Origin: Ammoniphilus oxalaticus | Lineage (GTDB): Bacteria > Bacillota > Bacilli > Aneurinibacillales > RAOX-1 | Length of the DNA: 64,000 bases | Assembly (NCBI RefSeq): GCF_003609605.1 | Contig: NZ_MCHY01000008.1 | Span: 372,001 to 436,000, forward strand | Direction of reading: 5' to 3' | Position numbers and translations under genes: made by a program | The notes under the pieces: generated by a model | What the model was told of the DNA's origin: nothing | What the model saw: the letters and a program-made list of their open reading frames with translations, nothing else | Database searches by the model: none | In this document: positions 1-64,000 of the stretch, in pieces | Position numbering within the stretch: the first letter of the stretch is position 1 | Layout: each line of letters opens with the position of its first letter

Positions 1-123
1 ATTGAACAAATTGTTCATGTACCGCAGCGTCTACAATTGATGAAGCAAGCCGCCAAGAAATTAGGCGAACCGCAAGCGGCTGATAAAATTTATGAAGAGA
101 TTCAGAAGCTGATGCGTCGCTAG
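1..123 (+). CDS. murG: MurG C-terminus (partial, 5' end outside window)
   Basis: The first 40 codons are open in frame 1 and end with TAG at 121-123. The peptide, which ends in KIYEEIQKLMRR, looks like the C-terminal helix of MurG, the membrane-associated UDP-GlcNAc transferase that converts lipid I to lipid II. Only the tail is present, so the identification leans on position: murG directly precedes murB in Bacillales division clusters. No catalytic residue can be seen in this fragment. Confidence 0.75.
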   Translation: MEQIVHVPQRLQLMKQAAKKLGEPQAADKIYEEIQKLMRR

Positions 124-216
124 GCGTTTGTCACACTGAAATCAGACCCCGCATAGGTTAAAGTATCACGTGATATCAAGATCTCAAAGGCAATGCTTTG
201 GAAGGGGTAAGTAGCT

Positions 217-1122
217 ATGAGGGAATTTTTAAAACAAGTAAGAGCAGAAGACGTAGGGATTATTCTAGAGAAAGAACCCCTTGCCAACCATACCACATGG
301 AAAATTGGCGGCCCGGCAGATGCATTGATTCAACCAAAAGATAAAGCAGGGTTGGTCAAAACAATGCGATTGATTTACCAACATCAGTTACCTTGGCGAG
401 TCATTGGGAGAGGTTCCAATTTATTGGTACGGGACAAGGGAATCCGCGGTGTCGTAATTAAATTGGCTGATGGATTGGATTATCTTCGGTTTGAAGATGA
501 TGTGGCGCATGTCGGAGCAGGATATTCGTTTATTAAATTGTCGGTGATGGCGGGAAAGCAGGGACTCACGGGATTGGAGTTTGCTGGCGGAATACCTGGT
601 ACTGTTGGAGGAGCTGTCTATATGAATGCCGGTGCCCATGGATCTGATATATCACGCGTGTTTAAGTCAGCTGAAGTTGTGCTGGAAACAGGGCAATTGG
701 TTGAGTATGGCCTTGAAGATATGAGATTTAGGTATCGACATTCTTTGTTGCAGGAGCAGCCAGGTTTGGTCGTGGGAATAACGTTGCAGTTGGCCCGCGG
801 CGATAGAAAAAAGATTGCGGAAGCGATGGCGAAACATAAAAGTAGGCGCAGAGTCACCCAACCGCTGCAACAGCCATGCGCGGGAAGCGTGTTTCGCAAT
901 CCGTTACCTGAACATGCGGGACAATTGATTGAAGAAGCAGGTTTAAAAGGTTTTAAATTGGGGGGAGCTCAAGTCTCTGAAAAACATGCAAACTTTATCG
1001 TAAATGTAGGGGATGCGACCGCCCAAAATGTGCTTGATTTAATTAGACATATACAAAAAGTAGTAGCTGAAAAGTATGAGGTGCAATTAGCGCCGGAAGT
1101 TGAAGTGGCGGGTGAAGGATAA
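217..1122 (+). CDS. murB: UDP-N-acetylenolpyruvoylglucosamine reductase MurB
   Basis: This cytoplasmic FAD enzyme uses NADPH to reduce UDP-GlcNAc-enolpyruvate to UDP-MurNAc, the second committed step of peptidoglycan precursor synthesis. The 301-aa product has the usual length. Visible motifs are the FAD-binding GRGSNLL at about residues 64-70, GGIPGTVGGAVYMNAGAHG at 124-142 and the CAGSVFRNP block at 221-229. The last contains Ser224, the likely proton donor of this MurB type. The ATG at 217 follows GGAAGGGG with good spacing. It lies 17 nt before murA, so the two enolpyruvyl steps (MurA then MurB) are co-encoded, although the gene order is the reverse of the pathway order. Confidence 0.96.
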   Translation: MREFLKQVRAEDVGIILEKEPLANHTTWKIGGPADALIQPKDKAGLVKTMRLIYQHQLPWRVIGRGSNLLVRDKGIRGVVIKLADGLDYLRFEDDVAHVGAGYSFIKLSVMAGKQGLTGLEFAGGIPGTVGGAVYMNAGAHGSDISRVFKSAEVVLETGQLVEYGLEDMRFRYRHSLLQEQPGLVVGITLQLARGDRKKIAEAMAKHKSRRRVTQPLQQPCAGSVFRNPLPEHAGQLIEEAGLKGFKLGGAQVSEKHANFIVNVGDATAQNVLDLIRHIQKVVAEKYEVQLAPEVEVAGEG

Positions 1123-1139
1123 CCCGGAGGTGTGAAACG

Positions 1140-2402
1140 ATGGAGAAATTTGCAGTGCAAGGAGGTAAGCCGTTAAACGGCAGCCTTCGAATCCACGGTT
1201 CGAAAAATGCGGCGCTGCCGATCCTTGCAGCAGCAACATTAGCGGAAGGTCAATCCTCCATTCAGGATGTTCCTCACCTAATTGATATTAACGTGATGCT
1301 TGAAATATTGAATGCCCTTGGGGCGGAAGTTACGCATCAAAATTCATCCCTTCAGCTTGACACATCATCCTTATCATCCTCACATATTCCCCAGCATTTG
1401 ATGGGAAAAATGCGTTCTTCCATTTTCCTGATGGGTCCATTATTGGCGAAACTCGGTCAGGTTACTGTTTATCCGCCAGGCGGATGCGCGATTGGAGATC
1501 GAAAGATTGATCTCCACTTACAAGGGCTAGCCGCGCTTGGCGCGAAAGTTGAAGTTGAGAAAGATTACATTCACTGCGCCGCGGATCAACTCGTTGGAGC
1601 TGACATCAAGTTGGCATACCCAAGTGTTGGGGCTACGGAAAACATTATGATGGCGGCGACGTTAGCGAATGGCAGAACCTTGATTCGGAATGCGGCGAGA
1701 GAACCGGAGATTATTGATTTACAAGACTTCCTGAACCAAATGGGGGCTAAAGTTCAAGGGGCTGGAACCTCGGTCATTGAAATTGAGGGAGTGAAGCGGC
1801 TTAAATCGACGGACTATCGCGTTATCCCAGATCGGATCGTAGCGGGGACGATGATGCTGGCAGTATCTATGACTAAAGGAGAATTATTATTAGAAAACAT
1901 CAATATGGATCACCTTGCTCCACTGGTGAAAGTTATAGAGGGACGCGGTGTTGAAATCAATTATTCGCATGATATAATAAACATAGCTTCTCAAAATTGC
2001 GCTCGTTCTATCTCATTTTTAGAAACGGGACCATACCCTCACTTTCCAACGGATATGCAGGCCCAGTTGATGGCCTACCTCTCCTTATCTTCAGGACGCA
2101 GTGTCATTCGAGAAACTGTTTTTAATGGTAGATTTAGACATGTCGAACAACTGCAAAAGATGGGGGCGCGGATCGATATTCAAGACAATTCAGCTGTGAT
2201 CTACGGGGATTCTGTCTATCAAGGCGCAGAAGTAGAGGCGACCGATTTACGAGCGGGAGCTGCCCTCATTTTAGCGGGGCTTGCCGCTCAAGGCGTGACG
2301 TTGATTTCACAGATCCACCATATAGATCGAGGGTATCAGAGAATTGAAGAACAACTGCAATCGGTCGGCGCATCGATTAAACGAATACGAGAGAAAAGCT
2401 AA
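1140..2402 (+). CDS. murA: UDP-N-acetylglucosamine 1-carboxyvinyltransferase MurA
   Basis: MurA transfers enolpyruvate from PEP to UDP-GlcNAc, the first committed step of peptidoglycan synthesis and the target of fosfomycin. The 420-aa protein shows the substrate-binding SKN at residues 21-23 and the catalytic loop PPGGCAIGDR with Cys116. This cysteine predicts a fosfomycin-sensitive form rather than the Cys-to-Asp resistant type. The IDRGYQRIE motif near the C-terminus is also present. Start ATG at 1140 follows GGAGG of the preceding intergenic stretch. A strong terminator begins at the stop codon, so murG-murB-murA may end a transcription unit here. In B. subtilis murAA lies elsewhere; its placement between murB and divIB is a lineage marker. 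Confidence 0.97.
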   Translation: MEKFAVQGGKPLNGSLRIHGSKNAALPILAAATLAEGQSSIQDVPHLIDINVMLEILNALGAEVTHQNSSLQLDTSSLSSSHIPQHLMGKMRSSIFLMGPLLAKLGQVTVYPPGGCAIGDRKIDLHLQGLAALGAKVEVEKDYIHCAADQLVGADIKLAYPSVGATENIMMAATLANGRTLIRNAAREPEIIDLQDFLNQMGAKVQGAGTSVIEIEGVKRLKSTDYRVIPDRIVAGTMMLAVSMTKGELLLENINMDHLAPLVKVIEGRGVEINYSHDIINIASQNCARSISFLETGPYPHFPTDMQAQLMAYLSLSSGRSVIRETVFNGRFRHVEQLQKMGARIDIQDNSAVIYGDSVYQGAEVEATDLRAGAALILAGLAAQGVTLISQIHHIDRGYQRIEEQLQSVGASIKRIREKS

Positions 2403-2430
2403 GCGGCATATTCTGGATATGCCGCTTTTT
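2401..2430 (+). terminator. Rho-independent terminator after murA
   Basis: A perfect 9-bp stem (GCGGCATAT, 2403-2411) pairs with 2417-2425 across a 5-nt loop and is followed by five Ts. It overlaps the murA stop codon and separates murA from divIB. Confidence 0.9.
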
Positions 2431-2510
2431 AACTGAAATTTAGCCCAAGGCGGGTTGCCGATACTACGTACGTTTAAGATTTAAAATGGGACAAGCAGGG
2501 GGAACAGAGG

Positions 2511-3281
2511 ATGCAAGATATGGAGCGGATGCCGACCTTAAAAAAAGAACATAAAAAGAAGAAAAAAACAAATCGTATTCTTTTGATTTTCGGATGGATC
2601 TTCTTTTTGAGCTTATCTGCGATAGTATTCTTTCAATCGCCATTAAGTAAGGTCGATGAGGTAACCGTAGATGGCGCGAACTTACTGAATCAATCGGAAA
2701 TCATCCAACTCTCTCAAATCCAACCAGGTCAGTCCTTTTTTACGGTTAAAGCATCCGCGATTAAAAGGGCGATTAAAGCCCTTCCCGAGGTGAAGGAAGT
2801 AAATGTTAGCCGATCATTTCCAGGGAAAGTAATTATAGCGATTTCAGAATTTGAATATGTTGCCTTTCAGTGGGGGGAACAAAACGAGTTGATTCCAGTT
2901 TTGGAAAATGGAACGAGGTTGGAAAATAGGGTTTGGAATGATAGAGTGATAGATAGGCCGATTCTAAGGAGTTGGCCAGATACGTCACAATTCAAACATT
3001 TAGGAGAAGAATTAAAGAAATTAGAACCGAGTATCCGAAATGAAATTTCGGAAATGGAACCAGACCAAGTAGAAAAAGATCCCCAAAGAGTCATTTTATA
3101 TATGAAAGATGGCTTCGAAGTTCATACTTCACTTCGTCACTTTGCTAAAAACATGGCATGGTATCCTCCTTTTATCGCAAATTTGAAGCAAGAAGGGAGC
3201 CCGCAAGGGATCATTAAAATGCTGGATGGAAAGTGGTTTGTGCCTTATCCAGATTCAGGGGTGGAAGAAGGAGCAACATGA
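2511..3281 (+). CDS. divIB: Cell division protein DivIB/FtsQ
   Basis: DivIB is a bitopic membrane protein of the DivIB-DivIC-FtsL complex that controls septal peptidoglycan synthesis. The 256-aa product has a basic Lys-rich cytoplasmic tail (residues 1-22), one transmembrane helix at about 22-44, and then an extracytoplasmic POTRA domain (about 47-115, starting KVDEVTVDG) followed by the beta domain. ATG at 2511 is preceded by a G-rich Shine-Dalgarno stretch; a second ATG lies at 2520. The stop overlaps the start of the next gene, which implies translational coupling with the DUF881 genes. Confidence 0.92.
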   Translation: MQDMERMPTLKKEHKKKKKTNRILLIFGWIFFLSLSAIVFFQSPLSKVDEVTVDGANLLNQSEIIQLSQIQPGQSFFTVKASAIKRAIKALPEVKEVNVSRSFPGKVIIAISEFEYVAFQWGEQNELIPVLENGTRLENRVWNDRVIDRPILRSWPDTSQFKHLGEELKKLEPSIRNEISEMEPDQVEKDPQRVILYMKDGFEVHTSLRHFAKNMAWYPPFIANLKQEGSPQGIIKMLDGKWFVPYPDSGVEEGAT

Positions 3282-4021
3282 TGAAGATTAAAAAGATACA
3301 CATTTATTTAACCCTCGTATTGTTGACTTTTGGCTTTATGATATCTTATTCAATCCAATTTACAAAGAAAACACCACATTCTCCGATTACCGCATCACAA
3401 TGGGAGAAAAAACAACAACTACAGGAAAAGATTATTGCCGAACAACTTCAAGTTCAGCAACTAGAAGAACAACTGCAGCAGATTAAAGAGAGTGTGTCTG
3501 AGTTTGAAAGCAAAATGGGTGATAGTCAAGAGCAGACAAAGGGGGTTATGCAAGAGTTAGAAGAGGTCAGGATGTGGGTAGGGTTGATGCCTGCGAAGGG
3601 TCCTGGGCTCATTGCCACATTGACTGACAGTTCAAATGTTCCTAGTTCGGGAAATGCGAATGACTTTATCGTCCACGATGATGATATTCGGAAAGTAGTC
3701 AATGAACTTTTTGCCGCGGGGGCAGAGGCGATTAGCGTCAACGGTCAGCGATTGACAGCGAACTCCGCGATTTATTGCGTTGGACCGACCGTGTTGGTAA
3801 ATGAAGTGAAAATGGCGCCGCCTTTTGAGATTTTTGCGATTGGGCAACCCGAGACATTATATTCCGCTTTAAACATGCCTGGCGGAGTCGCTCAGGAGAT
3901 AAAAGAGGGGTCGAATATTGAAATGAAAGTAGATAAAAAGGAAAACGTTGAAATTCCAGCTTACGCGGGAGATAGCCAGGAACACTTGAAATTGCTAGAC
4001 ATTAGGGAGGGCGGGTCATAG
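3281..4021 (+). CDS. DUF881 family membrane protein (YlxW-like)
   Basis: This is the first of two adjacent DUF881 proteins. It has one N-terminal membrane helix (about residues 7-25), a Gln/Glu-rich coiled coil (about 40-95), and the conserved extracytoplasmic DUF881 domain with the HDDDIRKVVNELFAAGAEAI block and the PPFEIFAIG motif. The family sits in division clusters of spore-forming Firmicutes; its biochemical role is not established. ATG at 3281 is preferred because AAGGAG ends 7 nt upstream; another ATG at 3278 is only 4 nt away. The start overlaps the divIB stop codon. Confidence 0.85.
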   Translation: MKIKKIHIYLTLVLLTFGFMISYSIQFTKKTPHSPITASQWEKKQQLQEKIIAEQLQVQQLEEQLQQIKESVSEFESKMGDSQEQTKGVMQELEEVRMWVGLMPAKGPGLIATLTDSSNVPSSGNANDFIVHDDDIRKVVNELFAAGAEAISVNGQRLTANSAIYCVGPTVLVNEVKMAPPFEIFAIGQPETLYSALNMPGGVAQEIKEGSNIEMKVDKKENVEIPAYAGDSQEHLKLLDIREGGS

Positions 4022-4735
4022 ATGCGGACAACCAGCAGAATTCCGTTTACGATCACAGTCATCAGTATCATTATCGGCTTCATGCTGGCGATTCAGTTCA
4101 ATACAAACAATAAGAGCACGGGCGCTGAATCGAAGGACATGTCTTTGCTGCGCCAGGACTTACAAAAAGTGATGGAACAACACCAACGAATCTTAGCGGA
4201 TATCGTTAAATATGATCAGTTGTTGTTTGAGTATAAGAATCCTGCCAATCAAGAAAATTCCCTTAATCTTATGATAGAAGAACTAGAGCGGGTTAAAGCG
4301 TTCGGAGGGCTTGCTCCAATTGAGGGGAAGGGATTACTGATTACGATAGCTGAAATTGAAGATCCGCTCGACGATGCGTTTAGTAGTTTAATCATGATCT
4401 ATGATGGTGACCTTCGCCTGGTTGTTAATGAATTATTTGGGGCGGGCGCTTTGGCGATTGCCATCAATGATAATCGAATGACGCCGCAAAGTTCAATTCG
4501 GGATGTCGGCGAAGAGATTCAAGTCAATACCAAAGTGGTTCGACCGCCGTTTGAAATCAAAGTAATAGGAGATCCGGAGGTGCTTGAATCAGCTATGAAG
4601 TTAAAAGGGTTTGAGGAATTCTTTAAAGTTTTTAACTATAGTTTTTCTATGAAAAAACTAGACAAAATCAATGTTCCTGCCTATGATGGAAAAGGGTCGA
4701 TCCGTTATATGAAACCATTGAAAGAAGGGTCATAA
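4022..4735 (+). CDS. DUF881 family membrane protein (YlxX-like)
   Basis: This is the second DUF881 paralogue, 237 aa, starting directly after the stop of the first. It has an N-terminal membrane helix (about residues 9-25), a short coiled-coil linker and the DUF881 domain with DLRLVVNELFGAGALAIAIN and PPFEIKVIG. The two copies are clearly related but diverged, as expected for an old tandem duplication; ylxW and ylxX of B. subtilis show the same arrangement. The Shine-Dalgarno GGGAGG lies inside the 3' end of the first copy, so the pair is probably translationally coupled. Confidence 0.85.
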   Translation: MRTTSRIPFTITVISIIIGFMLAIQFNTNNKSTGAESKDMSLLRQDLQKVMEQHQRILADIVKYDQLLFEYKNPANQENSLNLMIEELERVKAFGGLAPIEGKGLLITIAEIEDPLDDAFSSLIMIYDGDLRLVVNELFGAGALAIAINDNRMTPQSSIRDVGEEIQVNTKVVRPPFEIKVIGDPEVLESAMKLKGFEEFFKVFNYSFSMKKLDKINVPAYDGKGSIRYMKPLKEGS

Positions 4736-4738
4736 TCT

Positions 4739-5095
4739 ATGTGGCTGCCTATTATTGGATTGATCATTGGCGTCGTTTTGGGTTTGTCATCTGAATTTAC
4801 AGTTCCGGTTGAATATCGCAGCTATTTATCAATCGCTGTTTTAGCCGCGCTGGATACGGTATTCGGCGGGATCCGCTCTTATCTAGAGAACATCTTCGAT
4901 ATTAAAGTATTCATGTCCGGGTTTTTCTTTAATACGCTTTTAGCCGCGGCTCTTGCGTTCCTAGGCGTATATATGGGTGTAGATCTCTATTTAGCGGCCA
5001 TTTTTGCTTTCGGTGTCAGACTATTTAATAATATTGCTGTCATTCGCCGAATCATGATGGGGCGTTGGTTCAAAGACAATTCTTTCAATGAGTAA
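4739..5095 (+). CDS. sbp: Small basic protein Sbp (DUF1290)
   Basis: A 118-aa integral membrane protein with three or four hydrophobic segments (about residues 1-18, 25-43, 57-78 and 82-100). Its sequence and position between the DUF881 pair and ftsA match Sbp of Bacillales. The family carries DUF1290 and is conserved beside ftsA, but no molecular role is firmly known. ATG at 4739 has AGAAGG about 10 nt upstream. A long AT-rich gap follows, so this is the last gene before the ftsAZ promoter region. Confidence 0.85.
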   Translation: MWLPIIGLIIGVVLGLSSEFTVPVEYRSYLSIAVLAALDTVFGGIRSYLENIFDIKVFMSGFFFNTLLAAALAFLGVYMGVDLYLAAIFAFGVRLFNNIAVIRRIMMGRWFKDNSFNE

Positions 5096-5413
5096 ACCGG
5101 AAGATCTATATAAAAGAAGCGAATGATTCGTTGAATTATGACGTTATTTGCAACTTGAATGTCTAAATGCCACTTAGTATTAACAAATTTGTAAGAAATT
5201 GCCGCATTGTTTTTTAAGGAAAAACACAGAAAAAAAAAGGGAATTAACTAGCTTTGTTGAATTATCTATTAATAGGAAACGAATAAGGAGCAATTATTTA
5301 TTCGGTAAAGCTAATAAACATGGATATTCTAAACATTTAAGGATGTCTTAATTAAATGGATTTGGGTATTTATAGATTGAGAGTTGGAGTTTGTGTAGGG
5401 GAGGTGCCAAGGG
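5096..5413 (+). promoter_or_regulatory. AT-rich ftsAZ upstream region (318 bp, no gene)
   Basis: This is the largest gene-free gap in the window. It is AT-rich with A- and T-tracts around 5211-5238 and contains no open frame of note. In Bacillus the ftsAZ promoters, including a SigH-type one, lie here. A partial SigH-like pair exists (TAAGGAAAA at 5215-5223 and AGGGAATTA at 5238-5246) but its 14-nt spacer is longer than the usual 11-12 nt. I therefore call only a probable promoter region, not a mapped promoter. Confidence 0.4.
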
Positions 5414-6682
5414 TTGAACAACCATGATCTACTTGTTAGCTTAGACATCGGTACATCCAAAGTGAGAGTCATCATTGGGGAAGTCCATAATGGATCCATT
5501 AATATTATAGGAGTAGGCACTGCTGAGTCCCAAGGAATTAATAAAGGAGCCATCGTAGACATCGACCAGACGGTTCTCGCTATTCGCGAGGCGGTGGATC
5601 AAGCGGAGAGAATGGTGGATGTAACCATTCAGGATGTTTTTGTTGGAATATCGGGAAACCATATTGAACTTGTGATGAGCCAAGGAGTCGTCGCTGTGTC
5701 AAGCGAAAATAAAGAAATCGGGGAAGAAGATATCTATCGTGTGACAGAGGCCGCAAAAGTTATTTCGATACCGCCTGAGAAAGAGATTATTGATGTTGTC
5801 CCAATTGAGTATATTATTGACGGATTGTCAGGCGTTAGCGATCCGCGCGGAATGATCGGCATTCGCTTAGAGATGGAAGGGACGATCATCACAGGTTCGA
5901 AGACGATTATTCATAATCTGTATCGTTGTGTAGAAAGGGCAGGGCTCAAGATTGCGGGGTTTTATCTGCAATCATTGGCGGCAAGCGACATCGCCCTTTC
6001 AAAGGATGAGAAGAATTTAGGCGTTGTGCTGATTGATATGGGCGCGGGTTCTACAACTGTTTCCATATTTGAACAAGGAACACTCGCTGGGATTCGTTCG
6101 ATTCCAATCGGCGGAGACTACATAACGAGTGATATTGCTTATGCCTTACGGACGTCTACCGAAGAGGCAAGGCGTTTGCAGATGAAGTACGGCTGTGGCA
6201 TGATCGAACAAGCTTCTCCATCTGAGTCCTTCAAAGTAAAAAGAATCGGGAGTAATTCTGATTTAGAATGCAGCCAAATCGATCTTGCGCATGTTATTGA
6301 GCCGAGGGTAGCGGAAATTTTTGAAATGATTCAAGCTGAGGTGATCGATCTTGGTTACCATGGAGAAATTCCCGCTGGCTATGTACTAACAGGCGGAGTC
6401 GCGGCGATGCCGGGTGTCGTAGAGTTAGCAAGAGAAGAACTTCAAGCCCCCGCGCGTGTTGCGATGCCTGATTATATCGGTGTGCGAGATCCTGCTTTCA
6501 CGACAGGTGTCGGCTTGATCAAGTACGCGTCTAGACATACAGCGCCCCGTGAACCGATGGTAATTGAGAAGGAAGCCGTTCTTGTTTCTAGCAAACCTGC
6601 CGTTAAAAGCCAAACAAAGTCTAGGAATAAGAGCGAGGGTATGATCGATAGGGTGAAAAATTGGTTTAGTGAATTTATTTAA
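5414..6682 (+). CDS. ftsA: Cell division actin homologue FtsA
   Basis: FtsA is an actin-like ATPase that tethers FtsZ to the membrane and recruits later divisome proteins. The 422-aa product shows the phosphate-1 loop LDIGTSKVRVIIGE (about residues 6-19), the phosphate-2 motif VLIDMGAGSTTVSIF (about 205-219) and the adenosine motif TGGVAAMPGV (about 327-336). It ends in an amphipathic membrane-targeting helix, MIDRVKNWFSEFI. Translation starts at TTG 5414 behind AGGGGAGG; no in-frame ATG fits. FtsZ follows after 61 nt. Confidence 0.96.
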   Translation: MNNHDLLVSLDIGTSKVRVIIGEVHNGSINIIGVGTAESQGINKGAIVDIDQTVLAIREAVDQAERMVDVTIQDVFVGISGNHIELVMSQGVVAVSSENKEIGEEDIYRVTEAAKVISIPPEKEIIDVVPIEYIIDGLSGVSDPRGMIGIRLEMEGTIITGSKTIIHNLYRCVERAGLKIAGFYLQSLAASDIALSKDEKNLGVVLIDMGAGSTTVSIFEQGTLAGIRSIPIGGDYITSDIAYALRTSTEEARRLQMKYGCGMIEQASPSESFKVKRIGSNSDLECSQIDLAHVIEPRVAEIFEMIQAEVIDLGYHGEIPAGYVLTGGVAAMPGVVELAREELQAPARVAMPDYIGVRDPAFTTGVGLIKYASRHTAPREPMVIEKEAVLVSSKPAVKSQTKSRNKSEGMIDRVKNWFSEFI

Positions 6683-6743
6683 TTGAGCTCACTTCAATTG
6701 TTTATGGAAGAAGCTTCGAGACATGTGAGGAGGACTAGCAAGA

Positions 6744-7904
6744 ATGTTGGAATTTGATCTAGATATTGAATCGCTTGCCCAGATAAAAGTTATTGGCGTT
6801 GGTGGCGGTGGAAGTAATGCGGTCAACAGAATGATCGAAATGGGTGTGCAAGGTGTAGAGTTTATTGCTGTAAATACAGACGCCCAAGCATTACATCTAT
6901 CGCGCGCTGATCAGAAGTTAAAGATCGGTGAGAAATTGACAAGAGGATTAGGAGCGGGAGCTAATCCTGAAGTAGGAAGAAAAGCAGCCGAAGAGAGCCG
7001 CGAGCAAATTGAAAATGCGTTACGCGGAGCTGACCTCGTATTTGTAACTGCAGGTATGGGTGGTGGGACCGGAACAGGAGCAGCCCCTGTCATTGCAGAT
7101 ATTGCGAGACAAATGGGTTCGCTTACGGTTGGTGTGGTAACAAAGCCATTCTCTTTTGAAGGAAGAAAGAGGGCGCAACAGGCGAATAACGGTGTCAACG
7201 CGTTAAAAGAAAAAGTAGATACATTGATTGTGATTCCAAACGATCGACTGCTTGAAATCGTCGATAAAAATACCCCGATGCTAGAAGCTTTCCGTGAAGC
7301 GGATAATGTGTTGCGTCAAGGGGTGCAGGGGATTTCAGATCTGATCGCTGTTCCTGGATTGATTAATTTAGACTTTGCTGACGTAAAAACAATTATGACT
7401 GAGCGAGGCTCCGCATTAATGGGAATCGGCGTAGCGACGGGGGAAAATCGAGCAACGGAAGCAGCTAAGAAGGCGATCATGAGTCCTTTATTAGAAACTT
7501 CAATCGATGGAGCTCGCGGGGTTCTCTTGAATATTACGGGTGGCAATAATCTAAGCCTTTATGAAGTAAATGAAGCTGCGGATATTGTTGCTTCCGCATC
7601 CGATCAAGAAGTAAATATGATTTTCGGAGCTGTCATTAATGAGAGCTTAAAAGACGAAATTATTGTTACCGTCATCGCTACGGGTTTCGAAGAAGCGTCT
7701 AGTCAACCTGGACAAATGGACAAGCGTCCACCACAACAACAACAGTCATCGTTTATGAACACAGCTAGGAATCAGGTAGCTAGCGCTAAAGAGGAAGAAG
7801 AACGTGTTGAAGTGCGTCCATTCCAAAACTTTAACAATAACAGTTTAGATGTTCCAACATTCTTGCGAAACCGACGTAACCGCAATCAAAATCCCAAAAA
7901 ATAA
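6744..7904 (+). CDS. ftsZ: Cell division tubulin homologue FtsZ
   Basis: FtsZ is the GTPase that polymerises into the cytokinetic ring. The 386-aa protein has the nucleotide-binding [13 protein letters not shown] (residues 18-30), the tubulin signature [11 protein letters not shown] (about 104-114) and the T7 synergy loop [11 protein letters not shown] (about 208-218). A Gln-rich disordered linker follows, then the C-terminal conserved peptide [10 protein letters not shown], which binds FtsA, SepF and other partners. ATG at 6744 is preceded by GAGGAGG. A strong terminator follows. SepF, a second membrane anchor for FtsZ, is encoded 5 kb downstream. Confidence 0.98.
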
Positions 7905-7917
7905 TAATTATTACTTT

Positions 7918-7956
7918 AAAAGAGCGTAAGGGAGTCATTCCCTTACGCTCTTTTTT
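7918..7956 (+). terminator. Rho-independent terminator after ftsZ
   Basis: A 13-bp perfect stem (7921-7933 with 7939-7951, core AGAGCGTAAGGGA), 5-nt loop and a T-run to 7956. The upstream A-rich flank extends the pairing. It ends the ftsAZ unit. Confidence 0.93.
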
Positions 7957-7999
7957 ATGCTGAGGCGCATGAACGCTGTTATCTGTTTGATTCCGGAAA

Positions 8000-8066
8000 T
8001 TCGACGAAATTAGTAGTACATTATCGGCGCGGTTAGACAGACTTTGGAATTTCAATATTATATACT
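8000..8066 (+). promoter_or_regulatory. Candidate spoIIG promoter with a Spo0A-box-like site
   Basis: TTCGACG at 8000-8006 differs at one position from the 0A-box consensus in its TTCGACA orientation. Downstream, TAGACA (8034-8039) and TATACT (8061-8066) form a SigA-like pair with an unusually long spacer of 21 bp. TATTAT at 8056-8061 would give 16 bp. The spoIIG promoter of B. subtilis is known to have an over-long spacer and to need Spo0A~P, so the layout fits. This is inferred from motif matches only. Confidence 0.4.
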
Positions 8067-8161
8067 TAGAACAAACAACTGTAAGTATCTGGTAAGTGAA
8101 GTGGGAGCAAAGGACAAATTCATGTTACAAACGTGGATTATCTCAACGGTGAGGGGGGCTT

Positions 8162-9133
8162 TTGAATGAAGTGACCGTCTATTTAGATATCATTTTAATC
8201 TATAACTTTCTTATTGATTGGCTGCTTCTCTGGAGTACCGCTTATATCTTAAAGTTGAAGCCGAAAGTTTATCGTCTCGTGTTAGGCGCCTGTTTAGGAG
8301 CAAGTTACACGATGGTTCTATTCTTCCCGGTAATGTCAGGATTCTACACGTTTCTATCAAAATTACTACTCTCTATGTGTATGATTCTAACGGTGTTTGG
8401 ATTCCACCGACTTTATGTTTTCTTTCAAAGATGGTTGGTCTTTTATTTAGTCGCTTTTGTTTTAGGCGGTGGGTTATTAGCTATTCATTTTTTTCTACAA
8501 TCAGAAAGTGAAGTAATTTCGGGCATTGTGGTTACACAATCAAGCGGTGTAGGGACACCGATTACATGGGGATTTATTGCGCTTTGTTTTCCACTCGTTT
8601 GGTGGTTATCAGGCAGGGGCATTAAGCAGATGAGAGAGAGCAATCGGAAAGCCGTTTATTATGGCGATGTGGAGGTGATGATTGACGGCGCAGCGATACG
8701 TTGTAAAGGGCTTATCGATACGGGTAATCAATTGTATGAGCCGATTACAAGAATTCCCGTTACGATTATTGACCTGATATGTTTTCAGGATCATCTTCCA
8801 AGCCCATTATTTGAATCGATCAAGCAACGGGAGGATTTAAGTTCTTCCTCTTCATTTATGCAGTTGGAAGATGTTTGGTTACAAAGGATTCGGATGATTC
8901 CATTTCGAAGTGTTTCCAGAGGAATGGATTTGTTACTTGCGATTCGTCCCGATTCAATTCGGATTGAAACAACGGAAGGTTACTATGAAACGAGCCGCGT
9001 TCTGATTGGATTGAATCCGACATCGCTTTCTTCTGACGGTAGCTATCAGGCGATTATTCATCCCGCTTTGGTTACGGATGAGCATGGTAAGCACAATCAA
9101 AATTCATTACCGCAGGAAGCGATGTCAATATGA
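8162..9133 (+). CDS. spoIIGA: Sporulation aspartic protease SpoIIGA
   Basis: SpoIIGA is the membrane protease that processes pro-SigE in the mother cell after receiving a signal from the forespore. The 323-aa protein has about five N-terminal transmembrane helices (residues 5-152) and a cytoplasmic peptidase domain with [11 protein letters not shown], whose Asp186 is the expected catalytic aspartate. Translation begins at TTG 8162 behind a GAGGGGGG Shine-Dalgarno; the nearby ATG at 8166 is out of frame. Its substrate gene sigE begins 17 nt after the stop. Confidence 0.94.
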
Positions 9134-9149
9134 ATTGAAGGAGGACAAT

Positions 9150-9872
9150 ATGATGACAAAATGGAAATTGATGACTCAACTGTTCTGGTATCGATTATTA
9201 ATGATAGTAGGTTTAAAAGCGGAAGAAATTTATTATATCGGTGGCAGTGAGGCGTTGCCCCCGCCTCTAACAAGGGAAGAAGAAGAAATTTTACTCGGTA
9301 AATTACCAAAAGGCGATTCGGCTGTTAAGGCGATGTTAATCGAAAGAAATTTAAGATTAGTCGTTTACATTTCACGCAAGTTTGAAAATACAGGCATCAA
9401 TATTGAAGACCTTGTTAGTATTGGAACCATTGGACTTATCAAAGCAGTCAATACATTCGATGTTGAGAAAAAAATTAAACTAGCGACTTATGCTTCGCGC
9501 TGTATTGAGAATGAAATCTTAATGTTTTTAAGAAGGAACAATAAAGTTAAATCAGAAGTATCCTTCGATGAACCGTTAAATATTGATTGGGATGGAAATG
9601 AACTGTTACTTTCTGATGTATTAGGAACAGAGAACGACACAATTACCCGCGATCTTGAGGAACAAGTCGATCGAAAATTGCTGTACAAAGCGTTGGAAAA
9701 GTTGTCAGATAGAGAAAAGGTGATTATGGAACTACGTTTTGGTCTTAATGGCAAGCAAGAAAGAACGCAAAAAGATGTGGCGGATATGTTGGGAATTTCC
9801 CAATCCTATATTTCTAGACTGGAAAAAAGAATTATCAAAAGGCTAAGAAAAGAATTTAATAAGATGGTTTAA
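9150..9872 (+). CDS. sigE: Mother-cell sigma factor pro-SigE
   Basis: SigE directs early mother-cell transcription in sporulation. The product of about 240 aa closely matches B. subtilis SigE: a hydrophobic, basic pro-sequence, then [13 protein letters not shown] just after the expected cleavage region, region 2 ([20 protein letters not shown]) and the region 4 helix-turn-helix ending [11 protein letters not shown]. Tandem ATGs at 9150 and 9153 follow AAGGAGG at 9138-9144; the second has the better spacing. It is the partner of the upstream SpoIIGA protease. A likely target nearby is spoVM, which is SigE-dependent in B. subtilis. Confidence 0.97.
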
Positions 9873-9879
9873 GGCAATG

Positions 9880-9919
9880 GAACCTAAGTTTTGTTGTTTA
9901 AGCAAAACTTGGGTTCTTT
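9880..9919 (+). terminator. Long hairpin between sigE and sigG
   Basis: A 14-bp stem (9880-9893 with 9903-9916, one G-U pair) is followed by only three Ts. It may be a leaky terminator between the spoIIG operon and sigG. In B. subtilis, read-through from spoIIG into sigG occurs early but is not productively translated. Confidence 0.5.
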
Positions 9920-9956
9920 GCGCCAATTTCGGGATATTTCCTGGAATTTACTTTAT

Positions 9957-9985
9957 GCATAAATTTTCCCTTCGAGGAGATACTT
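9957..9985 (+). promoter_or_regulatory. Candidate SigF/SigG-type promoter of sigG
   Basis: GCATA at 9957-9961 matches the -35 element of forespore sigma factors. GATACTT at 9979-9985 is a 5/7 match to the SigG -10 consensus, with 17 bp between them. sigG is known to be transcribed by SigF and then SigG in the forespore. The match is suggestive only. Confidence 0.4.
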
Positions 9986-10017
9986 ACTTTTAACGCTGCT
10001 CCTAGGAGGGAAAAAAG

Positions 10018-10794
10018 GTGACAAGAAACAAAGTTGAAATATGTGGCGTAGATACGTCAAAGCTACCTGTACTGACCAATAAGGAGATGCGAGAACTTTT
10101 TGTAGAGTTGCAAAGCGGTGGTTATTCGGCCAGGGAAAAGTTAGTGAACGGTAATTTGCGTCTCGTTCTCAGCGTCATTCAGCGTTTTAACAATCGTGGA
10201 GAATACGTTGACGATTTATTCCAAGTCGGTTGTATCGGGTTAATGAAAGCCATCGACAATTTTGACCTTGGACAGAATGTTAAATTCTCCACATATGCGG
10301 TTCCGATGATCATTGGGGAAATCAGACGTTATCTAAGGGACAACAATCCAATTCGAGTCTCCCGCTCTTTACGGGACATTGCTTACAAAGCCCTACAGAT
10401 ACGCGATTCTCTAACAAATAAAAACTCGCGGGAACCAACGATTTTTGAAATTTCAGAGGCGCTCAATTTGCCGAAAGAAGACATTGTGTTTGCGCTTGAC
10501 GCGATCCAAGATCCCGTCTCCCTATTTGAACCGATTTACCAAGATGGCGGCGATCCGATTTATGTCATGGATCAAATTAGTGATGAGCGGCACAAAGATA
10601 TTCAATGGGTTGAAGAAATCGCGCTCAAAGAGGCGATGCGACGGTTAAATGATCGCGAGAAAATGATCTTATCGATGCGTTTCTTTGAAGGTAAGACACA
10701 GATGGAAGTGGCCGAAGAAATTGGGATATCTCAGGCTCAAGTTTCCCGACTGGAGAAGGCGGCCATTTCACAAATGCAAAAACACGTACAATAG
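10018..10794 (+). CDS. sigG: Late forespore sigma factor SigG
   Basis: SigG drives late forespore genes (SASPs, germination receptors, DNA repair). The 258-aa product is nearly collinear with B. subtilis SigG: TRNKVEICGVDTSKLPVL at the N-terminus, region 2 with NLRLVLSVIQRFNNRGEYV, KFSTYAVPMIIGEIRRYLRD, and region 4 with MEVAEEIGISQAQVSRLEK. Start is GTG 10018 behind AGGAGGG. No pro-sequence is present, as expected, since SigG is controlled by transcription and anti-sigma factors. A terminator follows. Confidence 0.97.
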   Translation: MTRNKVEICGVDTSKLPVLTNKEMRELFVELQSGGYSAREKLVNGNLRLVLSVIQRFNNRGEYVDDLFQVGCIGLMKAIDNFDLGQNVKFSTYAVPMIIGEIRRYLRDNNPIRVSRSLRDIAYKALQIRDSLTNKNSREPTIFEISEALNLPKEDIVFALDAIQDPVSLFEPIYQDGGDPIYVMDQISDERHKDIQWVEEIALKEAMRRLNDREKMILSMRFFEGKTQMEVAEEIGISQAQVSRLEKAAISQMQKHVQ

Positions 10795-10806
10795 AATAGT
10801 TCTTTG

Positions 10807-10839
10807 AAAAGCATCTGCTAACGGATGCTTTTTATTTTT
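10807..10839 (+). terminator. Rho-independent terminator after sigG
   Basis: Stem 10807-10815 (AAAAGCATC) pairs with 10824-10832 and runs into a T-rich tail to 10839. Confidence 0.85.
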
Positions 10840-10931
10840 GAATAAACCATTGGGCGATGCACATTTTCAGCTAAAGTTGACATATAAATGGGGAAAGAGA
10901 GAAATTTGATGCGTTAAGGGTGGCAAAAAGA

Positions 10932-11216
10932 ATGAGGATCTCGGAATTTCAAACAAAAGATGTTGTCAACGTGCTTGATGGACGGCGGTTAGGTCAAATA
11001 ACAGATTTAGAGATCAATTTAAAGTTAGGACAGATCGATGCGATCGTCGTGCCTGGTCAGGGGAAGTTTTTGGGACTTTTCGGGGGCGGCAATGATTTCG
11101 TCATTCCCTGGAGAAACATCGTTAAAATAGGAAAAGACGTTGTTTTAGTTCGTTTAGAAGATGTCCTTTTTAAAGAGCCAGAAATGGGGCAAGCAGATGA
11201 ATACCGACCTTATTAA
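10932..11216 (+). CDS. YlmC/YmxH family PRC-barrel sporulation-associated protein
   Basis: A 94-aa PRC-barrel protein starting MRISEFQTKDVVNV, with FVIPWRNIVKIGKDVVLVR towards the end. The family (YlmC and YmxH of B. subtilis) is restricted to spore formers and sits beside sigG, but no defined activity is known. ATG at 10932 is chosen over an in-frame GTG at 10920. AAGGGTGG lies about 10 nt before the ATG but overlaps the GTG, and family members begin at this methionine. The Asp/Glu-rich C-terminal tail is not part of the barrel. Confidence 0.82.
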   Translation: MRISEFQTKDVVNVLDGRRLGQITDLEINLKLGQIDAIVVPGQGKFLGLFGGGNDFVIPWRNIVKIGKDVVLVRLEDVLFKEPEMGQADEYRPY

Positions 11217-11355
11217 CGTACGAAGGGAGCGAACATATATCCCGGAAGTGCGTTTTCTTTTTGGATAAGTTGGAGCGGTTCAACGACGCCACGGCAGATA
11301 AAAGGGTTTTGTGTTAAAATATGAGTAATAATTTGATTCGTGGGAGGGAAGCAAC

Positions 11356-12171
11356 TTGGAACCTTTTGAATGGGATCGAGATCGTTTAACGCTCCGCATT
11401 TCAGAATGGGAGCGCGCTGTTCCAGGACTTGTTTGCGGTTTTACAACTCGTTTAGGAGGATTGAGCGCAGCTCCATTTGATTCCATGAACTGCGCCATGC
11501 ACGTTGGTGATCGCGATCAAGCTGTGATCGCAAATCGCGAGTTGTTGACCCAAAAGCTCCAGTTTTCAATCGAGCAATGGACTTGCGCCGAACAAGTTCA
11601 CGGAAATGATGTGGTCGTTGTAACGAGCACTCAGCGCGGCAAAGGGAACAAAGCGCTTGCAGACGCGATTCCCAGCGCCGACGGGTTAATTACGGGAGAT
11701 TCGGATGTGTTGCTTGCCTCCTTTTACGCGGACTGTGTTCCTTTGTTCTTTATCGCCCCTTCGCAACGAGTCGTAGGCATTGCCCATGCGGGCTGGAAAG
11801 GAACAGCGGGAAATATTGGGGCGCGAATGGTTGAACATTTTGCTCAGTCGTTTCAGATTGAACCGAAGGAGATTCGGGTGGCGATCGGACCGTCGATTGG
11901 GGGCTGTTGTTATGAAGTGGACGGAAAGGTTGTTGAGGCGATTGGAGTTCAATTGCCAAAAGAGACTGAACCTACGTACACTAAAATGAAGGAGAACGGA
12001 AAGATTCAGCTTGATTTAAAGGAAGCAAATCGGGTGTTATTGGAGCGAGCGGGTATCCACTCCATTTTGATGAGTCGTTTGTGCTCGAGTTGTCGTAATG
12101 ATTTATTTTATTCTTATCGCAAAGAGGCGGGAAGGACGGGACGAATGACCGCTTTTATCGGATTTAACTAA
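11356..12171 (+). CDS. pgeF: Purine nucleoside phosphorylase / multicopper-oxidase-fold protein PgeF (YlmD)
   Basis: This 271-aa protein belongs to the YfiH/LACC1 family. Members have been described as laccase-like, as purine nucleoside phosphorylase/adenosine deaminase, and as peptidoglycan-editing factors. The metal-site residues are visible in AEQVHGND (His), ADCVPLFF (Cys) and GIAHAGWKGTAGNI (His), followed by IGPSIGGCCYEV. The C-terminal CSSCRNDLFYSYR block is typical. Start is TTG 11356 behind GGGAGGG. The gene opens the ylmD-ylmE-sepF-ylmG-ylmH-divIVA series and precedes ylmE by 24 nt. Confidence 0.9.
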   Translation: MEPFEWDRDRLTLRISEWERAVPGLVCGFTTRLGGLSAAPFDSMNCAMHVGDRDQAVIANRELLTQKLQFSIEQWTCAEQVHGNDVVVVTSTQRGKGNKALADAIPSADGLITGDSDVLLASFYADCVPLFFIAPSQRVVGIAHAGWKGTAGNIGARMVEHFAQSFQIEPKEIRVAIGPSIGGCCYEVDGKVVEAIGVQLPKETEPTYTKMKENGKIQLDLKEANRVLLERAGIHSILMSRLCSSCRNDLFYSYRKEAGRTGRMTAFIGFN

Positions 12172-12195
12172 TTCAGAAAGGATGTATGAAGCTAG

Positions 12196-12882
12196 ATGAA
12201 TATGAAAGAGTCGGTAGATCAAGTGAAACAGCGAATTGAAGCGGCTTGTAAACGAGCAAATCGTGATCCTAATGAAATTAATCTCGTAGCAGTTACGAAA
12301 TATGTGGGGATGGATCGGGCAAAAGCCGTTTTACAAGAAGGGATTCAACATATCGGGGAAAGCAGAGTTCAGGACGCCCTTCCCAAGTGGGAGGCGTTGC
12401 AAGGTGGACAAGCAACTTGGCACTTTATTGGTAATTTGCAGACGAACAAAGTAAAAGATGTAGTCGGTAAATTTTCGTATATCCATTCCCTTGATCGAGA
12501 ATCGCTTGCTAAAGAAATTGAAAGGCGCGGCAGGCAGAATAATGTCGTAACGAATTGTTTTGTGCAAGTAAATATCTCAGGAGAAGAAACAAAATCAGGC
12601 CTAGAGCCAAATCAAGTGTTGGAATTTGTCAAAAAAACAAGTAAGATGAAGTATATAAAGATATGTGGTCTGATGACCATGGCGCCTTATGAACTTGACA
12701 GCGAACAAACGCGTCCCATTTTCAGGAAGCTGCGACAATTGAGAGATGAATGCAATCAGTTGGGGCTTCCAAACGTTCAAATTGAACATTTATCGATGGG
12801 GATGTCGAATGATTTTGAAGTGGCAATTGAAGAGGGAGCGACATTTATTCGGCTGGGCTCTTCATTAGTTGGCAAAGACTAA
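12196..12882 (+). CDS. ylmE: PLP homeostasis protein YggS/YlmE
   Basis: A 228-aa pyridoxal-phosphate-binding TIM-barrel protein of the YggS/PLPBP family, which buffers intracellular PLP and affects amino-acid balance. The Schiff-base lysine is in VAVTKYVG (about residues 31-38), with HFIGNLQTNK (about 76-85) and the phosphate-binding end LSMGMSNDFEVAI and GATFIRLGSS. The start at 12196 has a modest AAAGGATG further upstream; an in-frame ATG at 12202 is possible. It is followed closely by sepF, as in B. subtilis. Confidence 0.92.
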   Translation: MNMKESVDQVKQRIEAACKRANRDPNEINLVAVTKYVGMDRAKAVLQEGIQHIGESRVQDALPKWEALQGGQATWHFIGNLQTNKVKDVVGKFSYIHSLDRESLAKEIERRGRQNNVVTNCFVQVNISGEETKSGLEPNQVLEFVKKTSKMKYIKICGLMTMAPYELDSEQTRPIFRKLRQLRDECNQLGLPNVQIEHLSMGMSNDFEVAIEEGATFIRLGSSLVGKD

Positions 12883-12898
12883 GAAGGAGGCGGACGTA

Positions 12899-13342
12899 AT
12901 GGGGGTAATGGCAAGGATTATGGGATATTTGGGGTTGTCGAGTGATGAGGTCTATGAGGAGGAATATGAGGACCAACGACAACAACGAAATGAAATGGAC
13001 GAGGAACAGAACGTTCATCAAAAGAAGCACAAAAACAACGTAGTTAGCCTGCAACACGCCAAGGAACAAGTGAAGATGGTATTAGTAGAGCCAAAGGCGT
13101 ACGAAGAAGTGCAGGATATTGCGGATCATCTCCGTTCCCGTCGACCTGTCATTATTAATTTGCAACGAGTAAGCAGTGAGCAAGCAAAAAGAATTATTGA
13201 TTTTTTAAGTGGAACGATTTATGCGATCAACGGTGATATACAAAAAGTAGGATCGAATATCTTTATGTGCGCCCCGGATAATGTGTCTGTGCAAGGCGAG
13301 ATCACAGACTGGCTAGCTGATGAAGATACATATATGAGGTAG
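12899..13342 (+). CDS. sepF: Cell division protein SepF
   Basis: SepF assembles into arcs that bundle FtsZ and anchor it to the membrane. The 147-aa product has the N-terminal membrane-binding amphipathic helix (MARIMGYLGLS), an acidic low-complexity linker (about residues 20-45) and the C-terminal SepF fold with KAYEEVQDIADHLRSRRPV and the RIIDFLSGTIYAI polymerisation region. ATG 12899 is preceded by AAGGAGG with an 8-nt gap, which settles the start over an upstream frame extension into ylmE. Confidence 0.94.
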   Translation: MGVMARIMGYLGLSSDEVYEEEYEDQRQQRNEMDEEQNVHQKKHKNNVVSLQHAKEQVKMVLVEPKAYEEVQDIADHLRSRRPVIINLQRVSSEQAKRIIDFLSGTIYAINGDIQKVGSNIFMCAPDNVSVQGEITDWLADEDTYMR

Positions 13343-13417
13343 CCGAGCGAATATACTCAATTAAAAGCATTTCGGCCCCAATGTTAGAGCCGTCATGCGG
13401 TGAGGGGATGAATCGAT

Positions 13418-13684
13418 TTGTCGCCAACGATTGAAACAGTTATAAGAACCATCGTCCAAGTCTATACGTTTATTATTTTTGGCTATATTCTTTCATCTTG
13501 GTTTCCGCGGTTAAGAGACTCTGCTCTTGGTTACTTTCTCGGTAAAATGGCAGAGCCTTTTTTAAGTCCTTTTCGGCAGTTGATCCGCCCCGTTGGGGTT
13601 ATGGATATTTCAGCGATTGTAGCCTTATTCACATTGTTTTTTGCCGAAAAAGGTTTGATCTTTTTATTATATTATTTCTTCTAA
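13418..13684 (+). CDS. ylmG: YggT family membrane protein YlmG
   Basis: An 88-aa protein with two transmembrane segments (about residues 7-24 and 62-84) flanking the conserved YILSSWFPR and EPFLSPFRQLIRPVG motifs of the YggT/YlmG family. Relatives occur in cyanobacteria and chloroplasts, where they affect nucleoid and division organisation; in Firmicutes the gene always neighbours sepF. Start is TTG 13418 behind GAGGGG. Confidence 0.87.
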   Translation: MSPTIETVIRTIVQVYTFIIFGYILSSWFPRLRDSALGYFLGKMAEPFLSPFRQLIRPVGVMDISAIVALFTLFFAEKGLIFLLYYFF

Positions 13685-13696
13685 GGATATGAAAGT

Positions 13697-14476
13697 ATGA
13701 ACTTGTTTGAGCACTTTAGAAAGGAAGAACATCCTTTTATTGAGCAGGCCCTTGATTGGCTAGCGTTCGTAGAGGAGCGACATGAAACAAAATTAACCGA
13801 TTTTTTAGACCCCAGACAAGTTTACATTTTGCAAACATTGTTGGCTAGGTTTGACGAGGTTAAATTGACACCTTTCGGTGGATTTAATGGGGCGGAAAGA
13901 TGTCGTGTGTTGCTGCATCAACATTACTATGAGCCTAAGGAAGATGAATCAGGACTCGCCGCATTTCAACTGACAGCATCGTCGCAAGCATCCTTTCAAA
14001 AATTAACACATAGGGATATTCTCGGCGCCTTAATGGCGGCTGGATTAAAGAGAGATAAATTTGGTGACATTCATATACATCCCGATCAGGCGCAAATCGT
14101 TGTAGCTGAAGAAATAGCGGATTACTTGAGACTGCAGTTTACCCAAGCGAATCGTGTGTCGGTTCTGCTTGAATCGATTGAGTTTTCGCAATTAATTCCT
14201 GTCGTCAATGAGTGGAAAACGATGAATATTACGGTTTCATCCTCGAGAGTGGATGTCGTAGCTGGTGAGGTGTTCCGACTTTCTCGATCGAAAATCTTAA
14301 GTCCAATTCGGGGCGGATCGTTGAGAGTGAATTGGATGGTCGTCGATTCCCCCTCTTTCATTGTTCAAGAGGGAGATATTGTTTCACTTCGTGGTTTTGG
14401 ACGATTTAAAATTCAGAAGAATGAAGGGAACACAAGGAAAGGGAATACGCGTTTAGAGATAGGCGCGTTGCTGTAA
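13697..14476 (+). CDS. ylmH: S4-domain RNA-binding protein YlmH
   Basis: A 259-aa protein with an N-terminal YlmH-type domain and a C-terminal S4 RNA-binding domain (about residues 182-245, including SRVDVVAGEVFRLSRSKIL and VQEGDIVSLRGFGRF). YlmH has been reported to bind obstructed 50S subunits in ribosome-associated quality control, the pathway that also uses RqcH, encoded near 37 kb in this window. Earlier work linked it to division through its neighbours. The ATG at 13697 lies 12 nt after ylmG. Confidence 0.9.
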   Translation: MNLFEHFRKEEHPFIEQALDWLAFVEERHETKLTDFLDPRQVYILQTLLARFDEVKLTPFGGFNGAERCRVLLHQHYYEPKEDESGLAAFQLTASSQASFQKLTHRDILGALMAAGLKRDKFGDIHIHPDQAQIVVAEEIADYLRLQFTQANRVSVLLESIEFSQLIPVVNEWKTMNITVSSSRVDVVAGEVFRLSRSKILSPIRGGSLRVNWMVVDSPSFIVQEGDIVSLRGFGRFKIQKNEGNTRKGNTRLEIGALL

Positions 14477-14542
14477 CGATCATAGCAGAACGCCGAAGCA
14501 AGGCGTAGTTGTATTAATAAACAATGGTGGAGGTGTTCCCTC

Positions 14543-15049
14543 ATGGCATTAACCCCGCTTGATATTCATAATAAAGAGTTTAGTAAAGCGTTCCGCGGGT
14601 ATGATGAAGATGAAGTAAATGAGTTTTTAGATCAGATTATTAAAGATATGGAATTGCTGCTTAAAGATAAACGTGAGATGGAAGAGAAGGTCGCCGTTCT
14701 TTCTGAGCGCCTGACCCACTTTACAAATATTGAGGAAACGTTAAGCAAATCGATCCTAGTTGCGCAGGAAACAGGCGAAGAGGTCAAGGCCAACGCGAGA
14801 AAAGAGGCGCAACTAATTATTAAAGAAGCCGAGAAAAATGCGGATCGGATCATTAATGAATCGTTGATCAAGTCTAAAAATATCGCGATGGAGATTGAGG
14901 AACTGAAGAAAACGGCTGCCGTCTATCGGATTCGCTTTCGTAGTCTGTTAGAAGCGCAAATGGAAATGCTAGATAGTGGAAACTGGGATCAATTTGAAAA
15001 GTTGGAAGAAGATTTGAAAAACGAGAAAGAGCAAATTGAAACGCGATAG
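14543..15049 (+). CDS. divIVA: Septum-site/polarity protein DivIVA
   Basis: DivIVA is a coiled-coil protein that binds negatively curved membrane at septa and poles and positions Min proteins and the chromosome origin during sporulation. The 168-aa product starts with the lipid-binding domain (LTPLDIHNKEFSKAFRGYDE, residues 3-22) followed by DEVNEFLDQIIKDME. Long heptad-rich helices run through the rest (about residues 35-165). ATG 14543 has GGAGGTG upstream. It closes the ylm cluster. Confidence 0.95.
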   Translation: MALTPLDIHNKEFSKAFRGYDEDEVNEFLDQIIKDMELLLKDKREMEEKVAVLSERLTHFTNIEETLSKSILVAQETGEEVKANARKEAQLIIKEAEKNADRIINESLIKSKNIAMEIEELKKTAAVYRIRFRSLLEAQMEMLDSGNWDQFEKLEEDLKNEKEQIETR

Positions 15050-15050
15050 C

Positions 15051-15080
15051 TTGATTTGAGCTTATTTTAAATGGTATAAT
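15051..15080 (+). promoter_or_regulatory. SigA promoter of ileS
   Basis: TTGATT at 15051-15056 and a perfect TATAAT at 15075-15080 are 18 bp apart, and a TGG just upstream of the -10 gives an extended element. Transcription would start near 15087, ahead of two hairpins. Confidence 0.7.
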
Positions 15081-15095
15081 TTTTTGAATAAAATT

Positions 15096-15160
15096 CTCCT
15101 GTAGACGAGCAGGAGCCTTCTCATTCGGCAGGAATGCAGAAGGCTTTTATCGTTTTTCGG
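15096..15160 (+). promoter_or_regulatory. ileS leader with two hairpins, no T-box
   Basis: A first hairpin pairs CTCCTG (15096-15101) with CAGGAG (15110-15115). A second, overlapping hairpin pairs 15114-15126 with 15132-15145 (one bulged C) and is followed by TTTAT and later a T5 tract. The second resembles a terminator or attenuator. The leader is far too short for a T-box and I find no T-box core motif, unlike the ileS leader of B. subtilis. Whether it regulates ileS or only ends divIVA transcripts is unknown. Confidence 0.5.
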
Positions 15161-15205
15161 AACGTTTCTAGAGGTGTAATTGATAATAGTAGGAGTGATT
15201 CGGTT

Positions 15206-17977
15206 ATGGACTATGGTAAAACGTTGAATTTACCAAAGACAGACTTTCCAATGCGGGGCAATCTTCCTAAAAGAGAGCCAGACATGCAGCGTTGGTGGGA
15301 TGAAATCAACATTTATAAAAAAGTGCAAGAAAGAACGGCAGGACGACCTAAATTTATTTTGCATGATGGTCCTCCATACGCGAACGGCGATATTCATATC
15401 GGACATGCCTTGAATAAAGTGTTGAAAGATATAATCGTCCGCTATAAATCGATGAGCGGTTTTGACGCGCCTTATGTGCCTGGTTGGGACACGCACGGTT
15501 TACCGATTGAGCATGCGGTTATCAATAATGAGAAAATCGACCGCCATCAAGTTGGAATTGCCGAATTTAGAGAGCAATGCGCCAAATACGCCCATTCTTT
15601 CATCGATCGACAACGCGAACAATTTAAAAGACTTGGCGTCCGCGGAGATTGGGAGAATCCATATATTACATTAAAACCAGAATATGAGGCGCAACAGATT
15701 AAAGTATTTGGGGAAATGGCCAAAAAAGGATATATATATAAAGGGTTAAAGGCTGTTTATTGGTCGCCTTCATCAGAAACAGCGCTAGCGGAAGCTGAAA
15801 TTGAATACCAAGACAAACGCTCCCCCTCTATTTATGTGAAATTCCCTGTAGTAGAAGGGAAGGGAAAGCTTGCGGAAGATGTTCATGTTGTGATTTGGAC
15901 GACGACGCCATGGACGATTCCCGCAAACTTAGCGATTGCGATTCACCCTGAATTAGAGTATTCCGTTATTGAGGCGCAAGGTGAAAAGTATCTACTAGCC
16001 ACTGGTCTCGTTGAATCCGTGTCGAGTGAGGTTGGATGGGGAGAGGTAAATACGCTTCAAACACTAACAGGCGCGGAATTAGAAGGCGTAGTTTGTCGCC
16101 ATCCGTTTTATGATCGCCCATCCCCAATTTTGCTGGGAGAACATGTTACGTTAGATGCGGGGACAGGGTGTGTTCACACAGCGCCAGGTCACGGGGAAGA
16201 AGACTTTGAACTTGGACAAAAGTATGGTTTATCTGTTTTATGTCCAGTCGATGGTCAGGGGAAATTTACAAAAGAAGCGCCAGGCTTTGAAGGTATGTTT
16301 TATGATGATGGCAATAAAGCGGTCACTGATAAGTTGAAAGAGGCCAATGCATTATTGCATCTTGGATTTATTACGCACCAATATCCACACGACTGGAGAA
16401 GTAAAAAACCTGTTATTTATCGGGCGACGGAGCAATGGTTTGCTTCAATCGATGGTTTCCGTGACCAATTGTTACAAGCGATCAAAGATGTGAAGTGGGT
16501 TCCGAGTTGGGGAGAGCAGCGTCTGCACAATATGGTTGCTGACCGCGGTGATTGGTGTATTTCTCGTCAACGCGTGTGGGGCGTGCCGATTCCAATTTTT
16601 TATTGCGTTCATTGTAATGAAGAAATTATTAATGACGAAACGATTGACCACGTTGCCGCTTTGTTCCGCAAGGAAGGTTCACAAGCTTGGTTTACGAAGG
16701 ACATTTCTGAATTGACTCCGGCGGGTCTAACTTGTCCTTCATGCGAAGGGAAGGAATTCCGCAAGGAAACGGATATTATGGACGTTTGGTTTGACTCTGG
16801 GTCTAGTCACCAAGCTGTGCTCAAGGAACGAGAAGAGTTAAGCTGGCCAGCTGATCTCTATCTGGAAGGTTCGGACCAATATCGCGGTTGGTTTAACTCC
16901 TCGCTGTCGACTTCCGTAGCCGTTTATGGAAAAGCTCCGTATAAGGGTGTGCTTAGCCACGGTTTTGCTTTAGATGGAAATGGTCGAAAAATGTCTAAGT
17001 CACTCGGAAACGTTGTTATTCCCGCGGAAGTCATGGAAAAGATGGGCGCGGATATTTTGAGATTGTGGGTTGCGTCTGTGGATTATACAGCGGATGTGCG
17101 CATCTCCGATAAAATCATGTCTCAAATTGCGGAAGCGTATCGTAAAATTCGTAACACATTCCGTTTTTTACTTGGTAATCTTGAAGGATTTGATCCTGCG
17201 ACAGATCGTGTCGACTTTAAAGACATGACTGAATTAGATCAGTATGTATTGATTAAGTTGCAACATGTCACAGACACTGCTCTTAAAGCATATGATCAAT
17301 ATCATTTCCACTCTGTTTTCCAAACGATCCATAATTTCTGCGCGATTGATCTGAGCTCGTTCTACTTAGATGTATCAAAGGATCGGTTATATACGGAAGG
17401 GGCAGATTCGCTCGCTCGCTTAGCGGGGCAAACTGTAATGTATGAGGTATTGGTCGCGCTTGTTAAGTTGGTCGCTCCGATTACGCCGCACACAGCCGAT
17501 GAGGTGTGGAAATACGTTCCAGGAGCTAAGGAGATTAGTGTTCAGTTAACAGATATGCCGCAATCAAACCCTGCTTTGCTCAATGATGAATTAGAACAAA
17601 AATGGGATCTGATGTTAGAATTGCGTGATGAAGTGCTGAAGGCGCTTGAGGAAGCTCGTAGTCAAAAAGTAATCGGTCACTCGCTCGGAGCTTCGGTTGA
17701 TTTGTATCCGACAGAAGAAGCGGCGCCGCTATTGCGTCAATTCGGCCGTTTAGATGAGTTCTTCATTGTATCCAAAGTGAATATTCATGAGGAACAAGCC
17801 CCACAAGACGCTACACATTTAGAGAAAGTAGCGGTTAAAGTCGGTCAAGCAGCAGGGACAAAATGTGACCGTTGTTGGATTGTGACACCAGCGGTTGGCG
17901 AAGATGAAAAACATCCTTCCATTTGCCCGCGTTGCGCGTCTGTTGTTGAAAAGTACTACAGCCATGTAAATGAATAA
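15206..17977 (+). CDS. ileS: Isoleucyl-tRNA synthetase
   Basis: IleRS charges tRNA-Ile and edits mischarged valine. The 923-aa product has the class I HIGH motif in [13 protein letters not shown], a large CP1 editing insert with [13 protein letters not shown], the KMSKS motif in [12 protein letters not shown], and a C-terminal zinc ribbon (CDRCW and CPRC pairs). The length and zinc ribbon indicate the bacterial IleS1 type. ATG 15206 has AGGAGTGA 7 nt upstream; an in-frame extension back to 15134 runs through the leader hairpins and is rejected. A terminator follows. Confidence 0.97.
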
Positions 17978-17984
17978 TAAAATG

Positions 17985-18018
17985 AAGCTGACTTTTTGTT
18001 TAAAAGTCAGCTTTTTTT
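17985..18018 (+). terminator. Rho-independent terminator after ileS
   Basis: A 12-bp perfect stem (17985-17996 with 18002-18013), 5-nt loop and seven or more Ts. Confidence 0.95.
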
Positions 18019-18067
18019 TATGGGCGCATAGCCATCGACAAAAGTAGTGGAGAAAAGGTGGCATGAA

Positions 18068-18214
18068 ATGACAGACTTTCTAGTTGAATATACCTATAAT
18101 TGGAAGGTGGAGAAAGCGACAAATCATTGTTTACTTCACACAAATCAGGGAAAAATTCCTATTAAGGCTCAATTCAAGCATCGTTCAAGTTGGAGAAACG
18201 GTTCAAAATATTAA
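18068..18214 (+). CDS. Hypothetical 48-aa protein
   Basis: A short frame, ATG 18068 to TAA 18212-18214, encodes 48 residues rich in Lys, His and aromatic residues with one cysteine (Cys21). Its Shine-Dalgarno AAGGTGG lies 8 nt upstream, which is good support for translation. It ends 20 nt before the GH15 gene and could be co-transcribed with it. I do not recognise the sequence, and it has no membrane segment. It could also be a translated leader for the downstream gene. Confidence 0.4.
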   Translation: MTDFLVEYTYNWKVEKATNHCLLHTNQGKIPIKAQFKHRSSWRNGSKY

Positions 18215-18234
18215 TTTATATAGGAAGTGATTGG

Positions 18235-20214
18235 ATGCCGCGACCGTTGGTCATTGGAAATGGGAAAATGTTGATTAACTTCGACGCTTCGTTGAACATG
18301 CGTGATTTGTATTACCCATATGTTGGTCAGCTCAATCATATCGGAGGCTACTTTTCTCGAATCGGTGTGTGGGTGGATGGGTTGTTTAGTTGGTGTCATG
18401 AAGCAAATTGGACGATTCAACTCGCTTATTTACCGGAGACGTTGGTAACGAATGTTGTCGCAACCAATGCAAAACTAGGGATTCAGCTTACAATTCATGA
18501 TGCTGTTCACCAACGAGAAACAATATACTTAAAGAAAATTATCGTAAAAAATGTATGGGATGAAGATCGAGAAGTTCGTCTCTTTTTCAATCACGATTAC
18601 AGCATTAATGAAACAGAGGTCGGAGATACAGCTGTTTATGATCCGTTACTCAATGCGGTTTACCACTATAAGCGAAACGTGTACATTATGATCAACGGTA
18701 AAACTGAAGATGCGGGAATGTATGAGTACAGCATCGGCGTAAAGCGGTTTAATCATGCTGAGGGCACGTGGCGCGATGCGGAGGATGGACGGCTGGGCGG
18801 AAATCCAATCGCCCAAGGATCCGTAGATAGTACAGTAAGTTTTCGGTTGAATGTGCCTGCCCATCAGGAAAAGCCGCTTTGGTATTGGATTGCGATGGGT
18901 GAAAACTTAACGGAAGCGAAAACATTGAATGAGTATGTGTTAGAAAATAACCCCGATTTGTTGTTGCGCAGGGTACAAGTCTTTTGGGAGCGATGGGTTA
19001 ATAAAACGGACCGCGACTTTGCTGATTTAGGAGACGACGTTATTTCCTTATTTAAACAAAGCTTGTTGATTGTGCGTACTCAAACGGATCAGAATGGAGC
19101 GATCATTGCTGCCAATGATTCTGATATATTACAATTTAACCGCGATCACTACAGTTACATGTGGCCGCGCGATGGCGCCTTTATCGCTTATGCGATGACA
19201 AAAGCGGGATATGATGGTGTCGTCAGCCCTTTTTTTGATTTCTGTTCAAATGCGTTAACAGAAGAGGGTTATCTCCATCATAAGTACAATCCAGACGGTT
19301 CGGTCGGATCGAGTTGGCACCCTTTTATTCACGATGGTAAGTACCAATTGCCGATCCAGGAAGATGAAACGGCGCTCGTGTTGTTTGCTCTATGGGAACA
19401 TTATAAAGAGCATAAACAAATTGAGTCGTCTCAAAATTTATATGCCACCTTAATTCGTCCAGCAGCTAACTTTTTGACGCAGTATGTTGATGAAAAGGTA
19501 AATCTGCCTCATGCCAGCTATGACCTATGGGAGGAAAGAAGAGGAATTTTCACCTTCACTTCCTGTACAGTGTACGGTGGCTTGATTGCTGCGGCCAATT
19601 TCGCGTCCTTGTTTGGAGATGATCGGCGTCGGCGTCGCTATGAAGAAACGGCGGAAAGAATCAAGCGGGGAATTGAACAATATCTATATGACGAACAGGT
19701 TGGACGATTTATTCGCGGGATATACATTGATCGCGACGGTTCGATTACGAAAGATTTGACGTTGGAAAGCAGCTTGTTTGCGCTCTTCGCTTTTTACGTA
19801 TTTGACATCGATGATCCGCGCGTCATTCGCACGATGGAAGCGGTTGAAACGGGATTGAGCGTAAACTCTGATGTGGGTGGAGTTAGTCGCTACCAGAATG
19901 ATTACTACTTTCAAAAATCGCAAGACATCGAAAACATACCGGGAAATCCGTGGATTATTTGCACACTGTGGATGGCTGAATGGCGGATTGCCCGCGCGAG
20001 AACAGTTGCAGACCTGGCTGTACCGCGACAAACGCTGGAGTGGGTTGTGAAAAATGCTTTAGAAAGCGGGGTTCTCCCTGAACAACTCGATCCGTATACA
20101 GGCAGCCCATTATCTGTGGCGCCGTTAACCTGGTCTCATTCCACTTTTGTATTAACCGTTTTAAAATATTTAGAGAAATATGGGGAACTTACGAACAGAG
20201 CGCCTTTGTCCTAA
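18235..20214 (+). CDS. GH15 family glycoside hydrolase (glucoamylase/trehalase-type)
   Basis: A 659-aa protein without a signal peptide, so it is probably cytoplasmic. It has an N-terminal beta-sandwich domain (VIGNGKMLINFD near the start) and an (alpha/alpha)6 barrel with YMWPRDGAFIAYAM and EDETALVLFALWEHY. Candidate catalytic acids are in DLWEERRG (general acid) and PEQLDPYTG (Glu616, general base), followed by PLTWSH. GH15 enzymes hydrolyse alpha-1,4, alpha-1,6 or trehalose linkages with inversion; the exact substrate cannot be read from sequence. ATG 18235 follows AGGAAGTG. It stands in the normally conserved ileS-lspA interval. Confidence 0.88.
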   Translation: MPRPLVIGNGKMLINFDASLNMRDLYYPYVGQLNHIGGYFSRIGVWVDGLFSWCHEANWTIQLAYLPETLVTNVVATNAKLGIQLTIHDAVHQRETIYLKKIIVKNVWDEDREVRLFFNHDYSINETEVGDTAVYDPLLNAVYHYKRNVYIMINGKTEDAGMYEYSIGVKRFNHAEGTWRDAEDGRLGGNPIAQGSVDSTVSFRLNVPAHQEKPLWYWIAMGENLTEAKTLNEYVLENNPDLLLRRVQVFWERWVNKTDRDFADLGDDVISLFKQSLLIVRTQTDQNGAIIAANDSDILQFNRDHYSYMWPRDGAFIAYAMTKAGYDGVVSPFFDFCSNALTEEGYLHHKYNPDGSVGSSWHPFIHDGKYQLPIQEDETALVLFALWEHYKEHKQIESSQNLYATLIRPAANFLTQYVDEKVNLPHASYDLWEERRGIFTFTSCTVYGGLIAAANFASLFGDDRRRRRYEETAERIKRGIEQYLYDEQVGRFIRGIYIDRDGSITKDLTLESSLFALFAFYVFDIDDPRVIRTMEAVETGLSVNSDVGGVSRYQNDYYFQKSQDIENIPGNPWIICTLWMAEWRIARARTVADLAVPRQTLEWVVKNALESGVLPEQLDPYTGSPLSVAPLTWSHSTFVLTVLKYLEKYGELTNRAPLS

Positions 20215-20226
20215 GGCGCTCTTTTT
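20197..20226 (+). terminator. Rho-independent terminator overlapping the GH15 stop codon
   Basis: Stem GAGCGCCTT (20198-20206) pairs with 20213-20221 and is followed by Ts to 20226. The stop codon lies in the loop and stem, so the coding end is part of the hairpin. Confidence 0.9.
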
Positions 20227-20326
20227 CCGCTTAGTTTTAAGGGCAGGTTTGCTTGTTCCTAGTTTTACGCTGTGCTAAAATTCATTCATGTAAAGAAGAC
20301 CCATAAGAATGTTTGGAGGGGAATGA

Positions 20327-20782
20327 GTGTATTATTATGTGGTGGCATTGGTCGTATTTGGATTAGATCAATTAAGTAAGCGACTTATTGTTAATGGAAT
20401 GGAAATCGGACAGTCAATCCCTTTAATAAATGGCGTGTTTCATCTTACTTCCCATCGTAATCGAGGGGCCGCCTTTGGGATTTTACAAGATCAACGTATA
20501 TTTTTTATTGTGATCACGCTGCTTGTTATCGCCGCAATTATCTATTATTTACAAAAGTTAAAGAGAGATAACGTCCTCGTTTCTAGTGCTTTGGCGCTCA
20601 TTCTTGGCGGGGCGGTTGGTAATTTTGTAGATAGATTGTTACATGGCGAAGTGGTCGATTTCTTAGATTTTGCCTTGATTAATTTCCCTATTTTTAATAT
20701 TGCTGACTCGGCAATCGTGATTGGTGTCGGGTTGATGATGTTAGATACGATTAGGGAAATGAAGCGAGAGAAGGGAAGATAG
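20327..20782 (+). CDS. lspA: Prolipoprotein signal peptidase (signal peptidase II)
   Basis: LspA cleaves the signal peptide of diacylglyceryl-modified prolipoproteins. The 151-aa integral membrane protein has four helices and the family motifs NRGAAFGIL, GGAVGNFVDRLLHGEVVDF and FNIADSAIVIG; the aspartates of the last two form the catalytic dyad. Start is GTG 20327 behind GGAGGGGA; a nearby ATG at 20323 is out of frame. Substrates in this window include the lipoprotein encoded at 33415-34437. The stop is followed at once by the pseudouridine synthase gene. Confidence 0.95.
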   Translation: MYYYVVALVVFGLDQLSKRLIVNGMEIGQSIPLINGVFHLTSHRNRGAAFGILQDQRIFFIVITLLVIAAIIYYLQKLKRDNVLVSSALALILGGAVGNFVDRLLHGEVVDFLDFALINFPIFNIADSAIVIGVGLMMLDTIREMKREKGR

Positions 20783-20785
20783 TTG

Positions 20786-21709
20786 ATGACTGCGATTGAA
20801 CGATACGACTGGACGATTGAACTGGAAGATGATGGTCAGCGAGTGGATAAATTTTTAGCGGAAGTGAACCCTACTTTGTCGCGCTCAAAAATTCAAAAAT
20901 GGGTAAAAGAAGGTCTCGTTTTTGTCAATGGGAGACAGGTGAAAGGCAATTATCGATTGATTGAGGACGACGAGGTTTCATTGACCGTTCCTCCGCAACT
21001 GGAATTAGAAGCGCGGCCGGAGCGGATGGAACTCGAAATTGTTTACGAAGACGATGATGTGATTGTGATTAATAAGCCAAGAGGGGTGGTCGTCCATCCA
21101 GCCCCTGGGCATGACTCGGCCACGTTAGTGAATGGATTGCTTGATCATTGTTCGCAGTTATCGACGATCAACGGTAAAATGAGGCCTGGCATCGTTCACC
21201 GCATCGATAAGGACACATCAGGGTTACTAATGGTCGCTAAAAACGATGAAGCTCATCTCGCGCTCGCGCAACAGCTTAAGCAACATACGGTGGACCGTAA
21301 ATATTTGGCGATTGTTCATGGTGTCGTTGTTCATGAGCGGGGGACAATCGACGCTCCCATTGGCAGAGATCCAAAAAATAGGCAACGAATGGCTGTTAAT
21401 TTTGATCATGGGAAACATGCGATTAGTCATTTTGCAACGATTGAACGATTCAATCAATATACGCTTGTTGAACTGATGTTAGAGACAGGGAGAACCCATC
21501 AGATTCGCGTACATATGAATTATATTGGTCATCCGTTAGTCGGGGACCCAAAGTATGGTCCGAGCAATAAGCTAAGTATTGACGGACAAGCTTTGCACGC
21601 GGCTGGACTCGGTTTTACTCATCCGCGGACGAGTGAACGGTTAACCTTTTCAGCGCCGTTGCCAAACGATATGGAAAAAATTTTAGAACAATTCCGCCAA
21701 TTACAATAA
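20786..21709 (+). CDS. RluA-family pseudouridine synthase (RluD/YlyB-like)
   Basis: A 307-aa protein with an N-terminal S4 domain (about residues 17-75) and the RluA catalytic domain containing HRIDKDTSGLLMVAKN, whose Asp is the nucleophile. It resembles RluD and B. subtilis YlyB, which modify 23S rRNA. ATG 20786 is preferred over the adjacent TTG 20783; AAGGGA lies upstream of both. It overlaps the lspA operon end, as in B. subtilis, where pyrR normally comes next. Here the pyr promoter begins 4 nt after its stop. Confidence 0.92.
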   Translation: MTAIERYDWTIELEDDGQRVDKFLAEVNPTLSRSKIQKWVKEGLVFVNGRQVKGNYRLIEDDEVSLTVPPQLELEARPERMELEIVYEDDDVIVINKPRGVVVHPAPGHDSATLVNGLLDHCSQLSTINGKMRPGIVHRIDKDTSGLLMVAKNDEAHLALAQQLKQHTVDRKYLAIVHGVVVHERGTIDAPIGRDPKNRQRMAVNFDHGKHAISHFATIERFNQYTLVELMLETGRTHQIRVHMNYIGHPLVGDPKYGPSNKLSIDGQALHAAGLGFTHPRTSERLTFSAPLPNDMEKILEQFRQLQ

Positions 21710-21712
21710 TCA

Positions 21713-21741
21713 TTGACAGAATCGTGTCCAAGTGGCATACT
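21713..21741 (+). promoter_or_regulatory. SigA promoter of the pyr operon
   Basis: A perfect TTGACA at 21713-21718 and CATACT at 21736-21741 are 17 bp apart, with TGG as an extended -10. The element sits directly after the pseudouridine synthase stop codon and just before the attenuator leader. Confidence 0.8.
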
Positions 21742-21773
21742 CAACATTAGCAAATTGAATAGTTGAACCTTTA

Positions 21774-21910
21774 ATATCAGTCCTGTGAGGCTGACAAGGT
21801 TGTCGGAATATCTAAGTAGCTATTTTTTGATAAGGTTAGGACTGAGGACTCCTACGCCTTTCTTTCAAGCTGCTCAATAGGCTCCCTGTCGCTGACAGGG
21901 AGCTTTTTTG
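21774..21910 (+). promoter_or_regulatory. PyrR-type attenuation leader before carA
   Basis: The 5' part contains the PyrR binding loop: stem CAGTC (21778-21782), loop CTGTGA, GGCTG (21789-21793), then ACAAGG. This closely follows the known PyrR target. An outer pairing joins CAGTCCT (21778-21784) with AGGACTG (21838-21844). A candidate antiterminator pairs AGTAGCT (21815-21821) with AGCTGCT (21868-21874). A 10-bp terminator follows: 21881-21890 with 21894-21903 and a T-run to 21910. In the known mechanism, PyrR bound to UMP stabilises the anti-antiterminator and the terminator forms. No pyrR gene is in the window. Confidence 0.85.
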
Positions 21911-22002
21911 TTCAATATCAGACAATATGCCAATGCTGGGTATAATAGAGCGTGAATAAGCTGGGCCGAATGAGAGCGTAATTAATTAGGAGGGTGAAAG
22001 TG

Positions 22003-23103
22003 ATGAAGGCTAGGTTAATACTCGAAGATGGAACGGAGCTAACAGGAAAGTCATTTGGAGCGGTCCGTGAATCTTATGGTGAAGTCATTTTTAACACCGC
22101 AATGACAGGCTATCAAGAGATGTTGTCAGATCCAACGGGGTGCGGTCAAATCGTCACAATGACTTATCCTTTACAAGGAAATTATGGAATAAACCGGGAT
22201 GATTTCGAAGCGGTTCGTCCCTATCTTCATGGAATCGTCGCGCGTGAACATTGTGAATATCCGTCCAATTTTCGAAGTCAACAAACGTTAGACTCGCTGT
22301 TAAAAGAATACGATATTCCAGGCATTAGCGAGATTGACACTCGCATGTTAACGCGTAGAATCCGTGATAAAGGGACGATGAGGGGCGTAATCACGACGAA
22401 AAACACGCCTGTTGAAGAGATATTAGAAACGTTGCGATTAAGGCCAGCGCAAACGGATCAGGTCTCGATTGTCTCCACAAATCGCATCTACTGTTCACCA
22501 GGTCGCGGAGCGCGGATTGCGTTGATTGATTATGGGGTAAAGCATGGCATCTTACGCGAACTGTCAAATCGACACTGTGATATTACGGTTGTTCCTTATA
22601 ATACGCCTGCCAAAACAATCGAACAATTGCGTCCTGACGGGATCGTTCTATCGAACGGACCTGGCAATCCAAAAGATGTGACGCAAGCGGTTGAGACGGT
22701 TCAGCAGCTGATGCAGACTTTTCCGGTATTTGGTATTGGACTTGGTCATCAATTGTTTGCTTTAGCGAACGGAGCGGATACGGAAAAGATGAAGTTTGGT
22801 CATCATGGCGCAAATCATGCGGTAAAAGACGTGGAGCAAGATCGCGTGATGATCACGGCGCAAAGTCATGGCTACACGGTTACGCCAGCATCAATTGAAA
22901 ACACAGATCTGATTGTCACTCATCTCGCGGTGAATGATGGAACGATCGAGGGTTTAAAACATAAAACGTTACCCGCATTTTCGGTTCAATATCATCCTGA
23001 AGCCTCGCCTGGTCCAGAAGATTCAAGTTATTTATTTGATCACTTCTTAAATATTGTCGTGGAATATATAAAGGGGGTTCATCCAAATGCCACTACTCGC
23101 TAA
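22003..23103 (+). CDS. carA: Carbamoyl phosphate synthetase small subunit, predicted glutaminase-dead
   Basis: CarA normally hydrolyses glutamine and channels NH3 to CarB. The 366-aa product has the N-terminal CPSase domain (residues 1-145) and a C-terminal class I glutamine amidotransferase domain. The nucleophile is missing: the usual GICLGHQ reads GIGLGHQ, with Gly246 encoded by GGA at 22738-22740. His331 and Glu333 (YHPEAS) remain. Compared from memory with E. coli CarA, Ser47 is Thr45 and Asn311 is Ser288 (QSHGY), and NGPGDP reads NGPGNP (Asn222). The subunit is probably structural, with ammonia as nitrogen donor. ATG 22003 is 9 nt after AGGAGG; an in-frame GTG at 21994 has no spacing. 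It overlaps carB by 17 nt. Confidence 0.93.
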
Positions 23104-26100
23104 TTTAAAAAAAGTGCTCGTAATTGGTTCGGGTCCAATTGTGATTGGACAGGCTGCGGAATTTGATTACGCGGGCACGCAAGCTTGCCAAGCTTTAAAA
23201 GAAGAAGGGTTAGAGGTTGTCCTCATCAATAGTAATCCAGCGACAATCATGACCGATACGAACATCGCCGATCAAGTGTATATTGAGCCGTTAACAGTTG
23301 AATTTGTGTCGCGCATTATTCGTCAAGAAAAACCAGATGGCCTGTTGGCTACGCTTGGCGGTCAGACCGGGCTAAATTTAGCGAAAGAACTAAATGAAAC
23401 GGGTATTTTGGATGAAGAAGGCGTTCAACTACTCGGCACCGACTTAGAGGCCATTACGAAAGCGGAAGATCGCGATTTATTTCGAGAATTAATGTTTGAA
23501 ATTAATGAACCAGTGCCAGATAGCGAAATCATTCACACCGTGGATGAAGCGATCGAATTTGCGAATCGGATCGGCTACCCGATTATAGTGAGACCAGCCT
23601 ACACGCTCGGCGGAACAGGCGGGGGCATCGTCGATAATGAGCAGGCCTTACGCGAAGTCGTTGCTAGCGGACTGAAATATAGTCCGATTTCACAGTGTCT
23701 CGTCGAGAGAAGTATCGCTGGTTTTAAGGAAATAGAGTATGAAGTACTGCGTGATGGAAAAGGAAATGGGATCGTTATTTGTAATATGGAAAATGTAGAC
23801 CCCGTTGGCATTCATACAGGCGATAGCATCGTTGTTGCCCCGAGTCAAACGCTAACGAACCGCGAATATCAAATGCTCAGAACCGCATCTTTAAAGATTG
23901 TTGACGCATTGAATATTAAAGGCGGTTGTAACGTTCAATTGGCGCTTGATCCGCATAGTTACGATTATTTTATTATTGAAGTGAATCCGCGGGTCAGTCG
24001 TTCATCGGCTCTTGCGTCGAAAGCGACAGGTTATCCAATTGCTAAAATGGCGACTAAAATCGCAATCGGCTATTCGTTGGATGAGTTGAAAAACCCGGTC
24101 ACAAAGCAAACATACGCTTCATTTGAACCGACGATTGATTATGTTGTGAGCAAAATCCCGAGATGGCCATTTGATAAATTTGTCTCCGCGAACCGTGAGC
24201 TGGGAACCCAGATGAAAGCGACAGGCGAGATTATGGCAATCGGTCGCACGTTTGAAGAGTCGATGCTCAAGGCGGCGCGTTCGCTTGAAGTTGATACGCA
24301 TCACCTGGAATTAGAGGGCGCGGATCAACTCACGCAAGAGGAGTTGGAAAAAAGGTTAATCGTCGCCGATGATGAACGGATTTTTCTTGTGATGGAAGCG
24401 ATTCGACGCGGTATGTCGATCAATGAGCTTCATAAGCTCACTAAAATTGACCCGTTCTTCCTCGTTAAATTAGGGCGGATCGTTCGTTATGAGAATCGGT
24501 TGAAGAAGGAAGGCTTGCATGATGAGTTGCTCTATGAGGCGAAGCGATTAGGTTTTACAGACCTTAAAATTGCGGAATTGACAGAACAGAGTGAGGCTGA
24601 TGTTCGAAATAAGCGAAAGCAGCATGGCTTGACCCCGGTCTTTAAGATGGTCGACACGTGCGCGGCTGAATTTGAAGCGGATACGCCTTATTATTATTCA
24701 ACATATGAGCAAGAGGATGAGCGGGAGCAAACGGATAAAAAATGTGTGATTGTGCTCGGTTCAGGGCCTATTCGGATCGGGCAAGGGATTGAGTTTGATT
24801 ACGCGACGGTTCACGCGGTATGGGCGATCCAAGAAGCGGGCTATGAAGCGGTTATTATTAATAACAATCCAGAGACCGTTTCAACCGACTTTAGCACATC
24901 CGATCGCCTTTATTTTGAACCGTTATATCTTGAGGATGTCATGCATGTGATTGAGGCGGAAAAACCGGAAGGTGTGATCGTCCAATTCGGTGGGCAGACG
25001 GCGATTAATTTAGCGGAAGATCTCGTTAAAAATGGCGTGCGAATTTTAGGATCGGACTTAGAGAGTATTGATACGGCGGAAGACCGCAAGAAATTTGAAA
25101 AATTAATGCGTAGTTTAAAAATTGATCAGCCATTAGGGAAAACAGTCACCAATGTTCCAGACGCTGTCGATACGGCGAATGAACTGGGGTACCCTGTGCT
25201 TGTCCGTCCATCCTATGTGTTAGGGGGTCGGGCGATGGAGATTGTCTACTACGAGCGGGAATTGCTGAATTATATGGAGCAAGCTGTTAACATCAATCCT
25301 CAGCATCCTGTGCTCATTGACCGCTATATGCTTGGACGCGAGGTCGAAGTGGATGCGATTTGTGACGGAACAGATGTATTAATTCCTGGGATTATGGAAC
25401 ACATCGAACGAGCAGGTGTGCATTCAGGCGATTCGATTGCCGTATATCCGCCGCAAAGTATTAGTCCTGAATGCAAAGAGCAGATCATTCGAATTACGAC
25501 CGATATTGCGATTGCCCTCAAAGTAAAGGGACTCATTAATATCCAGTTTGTGATTCACGATGAACGCGTTTATGTGATTGAAGTCAATCCGCGGGCATCG
25601 CGCACGGCGCCGTTTTTAAGTAAAGTAACAGGCATACCAATGGCCAATCTGGCGACAAAAGTTATCTTAGGTTCAACGCTGCGAGCTGAAGGTTTTGAAC
25701 CTGGTTATTACCCGGAAGCGGAGCATATCTCTGTCAAAGTACCTGTTTTCTCTTTTGCTAAATTGCGTCGCGTTGATATTACGTTAGGCCCGGAGATGAA
25801 ATCGACGGGTGAAGTGATGGGCCGCGATAAAAACCTGTCAAAAGCATTGTACAAAGGGCTGGTTGGTTCAGGCATGACAATTCCAACACACGGTTCTGTC
25901 TTAGTGACGGTGGCTGATAAAGATAAAGAGGAATCGTTAAACATTATTCGCGGATTTTACGATTTGGGCTTTAAGCTGTTAGCGACGGCGGGCACAGCGG
26001 CATTCTTAAATGAGGCGGGTTTAGAAGTAATGACGGTTAATAAGGTAAGGGAAGGCAATCCGAATCTGCTCGATATGATTCGTAACGGCGATGCGAGCAT

Positions 26101-26297
26101 CATTATTAATACACTCACGAAAGGAAAAACGCCTGAACGTGACGGATTCCGTATTCGAAGGGAAGCGGTGGAAAATGGGGTTGTTTGCTTAACGTCATTA
26201 GATACAGCAACCGCTTTACTGCGTGTTATTGAGACGATTACATTTGGAACGGAAGCGATGCCGGCTTTTCTAAAGCCAAAACAGGAGGCTGCCATCC

Positions 26298-26305
<8 letters not shown>
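23087..26305 (+). CDS. carB: Carbamoyl phosphate synthetase large subunit
   Basis: CarB makes carbamoyl phosphate from bicarbonate, two ATP and ammonia. The 1072-aa protein has both homologous ATP-grasp halves intact. The carboxyphosphate half has [19 protein letters not shown], a Gly-rich ATP loop near residue 175 and [12 protein letters not shown]. The carbamoyl phosphate half has [19 protein letters not shown] and [12 protein letters not shown]. An oligomerisation region lies between them, and a C-terminal MGS-like allosteric domain starts at about residue 930. ATG 23087 lies inside carA behind GGGGG. Full conservation here contrasts with the altered glutaminase of its partner. It overlaps pyrK by 8 nt. 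Confidence 0.97.
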
Positions 26306-28716
<2,411 letters not shown>

Positions 28717-28719
28717 AAT

Positions 28720-29373
28720 ATGCTTAGTCGAGAAAGAGAGATAGCAAAACAGTTGTTAGAAATTAAGGCGGTGCACCTTCGTCCCGATCAACCATTCACG
28801 TGGACCTCGGGCTTGAGATCGCCGATCTATTGTGATAATCGGATGACGATGTCATTTCCGCTTGTTCGCCGATTAATTGCCAGTTCATTTGCCCAAATCA
28901 TTAGCGAGCAGTATCCTGAAGCGGAAGTAATCGCTGGCACGGCTACGGCTGGTATCCCGCATGCGGCTTGGGTTGCGGAAGAACTTGGTCTGCCAATGAT
29001 TTACGCGCGGGACAAAGCGAAAGGACACGGTCGTAACAATCAAATTGAAGGTGTTCTGCAAGTGGGGCAGCAAGTCATTGTCATTGAAGATTTGATTTCA
29101 ACGGGGATGAGTTCGCTAAATGCGGCGAAGGCTGTTGAAGCGGCAGGCGGCCAGGTGTTGTCAGTCATGGCCATTTTTTCGTACCAGTTTGCGCGAGCGG
29201 AACAAGCCTTTAGAGAGGCAGGTTATCCTTTACATACGTTAAGTCATTACACTGCTTTATTAGCTGAAGCAAAAGAACAAGGGATTCTCCAAGAGGAACA
29301 AATGGAGGAACTAACTTCATGGAAAGTCGATCCAAATGCTTATACAGAGAAATGGAATCAACAAACGAGCTAA
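28720..29373 (+). CDS. pyrE: Orotate phosphoribosyltransferase
   Basis: PyrE joins orotate and PRPP to form OMP. The 217-aa protein has the PRPP-binding motif VIEDLISTGMSS (about residues 122-133), where the more common GGSS is GMSS, and the flexible-loop segment AKGHGRNNQIEG. ATG 28720 follows GGAGGAT. It is the last gene of the operon; a strong terminator follows. The pathway steps encoded by pyrB and pyrC are not in this operon. Confidence 0.95.
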   Translation: MLSREREIAKQLLEIKAVHLRPDQPFTWTSGLRSPIYCDNRMTMSFPLVRRLIASSFAQIISEQYPEAEVIAGTATAGIPHAAWVAEELGLPMIYARDKAKGHGRNNQIEGVLQVGQQVIVIEDLISTGMSSLNAAKAVEAAGGQVLSVMAIFSYQFARAEQAFREAGYPLHTLSHYTALLAEAKEQGILQEEQMEELTSWKVDPNAYTEKWNQQTS

Positions 29374-29389
29374 AGATGGATAAAGTAAC

Positions 29390-29443
29390 AGGGTTGCGCG
29401 GAAAGAAGAACGGGTAGTTCACTTTCTTGGGCAACCCTTTTTT
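29390..29443 (+). terminator. Terminator of the pyr operon
   Basis: Outer stem GGGTTGC (29391-29397) pairs with 29431-29437, with an inner GAAAG/CTTTC helix, followed by six Ts. Confidence 0.85.
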
Positions 29444-29480
29444 AAAAAAAGGCGCCTTCCCCGCGTAACTTTTACAATCG

Positions 29481-29529
29481 CATGTACATGAAATGGCTTT
29501 TAGCAGGGAAAAATAGGAATGTACATGAA
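29481..29529 (+). promoter_or_regulatory. Twin ATGTACATGAA palindromic sites
   Basis: ATGTACATGAA occurs at 29482-29492 and again at 29519-29529, 37 bp apart start to start. Each copy has a perfect inverted-repeat core (ATGTACAT); the first extends to CATGTACATG. They lie in the upstream region of the 48-aa ORF, with the second copy ending 17 nt before its ATG. Two spaced palindromes suggest a binding site for a dimeric regulator, but no regulator is known. Confidence 0.35.
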
Positions 29530-29546
29530 TGAAGGAGGAATCAACC

Positions 29547-29693
29547 ATGGAGAAGAAGCAAGTAAAAACAAAAGGCACATTAAAGGAAATGGCCCAGTTT
29601 GCGAAAGTGGACGAACAAACGATCCAAGAGGCGATTCAAACCGTTGAAAATGCGGCTAATCTGGATGTTGAGATTCCGAAAGAAAAGCAATAG
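29547..29693 (+). CDS. Hypothetical 48-aa soluble protein
   Basis: ATG 29547 to TAG 29691-29693 encodes a 48-residue, highly charged helical protein starting MEKKQVKTKGTLKEM, with no cysteine and no membrane segment. AAGGAGGA lies at optimal spacing upstream and a good terminator follows, so a real mini-gene with its own unit is likely. I do not recognise the family. The central TLKEMAQFAKVDEQTI could fold as a small helix-turn-helix-like unit, but this is speculation. Confidence 0.6.
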   Translation: MEKKQVKTKGTLKEMAQFAKVDEQTIQEAIQTVENAANLDVEIPKEKQ

Positions 29694-29716
29694 TCGACGT
29701 TGTTATTCCATGCGAA

Positions 29717-29752
29717 GAGGGTATCTCGTTCAAGCTGAGATACCCTCTCTTT
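29717..29752. terminator. Bidirectional terminator between convergent genes
   Basis: A perfect 12-bp stem (29717-29728 with 29738-29749) lies between the plus-strand mini-gene and the minus-strand VTT-domain gene. The T-tract on the plus side is short. Confidence 0.7.
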
Positions 29753-29762
29753 AATGATCTAG

Positions 29763-30416
29763 TTACGTTTTGAACCCGCGTTTTAGCCTTCCTGTAATCA
29801 GGACAATGCCGAGCAAAAACGTGATGAGGATAAACAATAGTTTAGTATGATGTTGTCTCAGATGAATAAAAAAATGGCCGATCCAACATTCAGCAAATGT
29901 AATGGGCAGATTTCCAAGGAAAGTAGCGAGAATAAAATTTCTTCGGCTAATTTGAGAGATACCGGCAGTTAAGTTAATTACGCTTGACGGAATCACGCTG
30001 CTAATCCGAGCGAGAAAAATGGTTAGAAAACCGTCGGTCGAAGCTAGGTCATTAAATCTTTTAAACCATGCTAGATGCAGTACTTTTCTTTCTGCCCACT
30101 CACGGGCAAGATAGCGCGAAGTCAAAAAAGTGAGCGTAGCCCCAGAGCAGGTCGCGAGCCAACTAACTAAAAAACCGCCCCACAGTCCAAACAGTAAGAC
30201 GCTAACCCCCGCTAAGGCGATAAAAGGAATGTAAGGGAAAAAGGTTTGGATCATAATGAACACAGTTGTTATGATAATCGATGCTGAACCAAACGTTTTT
30301 ACATAATCAGCGATGTCATCTACTTTTCCTTGCAGTAATAACTGTCCGATAAACGTTTGCTTAAGAAAAAGGCCGATCGCGATGATGGCGATGAGTGGCA
30401 AGATGAGCTTTTTCAT
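29763..30416 (-). CDS. TVP38/TMEM64 (VTT-domain) family membrane protein
   Basis: A 217-aa integral membrane protein with five or six hydrophobic segments. The VTT/SNARE-associated domain covers about residues 50-180 and includes PYIPFIALAGVSVLLFGLWG, an arginine-containing re-entrant region (FLTSRYLAREWAERK) and FLARISSVIPSSVINLTAG. Relatives of the DedA/VTT superfamily affect membrane energetics and lipid transport or scrambling. The ATG at 30416 is preferred over a GTG at 30425 with poor spacing. It is transcribed divergently from the SGNH hydrolase gene. Confidence 0.85.
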   Translation of the reverse strand: MKKLILPLIAIIAIGLFLKQTFIGQLLLQGKVDDIADYVKTFGSASIIITTVFIMIQTFFPYIPFIALAGVSVLLFGLWGGFLVSWLATCSGATLTFLTSRYLAREWAERKVLHLAWFKRFNDLASTDGFLTIFLARISSVIPSSVINLTAGISQISRRNFILATFLGNLPITFAECWIGHFFIHLRQHHTKLLFILITFLLGIVLITGRLKRGFKT

Positions 30417-30508
30417 GTAGGTCACGTCCCGTTTTGAAATAGTACTGTAATTGTAAACTGAGAAAGGGTAGTTAAAAAGTAGTATGTGACAAAGAAGGTG
30501 AAAGTTAT

Positions 30509-31318
30509 TTGAATTCTGTCGTGATTCGTTTGATAATCACAATGGCTTTGTTGTTTACGTGTTTGCTCGGGTGGGGATTTGTTGTCGTTGTTCAGGAACA
30601 GTTTTTTCCCGCGCAGGCAAGCGAAGCGGGTCTTCCGAAGCGAGAGAGTGTCGAGCAGATGGATACCCCAAAAAGTTTGTTGGCCTTAGGAGATTCACTA
30701 ACCCGCGGCACTGGCGATCCGCAAGGTAAAGGCTATGTCGGGTTAGTCGTTGAAGCTTTGGAGGAACAAGAACTGTCGGGAGAAAAAATCTCACTATTCA
30801 ATTGGTCGATCAGAGGACAAACAAGCGGGCAGCTGATTGCGCAATTAAAAGAAACAGAGATGCAAAGGCAGCTCAAAACGGCTGATCTCATTTTGTTGAC
30901 GATTGGCGGCAATGATTTGTTTCAAGGTGGACAATCGTTAGTTGAGCTTGATCCGCGTCGAATTGGAGAAATTCAGAAAGTTTATTTAAAAAATCTTGAG
31001 GAAATATTTGCGCTCCTTCGCGAGTTCAATCAGACAGCAACTGTTTACCATATCGGTTTATATGATCCTTTTTTTGAACTTGAAAGCGGACCAATCACCT
31101 CAAAATTTGTGCGGGACTGGAATTATCAAAGCGCTGAAATCGCAGCCAAATTCCCAAAGATAGTCGCAGTTCCGACTTACGATTTGTTTGAATTAGGAGT
31201 CACCGATTATTTGTACTCGGATCAATTTCATCCCAACGATCTCGGCTACCAGTTAATTGCGGAACGGCTTGTTTCTTTAATTCAGCGTGACGGAGGCGGG
31301 GGTGAACGAGATGAGTGA
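30509..31318 (+). CDS. Membrane-anchored SGNH/GDSL hydrolase
   Basis: A 269-aa protein with one N-terminal membrane helix (about residues 7-27) and an external SGNH hydrolase domain. It shows block I GDSLTRG (Ser63), block II with Gly in GQTSGQL, block III GGNDLF (Asn) and block V DQFHPND (Asp238, His241), so the catalytic residues are complete. Such enzymes act as lipases, thioesterases or deacetylases on envelope polymers. Start is TTG 30509 behind AAGAAGG. It overlaps the ABC ATPase gene by 8 nt, so its job may be linked to the transporter, for example in processing an exported or envelope substrate. Confidence 0.87.
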   Translation: MNSVVIRLIITMALLFTCLLGWGFVVVVQEQFFPAQASEAGLPKRESVEQMDTPKSLLALGDSLTRGTGDPQGKGYVGLVVEALEEQELSGEKISLFNWSIRGQTSGQLIAQLKETEMQRQLKTADLILLTIGGNDLFQGGQSLVELDPRRIGEIQKVYLKNLEEIFALLREFNQTATVYHIGLYDPFFELESGPITSKFVRDWNYQSAEIAAKFPKIVAVPTYDLFELGVTDYLYSDQFHPNDLGYQLIAERLVSLIQRDGGGGERDE

Positions 31319-32225
31319 AATCACGTTGTCTGTAAATAATTTGCGCAAATCGATTGGTAAAAAGGAAATTATTAGAGGTATTAGTTTTGAGTTAATGAAG
31401 GGAGAAGTGTTTGGTTTTCTTGGACCGAATGGAGCAGGAAAGACAACAACCATCCGAATGCTTGTTGGTCTAATTCGACCCACTTCAGGTCAGATTCAAA
31501 TTTGCGGTTTCGATCTGAAGCGCGATTTTGTCAAGGCGATGGGTCGGATTGGCTGCATCGTAGAAAATCCTGAACTTTATCCATATATTTCAGGAATCGA
31601 AAATCTACGTCATTTCGCGCGCATGATTCCTGGTTTGCCACGTTCACGTCCAGAAGAAATGATCGAATTAGTCGGATTGCAAAATCGCAGCGATGATTTA
31701 GTTAAGACATACTCGCTCGGCATGAAGCAACGATTAGGCATTGCTCAAGCATTACTTGGTCGACCAAGTGTTTTAATTTTAGATGAACCGACAAATGGGC
31801 TCGATCCTGCCGGGATCCGAGAAATGAGACAATTTATTCAAGATCTTGCGAAACGGGAAGGCTTGACCGTGCTTGTCTCTACCCATCTTTTATCTGAGGC
31901 GCAGGCGTTGTGTGACCGTATTGCGATTATGGCTAAGGGCGAACTCATTCATGTCGGGACCGCCGATTCGTTGTTAGCCGAACAACAAAAAATAGTCTGG
32001 CGTTTGCAGCCGATAGAAACAGGATTTGCGATGTTAAGCGAGTGGACAGAGGCAAAGCGAGATGGAGAATTCGTGGTCACGGCTTATGAGGAACAACACG
32101 TCTCACTTTGGAATCAACGACTTGTCGCTGCTGGGGTAGAGGTGCTGGAAATGAGCAGAAAACTCCCTTCTCTCGAAGATTTATTTTTAGAGTTGACGGA
32201 AGAAGGGGGAACCGCGATTGAATAA
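31311..32225 (+). CDS. ABC exporter ATP-binding protein
   Basis: A 304-aa ATPase with Walker A (GPNGAGKTTTIRML), signature YSLGMKQRLGIAQALL and Walker B VLILDEPTNGLDP. It belongs to the CcmA/BcrA-type group that pairs with ABC-2 permeases, and its C-terminal domain of about 85 residues is typical. Substrates range from antibiotics to lipids and ions, so none is assigned. ATG 31311 follows GGGGGTG. It is flanked by 8-nt overlaps on both sides. Confidence 0.92.
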   Translation: MSEITLSVNNLRKSIGKKEIIRGISFELMKGEVFGFLGPNGAGKTTTIRMLVGLIRPTSGQIQICGFDLKRDFVKAMGRIGCIVENPELYPYISGIENLRHFARMIPGLPRSRPEEMIELVGLQNRSDDLVKTYSLGMKQRLGIAQALLGRPSVLILDEPTNGLDPAGIREMRQFIQDLAKREGLTVLVSTHLLSEAQALCDRIAIMAKGELIHVGTADSLLAEQQKIVWRLQPIETGFAMLSEWTEAKRDGEFVVTAYEEQHVSLWNQRLVAAGVEVLEMSRKLPSLEDLFLELTEEGGTAIE

Positions 32226-33198
32226 CTTGGTTTATAACGAAATGGTCAAATTGTTAGGTAAAAAGCGATTGTTGGCCGTTCTATTGATGATCGCTATTTT
32301 AATTCCTTTGTTCACCTATGCCCAGTTTAAAACGGCGCAAACGATTGAGGAAAAACTAGGGACAACCGATTGGCGGGCCTCGCTGCAACAACAAATTATT
32401 GATGCTCAAAATCGATTAAGCAGTAGCAGGCTATCCGATGAATGGAGAGAAGCGCTGCAAATTCGGCTTGCCCAACAACAATATTACTTAGAACACAATA
32501 TTAACCCGTCAACCCCGGGGGCGCCGACTTTCATTCGTCTATTTCTAGAAAACTCGATTAGTTTGATGCTTCCTTTGTTCGTTATGGTCGTTACGGTAGA
32601 TCTAATCTCCTCTGAATATAGCGGTGGGACGATCAAACTTTTACTGACGAGACCTGTTCAACGTTGGAAAGTGCTATTGAGCAAAGTTTTCGTTATGATC
32701 CTCTCGATCTCATTAATCTTGTTGGCGATTGTCTGTTTAGCCTACGTAATCTCTGGGCTGGTGTTTGGTTATGGGGGATGGAACATGCCGTTGTTGACTG
32801 GCTTTGTTGCGGAAGGAGCAGATTTGAATACGAGTCAAGTACATCTGATTCCGCAGTGGCGCTACATTCTCATGGTTCTCGGTTTAGCTTGGTTTGTTTG
32901 CCTCGTCGTAGGCTCTCTGTCGTTTATGCTGTCTGTGCTAGTAAAAAGCGCGGCGACAGGAATGGGTATCATGCTCGCCGCGTTGATCTCGGGGGTGATT
33001 TTACGGAACATGGTTTCATCTTGGGAATCAGCCAAATACTTGTTTATGGTTAACTTGGAGTTGACCGGCTATTTGAGCGGTTCGCCGCCACCGATACAGG
33101 GCATGACACTCGGCTTTTCGTTATCCGTGTTAGCGGCATGGGGAACCCTCGCAACCTTTGTTTCGTTTTGGGTGTTTACGCAACGAGATGTTTATTAA
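32218..33198 (+). CDS. ABC-2 type exporter permease
   Basis: A 326-aa membrane protein with six predicted helices: one near the N-terminus (about 18-36), a long extracytoplasmic stretch to about 100, then five more. The SSEYSGGTIKLLLTRPVQRW segment is the coupling region characteristic of this permease family. Start is TTG 32218 behind GAAGGGGG, inside the end of the ATPase gene. Together the three genes look like one operon ending at the terminator near 33.4 kb. Confidence 0.9.
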   Translation: MNNLVYNEMVKLLGKKRLLAVLLMIAILIPLFTYAQFKTAQTIEEKLGTTDWRASLQQQIIDAQNRLSSSRLSDEWREALQIRLAQQQYYLEHNINPSTPGAPTFIRLFLENSISLMLPLFVMVVTVDLISSEYSGGTIKLLLTRPVQRWKVLLSKVFVMILSISLILLAIVCLAYVISGLVFGYGGWNMPLLTGFVAEGADLNTSQVHLIPQWRYILMVLGLAWFVCLVVGSLSFMLSVLVKSAATGMGIMLAALISGVILRNMVSSWESAKYLFMVNLELTGYLSGSPPPIQGMTLGFSLSVLAAWGTLATFVSFWVFTQRDVY

Positions 33199-33376
33199 AA
33201 AGGTTTGAACCGGTTGTGAGGCCCCTCATCATGACGTGTCATCCTCGAAAAATCAGTTTCGCGTGTCCTGACGGCCTTCGCATCGCCTGTTCTCCAGCAT
33301 TACGCTTCCACGATTACGACTACGACCTCGACCACGATAATTTCCGCTCCCACGCTTCTCTTTTACAAACGGACAG
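33199..33376. other. Gene-free stretch with a short GA(C/T)-TAC-type low-complexity tract
   Basis: No supported gene or RNA is seen. Around 33312-33341 the sequence alternates GAC/GAT with TAC, CTC and CAC triplets, giving a short low-complexity tract. Composition is somewhat richer in C and T on the plus strand than in the neighbouring genes. It may be degenerate coding sequence, but no start or ribosome site supports this. Confidence 0.35.
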
Positions 33377-33411
33377 AAAAAAAGGGGTGTCCTTCTGGAC
33401 AACCCCTTTTT
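33377..33411. terminator. Bidirectional terminator between ABC exporter and lipoprotein gene
   Basis: GGGGT and GTCC (33384-33392) pair with 33397-33406 with a single bulged A. The stem is flanked by A7 on the left and T5 on the right, so it can serve both convergent units. Confidence 0.88.
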
Positions 33412-33414
33412 ACC

Positions 33415-34437
33415 TTATTTAGAAATTTCCTCGATGAGTGTCGTGTCTACGAGTCCGTCCAACTTTGGCGGCTCTTGGATAAATTTAAGATCATAGGACG
33501 CGTCTGCCCATTCTTGTAAAGCTTCGCTGTGAACTTCGGAAGTAAACTTCATGCGCTCCCATGATTTCGTTAATACTGACTCTGGCAATCTTTTTTGCGT
33601 TAATTCGTAGAGTGTGTCGTTAATCGCGGTAATTGAATCATCTCTATTTTCGTTAACAAATTTGATTGCCTCCGTATGGGCTTTTAAAAAGTTTTTCACT
33701 AGTTCAGGGTTTTTCTCGACAAACGCCTTGGAACTAACTAATACAACGCTCGGCAGTGTTTCGCCCCAGGCAACCTCATCCCACTCAACGATGATCGATG
33801 CGTTTGCAGTTTCTACAAGATATGTTCCCCATGGTTCAGGCAAAGCAGCGGCGTCCATTTGCTCCGATTCAAATAGAGCTTCGACGGTAGCGGGTGGTTG
33901 TTTTTGGTGGATAACATCGCCGCCAATTCGATTGGTTGTTAGGCCGATATCAAGCATCATTTTTTCTAATTGGACGTCGTGTGTGCAACCAATTCCAGGT
34001 GTGCAGAACGATTTGCCGCTAAGGTCCGCTACTTGTTCGATTCCTGATCCCTCGCGAGCGACGATCAGTGTTGCCCCATTAGCCGCGGAGGCAAGGATGA
34101 CAACGTCATTACCTGCCATGAAACGACTAATAGCGGGACCAGGACCGACATATCCAATGTCTAGATTTCCACTGTTTAAAGCGTCCATAAAGTTATTTCC
34201 GTCTGGAAATGGTTCTGTTTTAATCTCGACTCCATCTAAATGTTTAGCAAAGATATCTTTCTTTAAACCTACAATCGCGGGGGCGTGGTCAAGGTTAGGG
34301 AAATACCCCATTGTAATTTTTTTCGTCTCAGCATCTCCGTCTTCTGAAGGTTGTCCGCCGCCGTCGCTTCCGCAACCGGCCAAGGCAAGCCCGCTAAATA
34401 AAACTCCTGCCAATAATCCTAATTTCCATCTCTTCAT
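33415..34437 (-). CDS. ABC importer substrate-binding lipoprotein (sulfonate/nitrate/taurine type)
   Basis: A 340-aa lipoprotein with a signal peptide and lipobox LALAGC (Cys22), followed by a Gly/Ser/Asp-rich linker and a type II periplasmic-binding fold of the NMT1/SsuA family (GYFPNLDHAPAIVGLKK, NLDIGYVGPGPAISRFM). Usual ligands of the family are alkanesulfonates, taurine, nitrate or thiamine precursors; the ligand here is undetermined. An unusual cysteine pair, Cys145 and Cys151 in FCTPGIGCTHDV, replaces the common GNTQD-type loop and may form a disulfide or bind metal. The Shine-Dalgarno AAGGAG is optimal. Confidence 0.88.
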   Translation of the reverse strand: MKRWKLGLLAGVLFSGLALAGCGSDGGGQPSEDGDAETKKITMGYFPNLDHAPAIVGLKKDIFAKHLDGVEIKTEPFPDGNNFMDALNSGNLDIGYVGPGPAISRFMAGNDVVILASAANGATLIVAREGSGIEQVADLSGKSFCTPGIGCTHDVQLEKMMLDIGLTTNRIGGDVIHQKQPPATVEALFESEQMDAAALPEPWGTYLVETANASIIVEWDEVAWGETLPSVVLVSSKAFVEKNPELVKNFLKAHTEAIKFVNENRDDSITAINDTLYELTQKRLPESVLTKSWERMKFTSEVHSEALQEWADASYDLKFIQEPPKLDGLVDTTLIEEISK

Positions 34438-34456
34438 TGATTTCTCTCCTTTAATT

Positions 34457-35218
34457 TTATGCCGCTTTTTCTAAACCCCAACGGGTGAGCACTTTTTTCT
34501 CGGTTGGTTGAAAAACAAGATTGTCTATAATCGAGCCGATGACAGCAATGACGACCATCAAGGCCACAACCAGATTCATATTGCCTAGGTCACGACTAAA
34601 CATCAGCGTGTAGCCGAGTCCTGGTCCGGGACCGATCAATTCTCCCGCCATTAACGCCCGCCAGGAAAACGCCCAAGATAAGCGTAACCCTGTGATCGCA
34701 TACGGGATCGAAGCGGGAATCATCACCCTACGAAACAAATCGAACCCGGAAGAGCCCATCGTTTTTGCGGCCTTAATGAGAATAGGCTCCACGTTTTTAA
34801 AGCCCATTCGCATGTTCATAATCATTGGCCACATGCCACCTAGAATGACAACAAAGATAATTGCCCCTTCTGAAAATTTAAACCAAGTTAACGCTAACGG
34901 AAGCCAGACGATACTTGGGATTGTCTGTAAGGCTGTAACTAATGAACCAAGCGTCTCGTCTGCCGTTTTATATTTTGCAAGCAAGACTCCAATCAATGTT
35001 CCTAAAATGACGGCGAACAGCAAACCGATAAACAATCTTTTTAAACTGTTTAGTGTCGCAAAGATTAATGTTCCTTCCGTAAACCCGATGACAAGCGCGT
35101 TTGCTACGCCGACAGGACCGGGGAACATCGTTTTTGGCCAAATATTTAATTGAAAGATGACCTCCCATAAAACAAGCAGTGAGCCAAAGAAGATAAATCG
35201 TTTAAGCGCTGTATTCAT
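34457..35218 (-). CDS. ABC importer permease (SsuC/TauC type)
   Basis: A 253-aa inner-membrane protein with about six helices and the BPD_transp_1 coupling loop (FRRVMIPASIPYAITGLRLS, residues about 165-184, an EAA-type motif). It sits between the binding protein and ATPase genes of the same importer and overlaps the ATPase gene by 17 nt. Start ATG has GAGGAG upstream. SsuC/TauC/NrtB relatives move sulfonates, taurine or nitrate; specificity lies in the lipoprotein. Confidence 0.9.
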   Translation of the reverse strand: MNTALKRFIFFGSLLVLWEVIFQLNIWPKTMFPGPVGVANALVIGFTEGTLIFATLNSLKRLFIGLLFAVILGTLIGVLLAKYKTADETLGSLVTALQTIPSIVWLPLALTWFKFSEGAIIFVVILGGMWPMIMNMRMGFKNVEPILIKAAKTMGSSGFDLFRRVMIPASIPYAITGLRLSWAFSWRALMAGELIGPGPGLGYTLMFSRDLGNMNLVVALMVVIAVIGSIIDNLVFQPTEKKVLTRWGLEKAA

Positions 35219-35987
35219 AGCCCAACTCCTCTTTCATCACTTTTGTGATTTCCCCTTCTAGATGTTGCATGATGTCGGCCTCCAATTGGATAAATTCAGG
35301 ATGATTTGCAGGCCTAGGGCGGGCGATTCGAACGTCAAATTGTTTTATGATGCGACCAGGTCTTGTGCCCATTAGCAAGATACGGTCTGACAGTAAAATG
35401 GATTCGCGAATATTATGAGTAATAAATAAGATCGTTTTTTTCGTCTTCATCCAAATATCTTGCAATTCTTTATGCATCATCATTCGCGTTTGCTCGTCTA
35501 GCGCGCCGAATGGTTCATCCATTAGCAATACTTTGGGATCAATGGCCAATGCCCTCGCAATCGAGACACGTTGTCTCATTCCGCCCGAAAGTTCATGCGG
35601 ATAAGCGTTAGCAAAGCGACTTAAGTGAACCAACTTCAAGTGGTCTATCGCAATCTGGCGGGCTTCCGCTTTGTTTAAGCTTTTTAAGCCAAACATGACA
35701 TTTTCGAGGACGGTCAACCATGGCATTAGGGCGGCTTCTTGAAAAACAAAGCCGCGATCAGGACCTGGTTCGGTGATCGGCTGCCCATTCATTCGCGCGT
35801 GACCATGTGTCGGAGCGTCGAGTCCGCCGATAATGTGTAGGAGGGTCGATTTCCCGCATCCAGATGGTCCTAGGATAGAAACGAATTCCCCCTCGTTTAC
35901 TTCAAATTGTAAATTTTCAAATACAGTATAAGCATCTTTTCCCTTTTGCGGAAAAGACTTGGTTACTCCATCAACAGATAAAAACAT
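35202..35987 (-). CDS. ABC importer ATP-binding protein (SsuB/TauB type)
   Basis: A 261-aa ATPase with Walker A GPSGCGKSTLL, Q-loop region FVFQEAALMPWLTVLENV, signature ELSGGMRQRVSIARALA and Walker B VLLMDEPFGALDEQT, as in SsuB/NrtD/TauB. Start ATG 35987 has GGGGG about 6 nt upstream; a longer frame begins at 36014 without a good site. It is the first gene of the minus-strand operon and is preceded by a near-perfect SigA promoter. Confidence 0.92.
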   Translation of the reverse strand: MFLSVDGVTKSFPQKGKDAYTVFENLQFEVNEGEFVSILGPSGCGKSTLLHIIGGLDAPTHGHARMNGQPITEPGPDRGFVFQEAALMPWLTVLENVMFGLKSLNKAEARQIAIDHLKLVHLSRFANAYPHELSGGMRQRVSIARALAIDPKVLLMDEPFGALDEQTRMMMHKELQDIWMKTKKTILFITHNIRESILLSDRILLMGTRPGRIIKQFDVRIARPRPANHPEFIQLEADIMQHLEGEITKVMKEELGYEYSA

Positions 35988-36032
35988 CGTTATCCCCCAA
36001 TTCATATTAAACAACTAGGAATTAATGAGTTT

Positions 36033-36061
36033 AGTATAGAATGGGTTTGAAAGATTGTCAA
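36033..36061 (-). promoter_or_regulatory. Strong SigA promoter of the ABC importer operon
   Basis: On the minus strand, TTGACA (36061-36056) and TATACT (36038-36033) are separated by exactly 17 bp. I see no riboswitch or T-box between it and the first gene. Confidence 0.88.
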
Positions 36062-36110
36062 TGCTTTTTATAAAATTTATGTATGCGATAGGGGATTATC
36101 GCCTAAAAGT

Positions 36111-36150
36111 AAAAAAAGCCGATGAGAAAGGTTGGGGTTCTCATCGGCGC
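36111..36150 (-). terminator. Terminator after the membrane-anchored unknown gene
   Basis: A perfect 11-bp stem (36118-36128 with 36138-36148) is followed on the minus strand by seven Ts (A-tract 36111-36117). It ends the rqcH-side minus-strand unit. Confidence 0.93.
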
Positions 36151-36161
36151 TATTTTTATTA

Positions 36162-36632
36162 TTATTGTCGATTTGATAGCTCCGTAAGGCCTATTATTTT
36201 TAGAGCTTGAAGTTCTTCAGGTGTCAAGCGAGACATCATTTCAGCTTGGATTGCTTTCTTTTCTTCCGCTGTTCCATTTTGCGCTTTGGACGCGAATCTT
36301 GCTAACTCACTCATTGAAAATTTCGTCAGTAGAAACGAGAGAGCTTCTTCTTTTGAAGAAAAAGAAAGTTTGGCAGCAGAGTCGTTAGCCGAATGATCCT
36401 GAGTGGCGGGGGAATCATTTGCTAGCCCTTGCCCAGTCGATTGCTCCGATCCATGCTCGCCAATTTGTTCTCTAATTGCCTGCTGAATGTCGTTATCTTG
36501 CAATAATTTGTCTACTTCACTTTGCGATAAAACTTGATCGATCATTTTATCGGACAGGTAGTTTATTCCAAACTTATAACCGCCGACACCCATTGCGGCA
36601 ACGACAATGAGGATCGCTATCCATTTTTTCAT
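36162..36632 (-). CDS. Membrane-anchored protein of unknown function (156 aa)
   Basis: The product has a positively charged start and one membrane helix (about residues 4-22), then a short helical segment, a Gly/Ser/Gln/Asp-rich linker of about 30 residues (58-88) and a compact helical C-terminal domain (about 90-150, with EEALSFLLTKFSMSELARFA and LTPEELQALKI). The topology is probably one anchor with an external domain. I do not recognise the family by name. It lies 24 nt downstream of rqcH on the same strand and probably shares its transcript, ending at its own terminator. Confidence 0.75.
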   Translation of the reverse strand: MKKWIAILIVVAAMGVGGYKFGINYLSDKMIDQVLSQSEVDKLLQDNDIQQAIREQIGEHGSEQSTGQGLANDSPATQDHSANDSAAKLSFSSKEEALSFLLTKFSMSELARFASKAQNGTAEEKKAIQAEMMSRLTPEELQALKIIGLTELSNRQ

Positions 36633-36656
36633 GGGCTCACATCCTTACATCTATCG

Positions 36657-38372
36657 TTATTTTGAATTTCGTTCAGGCGTTAGTGTCGCCTCTCCCGTGA
36701 CATAAATTGTTTTTTGATTGTCATAGATGACATAACCGGGTTTGGCGCCGCTCGGTTTTCGCACATGCCTAACGAAAGTATAATCAACTGGGATTTGGGT
36801 AGAACCACGGGCCTTACTAAAGTAGGCGGCAAGCGTAGCGGCTTCCAACAACGTTTGTTCAGAAAATTCGTCCGCTCGAATGACCACGTGAGAACCCGGT
36901 AGATCTTTCGTATGTAGCCACGTATCTGTTGAGCGGGCCAATCGATTCGTTAAGTAGTCGTTTTGTCGATTGTTTTTACCGACGAGAATTTCAATGCCGT
37001 CTGAGGAAATATATTTTTCTAAAGTAGGTTTTGCTGGTTTTTTTCGGCGGGACTGTTTTCTTCCGCGTGAGCGTAAGTAACCGCCCTCCATCAATTCCTC
37101 CCGAATTTCCTCAATATCATCCAGAGACGCATTCTCTAATTGTTGAGCAATACTGTCAAAGTATTCAATTTCTTGTTCAGCTAAGTTCATTTGGTGTTCA
37201 ACCGCTTGAATACTATTTTTTGCCTTATTGTAACGTTTGAAGTAAGCTTGCGCATTTTCAGCTGGCGTTTGTAACGAGTCCAGCGGAATCGTAAGTGGAG
37301 GAGTATCCTCTTCATAATAATTGATGACGTTTGCTGTTTTGTCGCCTGGCTTCAACTCATGCATATGGGCGGTTAGCAGCTCTCCGTATAGTCGGTAGCG
37401 ATCCGCTTCATCCGCCTGCTTCCTCGTATCTTCTAATTTCACCATCTTTTTCCGATTTTTATCTAATTCATTACTTACAAAACGGAATAAATCCGCGGCT
37501 TTTTGGCGAACGGAATCCCGTTCAGCTCGACCAGCGAAAAAGGCTTCTAAACATTCCGAGATGGATTCGAATGATTGAATGTCACTTTCTCCAAGGTGTG
37601 ACAGACGGGTGATGGAAAAAGAGGTTCGATTTTTTGTCAAAACAATTTCCGGGTGATATTCATGGTGTTTTGCTTGATTGATGAGCTGTTCAAATGCTTT
37701 CCAAAGCGAATCTCGACTAGAAACCCCGGCCCGATGAATAATTTCACGGGAAACGAGCGGGCTGATCCCTGAAAATCGATCAACAATTTGTCTGTCCAAT
37801 CGGCCAGCGTTATAGTCAAAGGATCGGATAAAATCTTCCTTTGAACTGGTTAAAGGATTTAATTTTCCTTGTTCGGGCGGCTCGATATAAGGACGACCTG
37901 GCAGTACAACGCGATGTGAACTCATCCCAGGCGTAACATGATGGATTCCGTCAAGGATCATATTTCTTTCTACATCCAATAAAATAATATTGCTGTGCCT
38001 GCCCATGATTTCGATAATGATTTTGCGTTGTTTCCAATCCCCGAGTTCATCCCGCGCTCGCAGGTTCATGTGAATAACTCTTTCAAGGCCAGGCTGTTCG
38101 AAGCTTTCGATGATCGCTCCATCACAATGCTTGCGCAATAACATGCAAAACATCGGTGGCTCTAAAGGATTGGTGAATTCCTCCGTTGTGAGGTGGATCC
38201 GCGGAAAAGTGAGATTAGCGGAAAGAAGTAGACGTTTATTTTTTCCATTGGCTCGTATTTGCAAGACAATGTCTGTATCCGATGGCTGGTAGATCCTTGA
38301 GATCCTTCCTGATGCTAATGCAGCATGACATTCCTCTACAACAGCCCGAGTAACGAGTCCGTCAAAAGCCAT
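36657..38372 (-). CDS. rqcH: Ribosome quality control factor RqcH (NFACT family)
   Basis: RqcH (formerly FbpA/YloA) binds 50S subunits carrying stalled nascent chains and recruits tRNA-Ala to add alanine tails. The 571-aa protein has NFACT-N (MAFDGLVTRAVVEEC, IEIMGRHSNIILLD), a helix-hairpin-helix, a long coiled coil (about residues 285-435) and the C-terminal NFACT-R domain (ILVGKNNRQNDYLTNRLA, DTWLHTKDLPGSHVVIR). ATG 38372 has AAAGGA 8 nt upstream; an earlier ATG at 38381 overlaps that site. It is divergent from the Ca2+-type ATPase gene. Confidence 0.94.
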   Translation of the reverse strand: MAFDGLVTRAVVEECHAALASGRISRIYQPSDTDIVLQIRANGKNKRLLLSANLTFPRIHLTTEEFTNPLEPPMFCMLLRKHCDGAIIESFEQPGLERVIHMNLRARDELGDWKQRKIIIEIMGRHSNIILLDVERNMILDGIHHVTPGMSSHRVVLPGRPYIEPPEQGKLNPLTSSKEDFIRSFDYNAGRLDRQIVDRFSGISPLVSREIIHRAGVSSRDSLWKAFEQLINQAKHHEYHPEIVLTKNRTSFSITRLSHLGESDIQSFESISECLEAFFAGRAERDSVRQKAADLFRFVSNELDKNRKKMVKLEDTRKQADEADRYRLYGELLTAHMHELKPGDKTANVINYYEEDTPPLTIPLDSLQTPAENAQAYFKRYNKAKNSIQAVEHQMNLAEQEIEYFDSIAQQLENASLDDIEEIREELMEGGYLRSRGRKQSRRKKPAKPTLEKYISSDGIEILVGKNNRQNDYLTNRLARSTDTWLHTKDLPGSHVVIRADEFSEQTLLEAATLAAYFSKARGSTQIPVDYTFVRHVRKPSGAKPGYVIYDNQKTIYVTGEATLTPERNSK

Positions 38373-38513
38373 AATTTCCATCCTTTCTATATATCAAAAG
38401 CTTCTATTCGTACTTTCAAAGTATAAACTAAACGAGAAAATAAATCATTTTTTGACGCTTGTCTGAATATCTTATCAAGGAAATCCTGTTGGGAGGGAGA
38501 GGAGGATATAGTA

Positions 38514-41249
38514 GTGGACAATAAGCAGTGGTACAACCTAAGCGCGCAAGAATGTATCGATCGGTTGCAGACGAACCCCGAAAAGGGGTTAACTTGGAAA
38601 GAGGCAGGGAAACGTATAGAGCAAGTTGGGGAAAACATATTGCAGGAAAAGAAAAAAGTTTCCTCCTGGATGATTTTGTTGAACCAGTTCAAAGATTTCA
38701 TGGTGCTAGTCTTGCTTGCGGCCACCTTGATTTCTGGTTTGCTTGGTGAATACACGGATGCCATTACAATTATTGCTATTATCGTTATAAATGGGATTCT
38801 TGGTTTTATACAGGAATTTAGAGCTGAAAAATCATTGAACGCATTGAAAGAACTGACAGCTCCATCTGCCCACGTGATCCGTGATGGGAACTTGAGCCAG
38901 ATTCCAGCAAAAGATGTTGCTCCAGGCGATCTCGTTTATTTTGAAGGCGGAGATCGGATCCCAGCTGATGTAAGAATTATCGCTAGCCAAGGTTTATACG
39001 TCGAAGAATCGGCATTGACTGGGGAATCTGTTCCTGTTTTAAAAGAGGAACGGGCGATCCATGATCAGAAAGTATCGCTTGGCGATCAACGGAACATGGC
39101 GTTTATGGGCACACTTGTAACGGGAGGGACCGGACAAGGTATCGTGATTGGAACAGGCATGAAAACGGAAATGGGGAAAATTGCCGATCTAATCCAGACG
39201 ACAGAATCGATGCAAACTCCATTGCAACGAAGACTTGAACAATTAGGCAAGATCTTAGTCGCGGTCGCTTTAGTCCTGACAGCGATGGTTGTTGTTGCGG
39301 GTATTATGCATGATCATAATCCTTATCAAATGTTTTTAGCGGGTGTCAGTTTGGCTGTCGCGGCCATTCCAGAAGGGCTTCCCGCAATTGTGACGATTGC
39401 CTTAGCGCTTGGAGTGCAACGCATGATAAGAAAAAAGGCGATCGTGCGCAAGTTGCCATCTGTAGAAACGCTCGGATGCGCCTCGGTTGTTTGCTCGGAC
39501 AAGACGGGAACGTTAACGCAAAACAAAATGACGGTGAGAGAGATTTGGTTTGAGGGAAAAAGCATTGCGGTGAGCGGCGGTGGATACGTTCCCGAAGGGG
39601 AATTCAGTTGTGACGGAAGGATAATAGAGCCGAATCGCTCGAAAGGTCTCGAGAAACTGTTTGAACTAAATGTGCTCTGTAATAATGCCCAATTGAATGA
39701 GGAGATGAGTGAGCGGAAATCGCGCTTGTCCGCTGCCAAAAAAGAATGGAAAGTTGTTGGCGATCCGACGGAAGGCGCTTTGCTCGTCGTTGCCGCTAAG
39801 GCTGGAAAAACACCCGCAACGGTGCGTGGTTGGACACGATTAAAGGAATTTCCGTTTGATTCTGAACGAAAGATGATGTCTGTTTTGGTTGAACATCAAG
39901 GAAGACGGATGGTGGCTGTCAAAGGAGCGCCGGATGTGTTGTTGTCTCGTTGCAGTCAAATCGTTTGGAATGGCAAGACAATTACGCTAACCGATGAACT
40001 CCGTCAACAAGCGCTTGATAACAATCAAAAGATGGCGGAGCAGGCATTGCGAGTGTTAGCGATTGCCTACCGTGAAGTTCCTGCGAACGACTCCATCTAC
40101 GACCACAATCAGGCGGAATCCAACCTAGTATTTGTCGGCCTGTGCGGGATGATTGATCCTCCGCGAGAAGAAGCGAAAGAGGCGATTAAGCGTTGTCGGG
40201 AGGCTGGGATTAAGACGGTCATGATCACGGGGGACCATCAAACGACAGCTGAAGCGATTGCTAACCAATTAGGAATCTTGCCAAAAGACGGGTTGACAAT
40301 AAATGGACAGGATCTATATAATATGTCCGACGGAGAATTCGCGAGGAAAGTAGAGGATATCTACGTTTATGCGCGAGTTTCCCCGGAGCACAAACTAAGA
40401 ATCGTGCGAACGTTGCAAGCGAAGGGACATATCGTGGCGATGACAGGCGACGGTGTGAATGATGCGCCAGCGATTAAAGCCGCAAATATTGGAATTGCAA
40501 TGGGAATTACAGGAACAGACGTCACGAAAGAGGCCTCTTCGATTGTTTTAGCGGATGATAACTTTAAAACGATTGGCGATGCGATTGAGGAAGGTCGGAC
40601 CATCTACGATAACGTGCGGAAATTTATTCGTTATTTATTAGCGTCCAACGTCGGAGAAATTTTGGTGATGTTGCTGGCGATGTTGATGGGAATGCCTTTG
40701 CCGCTCGTGCCGATTCAAATTTTGTGGGTGAACTTGGTGACGGACGGGCTGCCTGCCATGGCGCTTGGCGTTGATCAACCAGAAGGTGACACGATGAGAA
40801 GACCGCCGAGACCGAGTAAGGAAAGTATCTTTGCAAGAGGATTAGGGTGGAAAATTATTAGTCGGGGCGCATTGATTGGGTTGTGTACGTTAGCCGCATT
40901 TTGGCTGACACTGCAGGCTGATCCTGATAACTTGCGTAAAGCGCAAACGATGGCTTTCTCGACGCTCGTCATGGCGCAATTGATCCACGTGTTTGATTGT
41001 CGCAGTGAGCACTCTGTTTTTCGGCGCAATCCGTTTCAAAATATGTACTTAGTGGTTGCCGTGATCGTTTCAACGATTTTGTTAGTCGGCGTTATTTATC
41101 TAGAACCACTGCAACCGATTTTTAAAACAGTCCCTCTAAACTCAGCGGAGTGGATTACCTTACTTAGCTTGGCGGCAGTGCCGACAATTGTGTTTGGAAC
41201 GGCTCGTTTAATGATCGACGCATGGGGCAAGCAAGCGAAAAAAATATAA
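38514..41249 (+). CDS. P-type calcium-transporting ATPase (type IIA)
   Basis: A 911-aa cation pump resembling B. subtilis YloB and SERCA. It has an N-terminal cation ATPase domain, an A-domain with ALTGESVPV, helix M4 with [12 protein letters not shown], the phosphorylation motif [14 protein letters not shown], the hinge [17 protein letters not shown] and about ten membrane helices, with M5-M6 containing [13 protein letters not shown]. The M4 PEGLP and M6 NxxxD residues fit Ca2+ transport, but Mn2+ is also possible. Start is GTG 38514 behind AGGAGG. It extrudes the ion from the cytoplasm and is also linked to spores in B. subtilis. Confidence 0.92.
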
Positions 41250-41260
41250 TGATGAAAAAT

Positions 41261-41294
41261 TGAGCAACGGCGTAAGCGCCGTTGCTCATCTTTT
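41261..41294 (+). terminator. Terminator after the P-type ATPase
   Basis: A perfect 12-bp stem (41261-41272 with 41277-41288), 4-nt loop, then TCTTTT. Confidence 0.9.
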
Positions 41295-41347
41295 AACTAA
41301 ATTACGTGGAGACATATATGATACTTTAAAAATAGGTCGGTGAGCTA

Positions 41348-42232
41348 ATGATAAAGAGTATGACTGGTTATGGACAAGCTGTCGTTGAAACAGATGAGGC
41401 GCGGCTAATGGTTGAAATGAGGAGTGTGAACCACCGTTTCTTAGATATTTCCGCGCGGATGCCGCGAGACTGGACTGCGATGGAAGAACTAGTTAAGAAA
41501 CAAGTCGGGCGTTATGTGAAGCGGGGCAAGGTGGATTTATTCGTCAGTTTTGAGACAACAGTTTCGCGAGGAAATCAAGTTTCAGTCGATTGGACGTTAG
41601 CGGATGAATACGCGCGCGTTCATCAGCTTTTTGTTGAACGTTACCAGTTGGCGGAGTGTCAGCTTACTGCTCTTGAAATGATGAACTTACCAGAAGTAAT
41701 CTCTGTGGAGGAGTCAAAAGATGAGGCGGAATTGGTCCAAAAAATGCTGATTGAAGCCGTCGATTACGCTTGTCAGTCATTCCTACATATGAGACAATCT
41801 GAAGGAAACTATTTGCGTGAGGAACTTACGAAACGAATCCGCCTCGTTATGCGGTTTGTGGATAATATAAAGGAACGAGGTCCGCTTGTCGCAGCGTCCT
41901 ATCAAGAGCGTTTAGGGCGCCGTATGGAGGAGTTGCTCGCGGGCAGATGGGAAGCGGATGAAGGTAAGATCTTGACAGAAGTTGCCAGTTTTGCGGAAAG
42001 GGCCGATGTTGATGAAGAAATTACCCGTCTCCATAGTCATTGCAAACAATTTTTATCCGCGCTTGAAGCAACTGATTCCGTCGGGAGAAAATTAGATTTT
42101 CTTGTTCAGGAAATGAATCGGGAAGTCAATACGATTGGGTCGAAGGCGCATGATCTCCAGATTAGCCAGAAAGTTGTAGAACTGAAAGCAGAATTGGAAA
42201 AGATGAGAGAACAAGTTCAAAACATTGAGTAG
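41348..42232 (+). CDS. YicC/YloC family endoribonuclease
   Basis: A 294-aa protein starting [10 protein letters not shown], the signature of the YicC family, with the [16 protein letters not shown] block (about residues 24-41) and the C-terminal DUF1732 region [17 protein letters not shown]. Members are reported endoribonucleases acting on small RNAs and mRNA. It opens the conserved yloC-remA-gmk-rpoZ-coaBC-priA series. The remA start is 11 nt downstream. Confidence 0.92.
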
Positions 42233-42243
42233 GGGGTGCGGAG

Positions 42244-42504
42244 TTGGCTATTAAACTGATCAATATAGGGTTTGGTAACATTGTTTCCGCGAATCGAATC
42301 GTCTCCATCGTCAGCCCAGAATCGGCTCCGATTAAACGAATCGTACAAGAAGCTAGAGATCGCGGGATGTTAATTGATGCTACATATGGAAGAAGGACGA
42401 GAGCGGTGATCATCACCGATAGTGATCATGTCATTTTATCGGCTGTCCAACCTGAAACGGTCGCGCAACGTTTGTCAACCAAAGAGGAGGACACGGATGA
42501 ATAA
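42244..42504 (+). CDS. remA: DNA-binding regulator RemA (DUF370)
   Basis: RemA is a small regulator that activates extracellular-matrix and osmoprotection genes in B. subtilis and forms DNA-wrapping ring structures. The 86-aa product has [20 protein letters not shown] and the [20 protein letters not shown] block with basic residues for DNA contact. Start is TTG 42244 behind GGGGGTG. It overlaps gmk by 8 nt. Confidence 0.94.
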
Positions 42505-43126
42505 GCAAGTTTCGGAACTGGATCAGGGCCTGCTGGTTGTTCTATCAGGCCCTTCCGGTGTTGGTAAAGGGACCGTGTGCGCCGCTTTAAGGGAACGTAT
42601 GCCTGAATTGGTTTATTCCGTTTCTGCGACAACAAGGCAGATCCGAGCGGGAGAACAAGATGGCGTAAATTATTTCTTTAAACAAAAAGAAGACTTTTTA
42701 AAGATGATCGAAAATGATCAGCTGTTAGAATGGGCAGAATATGTGGGGAACTATTACGGCACGCCGCGGGAATTTGTGAAAAAGACATTAGCTACTGGAA
42801 AAGACGTTATTTTGGAAATTGAAGTGCAGGGGGCATTGCAAGTCAAACAAAAATTCCCAGAGGGAGTTTTTATTTTCTTAGCTCCTCCTGACCTAAAAGA
42901 ATTGCGTAGTCGAATTGTCGGCAGAGGCACAGAAACGGAAGACACCGTTAATAGTCGGATGGCGGTTGCCAAAGAAGAGATTGAGTTGATGGACAACTAT
43001 AATTATGTTGTCGTCAATGACCAAGTCGATCTCGCTTGCGCCCGAATCGAAAGCATTATTACAGCAGAACATTTGCAAAAAGACCGTCAAATAGCGAAAT
43101 ATCGTAAATGGATTAAGGAGGTTTAA
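42497..43126 (+). CDS. gmk: Guanylate kinase
   Basis: Gmk phosphorylates GMP to GDP and is a target of (p)ppGpp in Firmicutes. The 209-aa product has the P-loop [12 protein letters not shown] (residues about 17-28), the GMP-binding region [20 protein letters not shown] and the lid [19 protein letters not shown] 42497 follows AAAGAGGAGG, inside the end of remA; the frame can be extended upstream but without a better site. The rpoZ start overlaps or abuts its stop. Confidence 0.96.
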
Positions 43127-43128
43127 TG

Positions 43129-43344
43129 ATGATTTTTCCGTCGATTGATAAACTTGTCGAGAAAGTAGAGAGCAAATATACACTCGTTACGCTAGCGGCT
43201 AAACGAGCTCGCGGACTACGAGAAGTAGAAAAGGACGCAAAAGCGGACGAGCCTGAATCAAAGAAATTTGTAGGCATCGCCTTGAACGAAATCATGGAAG
43301 ATGATTTGAAATATGAAAAACCGGTATCAGCGACGGACGAATAA
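43129..43344 (+). CDS. rpoZ: RNA polymerase omega subunit
   Basis: A 71-aa omega subunit starting MIFPSIDKLVEKVESKYTLV with VTLAAKRARGLRE, the standard RpoZ signature. It helps assemble beta-prime into RNA polymerase. ATG 43129 lies 7 nt after AAGGAGG; the adjacent ATG 43126 is only 4 nt away and family members start at MIxPSID. The acidic, Lys-rich C-terminal part is variable in the family. Confidence 0.94.
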   Translation: MIFPSIDKLVEKVESKYTLVTLAAKRARGLREVEKDAKADEPESKKFVGIALNEIMEDDLKYEKPVSATDE

Positions 43345-43418
43345 TGAACGGATCCTGCGTTCGTTTCTAGTCACAACGGGTTAAACCATGGAAACGTAGA
43401 AAAAGGAGGGGATTGTGT

Positions 43419-44639
43419 ATGCTGCATGGGAAAACGATTGTGTTAGGTGTTACTGGGGGAATCGCCGCCTATAAGGCGGCTGCGTTATGCAGCGCTTTAG
43501 TTCAAAAAGGGGCGGAAGTCCACGTGATTTTAACAGCATCCGCGGCCGAGTTTATCCAACCGCTCACTTTTCAAGCGCTTTCTAGGCGACACGTGATTGT
43601 TGATATGTTCGTGGAGCAAGACCCAACCATTATTTCCCATATTGATTTAGCGGATCGCGCCGATCTCGTCGTCATCGCGCCGACGACGGCGAATGTGATC
43701 GCGAAGGCAACCCATGGGATTGCGGATGATATGTTAACGACGATGTTGTTAGCGACACGCGCCCCGGTGATGATTTGTCCGGCGATGAATGTACATATGT
43801 ATGAGCATGTAGCCGTTCAGCAAAATATGGATACCCTTCGGGAGCGAGGGGTTTTGTTTGTTGAACCTGCAGAAGGGTTCCTTGCGTGCGGTTATGTTGG
43901 CAAGGGTAGGATGGCTGAACCGGATGTAATTGCGGATAAGGTTGTTCAATTTTTCACGAAAAAACAAGATCTTCATGGTAAAACCGTGTTGGTTACTGCG
44001 GGAGCGACGCGAGAAGCATTTGATCCGATTCGGTTCATAACCAATCGATCGACGGGGAAGATGGGTTACGCGATTGCTGAAGGCGCCAGAGCGAGAGGCG
44101 CTAAAGTCATCTTAGTGAGCGGGATTACCCATATAGCGCAACCGAGCGGTGTACAGACGCGCGTGGTTGAATCTGCTGAGGATATGTATCAAACCGTTTG
44201 CCGTTATGCCGATGAAGCGGATGTGATTATCAAATCGGCGGCAGTATCCGATTACCGTCCTATCGAGGTTCATGACCAGAAGGTGAAGAAAAAGGATGGC
44301 AATTTGGTGATCGAATTTGCTCGCACCAAAGACATCTTAAAGCATCTAGGCGAACACAAACAGGCAAACCAGATTTTGATTGGATTCGCAGCGGAAACGG
44401 AACGAGTGGAAGAGTACGCGATGGAAAAAATTATGAGTAAAAACCTTGATTTTATCGTTGCTAACAACGTGGCGATGGAAGGAGCAGGGTTTGGGACTGA
44501 TACAAATATTGTTAGTTTATATGATCAAGCGGGTTTAGTCTTTTCACTTCCGCAACTTAGCAAACGCGAAGTTGCGGAACGGATTCTCGATGAAGTCGTC
44601 GCCCGTTCGAAGGGGAAAAATACGTGTATGCCCAAGTAA
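43419..44639 (+). CDS. coaBC: Bifunctional CoaBC (phosphopantothenoylcysteine synthetase/decarboxylase)
   Basis: CoaBC couples 4'-phosphopantothenate to cysteine using CTP and decarboxylates the product, two steps of coenzyme A synthesis. The 406-aa protein has the FMN-dependent CoaC half (GVTGGIAAYKAA, SHIDLADRADL with the active-site His, PAMNVHMYEH and the catalytic Cys in FLACGYVGKGRM). The CoaB half follows (TAGATREAFDPIRFITNRST, KSAAVSDYRP, KKKDGNLVIEFARTKDIL). ATG 43419 is 7 nt after AGGAGGGG; a TTG at 43413 is too close. It overlaps priA by 16 nt. Confidence 0.96.
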   Translation: MLHGKTIVLGVTGGIAAYKAAALCSALVQKGAEVHVILTASAAEFIQPLTFQALSRRHVIVDMFVEQDPTIISHIDLADRADLVVIAPTTANVIAKATHGIADDMLTTMLLATRAPVMICPAMNVHMYEHVAVQQNMDTLRERGVLFVEPAEGFLACGYVGKGRMAEPDVIADKVVQFFTKKQDLHGKTVLVTAGATREAFDPIRFITNRSTGKMGYAIAEGARARGAKVILVSGITHIAQPSGVQTRVVESAEDMYQTVCRYADEADVIIKSAAVSDYRPIEVHDQKVKKKDGNLVIEFARTKDILKHLGEHKQANQILIGFAAETERVEEYAMEKIMSKNLDFIVANNVAMEGAGFGTDTNIVSLYDQAGLVFSLPQLSKREVAERILDEVVARSKGKNTCMPK

Positions 44640-47053
44640 TCGTTGATGTGCCGCATGTTGAGACGGACAAGCCATTCGACTACCACATTCCGTCTGAATT
44701 ACGTCCGCATCTGACGATTGGAAGTCGCGTTTCCGCGCCTTTCGGCAATCGTAAAATCCAAGGGTATGTGGTTGGTTTGTCAGAAACAACAAGTGTGAAA
44801 AAGGCGCGTGACCTTGAAGATGTTCTCGATGTTGTCCCACCTTTAACACCTGAACTGATCGAATTAGGAGAATGGATGAGTGAGCGCTATCTATGTCGCC
44901 GTTACGTCTCCTTTCAAGCGATGTTGCCGGCTGCCCTTCGTTCAAGTTACAAGAAGAGTCTGTCGCTGACAGAGGATGGGAAACAGATCACCTTGCTTAT
45001 ACCGCAAGAACGGCAGTTGATGCGCTTTATCGAGGAAAAGCAGCCGATCGATTACGACCAGCTATTAAAGAATTTCCCAGGAGAAAAATCTTTTCTGCTA
45101 AAAGCGTTACGGGAAGGTTGGCTTCAGGCTGAACAGGTTGTCAAAGACAAAGTGACGCGAAAAACATTGTTGTATGTGATTAAAGCTGAATCGGATCAAA
45201 CGCTTCAGCAAGCAGCTGAAGCGTTGCCGAAACAGGCGTCGAAACAGCGTGAAATTTTACAGTTTATGCTAGATCTACAACATCCAATCGCCTTACGCGA
45301 TTTACTAGCCCAATTATCGGCAAGTCAATCTTCCGCTCAAGCGCTCGTTTCCAAAGGGCTGCTTAAAATGGAAGAAGTCGAGGAACGAAGAGATCCGTAT
45401 GCGGGACGCGCGTTTGAACAAGAAGCGAAAGTTGTGTTCACACCTGAACAAAGGGAAGTGATCGACGAAATCGTCTTTGCTCTTAATCGGCCACAACCAT
45501 TTTCCTATTTATTGCGTGGGGTGACAGGCAGCGGGAAAACAGAAGTTTACTTGGAAACAATTGAACATTGTCTCCAAATGGATCGTCAAGCGATTGTGTT
45601 AGTGCCTGAAATCTCGTTGACCCCGCAGATGGTTAATCGATTTAAAGCAAAGTTTGGCGATCAAGTAGCCGTCTTACATAGCGGTCTATCACGCGGTGAG
45701 CGGTATGATGAGTGGAGAATGATCCGAGAAGGAAAAGTGAACGTGGCGGTAGGCGCTCGCTCAGCGATTTTTGCTCCGTTCACAAAGCTAGGTTTAATTA
45801 TTATTGATGAAGAACATGAGGGATCCTATAAGCAAGAAGAGAATCCGCGCTATCATGCCAGAGAAGTCGCTAAAAAAAGAGCGGAACTACATGGCGCGGT
45901 AACTGTGTTTGGCAGCGCCACACCTGCCTTGGAATCGTATTATGAAGCGACAAAAACGGAAACAGGGCTGTTGGAGATGCCGTATCGGGTCAACCGAAGA
46001 CCGATGCCAAGCGTATCCGTTGTCGACATGAGGGATGAACTCAAACAAGGGAATCGTTCGATGTTCAGTCGGTTGTTAGCTCAAGGGATTGAAACGAGAC
46101 TAAGCCGGGGGGAGCAGATGGTTCTCTTTTTAAATCGCCGCGGTTTCTCCACTTTCGTGATGTGTCGTTCTTGCGGACACTCCTTGCAATGTCCACATTG
46201 TGATATCTCACTAACATACCATCGCTCCAACCAGACCGTCCGTTGTCATTATTGCGGTCATACGGAGCGAGATGCCTCAGAATGTCCAGACTGCGGAAGT
46301 AAACATATTCGTTATTTTGGAACGGGAACGCAAAAAGTTGAAGAAGAATTAAGTCGACATTTTCCAGGGATTCGTGTGATTCGGATGGATGTGGATACGA
46401 CAGGTCGCAAAGGCTCGCATGAAAAATGGTTGACGCAGTTTAGGGAAGGAAAAGGGGAAGTGTTGTTAGGCACGCAGATGATCGCTAAAGGTCTCGACTT
46501 TCCAAAAGTAACGCTCGTTGGGGTGATCGCCGCTGACACGATTTTAGGCATGCCAGATTTTCGAGCCGCGGAAAGAACGTTCCAATTGCTTACCCAAGTG
46601 GGGGGAAGAGCAGGTCGACATGAGCTACCAGGCGAAGTGATTATTCAGTCGTACAATCCCGACCATTATAGTATTCAACTGGCCAAAAACCATGACTTTG
46701 AGAAGTTTTTCGCGATGGAGATGAAACACCGTTACGAACAAAATTATCCGCCTTTTTACCGTTTGGTCTTGTTCACCTTTTCTTCGCCTGATGTTCCACT
46801 GGTTGTAAAGAAAGCGGATGAATGGGTCAAACAGTTAAAAAGGAAGTTACCTTCAAGTGTTTATTTGCTTGGCCCTGTCGCATCGCCAATTCCTCGGATC
46901 AAAGATAGATATCGATTTCAATGCATGATAAAATATAGAGATGAAGCGGACATTTTGTCTCAGATTAAATTGCTGTCAGATTCATTCATTTATGCGAATA
47001 GAAATGAAGACATTGGTCTTACCATTGATGTCGATCCGCATATGTTGATGTAA
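44624..47053 (+). CDS. priA: Primosomal replication restart helicase PriA
   Basis: PriA recognises stalled forks and reloads the replicative helicase. The 809-aa protein has the N-terminal 3'-DNA-binding domain, Walker A in GVTGSGKTEVYLE, the DEEH box in IIDEEHEGSYKQEENPRY and a zinc-binding insert with eight cysteines (CRSCGHSLQCPHC and CHYCGHTERDASECPDCGS). Helicase motifs LGTQMIAKGLDFPKV and GRAGRHELPGEVIIQ follow. Start is GTG 44624 behind AAGGGGA, within the 3' end of coaBC. Confidence 0.96.
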   Translation: MYAQVIVDVPHVETDKPFDYHIPSELRPHLTIGSRVSAPFGNRKIQGYVVGLSETTSVKKARDLEDVLDVVPPLTPELIELGEWMSERYLCRRYVSFQAMLPAALRSSYKKSLSLTEDGKQITLLIPQERQLMRFIEEKQPIDYDQLLKNFPGEKSFLLKALREGWLQAEQVVKDKVTRKTLLYVIKAESDQTLQQAAEALPKQASKQREILQFMLDLQHPIALRDLLAQLSASQSSAQALVSKGLLKMEEVEERRDPYAGRAFEQEAKVVFTPEQREVIDEIVFALNRPQPFSYLLRGVTGSGKTEVYLETIEHCLQMDRQAIVLVPEISLTPQMVNRFKAKFGDQVAVLHSGLSRGERYDEWRMIREGKVNVAVGARSAIFAPFTKLGLIIIDEEHEGSYKQEENPRYHAREVAKKRAELHGAVTVFGSATPALESYYEATKTETGLLEMPYRVNRRPMPSVSVVDMRDELKQGNRSMFSRLLAQGIETRLSRGEQMVLFLNRRGFSTFVMCRSCGHSLQCPHCDISLTYHRSNQTVRCHYCGHTERDASECPDCGSKHIRYFGTGTQKVEEELSRHFPGIRVIRMDVDTTGRKGSHEKWLTQFREGKGEVLLGTQMIAKGLDFPKVTLVGVIAADTILGMPDFRAAERTFQLLTQVGGRAGRHELPGEVIIQSYNPDHYSIQLAKNHDFEKFFAMEMKHRYEQNYPPFYRLVLFTFSSPDVPLVVKKADEWVKQLKRKLPSSVYLLGPVASPIPRIKDRYRFQCMIKYRDEADILSQIKLLSDSFIYANRNEDIGLTIDVDPHMLM

Positions 47054-47093
47054 TAAAGCGCGAGTTGGATAGAGCGCCAAAAAGGAGGATATG

Positions 47094-47564
47094 ATGGGAA
47101 CTAGAGTGATAGTCAAGCATCCAGATCCAGTTTTAAGACAGAAGTGTGTACAGGTCAAAAGGTTTAACGCCAATCTGCACAGGTTGTTGGACGACATGGC
47201 TGAAACGATGTACGAAGCGCATGGCGTCGGTTTGGCCGCTCCGCAAGTGGGCATTTTAAAGCGCGTCATCGTGATGGATTGCGGGGACGGTATCATTGAA
47301 ATGATTAATCCAGAAATTGTTGAACGAGATGGAGAGGAAGTCGGTCCAGAAGGTTGCTTGAGTATTCCTGGCTTACTAGGGGACGTACGGCGAGCCCTCA
47401 AAGTGAAAGCGCGTGGGCTTGACCGACACGGAAACCCAATCGAAGTCGTTGGAGAGGACCTCTTGGCTCGTTGTATCCAGCATGAAATCGATCATTTAAA
47501 CGGAGTGTTGTTTATCGATTTAGCTGAAAAAGTATATGAAAAAGACCCAGAAGATGCTGATTAA
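47094..47564 (+). CDS. def: Peptide deformylase
   Basis: Def removes the formyl group from nascent N-termini. The 156-aa protein has all three motifs: GVGLAAPQVGI, EGCLSIPG (metal-binding Cys) and QHEIDHLNGVLF (HEIDH, two metal-binding His and catalytic Glu). It is the shorter type 1 form. ATG 47094 is preferred to the adjacent 47091 because of AAGGAGG spacing. Its partner fmt, which adds the formyl group, follows after a structured gap. Confidence 0.95.
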   Translation: MGTRVIVKHPDPVLRQKCVQVKRFNANLHRLLDDMAETMYEAHGVGLAAPQVGILKRVIVMDCGDGIIEMINPEIVERDGEEVGPEGCLSIPGLLGDVRRALKVKARGLDRHGNPIEVVGEDLLARCIQHEIDHLNGVLFIDLAEKVYEKDPEDAD

Positions 47565-47576
47565 TTGACGTAAGAT

Positions 47577-47673
47577 GGCTGACACAATACGAAACGAACC
47601 TAGCATAATGATCAACGTTCGGGTTGAATGAAGGATGCGGGTCTTGCGTTTTCGTTTGCTGTCAGCCTTTTTT
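47577..47673 (+). terminator. Large imperfect stem-loop with T-run between def and fmt
   Basis: GGCTGACA (47577-47584) pairs with TGTCAGCC (47660-47667), which is followed by six Ts. An inner helix joins AAACGAA (47592-47598) and TTCGTTT (47651-47657). The 52-nt interior has further small hairpins. It ends like a terminator but is much larger than the others here, so it could be the 3' part of a structured leader or small RNA. Confidence 0.55.
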
Positions 47674-47725
47674 AAAAGACTCCAGAGCTGAAGCCTAATG
47701 GATGAATAGAATCAAAGGAGTTGGC

Positions 47726-48667
47726 ATGATGAATGTTATTTTTATGGGAACGCCTGACTTTGCCGTTCCGTGTTTAGAAAAAATAGTAGCGGAGAATTAT
47801 AATGTGATCGCAGTAGTAACCCAACCCGATCGCCCCAAAGGAAGAAGAAGAGAGTTGACCCCTCCCCCGGTAAAGGAGGCTGCCCTTCAACACGGCTTGC
47901 GCGTGTTTCAACCGGAGCAGTTGCAAGATGAGGCGGCTGTCGATCATATTTGTTCCCTTCAGCCCGATCTGATTATTACGGCTGCATACGGCCAAATCCT
48001 CCCAAAAAGGCTGATTGACCTCCCTACATACGGATGTATTAATGTCCACGCTTCTTTATTGCCGCGATATCGTGGCGGCGCTCCTATCCATCAAGCAATC
48101 ATTGATGGAAATGATGAAACTGGCGTTACAATTATGTATATGGTTGAAAAACTGGATGCGGGTGATATTTTGACTCAAGTGAAAGTTTCGATTGAAGCGG
48201 ACGATACAGTAGGCCTATTGCATGATAAATTAGCAAGAGCGGGTTCACAGCTACTTCTTGAGACTATTCCCTTGTTGATTGAAGGGATGATTGAACCAAG
48301 GCCACAGGAGGAATCCGAAGTAACGTACGCATGGAACATTCAAAGAGAAGATGAAAAAATAGATTGGACTCGTTCCGCGCAAGAAATCTATGATCAGATA
48401 CGGGGATTAAATCCATGGCCGGTAGCTTATGCTAAGTTAGAAGGGAAAGTGTTGAAGATTTGGCGGGCAAAAGTGGTCGATCCACAGCGTCAAGGTGACG
48501 AGCCGGGGACGATCGTAAACGTAGCAGACGAAGGAATTGATGTGGCTTGCGGCGCGGGTTTATTGCGTTTGTTGGAAGTGCACCCTTCTGGCAGGAAAAA
48601 AATGAGCGTATCCGATTTTGTAAGAGGTGTTGGGCAAAGCCTTGAACCGGGGATGAAGCTAGACTAA
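47726..48667 (+). CDS. fmt: Methionyl-tRNA formyltransferase
   Basis: Fmt formylates initiator Met-tRNA with 10-formyl-THF. The 313-aa protein shows VIFMGTPDFAVPCL at the N-terminus, the catalytic block INVHASLLPRYRGGAPI (Asn, His) with Asp in LDAGDILTQ, and the C-terminal tRNA-binding domain (GLNPWPVAYAKLEG). ATG 47726, 7 nt after AAGGAG, is preferred over an in-frame ATG at 47702 that lacks a ribosome site. RsmB follows after 17 nt. Confidence 0.95.
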   Translation: MMNVIFMGTPDFAVPCLEKIVAENYNVIAVVTQPDRPKGRRRELTPPPVKEAALQHGLRVFQPEQLQDEAAVDHICSLQPDLIITAAYGQILPKRLIDLPTYGCINVHASLLPRYRGGAPIHQAIIDGNDETGVTIMYMVEKLDAGDILTQVKVSIEADDTVGLLHDKLARAGSQLLLETIPLLIEGMIEPRPQEESEVTYAWNIQREDEKIDWTRSAQEIYDQIRGLNPWPVAYAKLEGKVLKIWRAKVVDPQRQGDEPGTIVNVADEGIDVACGAGLLRLLEVHPSGRKKMSVSDFVRGVGQSLEPGMKLD

Positions 48668-48684
48668 GAAAGGGGGGTTGCGTG

Positions 48685-50058
48685 ATGATTGAACAAGGAA
48701 CACAGTCTGCGCGTTCGCTTGCGCTCGATGTATTGACGGAAATTGAACGCAAGGACGCGTTTAGTAATTTAGAATTGAATGCTGCCTTGAACAAAGCAAA
48801 TTTAACGCGTAGAGAAGCCGGGCTTGCAACTGAACTTGTCTATGGGACATTGTCCAGACTGAATACACTTGACTGGATCGCGACTCAATTTGTGAAGAAA
48901 CCAACCCATCGCTTGGAACCATGGTTGCGAAATTTACTGCGTCTGGCGCTCTATCAACTCCATTATTTAGATCGGATCCCTGATCGAGCGATCGTACATG
49001 AAGCGGTTGAAGAAGCGAAAAAACATGGTCATAAAGGAACAGTCAGTTTAGTGAATGGTGTGTTAAGAAATTACCTGCGCGAAAAAGAACAATTAAATCC
49101 GCCAACACAATGGCCAAAATTCAAAAAAATTGCGCTCGAACATTCTCATCCTGAATGGTTAGTGAAAAGATGGCTTTCGGCGTTTGGTGAAAAAGAAACG
49201 ATTGCGATGTGTAAAACGAATAATTTACCGCCGACGCTTAGTGTTCGCGTCAATACATTGCGCATTTCTAAGCAAGCATTTATAGCGCGTCTTCAACAAG
49301 AAATTCCAGACGCGGTGATTGAAGAATCACTCTTGTCAGATGTCGGTTTGCTCGTTTCCCATGCGGGAAATATCGCAAATTCGCCCCTGTTTAACGAAGG
49401 ACTTTGCGCCATCCAGGATGAAAGCTCGATGTTAGTTGGGCAGGCGATGGATGTCCAACCCGAAATGGCGGTGTTAGATACTTGCGCTGCGCCGGGCGGG
49501 AAAACAGCGCATTTAGCGGAACGAATGGGCAACCGAGGTTCGATTCTGGCTTTAGACATTCACCCTCACAAGCTGCAGTTGATCGATGAGACGGTCGAAC
49601 GGCTTGGGATAACCATTGTTGACACAATGGAGGCGGATGCTCGGGCATTACCAGAAAGCTTTCAGCAGGCTCAATTTGATCGAATTTTAGTCGACGCGCC
49701 GTGTTCTGGATTTGGTGTGATTCGACGTAAACCTGATTTGAAATGGCAAAAACAAGTCGAGGATATTACGGCGATCGCCGCAATGCAAATGGAGTTGTTA
49801 GAGCAGGCTGTCCGCTGTTTAAAACCTGGAGGCAAGCTCGTTTACAGTACGTGCACCGTTGATCCTGAAGAAAATGGGCGGTTGATTCATCGTTTTTTGG
49901 ATAGCCATACCGAATTTGAATTAGATCCTAGCCTAGTTGACGATATGCCGCCGCTTCTTCGTGAGCGCTTTCACCAATCGGGAGCGTATATTCAGATTTT
50001 GCCTCATTATTTTAGCAGCGATGGATTCTTTATTTCCCGTTTGCGGAAGCGAGTGTAA
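48685..50058 (+). CDS. rsmB: 16S rRNA m5C967 methyltransferase RsmB
   Basis: RsmB methylates C967 of 16S rRNA using SAM. The 457-aa protein has an N-terminal NusB-like RNA-binding domain (about residues 7-130) and a Rossmann methyltransferase domain with the SAM motif VLDTCAAPGGKTAHLAE. The two catalytic cysteines are in VDAPCSGFGVIRRKPD and YSTCTVDPEENGRLI. ATG 48685 has AAAGGGGGG upstream; GTG 48682 is an alternative. A terminator overlaps its stop. Confidence 0.95.
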   Translation: MIEQGTQSARSLALDVLTEIERKDAFSNLELNAALNKANLTRREAGLATELVYGTLSRLNTLDWIATQFVKKPTHRLEPWLRNLLRLALYQLHYLDRIPDRAIVHEAVEEAKKHGHKGTVSLVNGVLRNYLREKEQLNPPTQWPKFKKIALEHSHPEWLVKRWLSAFGEKETIAMCKTNNLPPTLSVRVNTLRISKQAFIARLQQEIPDAVIEESLLSDVGLLVSHAGNIANSPLFNEGLCAIQDESSMLVGQAMDVQPEMAVLDTCAAPGGKTAHLAERMGNRGSILALDIHPHKLQLIDETVERLGITIVDTMEADARALPESFQQAQFDRILVDAPCSGFGVIRRKPDLKWQKQVEDITAIAAMQMELLEQAVRCLKPGGKLVYSTCTVDPEENGRLIHRFLDSHTEFELDPSLVDDMPPLLRERFHQSGAYIQILPHYFSSDGFFISRLRKRV

Positions 50059-50086
50059 AAACAAGGTCTGTGGACTTTGTTTTTTT
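50057..50086 (+). terminator. Terminator after rsmB
   Basis: Stem AAAAACAAGGTC (50057-50068) pairs with 50073-50084 with one G-U pair and a TGTG loop, followed by Ts. It overlaps the rsmB stop codon. Confidence 0.85.
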
Positions 50087-50158
50087 CCGAAATCATGTGG
50101 TAAAATAGGGATTTGAATCATCGCATGAACGGTTACAATACAATTAAAAGAGAAAGAA

Positions 50159-51253
50159 ATGGTGATAGATTTGAAACCGTTGATTTATGATATGAGATTT
50201 GAGGCTCTGCAACAATGGCTGGAGAGTAAGGGTGAAAAAAAGTTTCGGGCCGGACAAATCTTTGATTGGTTATATGTAAAAAGGGTTGATCAATTCGAGC
50301 AGATGACAAACTTATCGAAGTCGTTGAGAGATTTGTTGCAAGATCATTTTACGTTGGCGGGATTGCGTGAAATTACACACCAAGAGTCAGCGGACGGAAC
50401 GATTAAGTTCCTATTCTCTTTGCATGACGGTCACGCGATTGAAACGGTGATCATGCGACACAATTACGGCAACAGTGTTTGTGTGACGACTCAAGTCGGT
50501 TGTAGAATCGGGTGCACCTTTTGCGCCTCGACAATCGGCGGCCTAAAGCGTGATCTGACAGCGGGAGAAATCGTCTCGCAAGTGTTAATGGCTCAAAAGA
50601 TGCTAGATCAGCAAGAACAACGAGCAAGCCACGTCGTCGTCATGGGGATTGGCGAGCCGTTTGAAAATTTTACAGCGTTGCTTGATTTCCTATATGTGAT
50701 AAATCACGAACGGGGACTTAATATCGGTCAGCGCCATATCACGGTATCAACGAGCGGAATCGTTCCGAAGATTTACGCGTGGGCGGATGATATGAATCAA
50801 TTTAACTTAGCGGTTTCGTTGCATGCCCCAAACAATGAGATCCGCTCGCGCCTGATGCCAATTAATCGCGGTTTCCCGTTAATAGAATTGATGAAAGCGT
50901 GTCGTTATTATGTAGACAAAACAGGCCGCCGCATCACCTTTGAGTATGGATTATTTGGCGGGGTTAACGACAAGCCCGCTCATGCGGAAGAATTAGCGGA
51001 ATTGATTGGCGATCTGAACTGTCATGTCAATCTCATTCCTGTGAACTATGTCCCAGAACGAGAGTATACGCGAACATCGCGAGATGATATTTTTGCCTTT
51101 TTAAAGACGTTGCAGAATAAAGGAATTAACGCTACGATCCGTCGCGAACACGGCAGTGATATCGCCGCGGCCTGCGGTCAATTGCGAGCCCAACATGCGC
51201 AAAAGGATCAAAAATTAACAAAAGAGGGCAAGAAAGAGAAAGTTTCTAAGTGA
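50159..51253 (+). CDS. rlmN: Dual-specificity rRNA/tRNA m2A methyltransferase RlmN
   Basis: RlmN is a radical SAM enzyme that methylates C2 of A2503 in 23S rRNA and A37 of some tRNAs. The 364-aa product has the CX3CX2C cluster motif in [15 protein letters not shown], the GEPFEN motif and the methyl-carrying cysteine near the C-terminus in [14 protein letters not shown] Lys-rich tail follows. The ATG at 50159 has only a weak AGAGAAAGA site; TTG at 50171 is possible. prpC follows after 15 nt. Confidence 0.95.
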
Positions 51254-51268
51254 TGAGGTGAAACGGGA

Positions 51269-52039
51269 ATGGATGCAGCCTACAAAACACATATCGGCTG
51301 TGTAAGAGCCTTGAATGAGGACACGGGAGCGGTTGTGCATCTGTCGGAAGGTCATTTGATGGCAATCGTCGCCGATGGGATGGGTGGTCATAAGGCTGGC
51401 GATGTCGCTAGTCTGATGGCGGTCGATATTATTAAAATGGAGCTGCAGGGAACAGAACTGACAAGTTCACTGACTCCCGAAGCTGGAATCGATCTGTTGG
51501 ATCGAGCGATCCTTAAGGCTAACGACGCTATTTTTGAATATGCGAACAGTAATGACGATTGTCACGGGATGGGGACAACGGTCGTTGTATCCTTGCTTAA
51601 TCCAGAGTGGCTTGTCATCGGGCATATTGGGGATAGTCGCATTTATCGAATCGCGGGCGAAGAGATTAAGCAATTGACAGAAGATCATTCACTTGTCAAT
51701 GAACTTTTAAAAAATGGTCAAATTACGAGAGAAGAGGCCATTCATCACCCACAGCGCAATGTGCTCGTTAAAGCGTTAGGCACTGATCGAAGTGTCGATG
51801 TAGAATTAAAAGCTTTGGCTTGGGATCCAGAGGACAAATTGTTGCTATGTTCTGACGGACTATCCAATAAAGTTCCGCCGCAAGCCATGCTGCAGACGAT
51901 TCAACAATCAACCACTCCTGATTCCGCAGTAGAACACCTAATCCATCTCGCTTTACAAGCTGGCGGGGAAGACAATGCGACGGCGATCGTAATTGCAAAC
52001 TCCAAAGCGTCACAGGAGCGAAATGGGGTGTCTGAATGA
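51269..52039 (+). CDS. prpC: PP2C-family Ser/Thr phosphatase PrpC (Stp)
   Basis: PrpC dephosphorylates substrates of the adjacent PASTA kinase PrkC. The 256-aa protein has PP2C metal-binding motifs: NEDTGAV (about residues 14-20), VADGMGGHKAGDVAS, IGHIGDSRIYRI, LCSDGLSNKV and GGEDNATAIVI, with the metal-ligand aspartates all present. ATG 51269 has GAGGTG upstream. It overlaps prkC by an ATGA, so kinase and phosphatase are made together. Confidence 0.96.
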   Translation: MDAAYKTHIGCVRALNEDTGAVVHLSEGHLMAIVADGMGGHKAGDVASLMAVDIIKMELQGTELTSSLTPEAGIDLLDRAILKANDAIFEYANSNDDCHGMGTTVVVSLLNPEWLVIGHIGDSRIYRIAGEEIKQLTEDHSLVNELLKNGQITREEAIHHPQRNVLVKALGTDRSVDVELKALAWDPEDKLLLCSDGLSNKVPPQAMLQTIQQSTTPDSAVEHLIHLALQAGGEDNATAIVIANSKASQERNGVSE

Positions 52040-53979
52040 TTGGAAGACGACTGGGCGGTCGCTACGAAGTGAAGCAGCGTGTTGGCGGCGGTGGAATGGC
52101 CGTCGTTTATAAAGCTCATGATAACTTGTTAAATCGGACAGTTGCTTTAAAAATTTTGCGTTCTCAATTTGGCCATGATGATGATTTCATCACACGCTTT
52201 CGCCGTGAAGCGCAAGCAGCCGCAAGTCTTTCTCATGCGAATGTCGTTAATGTTTATGATGTAGGAGTGGAAGACGATATTCAATATATCGTCATGGAAT
52301 ATGTTGAAGGACAAACTTTAAAAGAACTGATTATTGATCAAGGCGCGCTTCCCGTTGAACAAGCGGTGGAGATCGCGATGCAAATCTGCGACGCGTTGGA
52401 GCATGCCCACCATAACCATATTATTCATCGTGATATTAAACCGCATAACATTTTAATGGGGAAAAACGGACGGGTGAAAGTAACCGATTTTGGAATTGCC
52501 CGCGCAGTCAGCTCCGCTACGATTACCCATACAGGTTCGGTAATCGGTTCTGTTCACTACTTTTCACCGGAACAAGCCCGCGGCGGGATAAGCGGAGAAA
52601 AATCGGACATCTATTCGCTTGGGATTGTCTTGTATGAAATGATCACGGGCAGTGTTCCTTTTTCAGGAGATTCGCCGATCAGTGTTGCTCTGAAACATTT
52701 GCAAGAAGAAATTATTGCGCCGCGCGAGATCAACCCATCTTTGCCGCAAAGTTTAGAAAATGTCGTCTTGCGCGCGCTCGTGAAAGACCCGTTGTATCGC
52801 TACCAATCCGCTCGAGAGATGCAACTAGATCTAAAAACATGTCTTAATCTAGAGCGGCTGAACGAACCGAAATTCGTTGTCGAACATGACGATGAAGAAG
52901 CGACGCGGATGGTTCCCGCGATAACGCCAGCCATGCTAAGAGAGCATGAAATGTCGATGAAAGAAGACGAGGCGGAGCAGGAAGAACAGGTTGTCGAGGA
53001 TGGCGATTCTAGCATTTCGACAAAGCAAAGACCGAAATGGGTCAAACCCGCTAGTTGGACTGGTTTTATTACTTTATTAATTATTGCGCTAATTTACAGT
53101 TTCAATCTTTTAATTGGCATGATTTACGTGCCGGAGCTAGTGATGCCGTCAGTGGAAGGGATGCCTTTAGAGGAAGCGCAAAACGAGCTAATAGCTAAGG
53201 GACTGAAACCGGTTGTGCACACCCGACCAAGTGATGAGATCCCTGAAAACGAGGTCATACGTCAGTCCCCGCCTGCGGACATGAGAGTCAAGAAAAACAG
53301 CGAAGTGATTCTAATTGTTAGCCAAGGCGAAAAAGAGGTTATGATGCCAAAGATGATTGCGGAGTCTGAAGAATTAATTGAGGAACTACTAGGAAGATAC
53401 AACCCAACGATTGAACGAAAATCGAGCGATGAGTATGCGGCGGGAATTATTATGGCGCAACAACCGCCAGAAGGAGAGATGTTTCTTCCTTCAGGAACAG
53501 ATATTATTATTACGGTTAGTCGCGGTAAGGAAACCGTGAGAATGCCAACGCTGATTGGCTTGAAGGTGAGGGAAGCGGAAAATTTATTGCGTGAAAACGG
53601 GCTAAAAAGAGGGAAGATCAAGGAAGAACCGAGTTACATGGAGAAAGGGACCGTATTTCGGCAATATCCTTTTCAGCCCGGCTCTCAAGCATCACCAGGA
53701 ACGGAAATAGAACTGGGCGTGAGCAGCGGTTATCCTTCTGAAGCCAAAACAGTGACAGAACCCGTGCTCGTGCTTGTCGATGATGAACCGACGGATATTC
53801 GGATCGTTGTGACGGATGCCCGCGGAAAAAACCGAGAGCTAATTAAAAAAACGATTCAGCAGTCCGATACGTTTGATGTAGAGGTCGTTGTATCCCCGAC
53901 GCAAGACGGGACGATCATGATCTATAAAAATGGCGAGTTTATTGAGAGAAGGCCAGTTCCTTATGAAGATGTTTCTTAA
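52036..53979 (+). CDS. prkC: PASTA-domain Ser/Thr protein kinase PrkC
   Basis: PrkC is a membrane sensor kinase that binds muropeptides and controls germination, cell-wall metabolism and translation factors. The 647-aa protein has a Hanks kinase domain (about residues 8-270) with GGGGMAVVYKA, the lysine of VALKIL, HRDIKPHNILM, DFGIARA and SPEQARG. An acidic linker, one membrane helix (about 338-358) and three PASTA repeats (about 360-568) follow, then a C-terminal domain of about 75 residues. Order and length match B. subtilis PrkC. rsgA would normally follow but is displaced by an insertion. Confidence 0.96.
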   Translation: MIGRRLGGRYEVKQRVGGGGMAVVYKAHDNLLNRTVALKILRSQFGHDDDFITRFRREAQAAASLSHANVVNVYDVGVEDDIQYIVMEYVEGQTLKELIIDQGALPVEQAVEIAMQICDALEHAHHNHIIHRDIKPHNILMGKNGRVKVTDFGIARAVSSATITHTGSVIGSVHYFSPEQARGGISGEKSDIYSLGIVLYEMITGSVPFSGDSPISVALKHLQEEIIAPREINPSLPQSLENVVLRALVKDPLYRYQSAREMQLDLKTCLNLERLNEPKFVVEHDDEEATRMVPAITPAMLREHEMSMKEDEAEQEEQVVEDGDSSISTKQRPKWVKPASWTGFITLLIIALIYSFNLLIGMIYVPELVMPSVEGMPLEEAQNELIAKGLKPVVHTRPSDEIPENEVIRQSPPADMRVKKNSEVILIVSQGEKEVMMPKMIAESEELIEELLGRYNPTIERKSSDEYAAGIIMAQQPPEGEMFLPSGTDIIITVSRGKETVRMPTLIGLKVREAENLLRENGLKRGKIKEEPSYMEKGTVFRQYPFQPGSQASPGTEIELGVSSGYPSEAKTVTEPVLVLVDDEPTDIRIVVTDARGKNRELIKKTIQQSDTFDVEVVVSPTQDGTIMIYKNGEFIERRPVPYEDVS

Positions 53980-55040
53980 TTAAGGGGAGCGATAGGACAG
54001 TTATCTTAAATTTATAAGAATGTATAAAAACTTCATTAGTTTTTTGACCACTTCCCTGACTAAACTGTCATGTTTACGAAGAGCAGAAAGAGGTCAAAAC
54101 CTTCTTTTTACAACGACAATATAAAGTTGAAAGTAAGACCTGGTGAGGTCCTCGTTGAGAAAGCTGGATGGATTAAAACATCCGAACAGGTTCCTATGGA
54201 TGTAAAGTATACGAATCCCAGAGTATCTTTTGATGGAAAGTACTGGTACCTATCCGTTGGAATCGAACAGGAACTTGAAAAGCCTATTTTAACTGATGAA
54301 GTTATTGGGATTGATGTAGGCATCGAAAAACTTGCTGTCTGTTCCAATGGCATGACTTTTAAAAACATGAACAAGACAGCGAACGAAAGAAAGATTGAAA
54401 AGCGTTTACGGAGGTTGCAACGCAACGCTTCTCGAAAATACGAGATGAATAAGGAGGGAGGCCGTTTTGTCAAAACGCGCAACCTTATAAAAATCGAAAG
54501 AACGATTCGTTTGCTACACCGTAAATTGACGAATATTCGCAACAACCACATACACCAAACGACTACCGCTATCGTGAAAACCAAGCCTAGCTCAGTAGTT
54601 ATGGAGACACTAAACATTCAAGGTATGATGAAGAATAAGCACTTATCAAAAGCAATCGCTAAACAATGTCTGTATGACTTTAAAACAAAAATACAGTACA
54701 AATGTGAGAGGTATGGGATTCGATTCATTGAAGCCGATAAGTGGTTTCCATCTTCTAAAATGTGTTCGGGTTGTGGAGACATTAAAAAGGACCTGAAGCT
54801 ATCTGATCGTGTTTACCAATGTGGGTGTGGTTTGAAAATAGATAGAGATTTAAACGCTGCTATCAATTTATCGAAATTAGCAGGATAACACTGAAAAGTT
54901 ACCGCTAATGTGTAGGATTCGTTGTATCCGAATTTACGCCCTTGAAGTGTCACATCAAACGAAAGTAGCTTCGGCAAAATCGGACACACAGAATAGGAAA
55001 GCAAACGGAGATTTATAGATTTTTATAAGTCTTTGGCAAC
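53980..55040 (+). mobile_element. IS200/IS605-family remnant between prkC and rsgA
   Basis: The interval between prkC and rsgA contains only the truncated tnpB and its flanks. The left flank (around 54006-54030) and right flank (around 55013-55032) are AT-rich with similar TTTATA/TATAA blocks, as often seen at ends of these elements, but exact borders cannot be fixed. The right 150 bp (54889-55040) is where the element's right end and guide (omega) RNA would lie; stem-forming segments such as GAAAGTAGCTTC (54961-54972) are present. The rsgA ribosome site lies at or just outside the presumed right border. Confidence 0.6.
54070..54888 (+). pseudogene. 5'-truncated IS605-type TnpB (OrfB) nuclease
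   Basis: The 272 residues match the C-terminal two thirds of TnpB, the RNA-guided nuclease of IS200/IS605 elements. RuvC residues are present: Asp82 in IGIDVGIEKLAV, Glu179 in VVMETLNIQGM and Asp258/Asp260 in KIDRDLNAAINL. The zinc finger is Cys232, Cys235, Cys251, Cys253 (CSGCG and CGCG). About 90-100 N-terminal residues (wedge/REC parts) are missing, and an in-frame TAA lies 9 nt before the ATG, so the gene is cut off rather than mis-started. No tnpA is nearby. It separates prkC from rsgA, which are adjacent in relatives. Confidence 0.85.
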
Positions 55041-55048
55041 GGGGTTTT

Positions 55049-55921
55049 ATGCCCGAAGGTAGGATTATTAAAGCATTGAGTGGTTATTATTACGTGCTTG
55101 ACGAAGAGAAAACGTGGCAGTGCCGAGCCCGCGGTGTTTTTAAAAAAAGAGGGATCTCGCCGTTAGTCGGCGATTGGGTTACGTACGATCAGGGCGAAAA
55201 TCAAGAAGGTTTTATTCAAACGGTTGCCGATCGTAAAACAGAACTCGTTCGTCCGCCGATTGCCAATGTTGAGCAAGCGTTCCTCGTGTTTTCACTCGCG
55301 GAACCTGTTTTCAACCCATTGCTGTTGGACCGATTTTTAGTGCATACGGAAGGCGCAGGGCTACGTTCCATCATTTGTTTATCGAAGGTCGATTTGTTAC
55401 GGGACGGTTATCAGGCGATCAAAGAGACGTATGAGCAAATTGGTTATCCTGTGTTGGCCACGAGCAAAAAGACGGGTGAAGGGATTCAAGAACTAAAAGC
55501 GTTGCTTCGAAACCACATTTCTGTTTTTTCAGGTCAGTCCGGGGTGGGGAAATCAAGCCTACTTAACGAAATATTGCCAGGTGTAAATTTACAGATCGGT
55601 CAAGTGAGCGAGCGGTTGCGACGCGGAAAACATACAACGAGACACGTTGAGTTGATCCCCGTTGAAGGCGGTTTTGTCGCGGATACGCCAGGATTTAGCC
55701 AACTTGATTTTTTTGATGTTGACCCCGAGCAACTAGGTTATCACTTTATAGACTTTAAACCGTATATTGCGGATTGCAAGTTTCGCGGTTGCTTGCACAT
55801 TAGTGAACCGGGTTGCGCTGTGAGAGCTGCGTTGGCGGATGGTCAAATTAATCAACAACGGTATGACAACTATGCGGTCTTTTTAGAAGAAATAAAAGAA
55901 GATAAGAGGCGGAGGTATTAA
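55049..55921 (+). CDS. rsgA: Ribosome small subunit biogenesis GTPase RsgA (CpgA)
   Basis: RsgA helps late maturation of the 30S subunit and is a known substrate of PrkC in Bacillus. The 290-aa protein has an N-terminal OB fold (about residues 1-65), a circularly permuted GTPase domain with G4 (LSKVDLL), G1 (GQSGVGKSSLLNEI) and G3 (DTPGFSQLDF), and a C-terminal zinc motif CKFRGCLHISEPGC. ATG 55049 has ACGGGG upstream, within sequence that abuts the IS remnant, so the element may have altered its initiation region and uncoupled it from prkC. Confidence 0.95.
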   Translation: MPEGRIIKALSGYYYVLDEEKTWQCRARGVFKKRGISPLVGDWVTYDQGENQEGFIQTVADRKTELVRPPIANVEQAFLVFSLAEPVFNPLLLDRFLVHTEGAGLRSIICLSKVDLLRDGYQAIKETYEQIGYPVLATSKKTGEGIQELKALLRNHISVFSGQSGVGKSSLLNEILPGVNLQIGQVSERLRRGKHTTRHVELIPVEGGFVADTPGFSQLDFFDVDPEQLGYHFIDFKPYIADCKFRGCLHISEPGCAVRAALADGQINQQRYDNYAVFLEEIKEDKRRRY

Positions 55922-55924
55922 ATA

Positions 55925-56584
55925 ATGGGTAAGCTGCCAATTAAAATTGCGCCATCCATTTTATCAGCGGATTTTGCAAAATTAGGCGAAGAGATCAAAG
56001 ACGTAGAAGTAGGCGGCGCAGATTATATTCATGTCGATGTGATGGATGGACATTTCGTGCCAAACATTACGATTGGACCGCTGATTGTCGGGGCGATTCG
56101 TCCAATGACGGAGTTGCCATTGGATGTGCATCTGATGATTGAGAATCCGGATGTATACATCCCTGAATTTGTAAAACAAGGGGCGGATATCGTTACGGTC
56201 CATCAGGAAGTTTGCCCGCACTTACACCGAACGATTTATCTGATTAAAGAACATGGAGCAAAAGCGGGTGTTGTTTTGAATCCCGCGACGCCGATTAGCG
56301 CGATTCAACATATCATAGAAGATATTGATATGGTTTTATTAATGACTGTAAACCCTGGGTTTGGCGGTCAAGCATTTATTCACAATGTCGTTCCAAAAAT
56401 TCGGGAGTTAAGAAAGCAATTGGATGAACGAGGGTTGACGCAAGTCGAAATTGAAGTGGACGGTGGCATCAATCCTGAAACAGCAAAATTGGTGATCGAA
56501 GCTGGGGCGAACGTACTCGTTGCCGGTAATGCGATTTACAATCAACAAGATCGTAAGCAAGCAATTGCGGCGATCAGAGGATAA
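55925..56584 (+). CDS. rpe: Ribulose-phosphate 3-epimerase
   Basis: Rpe interconverts ribulose-5-phosphate and xylulose-5-phosphate in the pentose phosphate pathway. The 219-aa TIM-barrel protein has [15 protein letters not shown], the metal-binding [16 protein letters not shown], the LHLMIENP-type segment (here VHLMIENP), [10 protein letters not shown] and [13 protein letters not shown]. It starts 3 nt after rsgA. In B. subtilis thiN follows; here a terminator and an unrelated minus-strand gene do. Confidence 0.96.
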
Positions 56585-56638
56585 CGGACGATTCAGAAAG
56601 TCGAGGATGAGCGGGCCTTCTGGAATGTCCGTTCTTTT
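56583..56638 (+). terminator. Terminator after rpe
   Basis: AACGGAC (56583-56589) pairs with 56627-56633, ATTC (56591-56594) with 56623-56626 and AGAA (56595-56598) with 56618-56621, with two bulges; four Ts follow a C. It overlaps the rpe stop. Confidence 0.75.
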
Positions 56639-56688
56639 ATGTCGGAGAACTCCTGATTATTTCTCTTCGGTCGTCTTCCAAAAATAAG

Positions 56689-56722
56689 AAGCGTAGGAAT
56701 GATCATTTTCCTACGCTTTTTT
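56689..56722. terminator. Terminator between rpe and the minus-strand unknown gene
   Basis: A perfect 11-bp stem (56689-56699 with 56708-56718) with T-run to 56722 on the plus strand and an A-rich left flank, so it may work in both directions. Confidence 0.85.
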
Positions 56723-56756
56723 ATGCTCGTTTTATCCGTCCTGACTTGGCGTCTGT

Positions 56757-57179
56757 TTACACCTTTTGCGCTTCCTTTTCCCAGAAGCCTTCGAACACTT
56801 CTTGTTTCTCCTCTTCATCTAGCATCCTAAAGCCATGTTCTTTCAAGAACGCTGCTAATGTTGGCGATAAGTCGGTAACGTAAATTGGCTTTTGGTATAA
56901 ATAAGATTCATACTTAATAAACTCAAGACAACGAATCGAATCTAGCATAGATCGAGGTGTATAGGTCATTTCCTCTAATTCAAGATGCTTATTGTAAGTT
57001 TTAAAATGAAATTCGAGGGAATTGTTCATGATCGTAATGAGTCCAGCTTCGTTTTTAGTAAACTCTCCGTCGATGAGCTTACAAAATTGCTTTAACCTGT
57101 TCTTCAACAAATAATTGGGAAAGATAACGAGATTAGTTTTATGAATTGGTGGCGGGGTAAATAGAGCCGCTTGTCCCAT
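56757..57179 (-). CDS. Hypothetical 140-aa protein in place of thiN
   Basis: A soluble, mixed alpha/beta protein starting MGQAALFTPPPIHKTN, with no signal peptide or membrane helix and two cysteines (in QFCKLID and SIRCLEF). The ribosome site AAAGGAGG with 6-nt spacing is excellent, so expression is likely. I do not recognise the family. Its location and reverse orientation between rpe and spoVM, where B. subtilis has thiN, mark it as a lineage-specific replacement. Confidence 0.75.
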   Translation of the reverse strand: MGQAALFTPPPIHKTNLVIFPNYLLKNRLKQFCKLIDGEFTKNEAGLITIMNNSLEFHFKTYNKHLELEEMTYTPRSMLDSIRCLEFIKYESYLYQKPIYVTDLSPTLAAFLKEHGFRMLDEEEKQEVFEGFWEKEAQKV

Positions 57180-57454
57180 GGAAATCCTCCTTTAAAATCG
57201 CAATTTACTATACGTTATGCGTAAGTCGCATTTAAAAGAACGAGAGTTTGTAATTGTTGCAGTTTAATGGTGGCGATTTCTAGCTTGGGCGAAACTGATT
57301 TTTGTCCCCAACGTAAATTAGGAACATTTCTAGGAAGTAATTGAATATACTTTATTAGATCTAATTTGGTCATCTATCCATAGAAGCGCTGCGGTAGGTT
57401 GAGGACAGGGCTAATGTTTAGCTTGAATCTTTTGGAAGTAAGGAGGGGCCAGTC

Positions 57455-57535
57455 ATGAGGTTCTATACGATTAAATTGCCGAGATTTATAGGGGGAATGG
57501 TGAAGGCCATGTTGGGAGCCTTCAAAAAGAAATAA
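57455..57535 (+). CDS. spoVM: Spore morphogenesis protein SpoVM
   Basis: This 26-residue gene is easily missed. The product (MRFYTIKLPRFIGGMVKAML, then GAFKKK) is nearly identical to B. subtilis SpoVM, an amphipathic peptide that inserts into the convex outer forespore membrane and recruits SpoIVA for coat and cortex assembly. Pro9, needed for curvature sensing, is present. AAGGAGGGG lies upstream of ATG 57455 and a strong terminator follows. It is expected to be SigE-dependent; sigE is at 9.2 kb. I could not identify a convincing SigE promoter. Confidence 0.97.
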   Translation: MRFYTIKLPRFIGGMVKAMLGAFKKK

Positions 57536-57564
57536 AAAAGATACGGATCCGTATCTTTTTTTTC
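57531..57564 (+). terminator. Terminator after spoVM
   Basis: A palindromic stem (AAAAAGATACG with CGTATCTTTTT, centred on GATC at 57546-57549) followed by a T-run, starting at the spoVM stop codon. Confidence 0.9.
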
Positions 57565-57593
57565 GTTTCACTTATATTTTAAATTTTTTAGTT

Positions 57594-57627
57594 AAAAAAG
57601 CGCCCTCGATAAACTTGGGCGCTTTTT
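57594..57627. terminator. Bidirectional terminator between spoVM and rpmB
   Basis: AAAAAGCGCCC (57595-57605) pairs with 57617-57627. The A-tract and T-tract on both sides let it terminate the minus-strand rpmB transcript and any plus-strand read-through. Confidence 0.9.
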
Positions 57628-57691
57628 CACCGCATAAATACGGTTATACGTGTTTTAAACTCGGAAAAGAGTTTTTGTTCTATATAACGGA

Positions 57692-57880
57692 CTAAGCCCG
57701 TGTTACTTTTCCAGATTTAAGCGCTTTGGCGCTTACATAAACGCGCTTCGGCTTTCCATCAACTAAAATACGTACTTTTTGAACGTTCACTCCCCAAGTG
57801 CGCTTTTTCGCGCGGTTAGAGTGACTTCTTTTGTTACCCGTGCTGGCTCTCTTTCCAGTGATATAACATACGCGTGCCAT
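57692..57880 (-). CDS. rpmB: 50S ribosomal protein L28
   Basis: The 62-aa L28 ([20 protein letters not shown] start, [13 protein letters not shown] end) is highly basic and binds 23S rRNA. Start ATG at 57880 has GGGGGGTGG upstream; a longer frame from 57922 is rejected. Only one cysteine (Cys5) is present, so this is a non-zinc L28 form. It is transcribed alone on the minus strand, as in B. subtilis, between spoVM and the asp23-family gene. Confidence 0.97.
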
Positions 57881-57928
57881 TTTTCCACCCCCCTGATTGA
57901 ACACCATCAGTATACAAAACACTTTAAC

Positions 57929-57957
57929 ATGATAGCATAAGGAATTTATTTTCGCAA
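57929..57957 (-). promoter_or_regulatory. SigA promoter of rpmB
   Basis: On the minus strand, TTGCGA (57957-57952) and TATCAT (57934-57929) are 17 bp apart, with TGC as an extended -10 element. Confidence 0.65.
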
Positions 57958-58151
57958 TACATCCGTGGACAACTCTTTCGAGTGATGGGCGTCCAGCCTT
58001 TTAATTCGGTATTTTTTATAGTAGAATTGGAGGAAATCATATTTTTGTTAAATATAGCTTAATGGAATAGGCTCTGAATTAATAAGGCGGAACAAGTATA
58101 AACCGACCATGCTAAAAAGCATGAATCAAGCGAGGTAGGAGAAGATCAACT

Positions 58152-58514
58152 ATGTCAATGGAGATCGACAGTACGTTAGGAAAAATTGATGTCTCTAATG
58201 AAGTCATTGCCACGATTGCGGGCGGCGCGGCTGTAAATTGCTACGGTCTAGTTGGAATGGCTTCGCTTCAGGGATTGAAAGACGGTTTTTCGGAGTTATT
58301 GGGTAAAGATAACTTAAGTCGCGGGATCGTTGTTTCAAATGAAGAAGGGATGATTGAGATCGATTTGCACATTATTGTTAGCTATGGCGTTAAAATTTCC
58401 GAAGTGGCTCACAATGTGCAGACAAAAGTGAAGTATACATTAAAGCAAATGCTTGGCCTCGATATAAATGGGGTTAACGTTTTTGTGCAAGGAGTTAGGG
58501 TATCGGAGCCGTAA
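58152..58514 (+). CDS. Asp23/Gls24 family envelope stress protein (YloU)
   Basis: A 120-aa Asp23-family protein with NEVIATIAGGAAVNCYGLVG, the family signature, and IDLHIIVSYGVKISEVAHNV. Members attach to the membrane or respond to envelope stress. Its pairing with the downstream fakA (yloU-yloV) is conserved in Firmicutes, which suggests a link to lipid metabolism. ATG 58152 has AGGAG upstream. A small CATGC/GCATG hairpin precedes it (58109-58124). Confidence 0.9.
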   Translation: MSMEIDSTLGKIDVSNEVIATIAGGAAVNCYGLVGMASLQGLKDGFSELLGKDNLSRGIVVSNEEGMIEIDLHIIVSYGVKISEVAHNVQTKVKYTLKQMLGLDINGVNVFVQGVRVSEP

Positions 58515-58531
58515 GTCAGGAGGTACTCGTT

Positions 58532-60235
58532 GTGAGTAAGAAAGAAGTAAGTGGAGAAGAATTAACCAGCATGTTTTTTGCGGGGGCGAAAGCTTTGGCG
58601 AACCATGCCTCAGAAGTGGATGCTTTAAATGTTTTTCCCGTGCCAGATGGGGATACCGGAACGAATATGAACTTGAGTATGAGTTCTGGCGTTTCAGAAC
58701 TGAAAAAAAACCCGAGTCATCATGCAGGGATGGTATCGCAAGTGTTATCAAAAGGACTGTTGATGGGGGCAAGGGGAAATTCAGGCGTCATTTTATCGCA
58801 ATTATTTCGAGGTTTTAGCAAAGCGATCGCTGATGATGAAACTGTCACCGCAAAAACATTGGCCCTAGCCTTCTCTCAAGGAGTTACGATGGCTTATGAT
58901 GCTGTGATGAAGCCTGTGGAAGGAACTATTTTAACTGTCGCTAAAGATGCGGCGGCAGGAGCTCAGCAAGCCGCTCAAAGAACCGATGACATCACGCAAG
59001 TGATGCGCGTGACATTGCAAGCCGCCCAAGAATCTTTAGCGCGTACTCCGCAACTGCTTCCTGTATTAAAAGAAGTTGGGGTTGTAGATTCCGGCGGGCA
59101 AGGCCTCGTTTACATTTATATCGGATTTTACCAAGCGTTGCTTGGCGAAGTTGGGGACGAGCAACTACTTGACCAGTTGAATGAGCTCGTTGCGCAACAA
59201 CCACGGGAAGAAATGACATCGCTTCGTTTTCAGGAAGAACGGGCTCAGATTCATTTGCAGACGGAAAGCATTGAATATGGATATTGCACAGAGTTTTTGA
59301 TCAAGCGAGCTCCTTCCCCGCGCTTCCAATTGGCTCCTTTTCGTGAGCGGGTTAGTCATTTTGGCGATTCATTACTCGTTGTGGCTGATGAGGAATGGGT
59401 GAAAGTTCATATTCATAGTGAACACCCAGGAAAAGTTTTAGAATATGGTCAACAGTTTGGGGAACTTGTCGGGATTAAAATTGAAAATATGCGTGAGCAA
59501 CATGCCCAAATTGTTTCTATTGAAAATCATGAACGAACGAACAATTTAGACCCGCAGCAAGAAGAGCGACAAGCAATGCAAGCGTATGGGATTGTGGCCG
59601 CAGCCAGCGGTGAGGGGATTGTTGAAATTTTAAAAAGCTTAGGTGTTGACGAGGTCGTGGAAGGCGGTCAAACGATGAATCCCAGCACAGAGGATTTGTT
59701 GCAAGCCGCGTCTCAACTCCAAGCGGAACATATCATCTTTCTGCCCAACAATAAAAATATTATTATGGCTGCTGAACAAGCGGCGCGCATGATTGAATTG
59801 CCCGCTACGGTAGTCCCCAGTCGATCGATGCCGCAAGGGATTGCCGCGTTGCTATCGTTGAAAATAGAGGAATCCCCTGGCGTCAATAAGCAACAAATGA
59901 TCGATGCGATATCACACGTGAAAACGGGACTAGTGACCTACGCTGTGCGGGATTCAAAGGTTGACCAGCTTCAAATTAAAGAAGGCGATTTTATCGGTTT
60001 GCTTGAAGATGAAATTGTGACCGCAGCAACGACGCTTAATCAAGTTAGCAAAGACCTCCTAACGGAGATGATTGATGAAGAAAGCGAAGTTGTCTCTATT
60101 TTCTATGGACAAGAGGTAGAAACGAATGAAGCGGAAGCTTTTGCGGATGAAATTCAATCCGCCTACCCGCAACTAGAAGTTGAACTTTATACTGGCGGAC
60201 AACCGCTCTATTCATTCATATTCTCAGTGGAGTAA
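58532..60235 (+). CDS. fakA: Fatty acid kinase subunit FakA (DAK domain, YloV)
   Basis: FakA is the ATP-binding subunit that phosphorylates fatty acids presented by FakB. The 567-aa protein has the DAK2/DhaL domain with NVFPVPDGDTGTNM (Asp39, Asp41 as Mg-binding) and GARGNSGVILSQLFRG, the middle domain with YGYCTEFLIK and the C-terminal DegV-like domain. Start is GTG 58532 behind AGGAGGT. The FakB-type partner is encoded 14 nt downstream, which favours this assignment over a dihydroxyacetone kinase. Confidence 0.9.
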   Translation: MSKKEVSGEELTSMFFAGAKALANHASEVDALNVFPVPDGDTGTNMNLSMSSGVSELKKNPSHHAGMVSQVLSKGLLMGARGNSGVILSQLFRGFSKAIADDETVTAKTLALAFSQGVTMAYDAVMKPVEGTILTVAKDAAAGAQQAAQRTDDITQVMRVTLQAAQESLARTPQLLPVLKEVGVVDSGGQGLVYIYIGFYQALLGEVGDEQLLDQLNELVAQQPREEMTSLRFQEERAQIHLQTESIEYGYCTEFLIKRAPSPRFQLAPFRERVSHFGDSLLVVADEEWVKVHIHSEHPGKVLEYGQQFGELVGIKIENMREQHAQIVSIENHERTNNLDPQQEERQAMQAYGIVAAASGEGIVEILKSLGVDEVVEGGQTMNPSTEDLLQAASQLQAEHIIFLPNNKNIIMAAEQAARMIELPATVVPSRSMPQGIAALLSLKIEESPGVNKQQMIDAISHVKTGLVTYAVRDSKVDQLQIKEGDFIGLLEDEIVTAATTLNQVSKDLLTEMIDEESEVVSIFYGQEVETNEAEAFADEIQSAYPQLEVELYTGGQPLYSFIFSVE

Positions 60236-60249
60236 TGTAGGGGGTAGTG

Positions 60250-61107
60250 ATGGCTACGATCAAAATTGTAACAGACAGTACAGCTGATATTTCAAAAGAA
60301 ATAGCCGAGCGATGGGGCATCCATGTTGTTCCGCTTAAAGTGCATGTTGATACTAAGACTTATCTAGATGGGATTGAGATTACCCCGTCGACTTTTTTTG
60401 AAAAATTGGAAAACACCAATCAGTTTCCATCGACTTCTCAACCGCCTCCTATACAATTTGAGACCATGTATCGCGAGATTTTGGAAAGTGAGGGCGCCGA
60501 TACGCAAATTATCTCTATACACCTTTCTAGCGCCTTAAGCGGGACCTATCAGTCAGCGAACCTGGCCAAAAATATGATGGGTGACGAAGTGGATATCGAT
60601 GTAATCGATTCAAAAAAGGCGTCATACATGTTAGGAATGATTGTCGTCGAAGCGGCGAAAGCAGCGGAACAAGGGAATACGAAAGAAGAGTGTTTGGCCC
60701 TCATTGAGAAAATGATTCGTGAGCAAAAGGAGTTCTTCCTTGTGGATACGTTGACGTATTTGCAAAAAGGCGGAAGGATTGGTCGGGCTCAAGCGGTCGT
60801 TGGAACGTTATTGAATGTCAAACCGATTCTGGCGCTAAATGAGAGCGGCGAAGTGTATCCGTTTGAAAAGGTGAGAGGGAAGCGGAAAGCGTTGGCCACC
60901 ATCATTGATGAGTGTAAAAGCTATGCTCACGATGAAAAAGTGATCGTCTCCATCTTATATGGGCTAAATCGAGCGGAGGCGGAGCAGCTGAAAGAAACGT
61001 TGATGAGTGAATTTAATATTCAGGAAGTTACATTTGCGCAAATAGGCCCTGTGATTGGCGCCCACGTTGGCCCACAGGCATTGGCGGTCGTCATGTATAA
61101 ACCCTGA
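60250..61107 (+). CDS. DegV family fatty-acid-binding protein (FakB-type)
   Basis: A 285-aa DegV-fold protein with KIVTDSTADISKEIAE at the N-terminus, the SSALSGTYQSA acyl-carboxylate-binding block and TLTYLQKGGRIGRAQA. FakB proteins bind one fatty acid each and present it to FakA. Adjacency to fakA strongly suggests they form the kinase. ATG 60250 is preferred over the adjacent GTG 60247 on spacing from TAGGGGG. Which fatty acid it prefers cannot be read from sequence. Confidence 0.9.
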   Translation: MATIKIVTDSTADISKEIAERWGIHVVPLKVHVDTKTYLDGIEITPSTFFEKLENTNQFPSTSQPPPIQFETMYREILESEGADTQIISIHLSSALSGTYQSANLAKNMMGDEVDIDVIDSKKASYMLGMIVVEAAKAAEQGNTKEECLALIEKMIREQKEFFLVDTLTYLQKGGRIGRAQAVVGTLLNVKPILALNESGEVYPFEKVRGKRKALATIIDECKSYAHDEKVIVSILYGLNRAEAEQLKETLMSEFNIQEVTFAQIGPVIGAHVGPQALAVVMYKP

Positions 61108-61110
61108 ATA

Positions 61111-61145
61111 AAGGAAGGATGAACGTAGTTCTTCCTTCTTGTTTT
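61111..61145 (+). terminator. Weak hairpin/terminator after degV gene
   Basis: AAGGAAG (61111-61117) pairs with 61131-61137, followed by CTTGTTTT. The 13-nt loop and interrupted T-run make it a modest terminator. Confidence 0.5.
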
Positions 61146-61186
61146 ATTTGATTTTGCAATGGCAAAAGACAGGGGGAACGCATCAA

Positions 61187-61852
61187 ATGAAATATCGTTC
61201 TGTTTTTGATATTATTGGACCGATTATGATCGGACCATCCAGTTCGCATACAGCGGGGGCGGCTCGGATTGGCTTGATGAGCAGAAATGTATTTGGCAGA
61301 CAACCAAAGAAGGCGGAAATCACGTTCCTTGGTTCGTTCGCTCAAACGTATAAAGGTCACGGCACAGATATTGCGATCATCGGCGGGATCCTTGGTTTAA
61401 ACACATATGATGAGCGAATGGTTGAAGCGCATCAGCTCGCTAAAGAGTTAGGGGTCGAAATTAAGATGTCCGTCTCTGATGATGAGCCTAACCATCCGAA
61501 TACGGCAATCATTACATTGAGTGATGAACAGGGCGAGACTACGGTGGAAGGTATCTCGATCGGCGGCGGAAAAATTGTGATTACTTCAATCAATGGTTTT
61601 ACCTCGCGGATCTCAGGAGAAGTTCCGACGATCCTAGTTAAGCACCAGGATCGTTCGGGGGTCGTTGCCTCCATTACCGAAGTATTTGCCGAACGGGACT
61701 TAAATATCGCTTATTTAGAATTGGCCAGAAAGTCAAAAGGCGGCCAAGCTTTAATGATCATTGAGACCGATTATCCGATGGATAAAGCGCTTTGCAAACA
61801 AATCGAGTCGCTCCCTTTTATTGAAAAAGTAGTGAGGCTTGAAACAATCTAA
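61187..61852 (+). CDS. sdaAB: L-serine dehydratase beta subunit SdaAB
   Basis: SdaAB, with SdaAA, deaminates L-serine to pyruvate and ammonia using a 4Fe-4S cluster. The 221-aa protein has IGPIMIGPSSSHTAGAARIG (serine-binding ASB region) and a C-terminal ACT domain (VASITEVFAERDLNIAYLEL). ATG 61187 has AGGGGGA upstream; a longer frame from 61139 lacks a site. The ammonia released is notable given the predicted ammonia-dependent CarA at 22 kb. Confidence 0.94.
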   Translation: MKYRSVFDIIGPIMIGPSSSHTAGAARIGLMSRNVFGRQPKKAEITFLGSFAQTYKGHGTDIAIIGGILGLNTYDERMVEAHQLAKELGVEIKMSVSDDEPNHPNTAIITLSDEQGETTVEGISIGGGKIVITSINGFTSRISGEVPTILVKHQDRSGVVASITEVFAERDLNIAYLELARKSKGGQALMIIETDYPMDKALCKQIESLPFIEKVVRLETI

Positions 61853-61878
61853 TTAGCTTTCAGAAGGATGTGATACGT

Positions 61879-62763
61879 GTGGTTTTTCGAACCATTGCTG
61901 AATTGGTGGAAAGATGCGTTGCTGAAAACAAGAAGATCTCTGAGGTGATGATTGAGACAGAGATCTATCAATCCGGAAGAAATCGTGAAGAAGTTTGGAA
62001 GCTGATGGATGATAATTTAACTATTATGGAACAAGCGGTTAAACGCGGAATCGTAGAGGAAGAACGTTCTCGTTCGGGTTTAACAGGCGGAGACGCTGTT
62101 CTTTTACAACGTTATTTAAAAGAGAAAGAGCCGCTTTCTGGACGAATTTTGTTAGACGCGGTAAGTAAATCGGTGGCGACGAACGAAGTCAACGCGAAAA
62201 TGGGAACCATTTGCGCCACACCGACTGCGGGATCTGCCGGTATCGTGCCAGGCACCCTATTTGCGGTCGCTCCAAAATTACAGGCGACGCGCGAGCAGAT
62301 GATTCGATATTTGTTTACATCAGGAGCTATTGGGCTCGTAATCGCAAACAACGCATTTATATCCGGGGCGGCGGGTGGTTGCCAAGCTGAAGTTGGGTCA
62401 GCTACGGCGATGGCGGCCGCGTCCATGGTGGAAATGGCGGGGGGTAGTCCTCAACAATCCGCTGAGGCGCTTTCAATCGCAATGAAAAATTTACTTGGTT
62501 TAGTGTGTGACCCCGTAGCGGGATTAGTTGAGGCTCCTTGCGTTAAACGAAACGCGATGGGCGCAGCATTGGCGATGACCGCCGCGGACATGGCTCTGGC
62601 TGGTATTAAAAGCATTATTCCCGCTGATGAGGTGATCGAGACGATGTATCAGATTGGATGCTCTATGCCGAGTAGTTTGCGAGAAACTGCATTGGGAGGG
62701 TTGGCGGCGACACCGACAGGGAAAGAACATGAACGTCGGATATTTGGTTCGCTCAAAGACTAA
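61879..62763 (+). CDS. sdaAA: L-serine dehydratase alpha subunit SdaAA
   Basis: The catalytic subunit of two-chain serine dehydratase, 294 aa. Conserved TGGDAV, MGTICATPTAGSAGIVPG, SGAAGGCQAEVGSA and LVCDPVAGLVEAPCVKRNA carry the cysteines that bind the 4Fe-4S cluster. Start is GTG 61879, giving MVFRTIAEL with AAGGATG upstream; an in-frame GTG at 61870 overlaps that site. The stop overlaps the recG start by 1 nt. Confidence 0.94.
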   Translation: MVFRTIAELVERCVAENKKISEVMIETEIYQSGRNREEVWKLMDDNLTIMEQAVKRGIVEEERSRSGLTGGDAVLLQRYLKEKEPLSGRILLDAVSKSVATNEVNAKMGTICATPTAGSAGIVPGTLFAVAPKLQATREQMIRYLFTSGAIGLVIANNAFISGAAGGCQAEVGSATAMAAASMVEMAGGSPQQSAEALSIAMKNLLGLVCDPVAGLVEAPCVKRNAMGAALAMTAADMALAGIKSIIPADEVIETMYQIGCSMPSSLRETALGGLAATPTGKEHERRIFGSLKD

Positions 62764-64000
62764 TGAATCAGATGCTGTTACCTGTTACAACGGTAACGGG
62801 AATTGGAGAGGTAAAAGCGCAAGCGTTAGCGGAGTTGGGGATTGAAACGGTCCATGACTTGTTGTTCTACTTTCCGTCGCGTTATGAAGACTATTCGATT
62901 CGGGAGTTAAGCGAAGTCGCGAATGGGGAACGGATTACGATTCGCGGGGAGGTGTACGCTGAACCGGCTGTCCGCTTTTTCGGAAAAAGAAGGTCGCGGA
63001 TGATGGTCCGCCTTGTCGTTGATCGAGCGGTTGTCACCGCAATTTGGTTTAATCAGCATTATTTAAAAAATCGGATCAAGATTGGTCAAGAAATCCAAGT
63101 AAGTGGAAAGTGGGAAAAAAATCGGATGCAAGTCACTGTTTCCGAAACAAAAACAACCATTCCGAAGACAACGCAACAACAATCGGAAGAAGTGAAAATT
63201 AAACCGATTTACCCCGCCTCCGCAGCGGTTACAGTAAAACAAATCCAGCGTTATCTGCAGCAAGCTTTGCAACAATACGCGTCCGACATCGAAGAGATCC
63301 TACCTGCTGAAATCCGAGAACGACGCCTTTTTATTTCGAGGCGAGAAGCGATTACAGCGATCCATTTTCCAACATCGACCGCGCTCGGAATTGAAGCGAG
63401 GAAAAGACTTGCTTATGAAGAGTTATTTTTTTACCAATTAAAGATGCAAGCGCTGCAACTTGTCCAAAAAAGGAACAACCAAGGTTTAGCGATGCCGATT
63501 CCATTGGAGCCTGTGCGAGCGTTCGTTCGGGCATTGCCTTTTCGGTTAACTAATGCTCAAAAAAGGGCATTGAAGGAGATTCTGGATGATCTGCAAGCCG
63601 ATTTTGGGATGAACCGATTGTTGCAGGGGGATGTTGGTTCGGGTAAAACGATCGTTGCGGCGGTTGCCTTGTATGCGGCCACGCAAGCGGGCTGTCAAGG
63701 GGCGCTGATGGCTCCGACGGAAATCTTAGCGGAACAACATGCAGCCACTTTAACGAAATTACTTGCTCCATACGGTCTGCAAGTCGGTTTGTTAACGGGC
63801 GGGATGTCGGCGCCGATTCGTCGTGAATTGTTAGGCGGCTTGCAAATGGGCTTGATTGACATCGTCGTAGGTACGCATGCGCTTATTCAAGATGATGTCC
63901 ATTTTAGTAAGCTAGGTCTAGTCATCACAGATGAACAACATCGGTTTGGGGTGGAACAACGGCGCGTACTGAGAGAAAAAGGACTGCAGCCAAATGTGCT
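62763..64000 (+). CDS. recG: ATP-dependent DNA helicase RecG (3' end outside window)
   Basis: RecG remodels stalled forks and branched DNA. The first 412 codons are present and remain open to the window edge. They show the N-terminal helix-hairpin-like start (TTVTGIGEVKAQALAELGI), the wedge OB domain (about residues 55-150), helicase Walker A LQGDVGSGKTIVA, motif Ia MAPTEILAEQHA, and the DEQHRFGVEQR motif II. ATG 62763 is coupled to sdaAA by TAATG. Helicase motifs III-VI lie beyond the window. Confidence 0.95.
   Translation, partial: MNQMLLPVTTVTGIGEVKAQALAELGIETVHDLLFYFPSRYEDYSIRELSEVANGERITIRGEVYAEPAVRFFGKRRSRMMVRLVVDRAVVTAIWFNQHYLKNRIKIGQEIQVSGKWEKNRMQVTVSETKTTIPKTTQQQSEEVKIKPIYPASAAVTVKQIQRYLQQALQQYASDIEEILPAEIRERRLFISRREAITAIHFPTSTALGIEARKRLAYEELFFYQLKMQALQLVQKRNNQGLAMPIPLEPVRAFVRALPFRLTNAQKRALKEILDDLQADFGMNRLLQGDVGSGKTIVAAVALYAATQAGCQGALMAPTEILAEQHAATLTKLLAPYGLQVGLLTGGMSAPIRRELLGGLQMGLIDIVVGTHALIQDDVHFSKLGLVITDEQHRFGVEQRRVLREKGLQPNV

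Follow-up and report, generated by a model that had tools for sequence, protein, structure and literature searches.

The carA-carB-pyrK-pyrD-pyrF-pyrE operon of Ammoniphilus oxalaticus is preceded by a PyrR-type transcription attenuator. The carbamoyl-phosphate synthase (CPSase) encoded at its head is the only one found in the genome, and its small subunit, CarA, carries a glycine in place of the catalytic cysteine of the glutaminase. In the reading that we prefer, and to which we give a probability of roughly three in four, PyrR attenuation would govern a sole CPSase that depends on free ammonia, and the leader would derive from an ancestral pyrR leader that reached carA by stepwise gene losses. 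The window, i.e. the whole stretch of 64,000 nucleotides that was analysed, corresponds to positions 372001-436000 of contig C8 in a genome of 3,319,172 bases (13 contigs, 99.93% complete). The sample of the order comprised 15 genomes from two families, f1 (that of the window, 4 genomes) and f2 (11 genomes), with the f2 loci covering 8 of the 11 genomes (G002, G005 and G006 fall outside). The window's family is the sister of the Aneurinibacillus family, and the NCBI Aneurinibacillus group contains Oxalophagus, Aneurinibacillus and Ammoniphilus.

The PyrR leader in front of carA

The features of the leader and the operon are listed in Table 1. The initial annotation had placed a promoter, a PyrR binding loop and a terminator before carA, and the element was confirmed as a genuine PyrR-type transcription attenuator: a cmscan search of the entire window yielded an RF00515 match of 64.3 bits (gathering score, 54), promoter P1 lies upstream, a terminator precedes the first gene and pyrR is present in the genome. 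Taken alone, the attenuator is of an ordinary and known kind. Two sites in the genome scored over the RF00515 cut-off, the one before carA and another on contig C9 before pyrR (the third-best match, at 29.9 bits, was below it). Within the window's family, the carA leader ranks second by score, behind the pyrR leader of G014. The score of P1 was equalled in 4 of 1000 shuffles of its segment, and a promoter of the same type also precedes the rluD-adjacent leader in G012, G013 and G014, the other members of f1. The PyrR loop is composed of an outer stem (AACCUU/AAGGUU), an inner stem and a CUGUGA loop, and the complete leader folds at -50.7 kcal/mol, compared with a shuffle mean of -40.3 (z -2.6).

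Table 1. Positions of the leader elements, genes and altered CarA codons within the window.
Feature	Position	Strand	Basis
Promoter P1, TTGACA-17-CATACT, extended -10, sigma-A-like	21713..21741	+	Sequence, shuffle test
PyrR attenuator RNA, RF00515	21764..21912	+	Covariance model, 64.3 vs 54 bits
PyrR binding loop (anti-antiterminator)	21766..21801	+	Rfam alignment and minimum-energy fold
Proposed antiterminator, 5' strand GACAAGG, shared with 3' arm of PyrR loop	21793..21799	+	Arm-pairing test
Intrinsic terminator, 12-pair stem and T run	21879..21909	+	Rfam match, sequence
Proposed antiterminator, 3' strand CCCUGUC, shared with 5' arm of terminator	21884..21890	+	Arm-pairing test
Candidate promoter 2, CAGACA-16-TATAAT, 3' of terminator	21919..21946	+	Score reached by 25 of 1000 shuffles
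Shine-Dalgarno sequence of carA, AGGAGG	21988..21993	+	Sequence
carA, CPSase small subunit, only copy found	22003..23103	+	PF00988 and PF00117
carA codon 246, GGA, Gly for catalytic Cys (GIGLGHQ; family GICLGHQ)	22738..22740	+	Alignment
carA codon 288, Ser for Asn (AQSHG for SQNHG)	22864..22866	+	Alignment
carB, CPSase large subunit, only one in genome	23087..26305	+	TIGR01369, 1575 bits, single match over cut-off
pyrK	26298..27092	+	NF000799, 338.5 bits (cut-off 314)
pyrD	27089..28009	+	ORF; same place in related pyr loci; named from gene order and recall
pyrF	27994..28716	+	ORF; same place in related pyr loci; named from gene order and recall
pyrE	28720..29373	+	ORF; PF00156, 26.6 bits; gene order

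The candidate antiterminator, also part of the initial annotation, receives some support from the comparison of leaders and is weak in this one. Across 32 leaders of the order, cognate arms paired better than re-dealt arms (mean -9.7 vs -8.6 kcal/mol, the observed mean being reached by 2 of 5000 permutations). Two leaders of this set are without a real terminator, in about two the terminator finder picked another hairpin, and the test is only supportive because related leaders are not independent. The duplex in the carA leader amounts to -6.8 kcal/mol with one mismatch, which places it among the weakest of the 32. Forcing the antiterminator costs 10.6 kcal/mol relative to the unconstrained fold of the full leader, and 1.0 relative to that of the truncated RNA. 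With an antiterminator as weak as this, read-through could be low.

When UMP or UTP is plentiful, PyrR supplied from contig C9 would hold the binding loop, whose 3' arm could then not pair with the 5' arm of the terminator; the terminator would thus be freed and carA-pyrE turned off. At low pyrimidine levels, the antiterminator would compete and allow read-through into carA-pyrE. The PyrR protein itself (187 aa; NF003549, 265.8 bits, cut-off 138) is encoded together with pyrP on C9, behind the second PyrR attenuator of the genome.

Candidate promoter 2 (P about 0.025, uncorrected) hints at a supply of carA transcript that might be independent of uracil, and the corresponding segments of G012, G013 and G014 showed nothing comparable. 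Its TATAAT, with CAGACA at 16 bases, lies 3' of the terminator only in this one of the family's four genomes, and would suit a carA gene that has become free of PyrR and is transcribed from promoter 2 while the leader decays. The weak antiterminator would fit this idea, as would the consideration that uracil alone should not shut off a sole CPSase. We regard such a relic as unlikely, given that the score of the leader is the second best in the family, that promoter 1, loop and terminator are intact, and that the genome has a pyrR gene preceded by its own attenuator.

Probable descent of the leader and dispersal of the pyr genes

In B. subtilis, pyrR, pyrP, pyrB and pyrC fill the interval between rluD and carA, with attenuators before pyrR, pyrP and pyrB. 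As the initial annotation had stated, the window has none of these four genes in the interval from the pseudouridine synthase gene to carA. The two loci have in common the downstream order carA-carB-pyrK-pyrD-pyrF-pyrE and, in the space that separates lspA-rluD from the pyr genes, a promoter, PyrR loop, antiterminator (in the window a proposed one) and terminator. They differ in that here a single leader stands before carA, pyrR-pyrP lie elsewhere with their own leader, and pyrB and the dihydroorotase gene are linked to no PyrR RNA. Loci of Halobacillus and Salimicrobium (L033, L035, L036) retain the arrangement pyrR-pyrP-pyrB-pyrC-carA.

Within the order, seven of the eight f2 genomes covered read rluD-pyrR-pyrP-pyrC-carAB onward, pyrR and pyrC each being preceded by an attenuator; G011, also of f2, has pyrR-pyrC without pyrP. 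In f1, the order is rluD-leader-pyrC-carAB in G013 and G014 and rluD-leader-carAB in G012 and the window, and pyrR-pyrP are located elsewhere behind their own leader in all four genomes. The promoter TTGACA-17-[CG]ATACT precedes the four rluD-adjacent f1 leaders, as it does the eight first leaders of f2 (10-11 of 12 positions), and the seven second leaders of f2, before pyrC, score 6-9 of 12. Over the 60 bases upstream, the rluD-adjacent f1 leaders show a mean identity of 0.51 to the first and 0.33 to the second leaders, identity of the PyrR loops being less decisive (0.73 vs 0.68). Since promoter, place and sequence match the Aneurinibacillus pyrR leader, carA would have been brought to its leader by stepwise deletion, and this leader most likely descends from one that once stood before pyrR. 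The second leader was rejected as the source, as none of its seven instances has a good promoter and its similarity is lower.

In the proposed course of events, pyrB would have left the operon before the radiation of the order and pyrR-pyrP in the ancestor of the window's family, whereas pyrC would have been lost in the window's genome and in G012, every loss moving the remaining genes nearer to the leader. The initial annotation had suggested that the upstream genes either moved as a block or were deleted, and that the surviving leader became fused to carA. The fusion was borne out, but the four genes appear to have left stepwise, and transfer of pyrR-pyrP-pyrB-pyrC as one block was rejected, because pyrR-pyrP lie on C9 and the aspartate transcarbamoylase (ATCase) gene lies on contig C2 and is of another type. 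The successive steps that took the leader from pyrR to carA would be traceable in the genomes of a single order, one gene after another.

The ATCase of the window's genome (315 aa; TIGR00670, 346 bits) is encoded by a gene that stands alone on C2. None of the 15 genomes of the order has its ATCase gene, of a plant/E. coli-like type, linked to carB: the two lie on separate contigs or over 330 kb from each other. The closest PDB match of the C2 enzyme was the plant ATCase 6YPO (388 bits, compared with 143 for the B. subtilis enzyme). Its CP-loop reads FSSAIK, where the plant loop reads FSSAAK; F161, S162 and A164 are kept, and A165 is replaced by Ile. A plant-like CP-loop, FSS[AT]IKGE, was seen in the stand-alone ATCases of all 15 genomes (L142; L140-L154), which share F161 with the plant enzyme and differ from it in having Ile at A165. 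According to a study of Arabidopsis ATC, inhibition by UMP depends on the Phe of the CP-loop, and the loop is there called exclusively conserved in plants (PMC7878868). Feedback of UMP on the enzyme could replace attenuation at this step.

A canonical pyrC was not found in the window's genome and is also missing in G012. The sole TIGR00857 match in the genome is a 480-aa hydantoinase-family protein encoded on contig C7 (339.1 vs 279.05, subfamily domain), for which the allantoinase model TIGR03178 gave a higher score (372.6 vs 357.85). Of the five other PF01979 matches, three are partial and two were judged by eye to be of other kinds. A tree built from 30 TIGR00857-type proteins found in the order places the C7 protein with those from G012 and G014 (100/100), in a clade separate from the 13 canonical PyrC proteins. 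HxHxR and MPNT, typical substrate and metal motifs of dihydroorotases, are both present in the 13 canonical PyrC proteins and in this clade (L031, L209, L210), and in none of the 14 others. G014 carries both a canonical PyrC and a C7-type protein, whereas G012 and the window's genome have the C7 type only. We infer that the C7 protein, as the only candidate, took over the dihydroorotase step. The whole-genome RF00515 search returned no PyrR RNA over the cut-off at the ATCase gene or at the C7 candidate. Both steps thus lie outside any detectable PyrR control, as the initial annotation had foreseen in proposing that they are controlled separately; they would escape PyrR, and ATCase may be inhibited by UMP at the enzyme. 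That annotation had also proposed a genome search for pyrR, pyrB, pyrC and further PyrR loops, which located pyrR on C9, one other attenuator over the cut-off and the lone ATCase gene, and no canonical pyrC. Its interpretation was partly supported overall; what it had missed is that carAB encodes the only CPSase and that the CarA of this enzyme lacks the catalytic Cys.

Several further observations were made in the compared loci, the window and the genome. In G008 and G009 (L191 7873-8000, L192 10196-10298), the pyrP Shine-Dalgarno sequence (AAGGGAGGAG) forms the end of a PyrR loop that has no terminator. This arrangement suggests that PyrR controls translation there, in an operon that contains attenuators as well. 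Additional PyrR leaders of f2 precede cytosine permease-like and deaminase-like genes (L184, L186, L190, L194) and an apparent MFS transporter gene (L183, L186, L189), all named by eye. In the window's family, a gene for a GH15-family glycoside hydrolase lies between ileS and lspA (window 18190-20214; 73-78% identical in G012-G014) and was not seen at that place in the f2 loci compared. A formate dehydrogenase-like frame (L280 16756-18843) contains one in-frame TGA, at codon 151 (RT*HAPSVTGL); as this is the usual Sec/Cys site, the protein is probably a selenoprotein. At 54070-55000 of the window, a TnpB-like ORF with PF01385 and PF07282 matches, which at 272 aa falls short of the 390 aa cited as the mean length of such TnpBs, has a RAGATH-18 RNA at its 3' side on the same strand (54939-55000, 57.6 bits). 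TnpBs of IS607 are described as guided by RAGATH-18-derived RNAs (PMC11061315), and the unit is of this known kind, probably with a truncated nuclease.

A sole CPSase without the glutaminase cysteine

The 94 CarA sequences aligned comprised 80 from loci, 13 from the order (two of them arginine-type) and that of the window, with L032 and L191 representing one organism. Position 246 is Cys in 92 of the 94 sequences and Gly in two (the window's and L037), and position 288, equivalent to the glutamine-contacting Asn311 of E. coli, is Asn in 93. The catalytic residues H331 and E333 are kept. At 87 near-invariant columns, the window's CarA departs six times (V29I, S45T, D222N, C246G, P273A, N288S). 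Gly246 could be a sequencing error; against this, GGA is two bases away from either Cys codon, and the six near-invariant positions have changed together.

The glutaminase half of CarA is 62-66% identical to those of G012-G014, which are 80-90% identical among themselves. The corresponding values, again with those among the relatives in brackets, are 69-75% (77-89%) for the N-terminal half, 84% (88-95%) for CarB, 83-85% (87-91%) for PyrD and 74-78% (77-89%) for PyrK. Since the drop in identity is greatest in the glutaminase half, constraint appears to have been relaxed with its centre there.

Class-I amidotransferases need the thiolate of the catalytic Cys, and work on Cys269 mutants of E. coli CarA reportedly showed this residue to be essential for the use of glutamine, but not of ammonia. 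With the catalytic Cys of its CarA lost, the window's CPSase most likely runs on free ammonia, and CarA would persist as a folded, non-catalytic partner of CarB. It could instead be supposed that the locus has undergone ordinary rearrangement only, with a leader working as in B. subtilis and a CPSase that still uses glutamine through an unusual active site. Operons of this kind do vary widely, and CarA is of full length, with His331 and Glu333 in place. The requirement for the thiolate, known from the enzymology of CarA Cys269, makes this supposition improbable, as do the additional change of Asn288, the strong divergence of the glutaminase half, and pabA and PurQ, which point in the same direction (see below).

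An ammonia-dependent enzyme of this kind would have a parallel in mitochondrial CPS1, which takes ammonia as its substrate and keeps a glutaminase-like domain without the catalytic Cys; the PDB match for such an ammonia-type CPSase I was 5dot. CPS1 and the E. coli Cys269 mutants share with the window's CarA the retention of a glutaminase-like part that lacks this residue. The present case differs from CPS1 in that it is bacterial, has Gly at the place of Cys, lies in a pyr operon and is predicted from sequence. In the CarA of an Erysipelotrichales MAG (L037 10001-11086), likewise encoded in a pyr operon, the catalytic Cys is replaced by Gly and the catalytic His by Asn; it is an independent second case of a probably dead CarA glutaminase. 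No report on amidotransferase loss in Ammoniphilus or on Cys-less bacterial CarA was found among the open-licence papers listed.

One CPSase large subunit is encoded in the window's genome, as compared with two in each of the 14 other genomes of the order, all of which have an arginine-type carAB. An arginine-type carAB lies between argD and argF in G012 and G013 (argC-B-D-carA-carB-F), whereas the window's genome has argC-B-D-F without carAB, argF beginning 24 bases past argD. As the arginine-type carAB has been lost, the carA leader governs the only CPSase found, so that it most likely controls an ammonia-dependent and putatively sole source of carbamoyl phosphate. Two weak ARG-box-like sites precede argC. 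An ARG box at promoter 2 or near carA was rejected, with none found within 3 mismatches of the consensus. E. coli carAB is described as the single CPSase for arginine and pyrimidines (PMC6245113). Here, too, one CPSase must serve both pathways; the differences from E. coli are the PyrR attenuation, the lack of any ARG box found near carA and the expectation of an inactive glutaminase. Repression by pyrimidines would also limit the carbamoyl phosphate for arginine, unless promoter 2 gives a basal, uracil-independent supply. What speaks against our preferred reading is that a PyrR leader on the sole CPSase would starve arginine synthesis in the presence of uracil unless this were compensated, and the finding raises the regulatory question of how arginine can still be made when uracil represses the only CPSase.

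Other glutaminases and a possible link to the requirement for ammonium

A PF00117 search of the genome gave four matches, namely CarA (one copy only), GuaA, PyrG and a Peptidase_C26 protein, the last three of which keep the catalytic Cys. As the search yielded only these four, the genome has no PabA, TrpG or HisH of the usual kind. The pabA gene adjoins pabB in 13 of the 15 genomes of the order, the exceptions being the window's genome and G012. In the former, pabC follows pabB after 45 bases and pabA is missing between them (L271 8049-8095). G012 has another, 573-aa PabB-like protein, and its case is therefore different. Both trpE and pabB are intact in the window's genome. The trp operon contains no trpG in this genome, in G012 or in G013, so that PabA would have served both syntheses, as it does in B. 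subtilis; the TrpG function is likely to have gone along with pabA.

PurQ (L285 13907-14590, minus strand) reads GVSNGFQ, with Ser (AGC) for the catalytic Cys of the Thermotoga PurQ motif GICNGFQ. The pur operon otherwise looks intact, with intact frames for PurL and PurS, and PurF keeps EECGIFG. No HisH-like protein appeared in the PF00117 search. HisF was not found in 57 stretches of the same genome, which with their overlaps add up to 461,855 bases and cover only a small fraction of it; the his operon was not located in them, and five stretches of C9 chosen for it by synteny contained mostly polysaccharide and transport genes. In the part of the genome searched, tblastn with oxc, frc and yfdE of E. 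coli gave no match.

Losses of this kind might be the early steps of pathway decay, in an organism developing auxotrophy for arginine, tryptophan, folate and purines in a rich habitat. The genome is small (3.3 Mb, compared with 3.4-6.6 Mb in the order), and several nitrogen genes have been lost. This explanation we consider rather unlikely, because intact frames were found for the synthase partners as well as for those trp, fol, pur, arg and pyr genes that were inspected, the damage being confined to the glutaminase parts.

Beyond the preferred reading of PyrR attenuation acting on an ammonia-dependent CPSase, we tentatively put forward a wider proposal, in which we place somewhat less than even confidence. 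The organism would have given up separate-subunit class-I glutaminases, so that its CPSase, anthranilate synthase, aminodeoxychorismate synthase and FGAM synthase would run on free ammonia, and this would be the cause of an obligate need for ammonium. The PyrR leader would act as the main transcriptional gate on the ammonia-fed carbamoyl-phosphate pool common to pyrimidines and arginine, with the new promoter 3' of the terminator as a bypass. The description of Ammoniphilus oxalaticus and Ammoniphilus oxalivorans (Zaitsev et al. 1998) names an obligate requirement for ammonium in its title, as cited in two later sources (PMC9781867, PMC8777752). A sole carbamoyl-phosphate source that depends on ammonia could explain this ammonium-dependent life style.

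What makes the case unusual is that a PyrR leader would control a sole CPSase with an apparently dead glutaminase, in a genome in which other separate glutaminases are lost or mutated and their synthases retained. If the wider proposal is true, it would offer a concrete explanation, at the level of genes, for the ammonium requirement of some bacteria, and A. oxalaticus would represent a natural case in which ammonia-dependent biosynthesis replaces ammonia channelling in several pathways at once.
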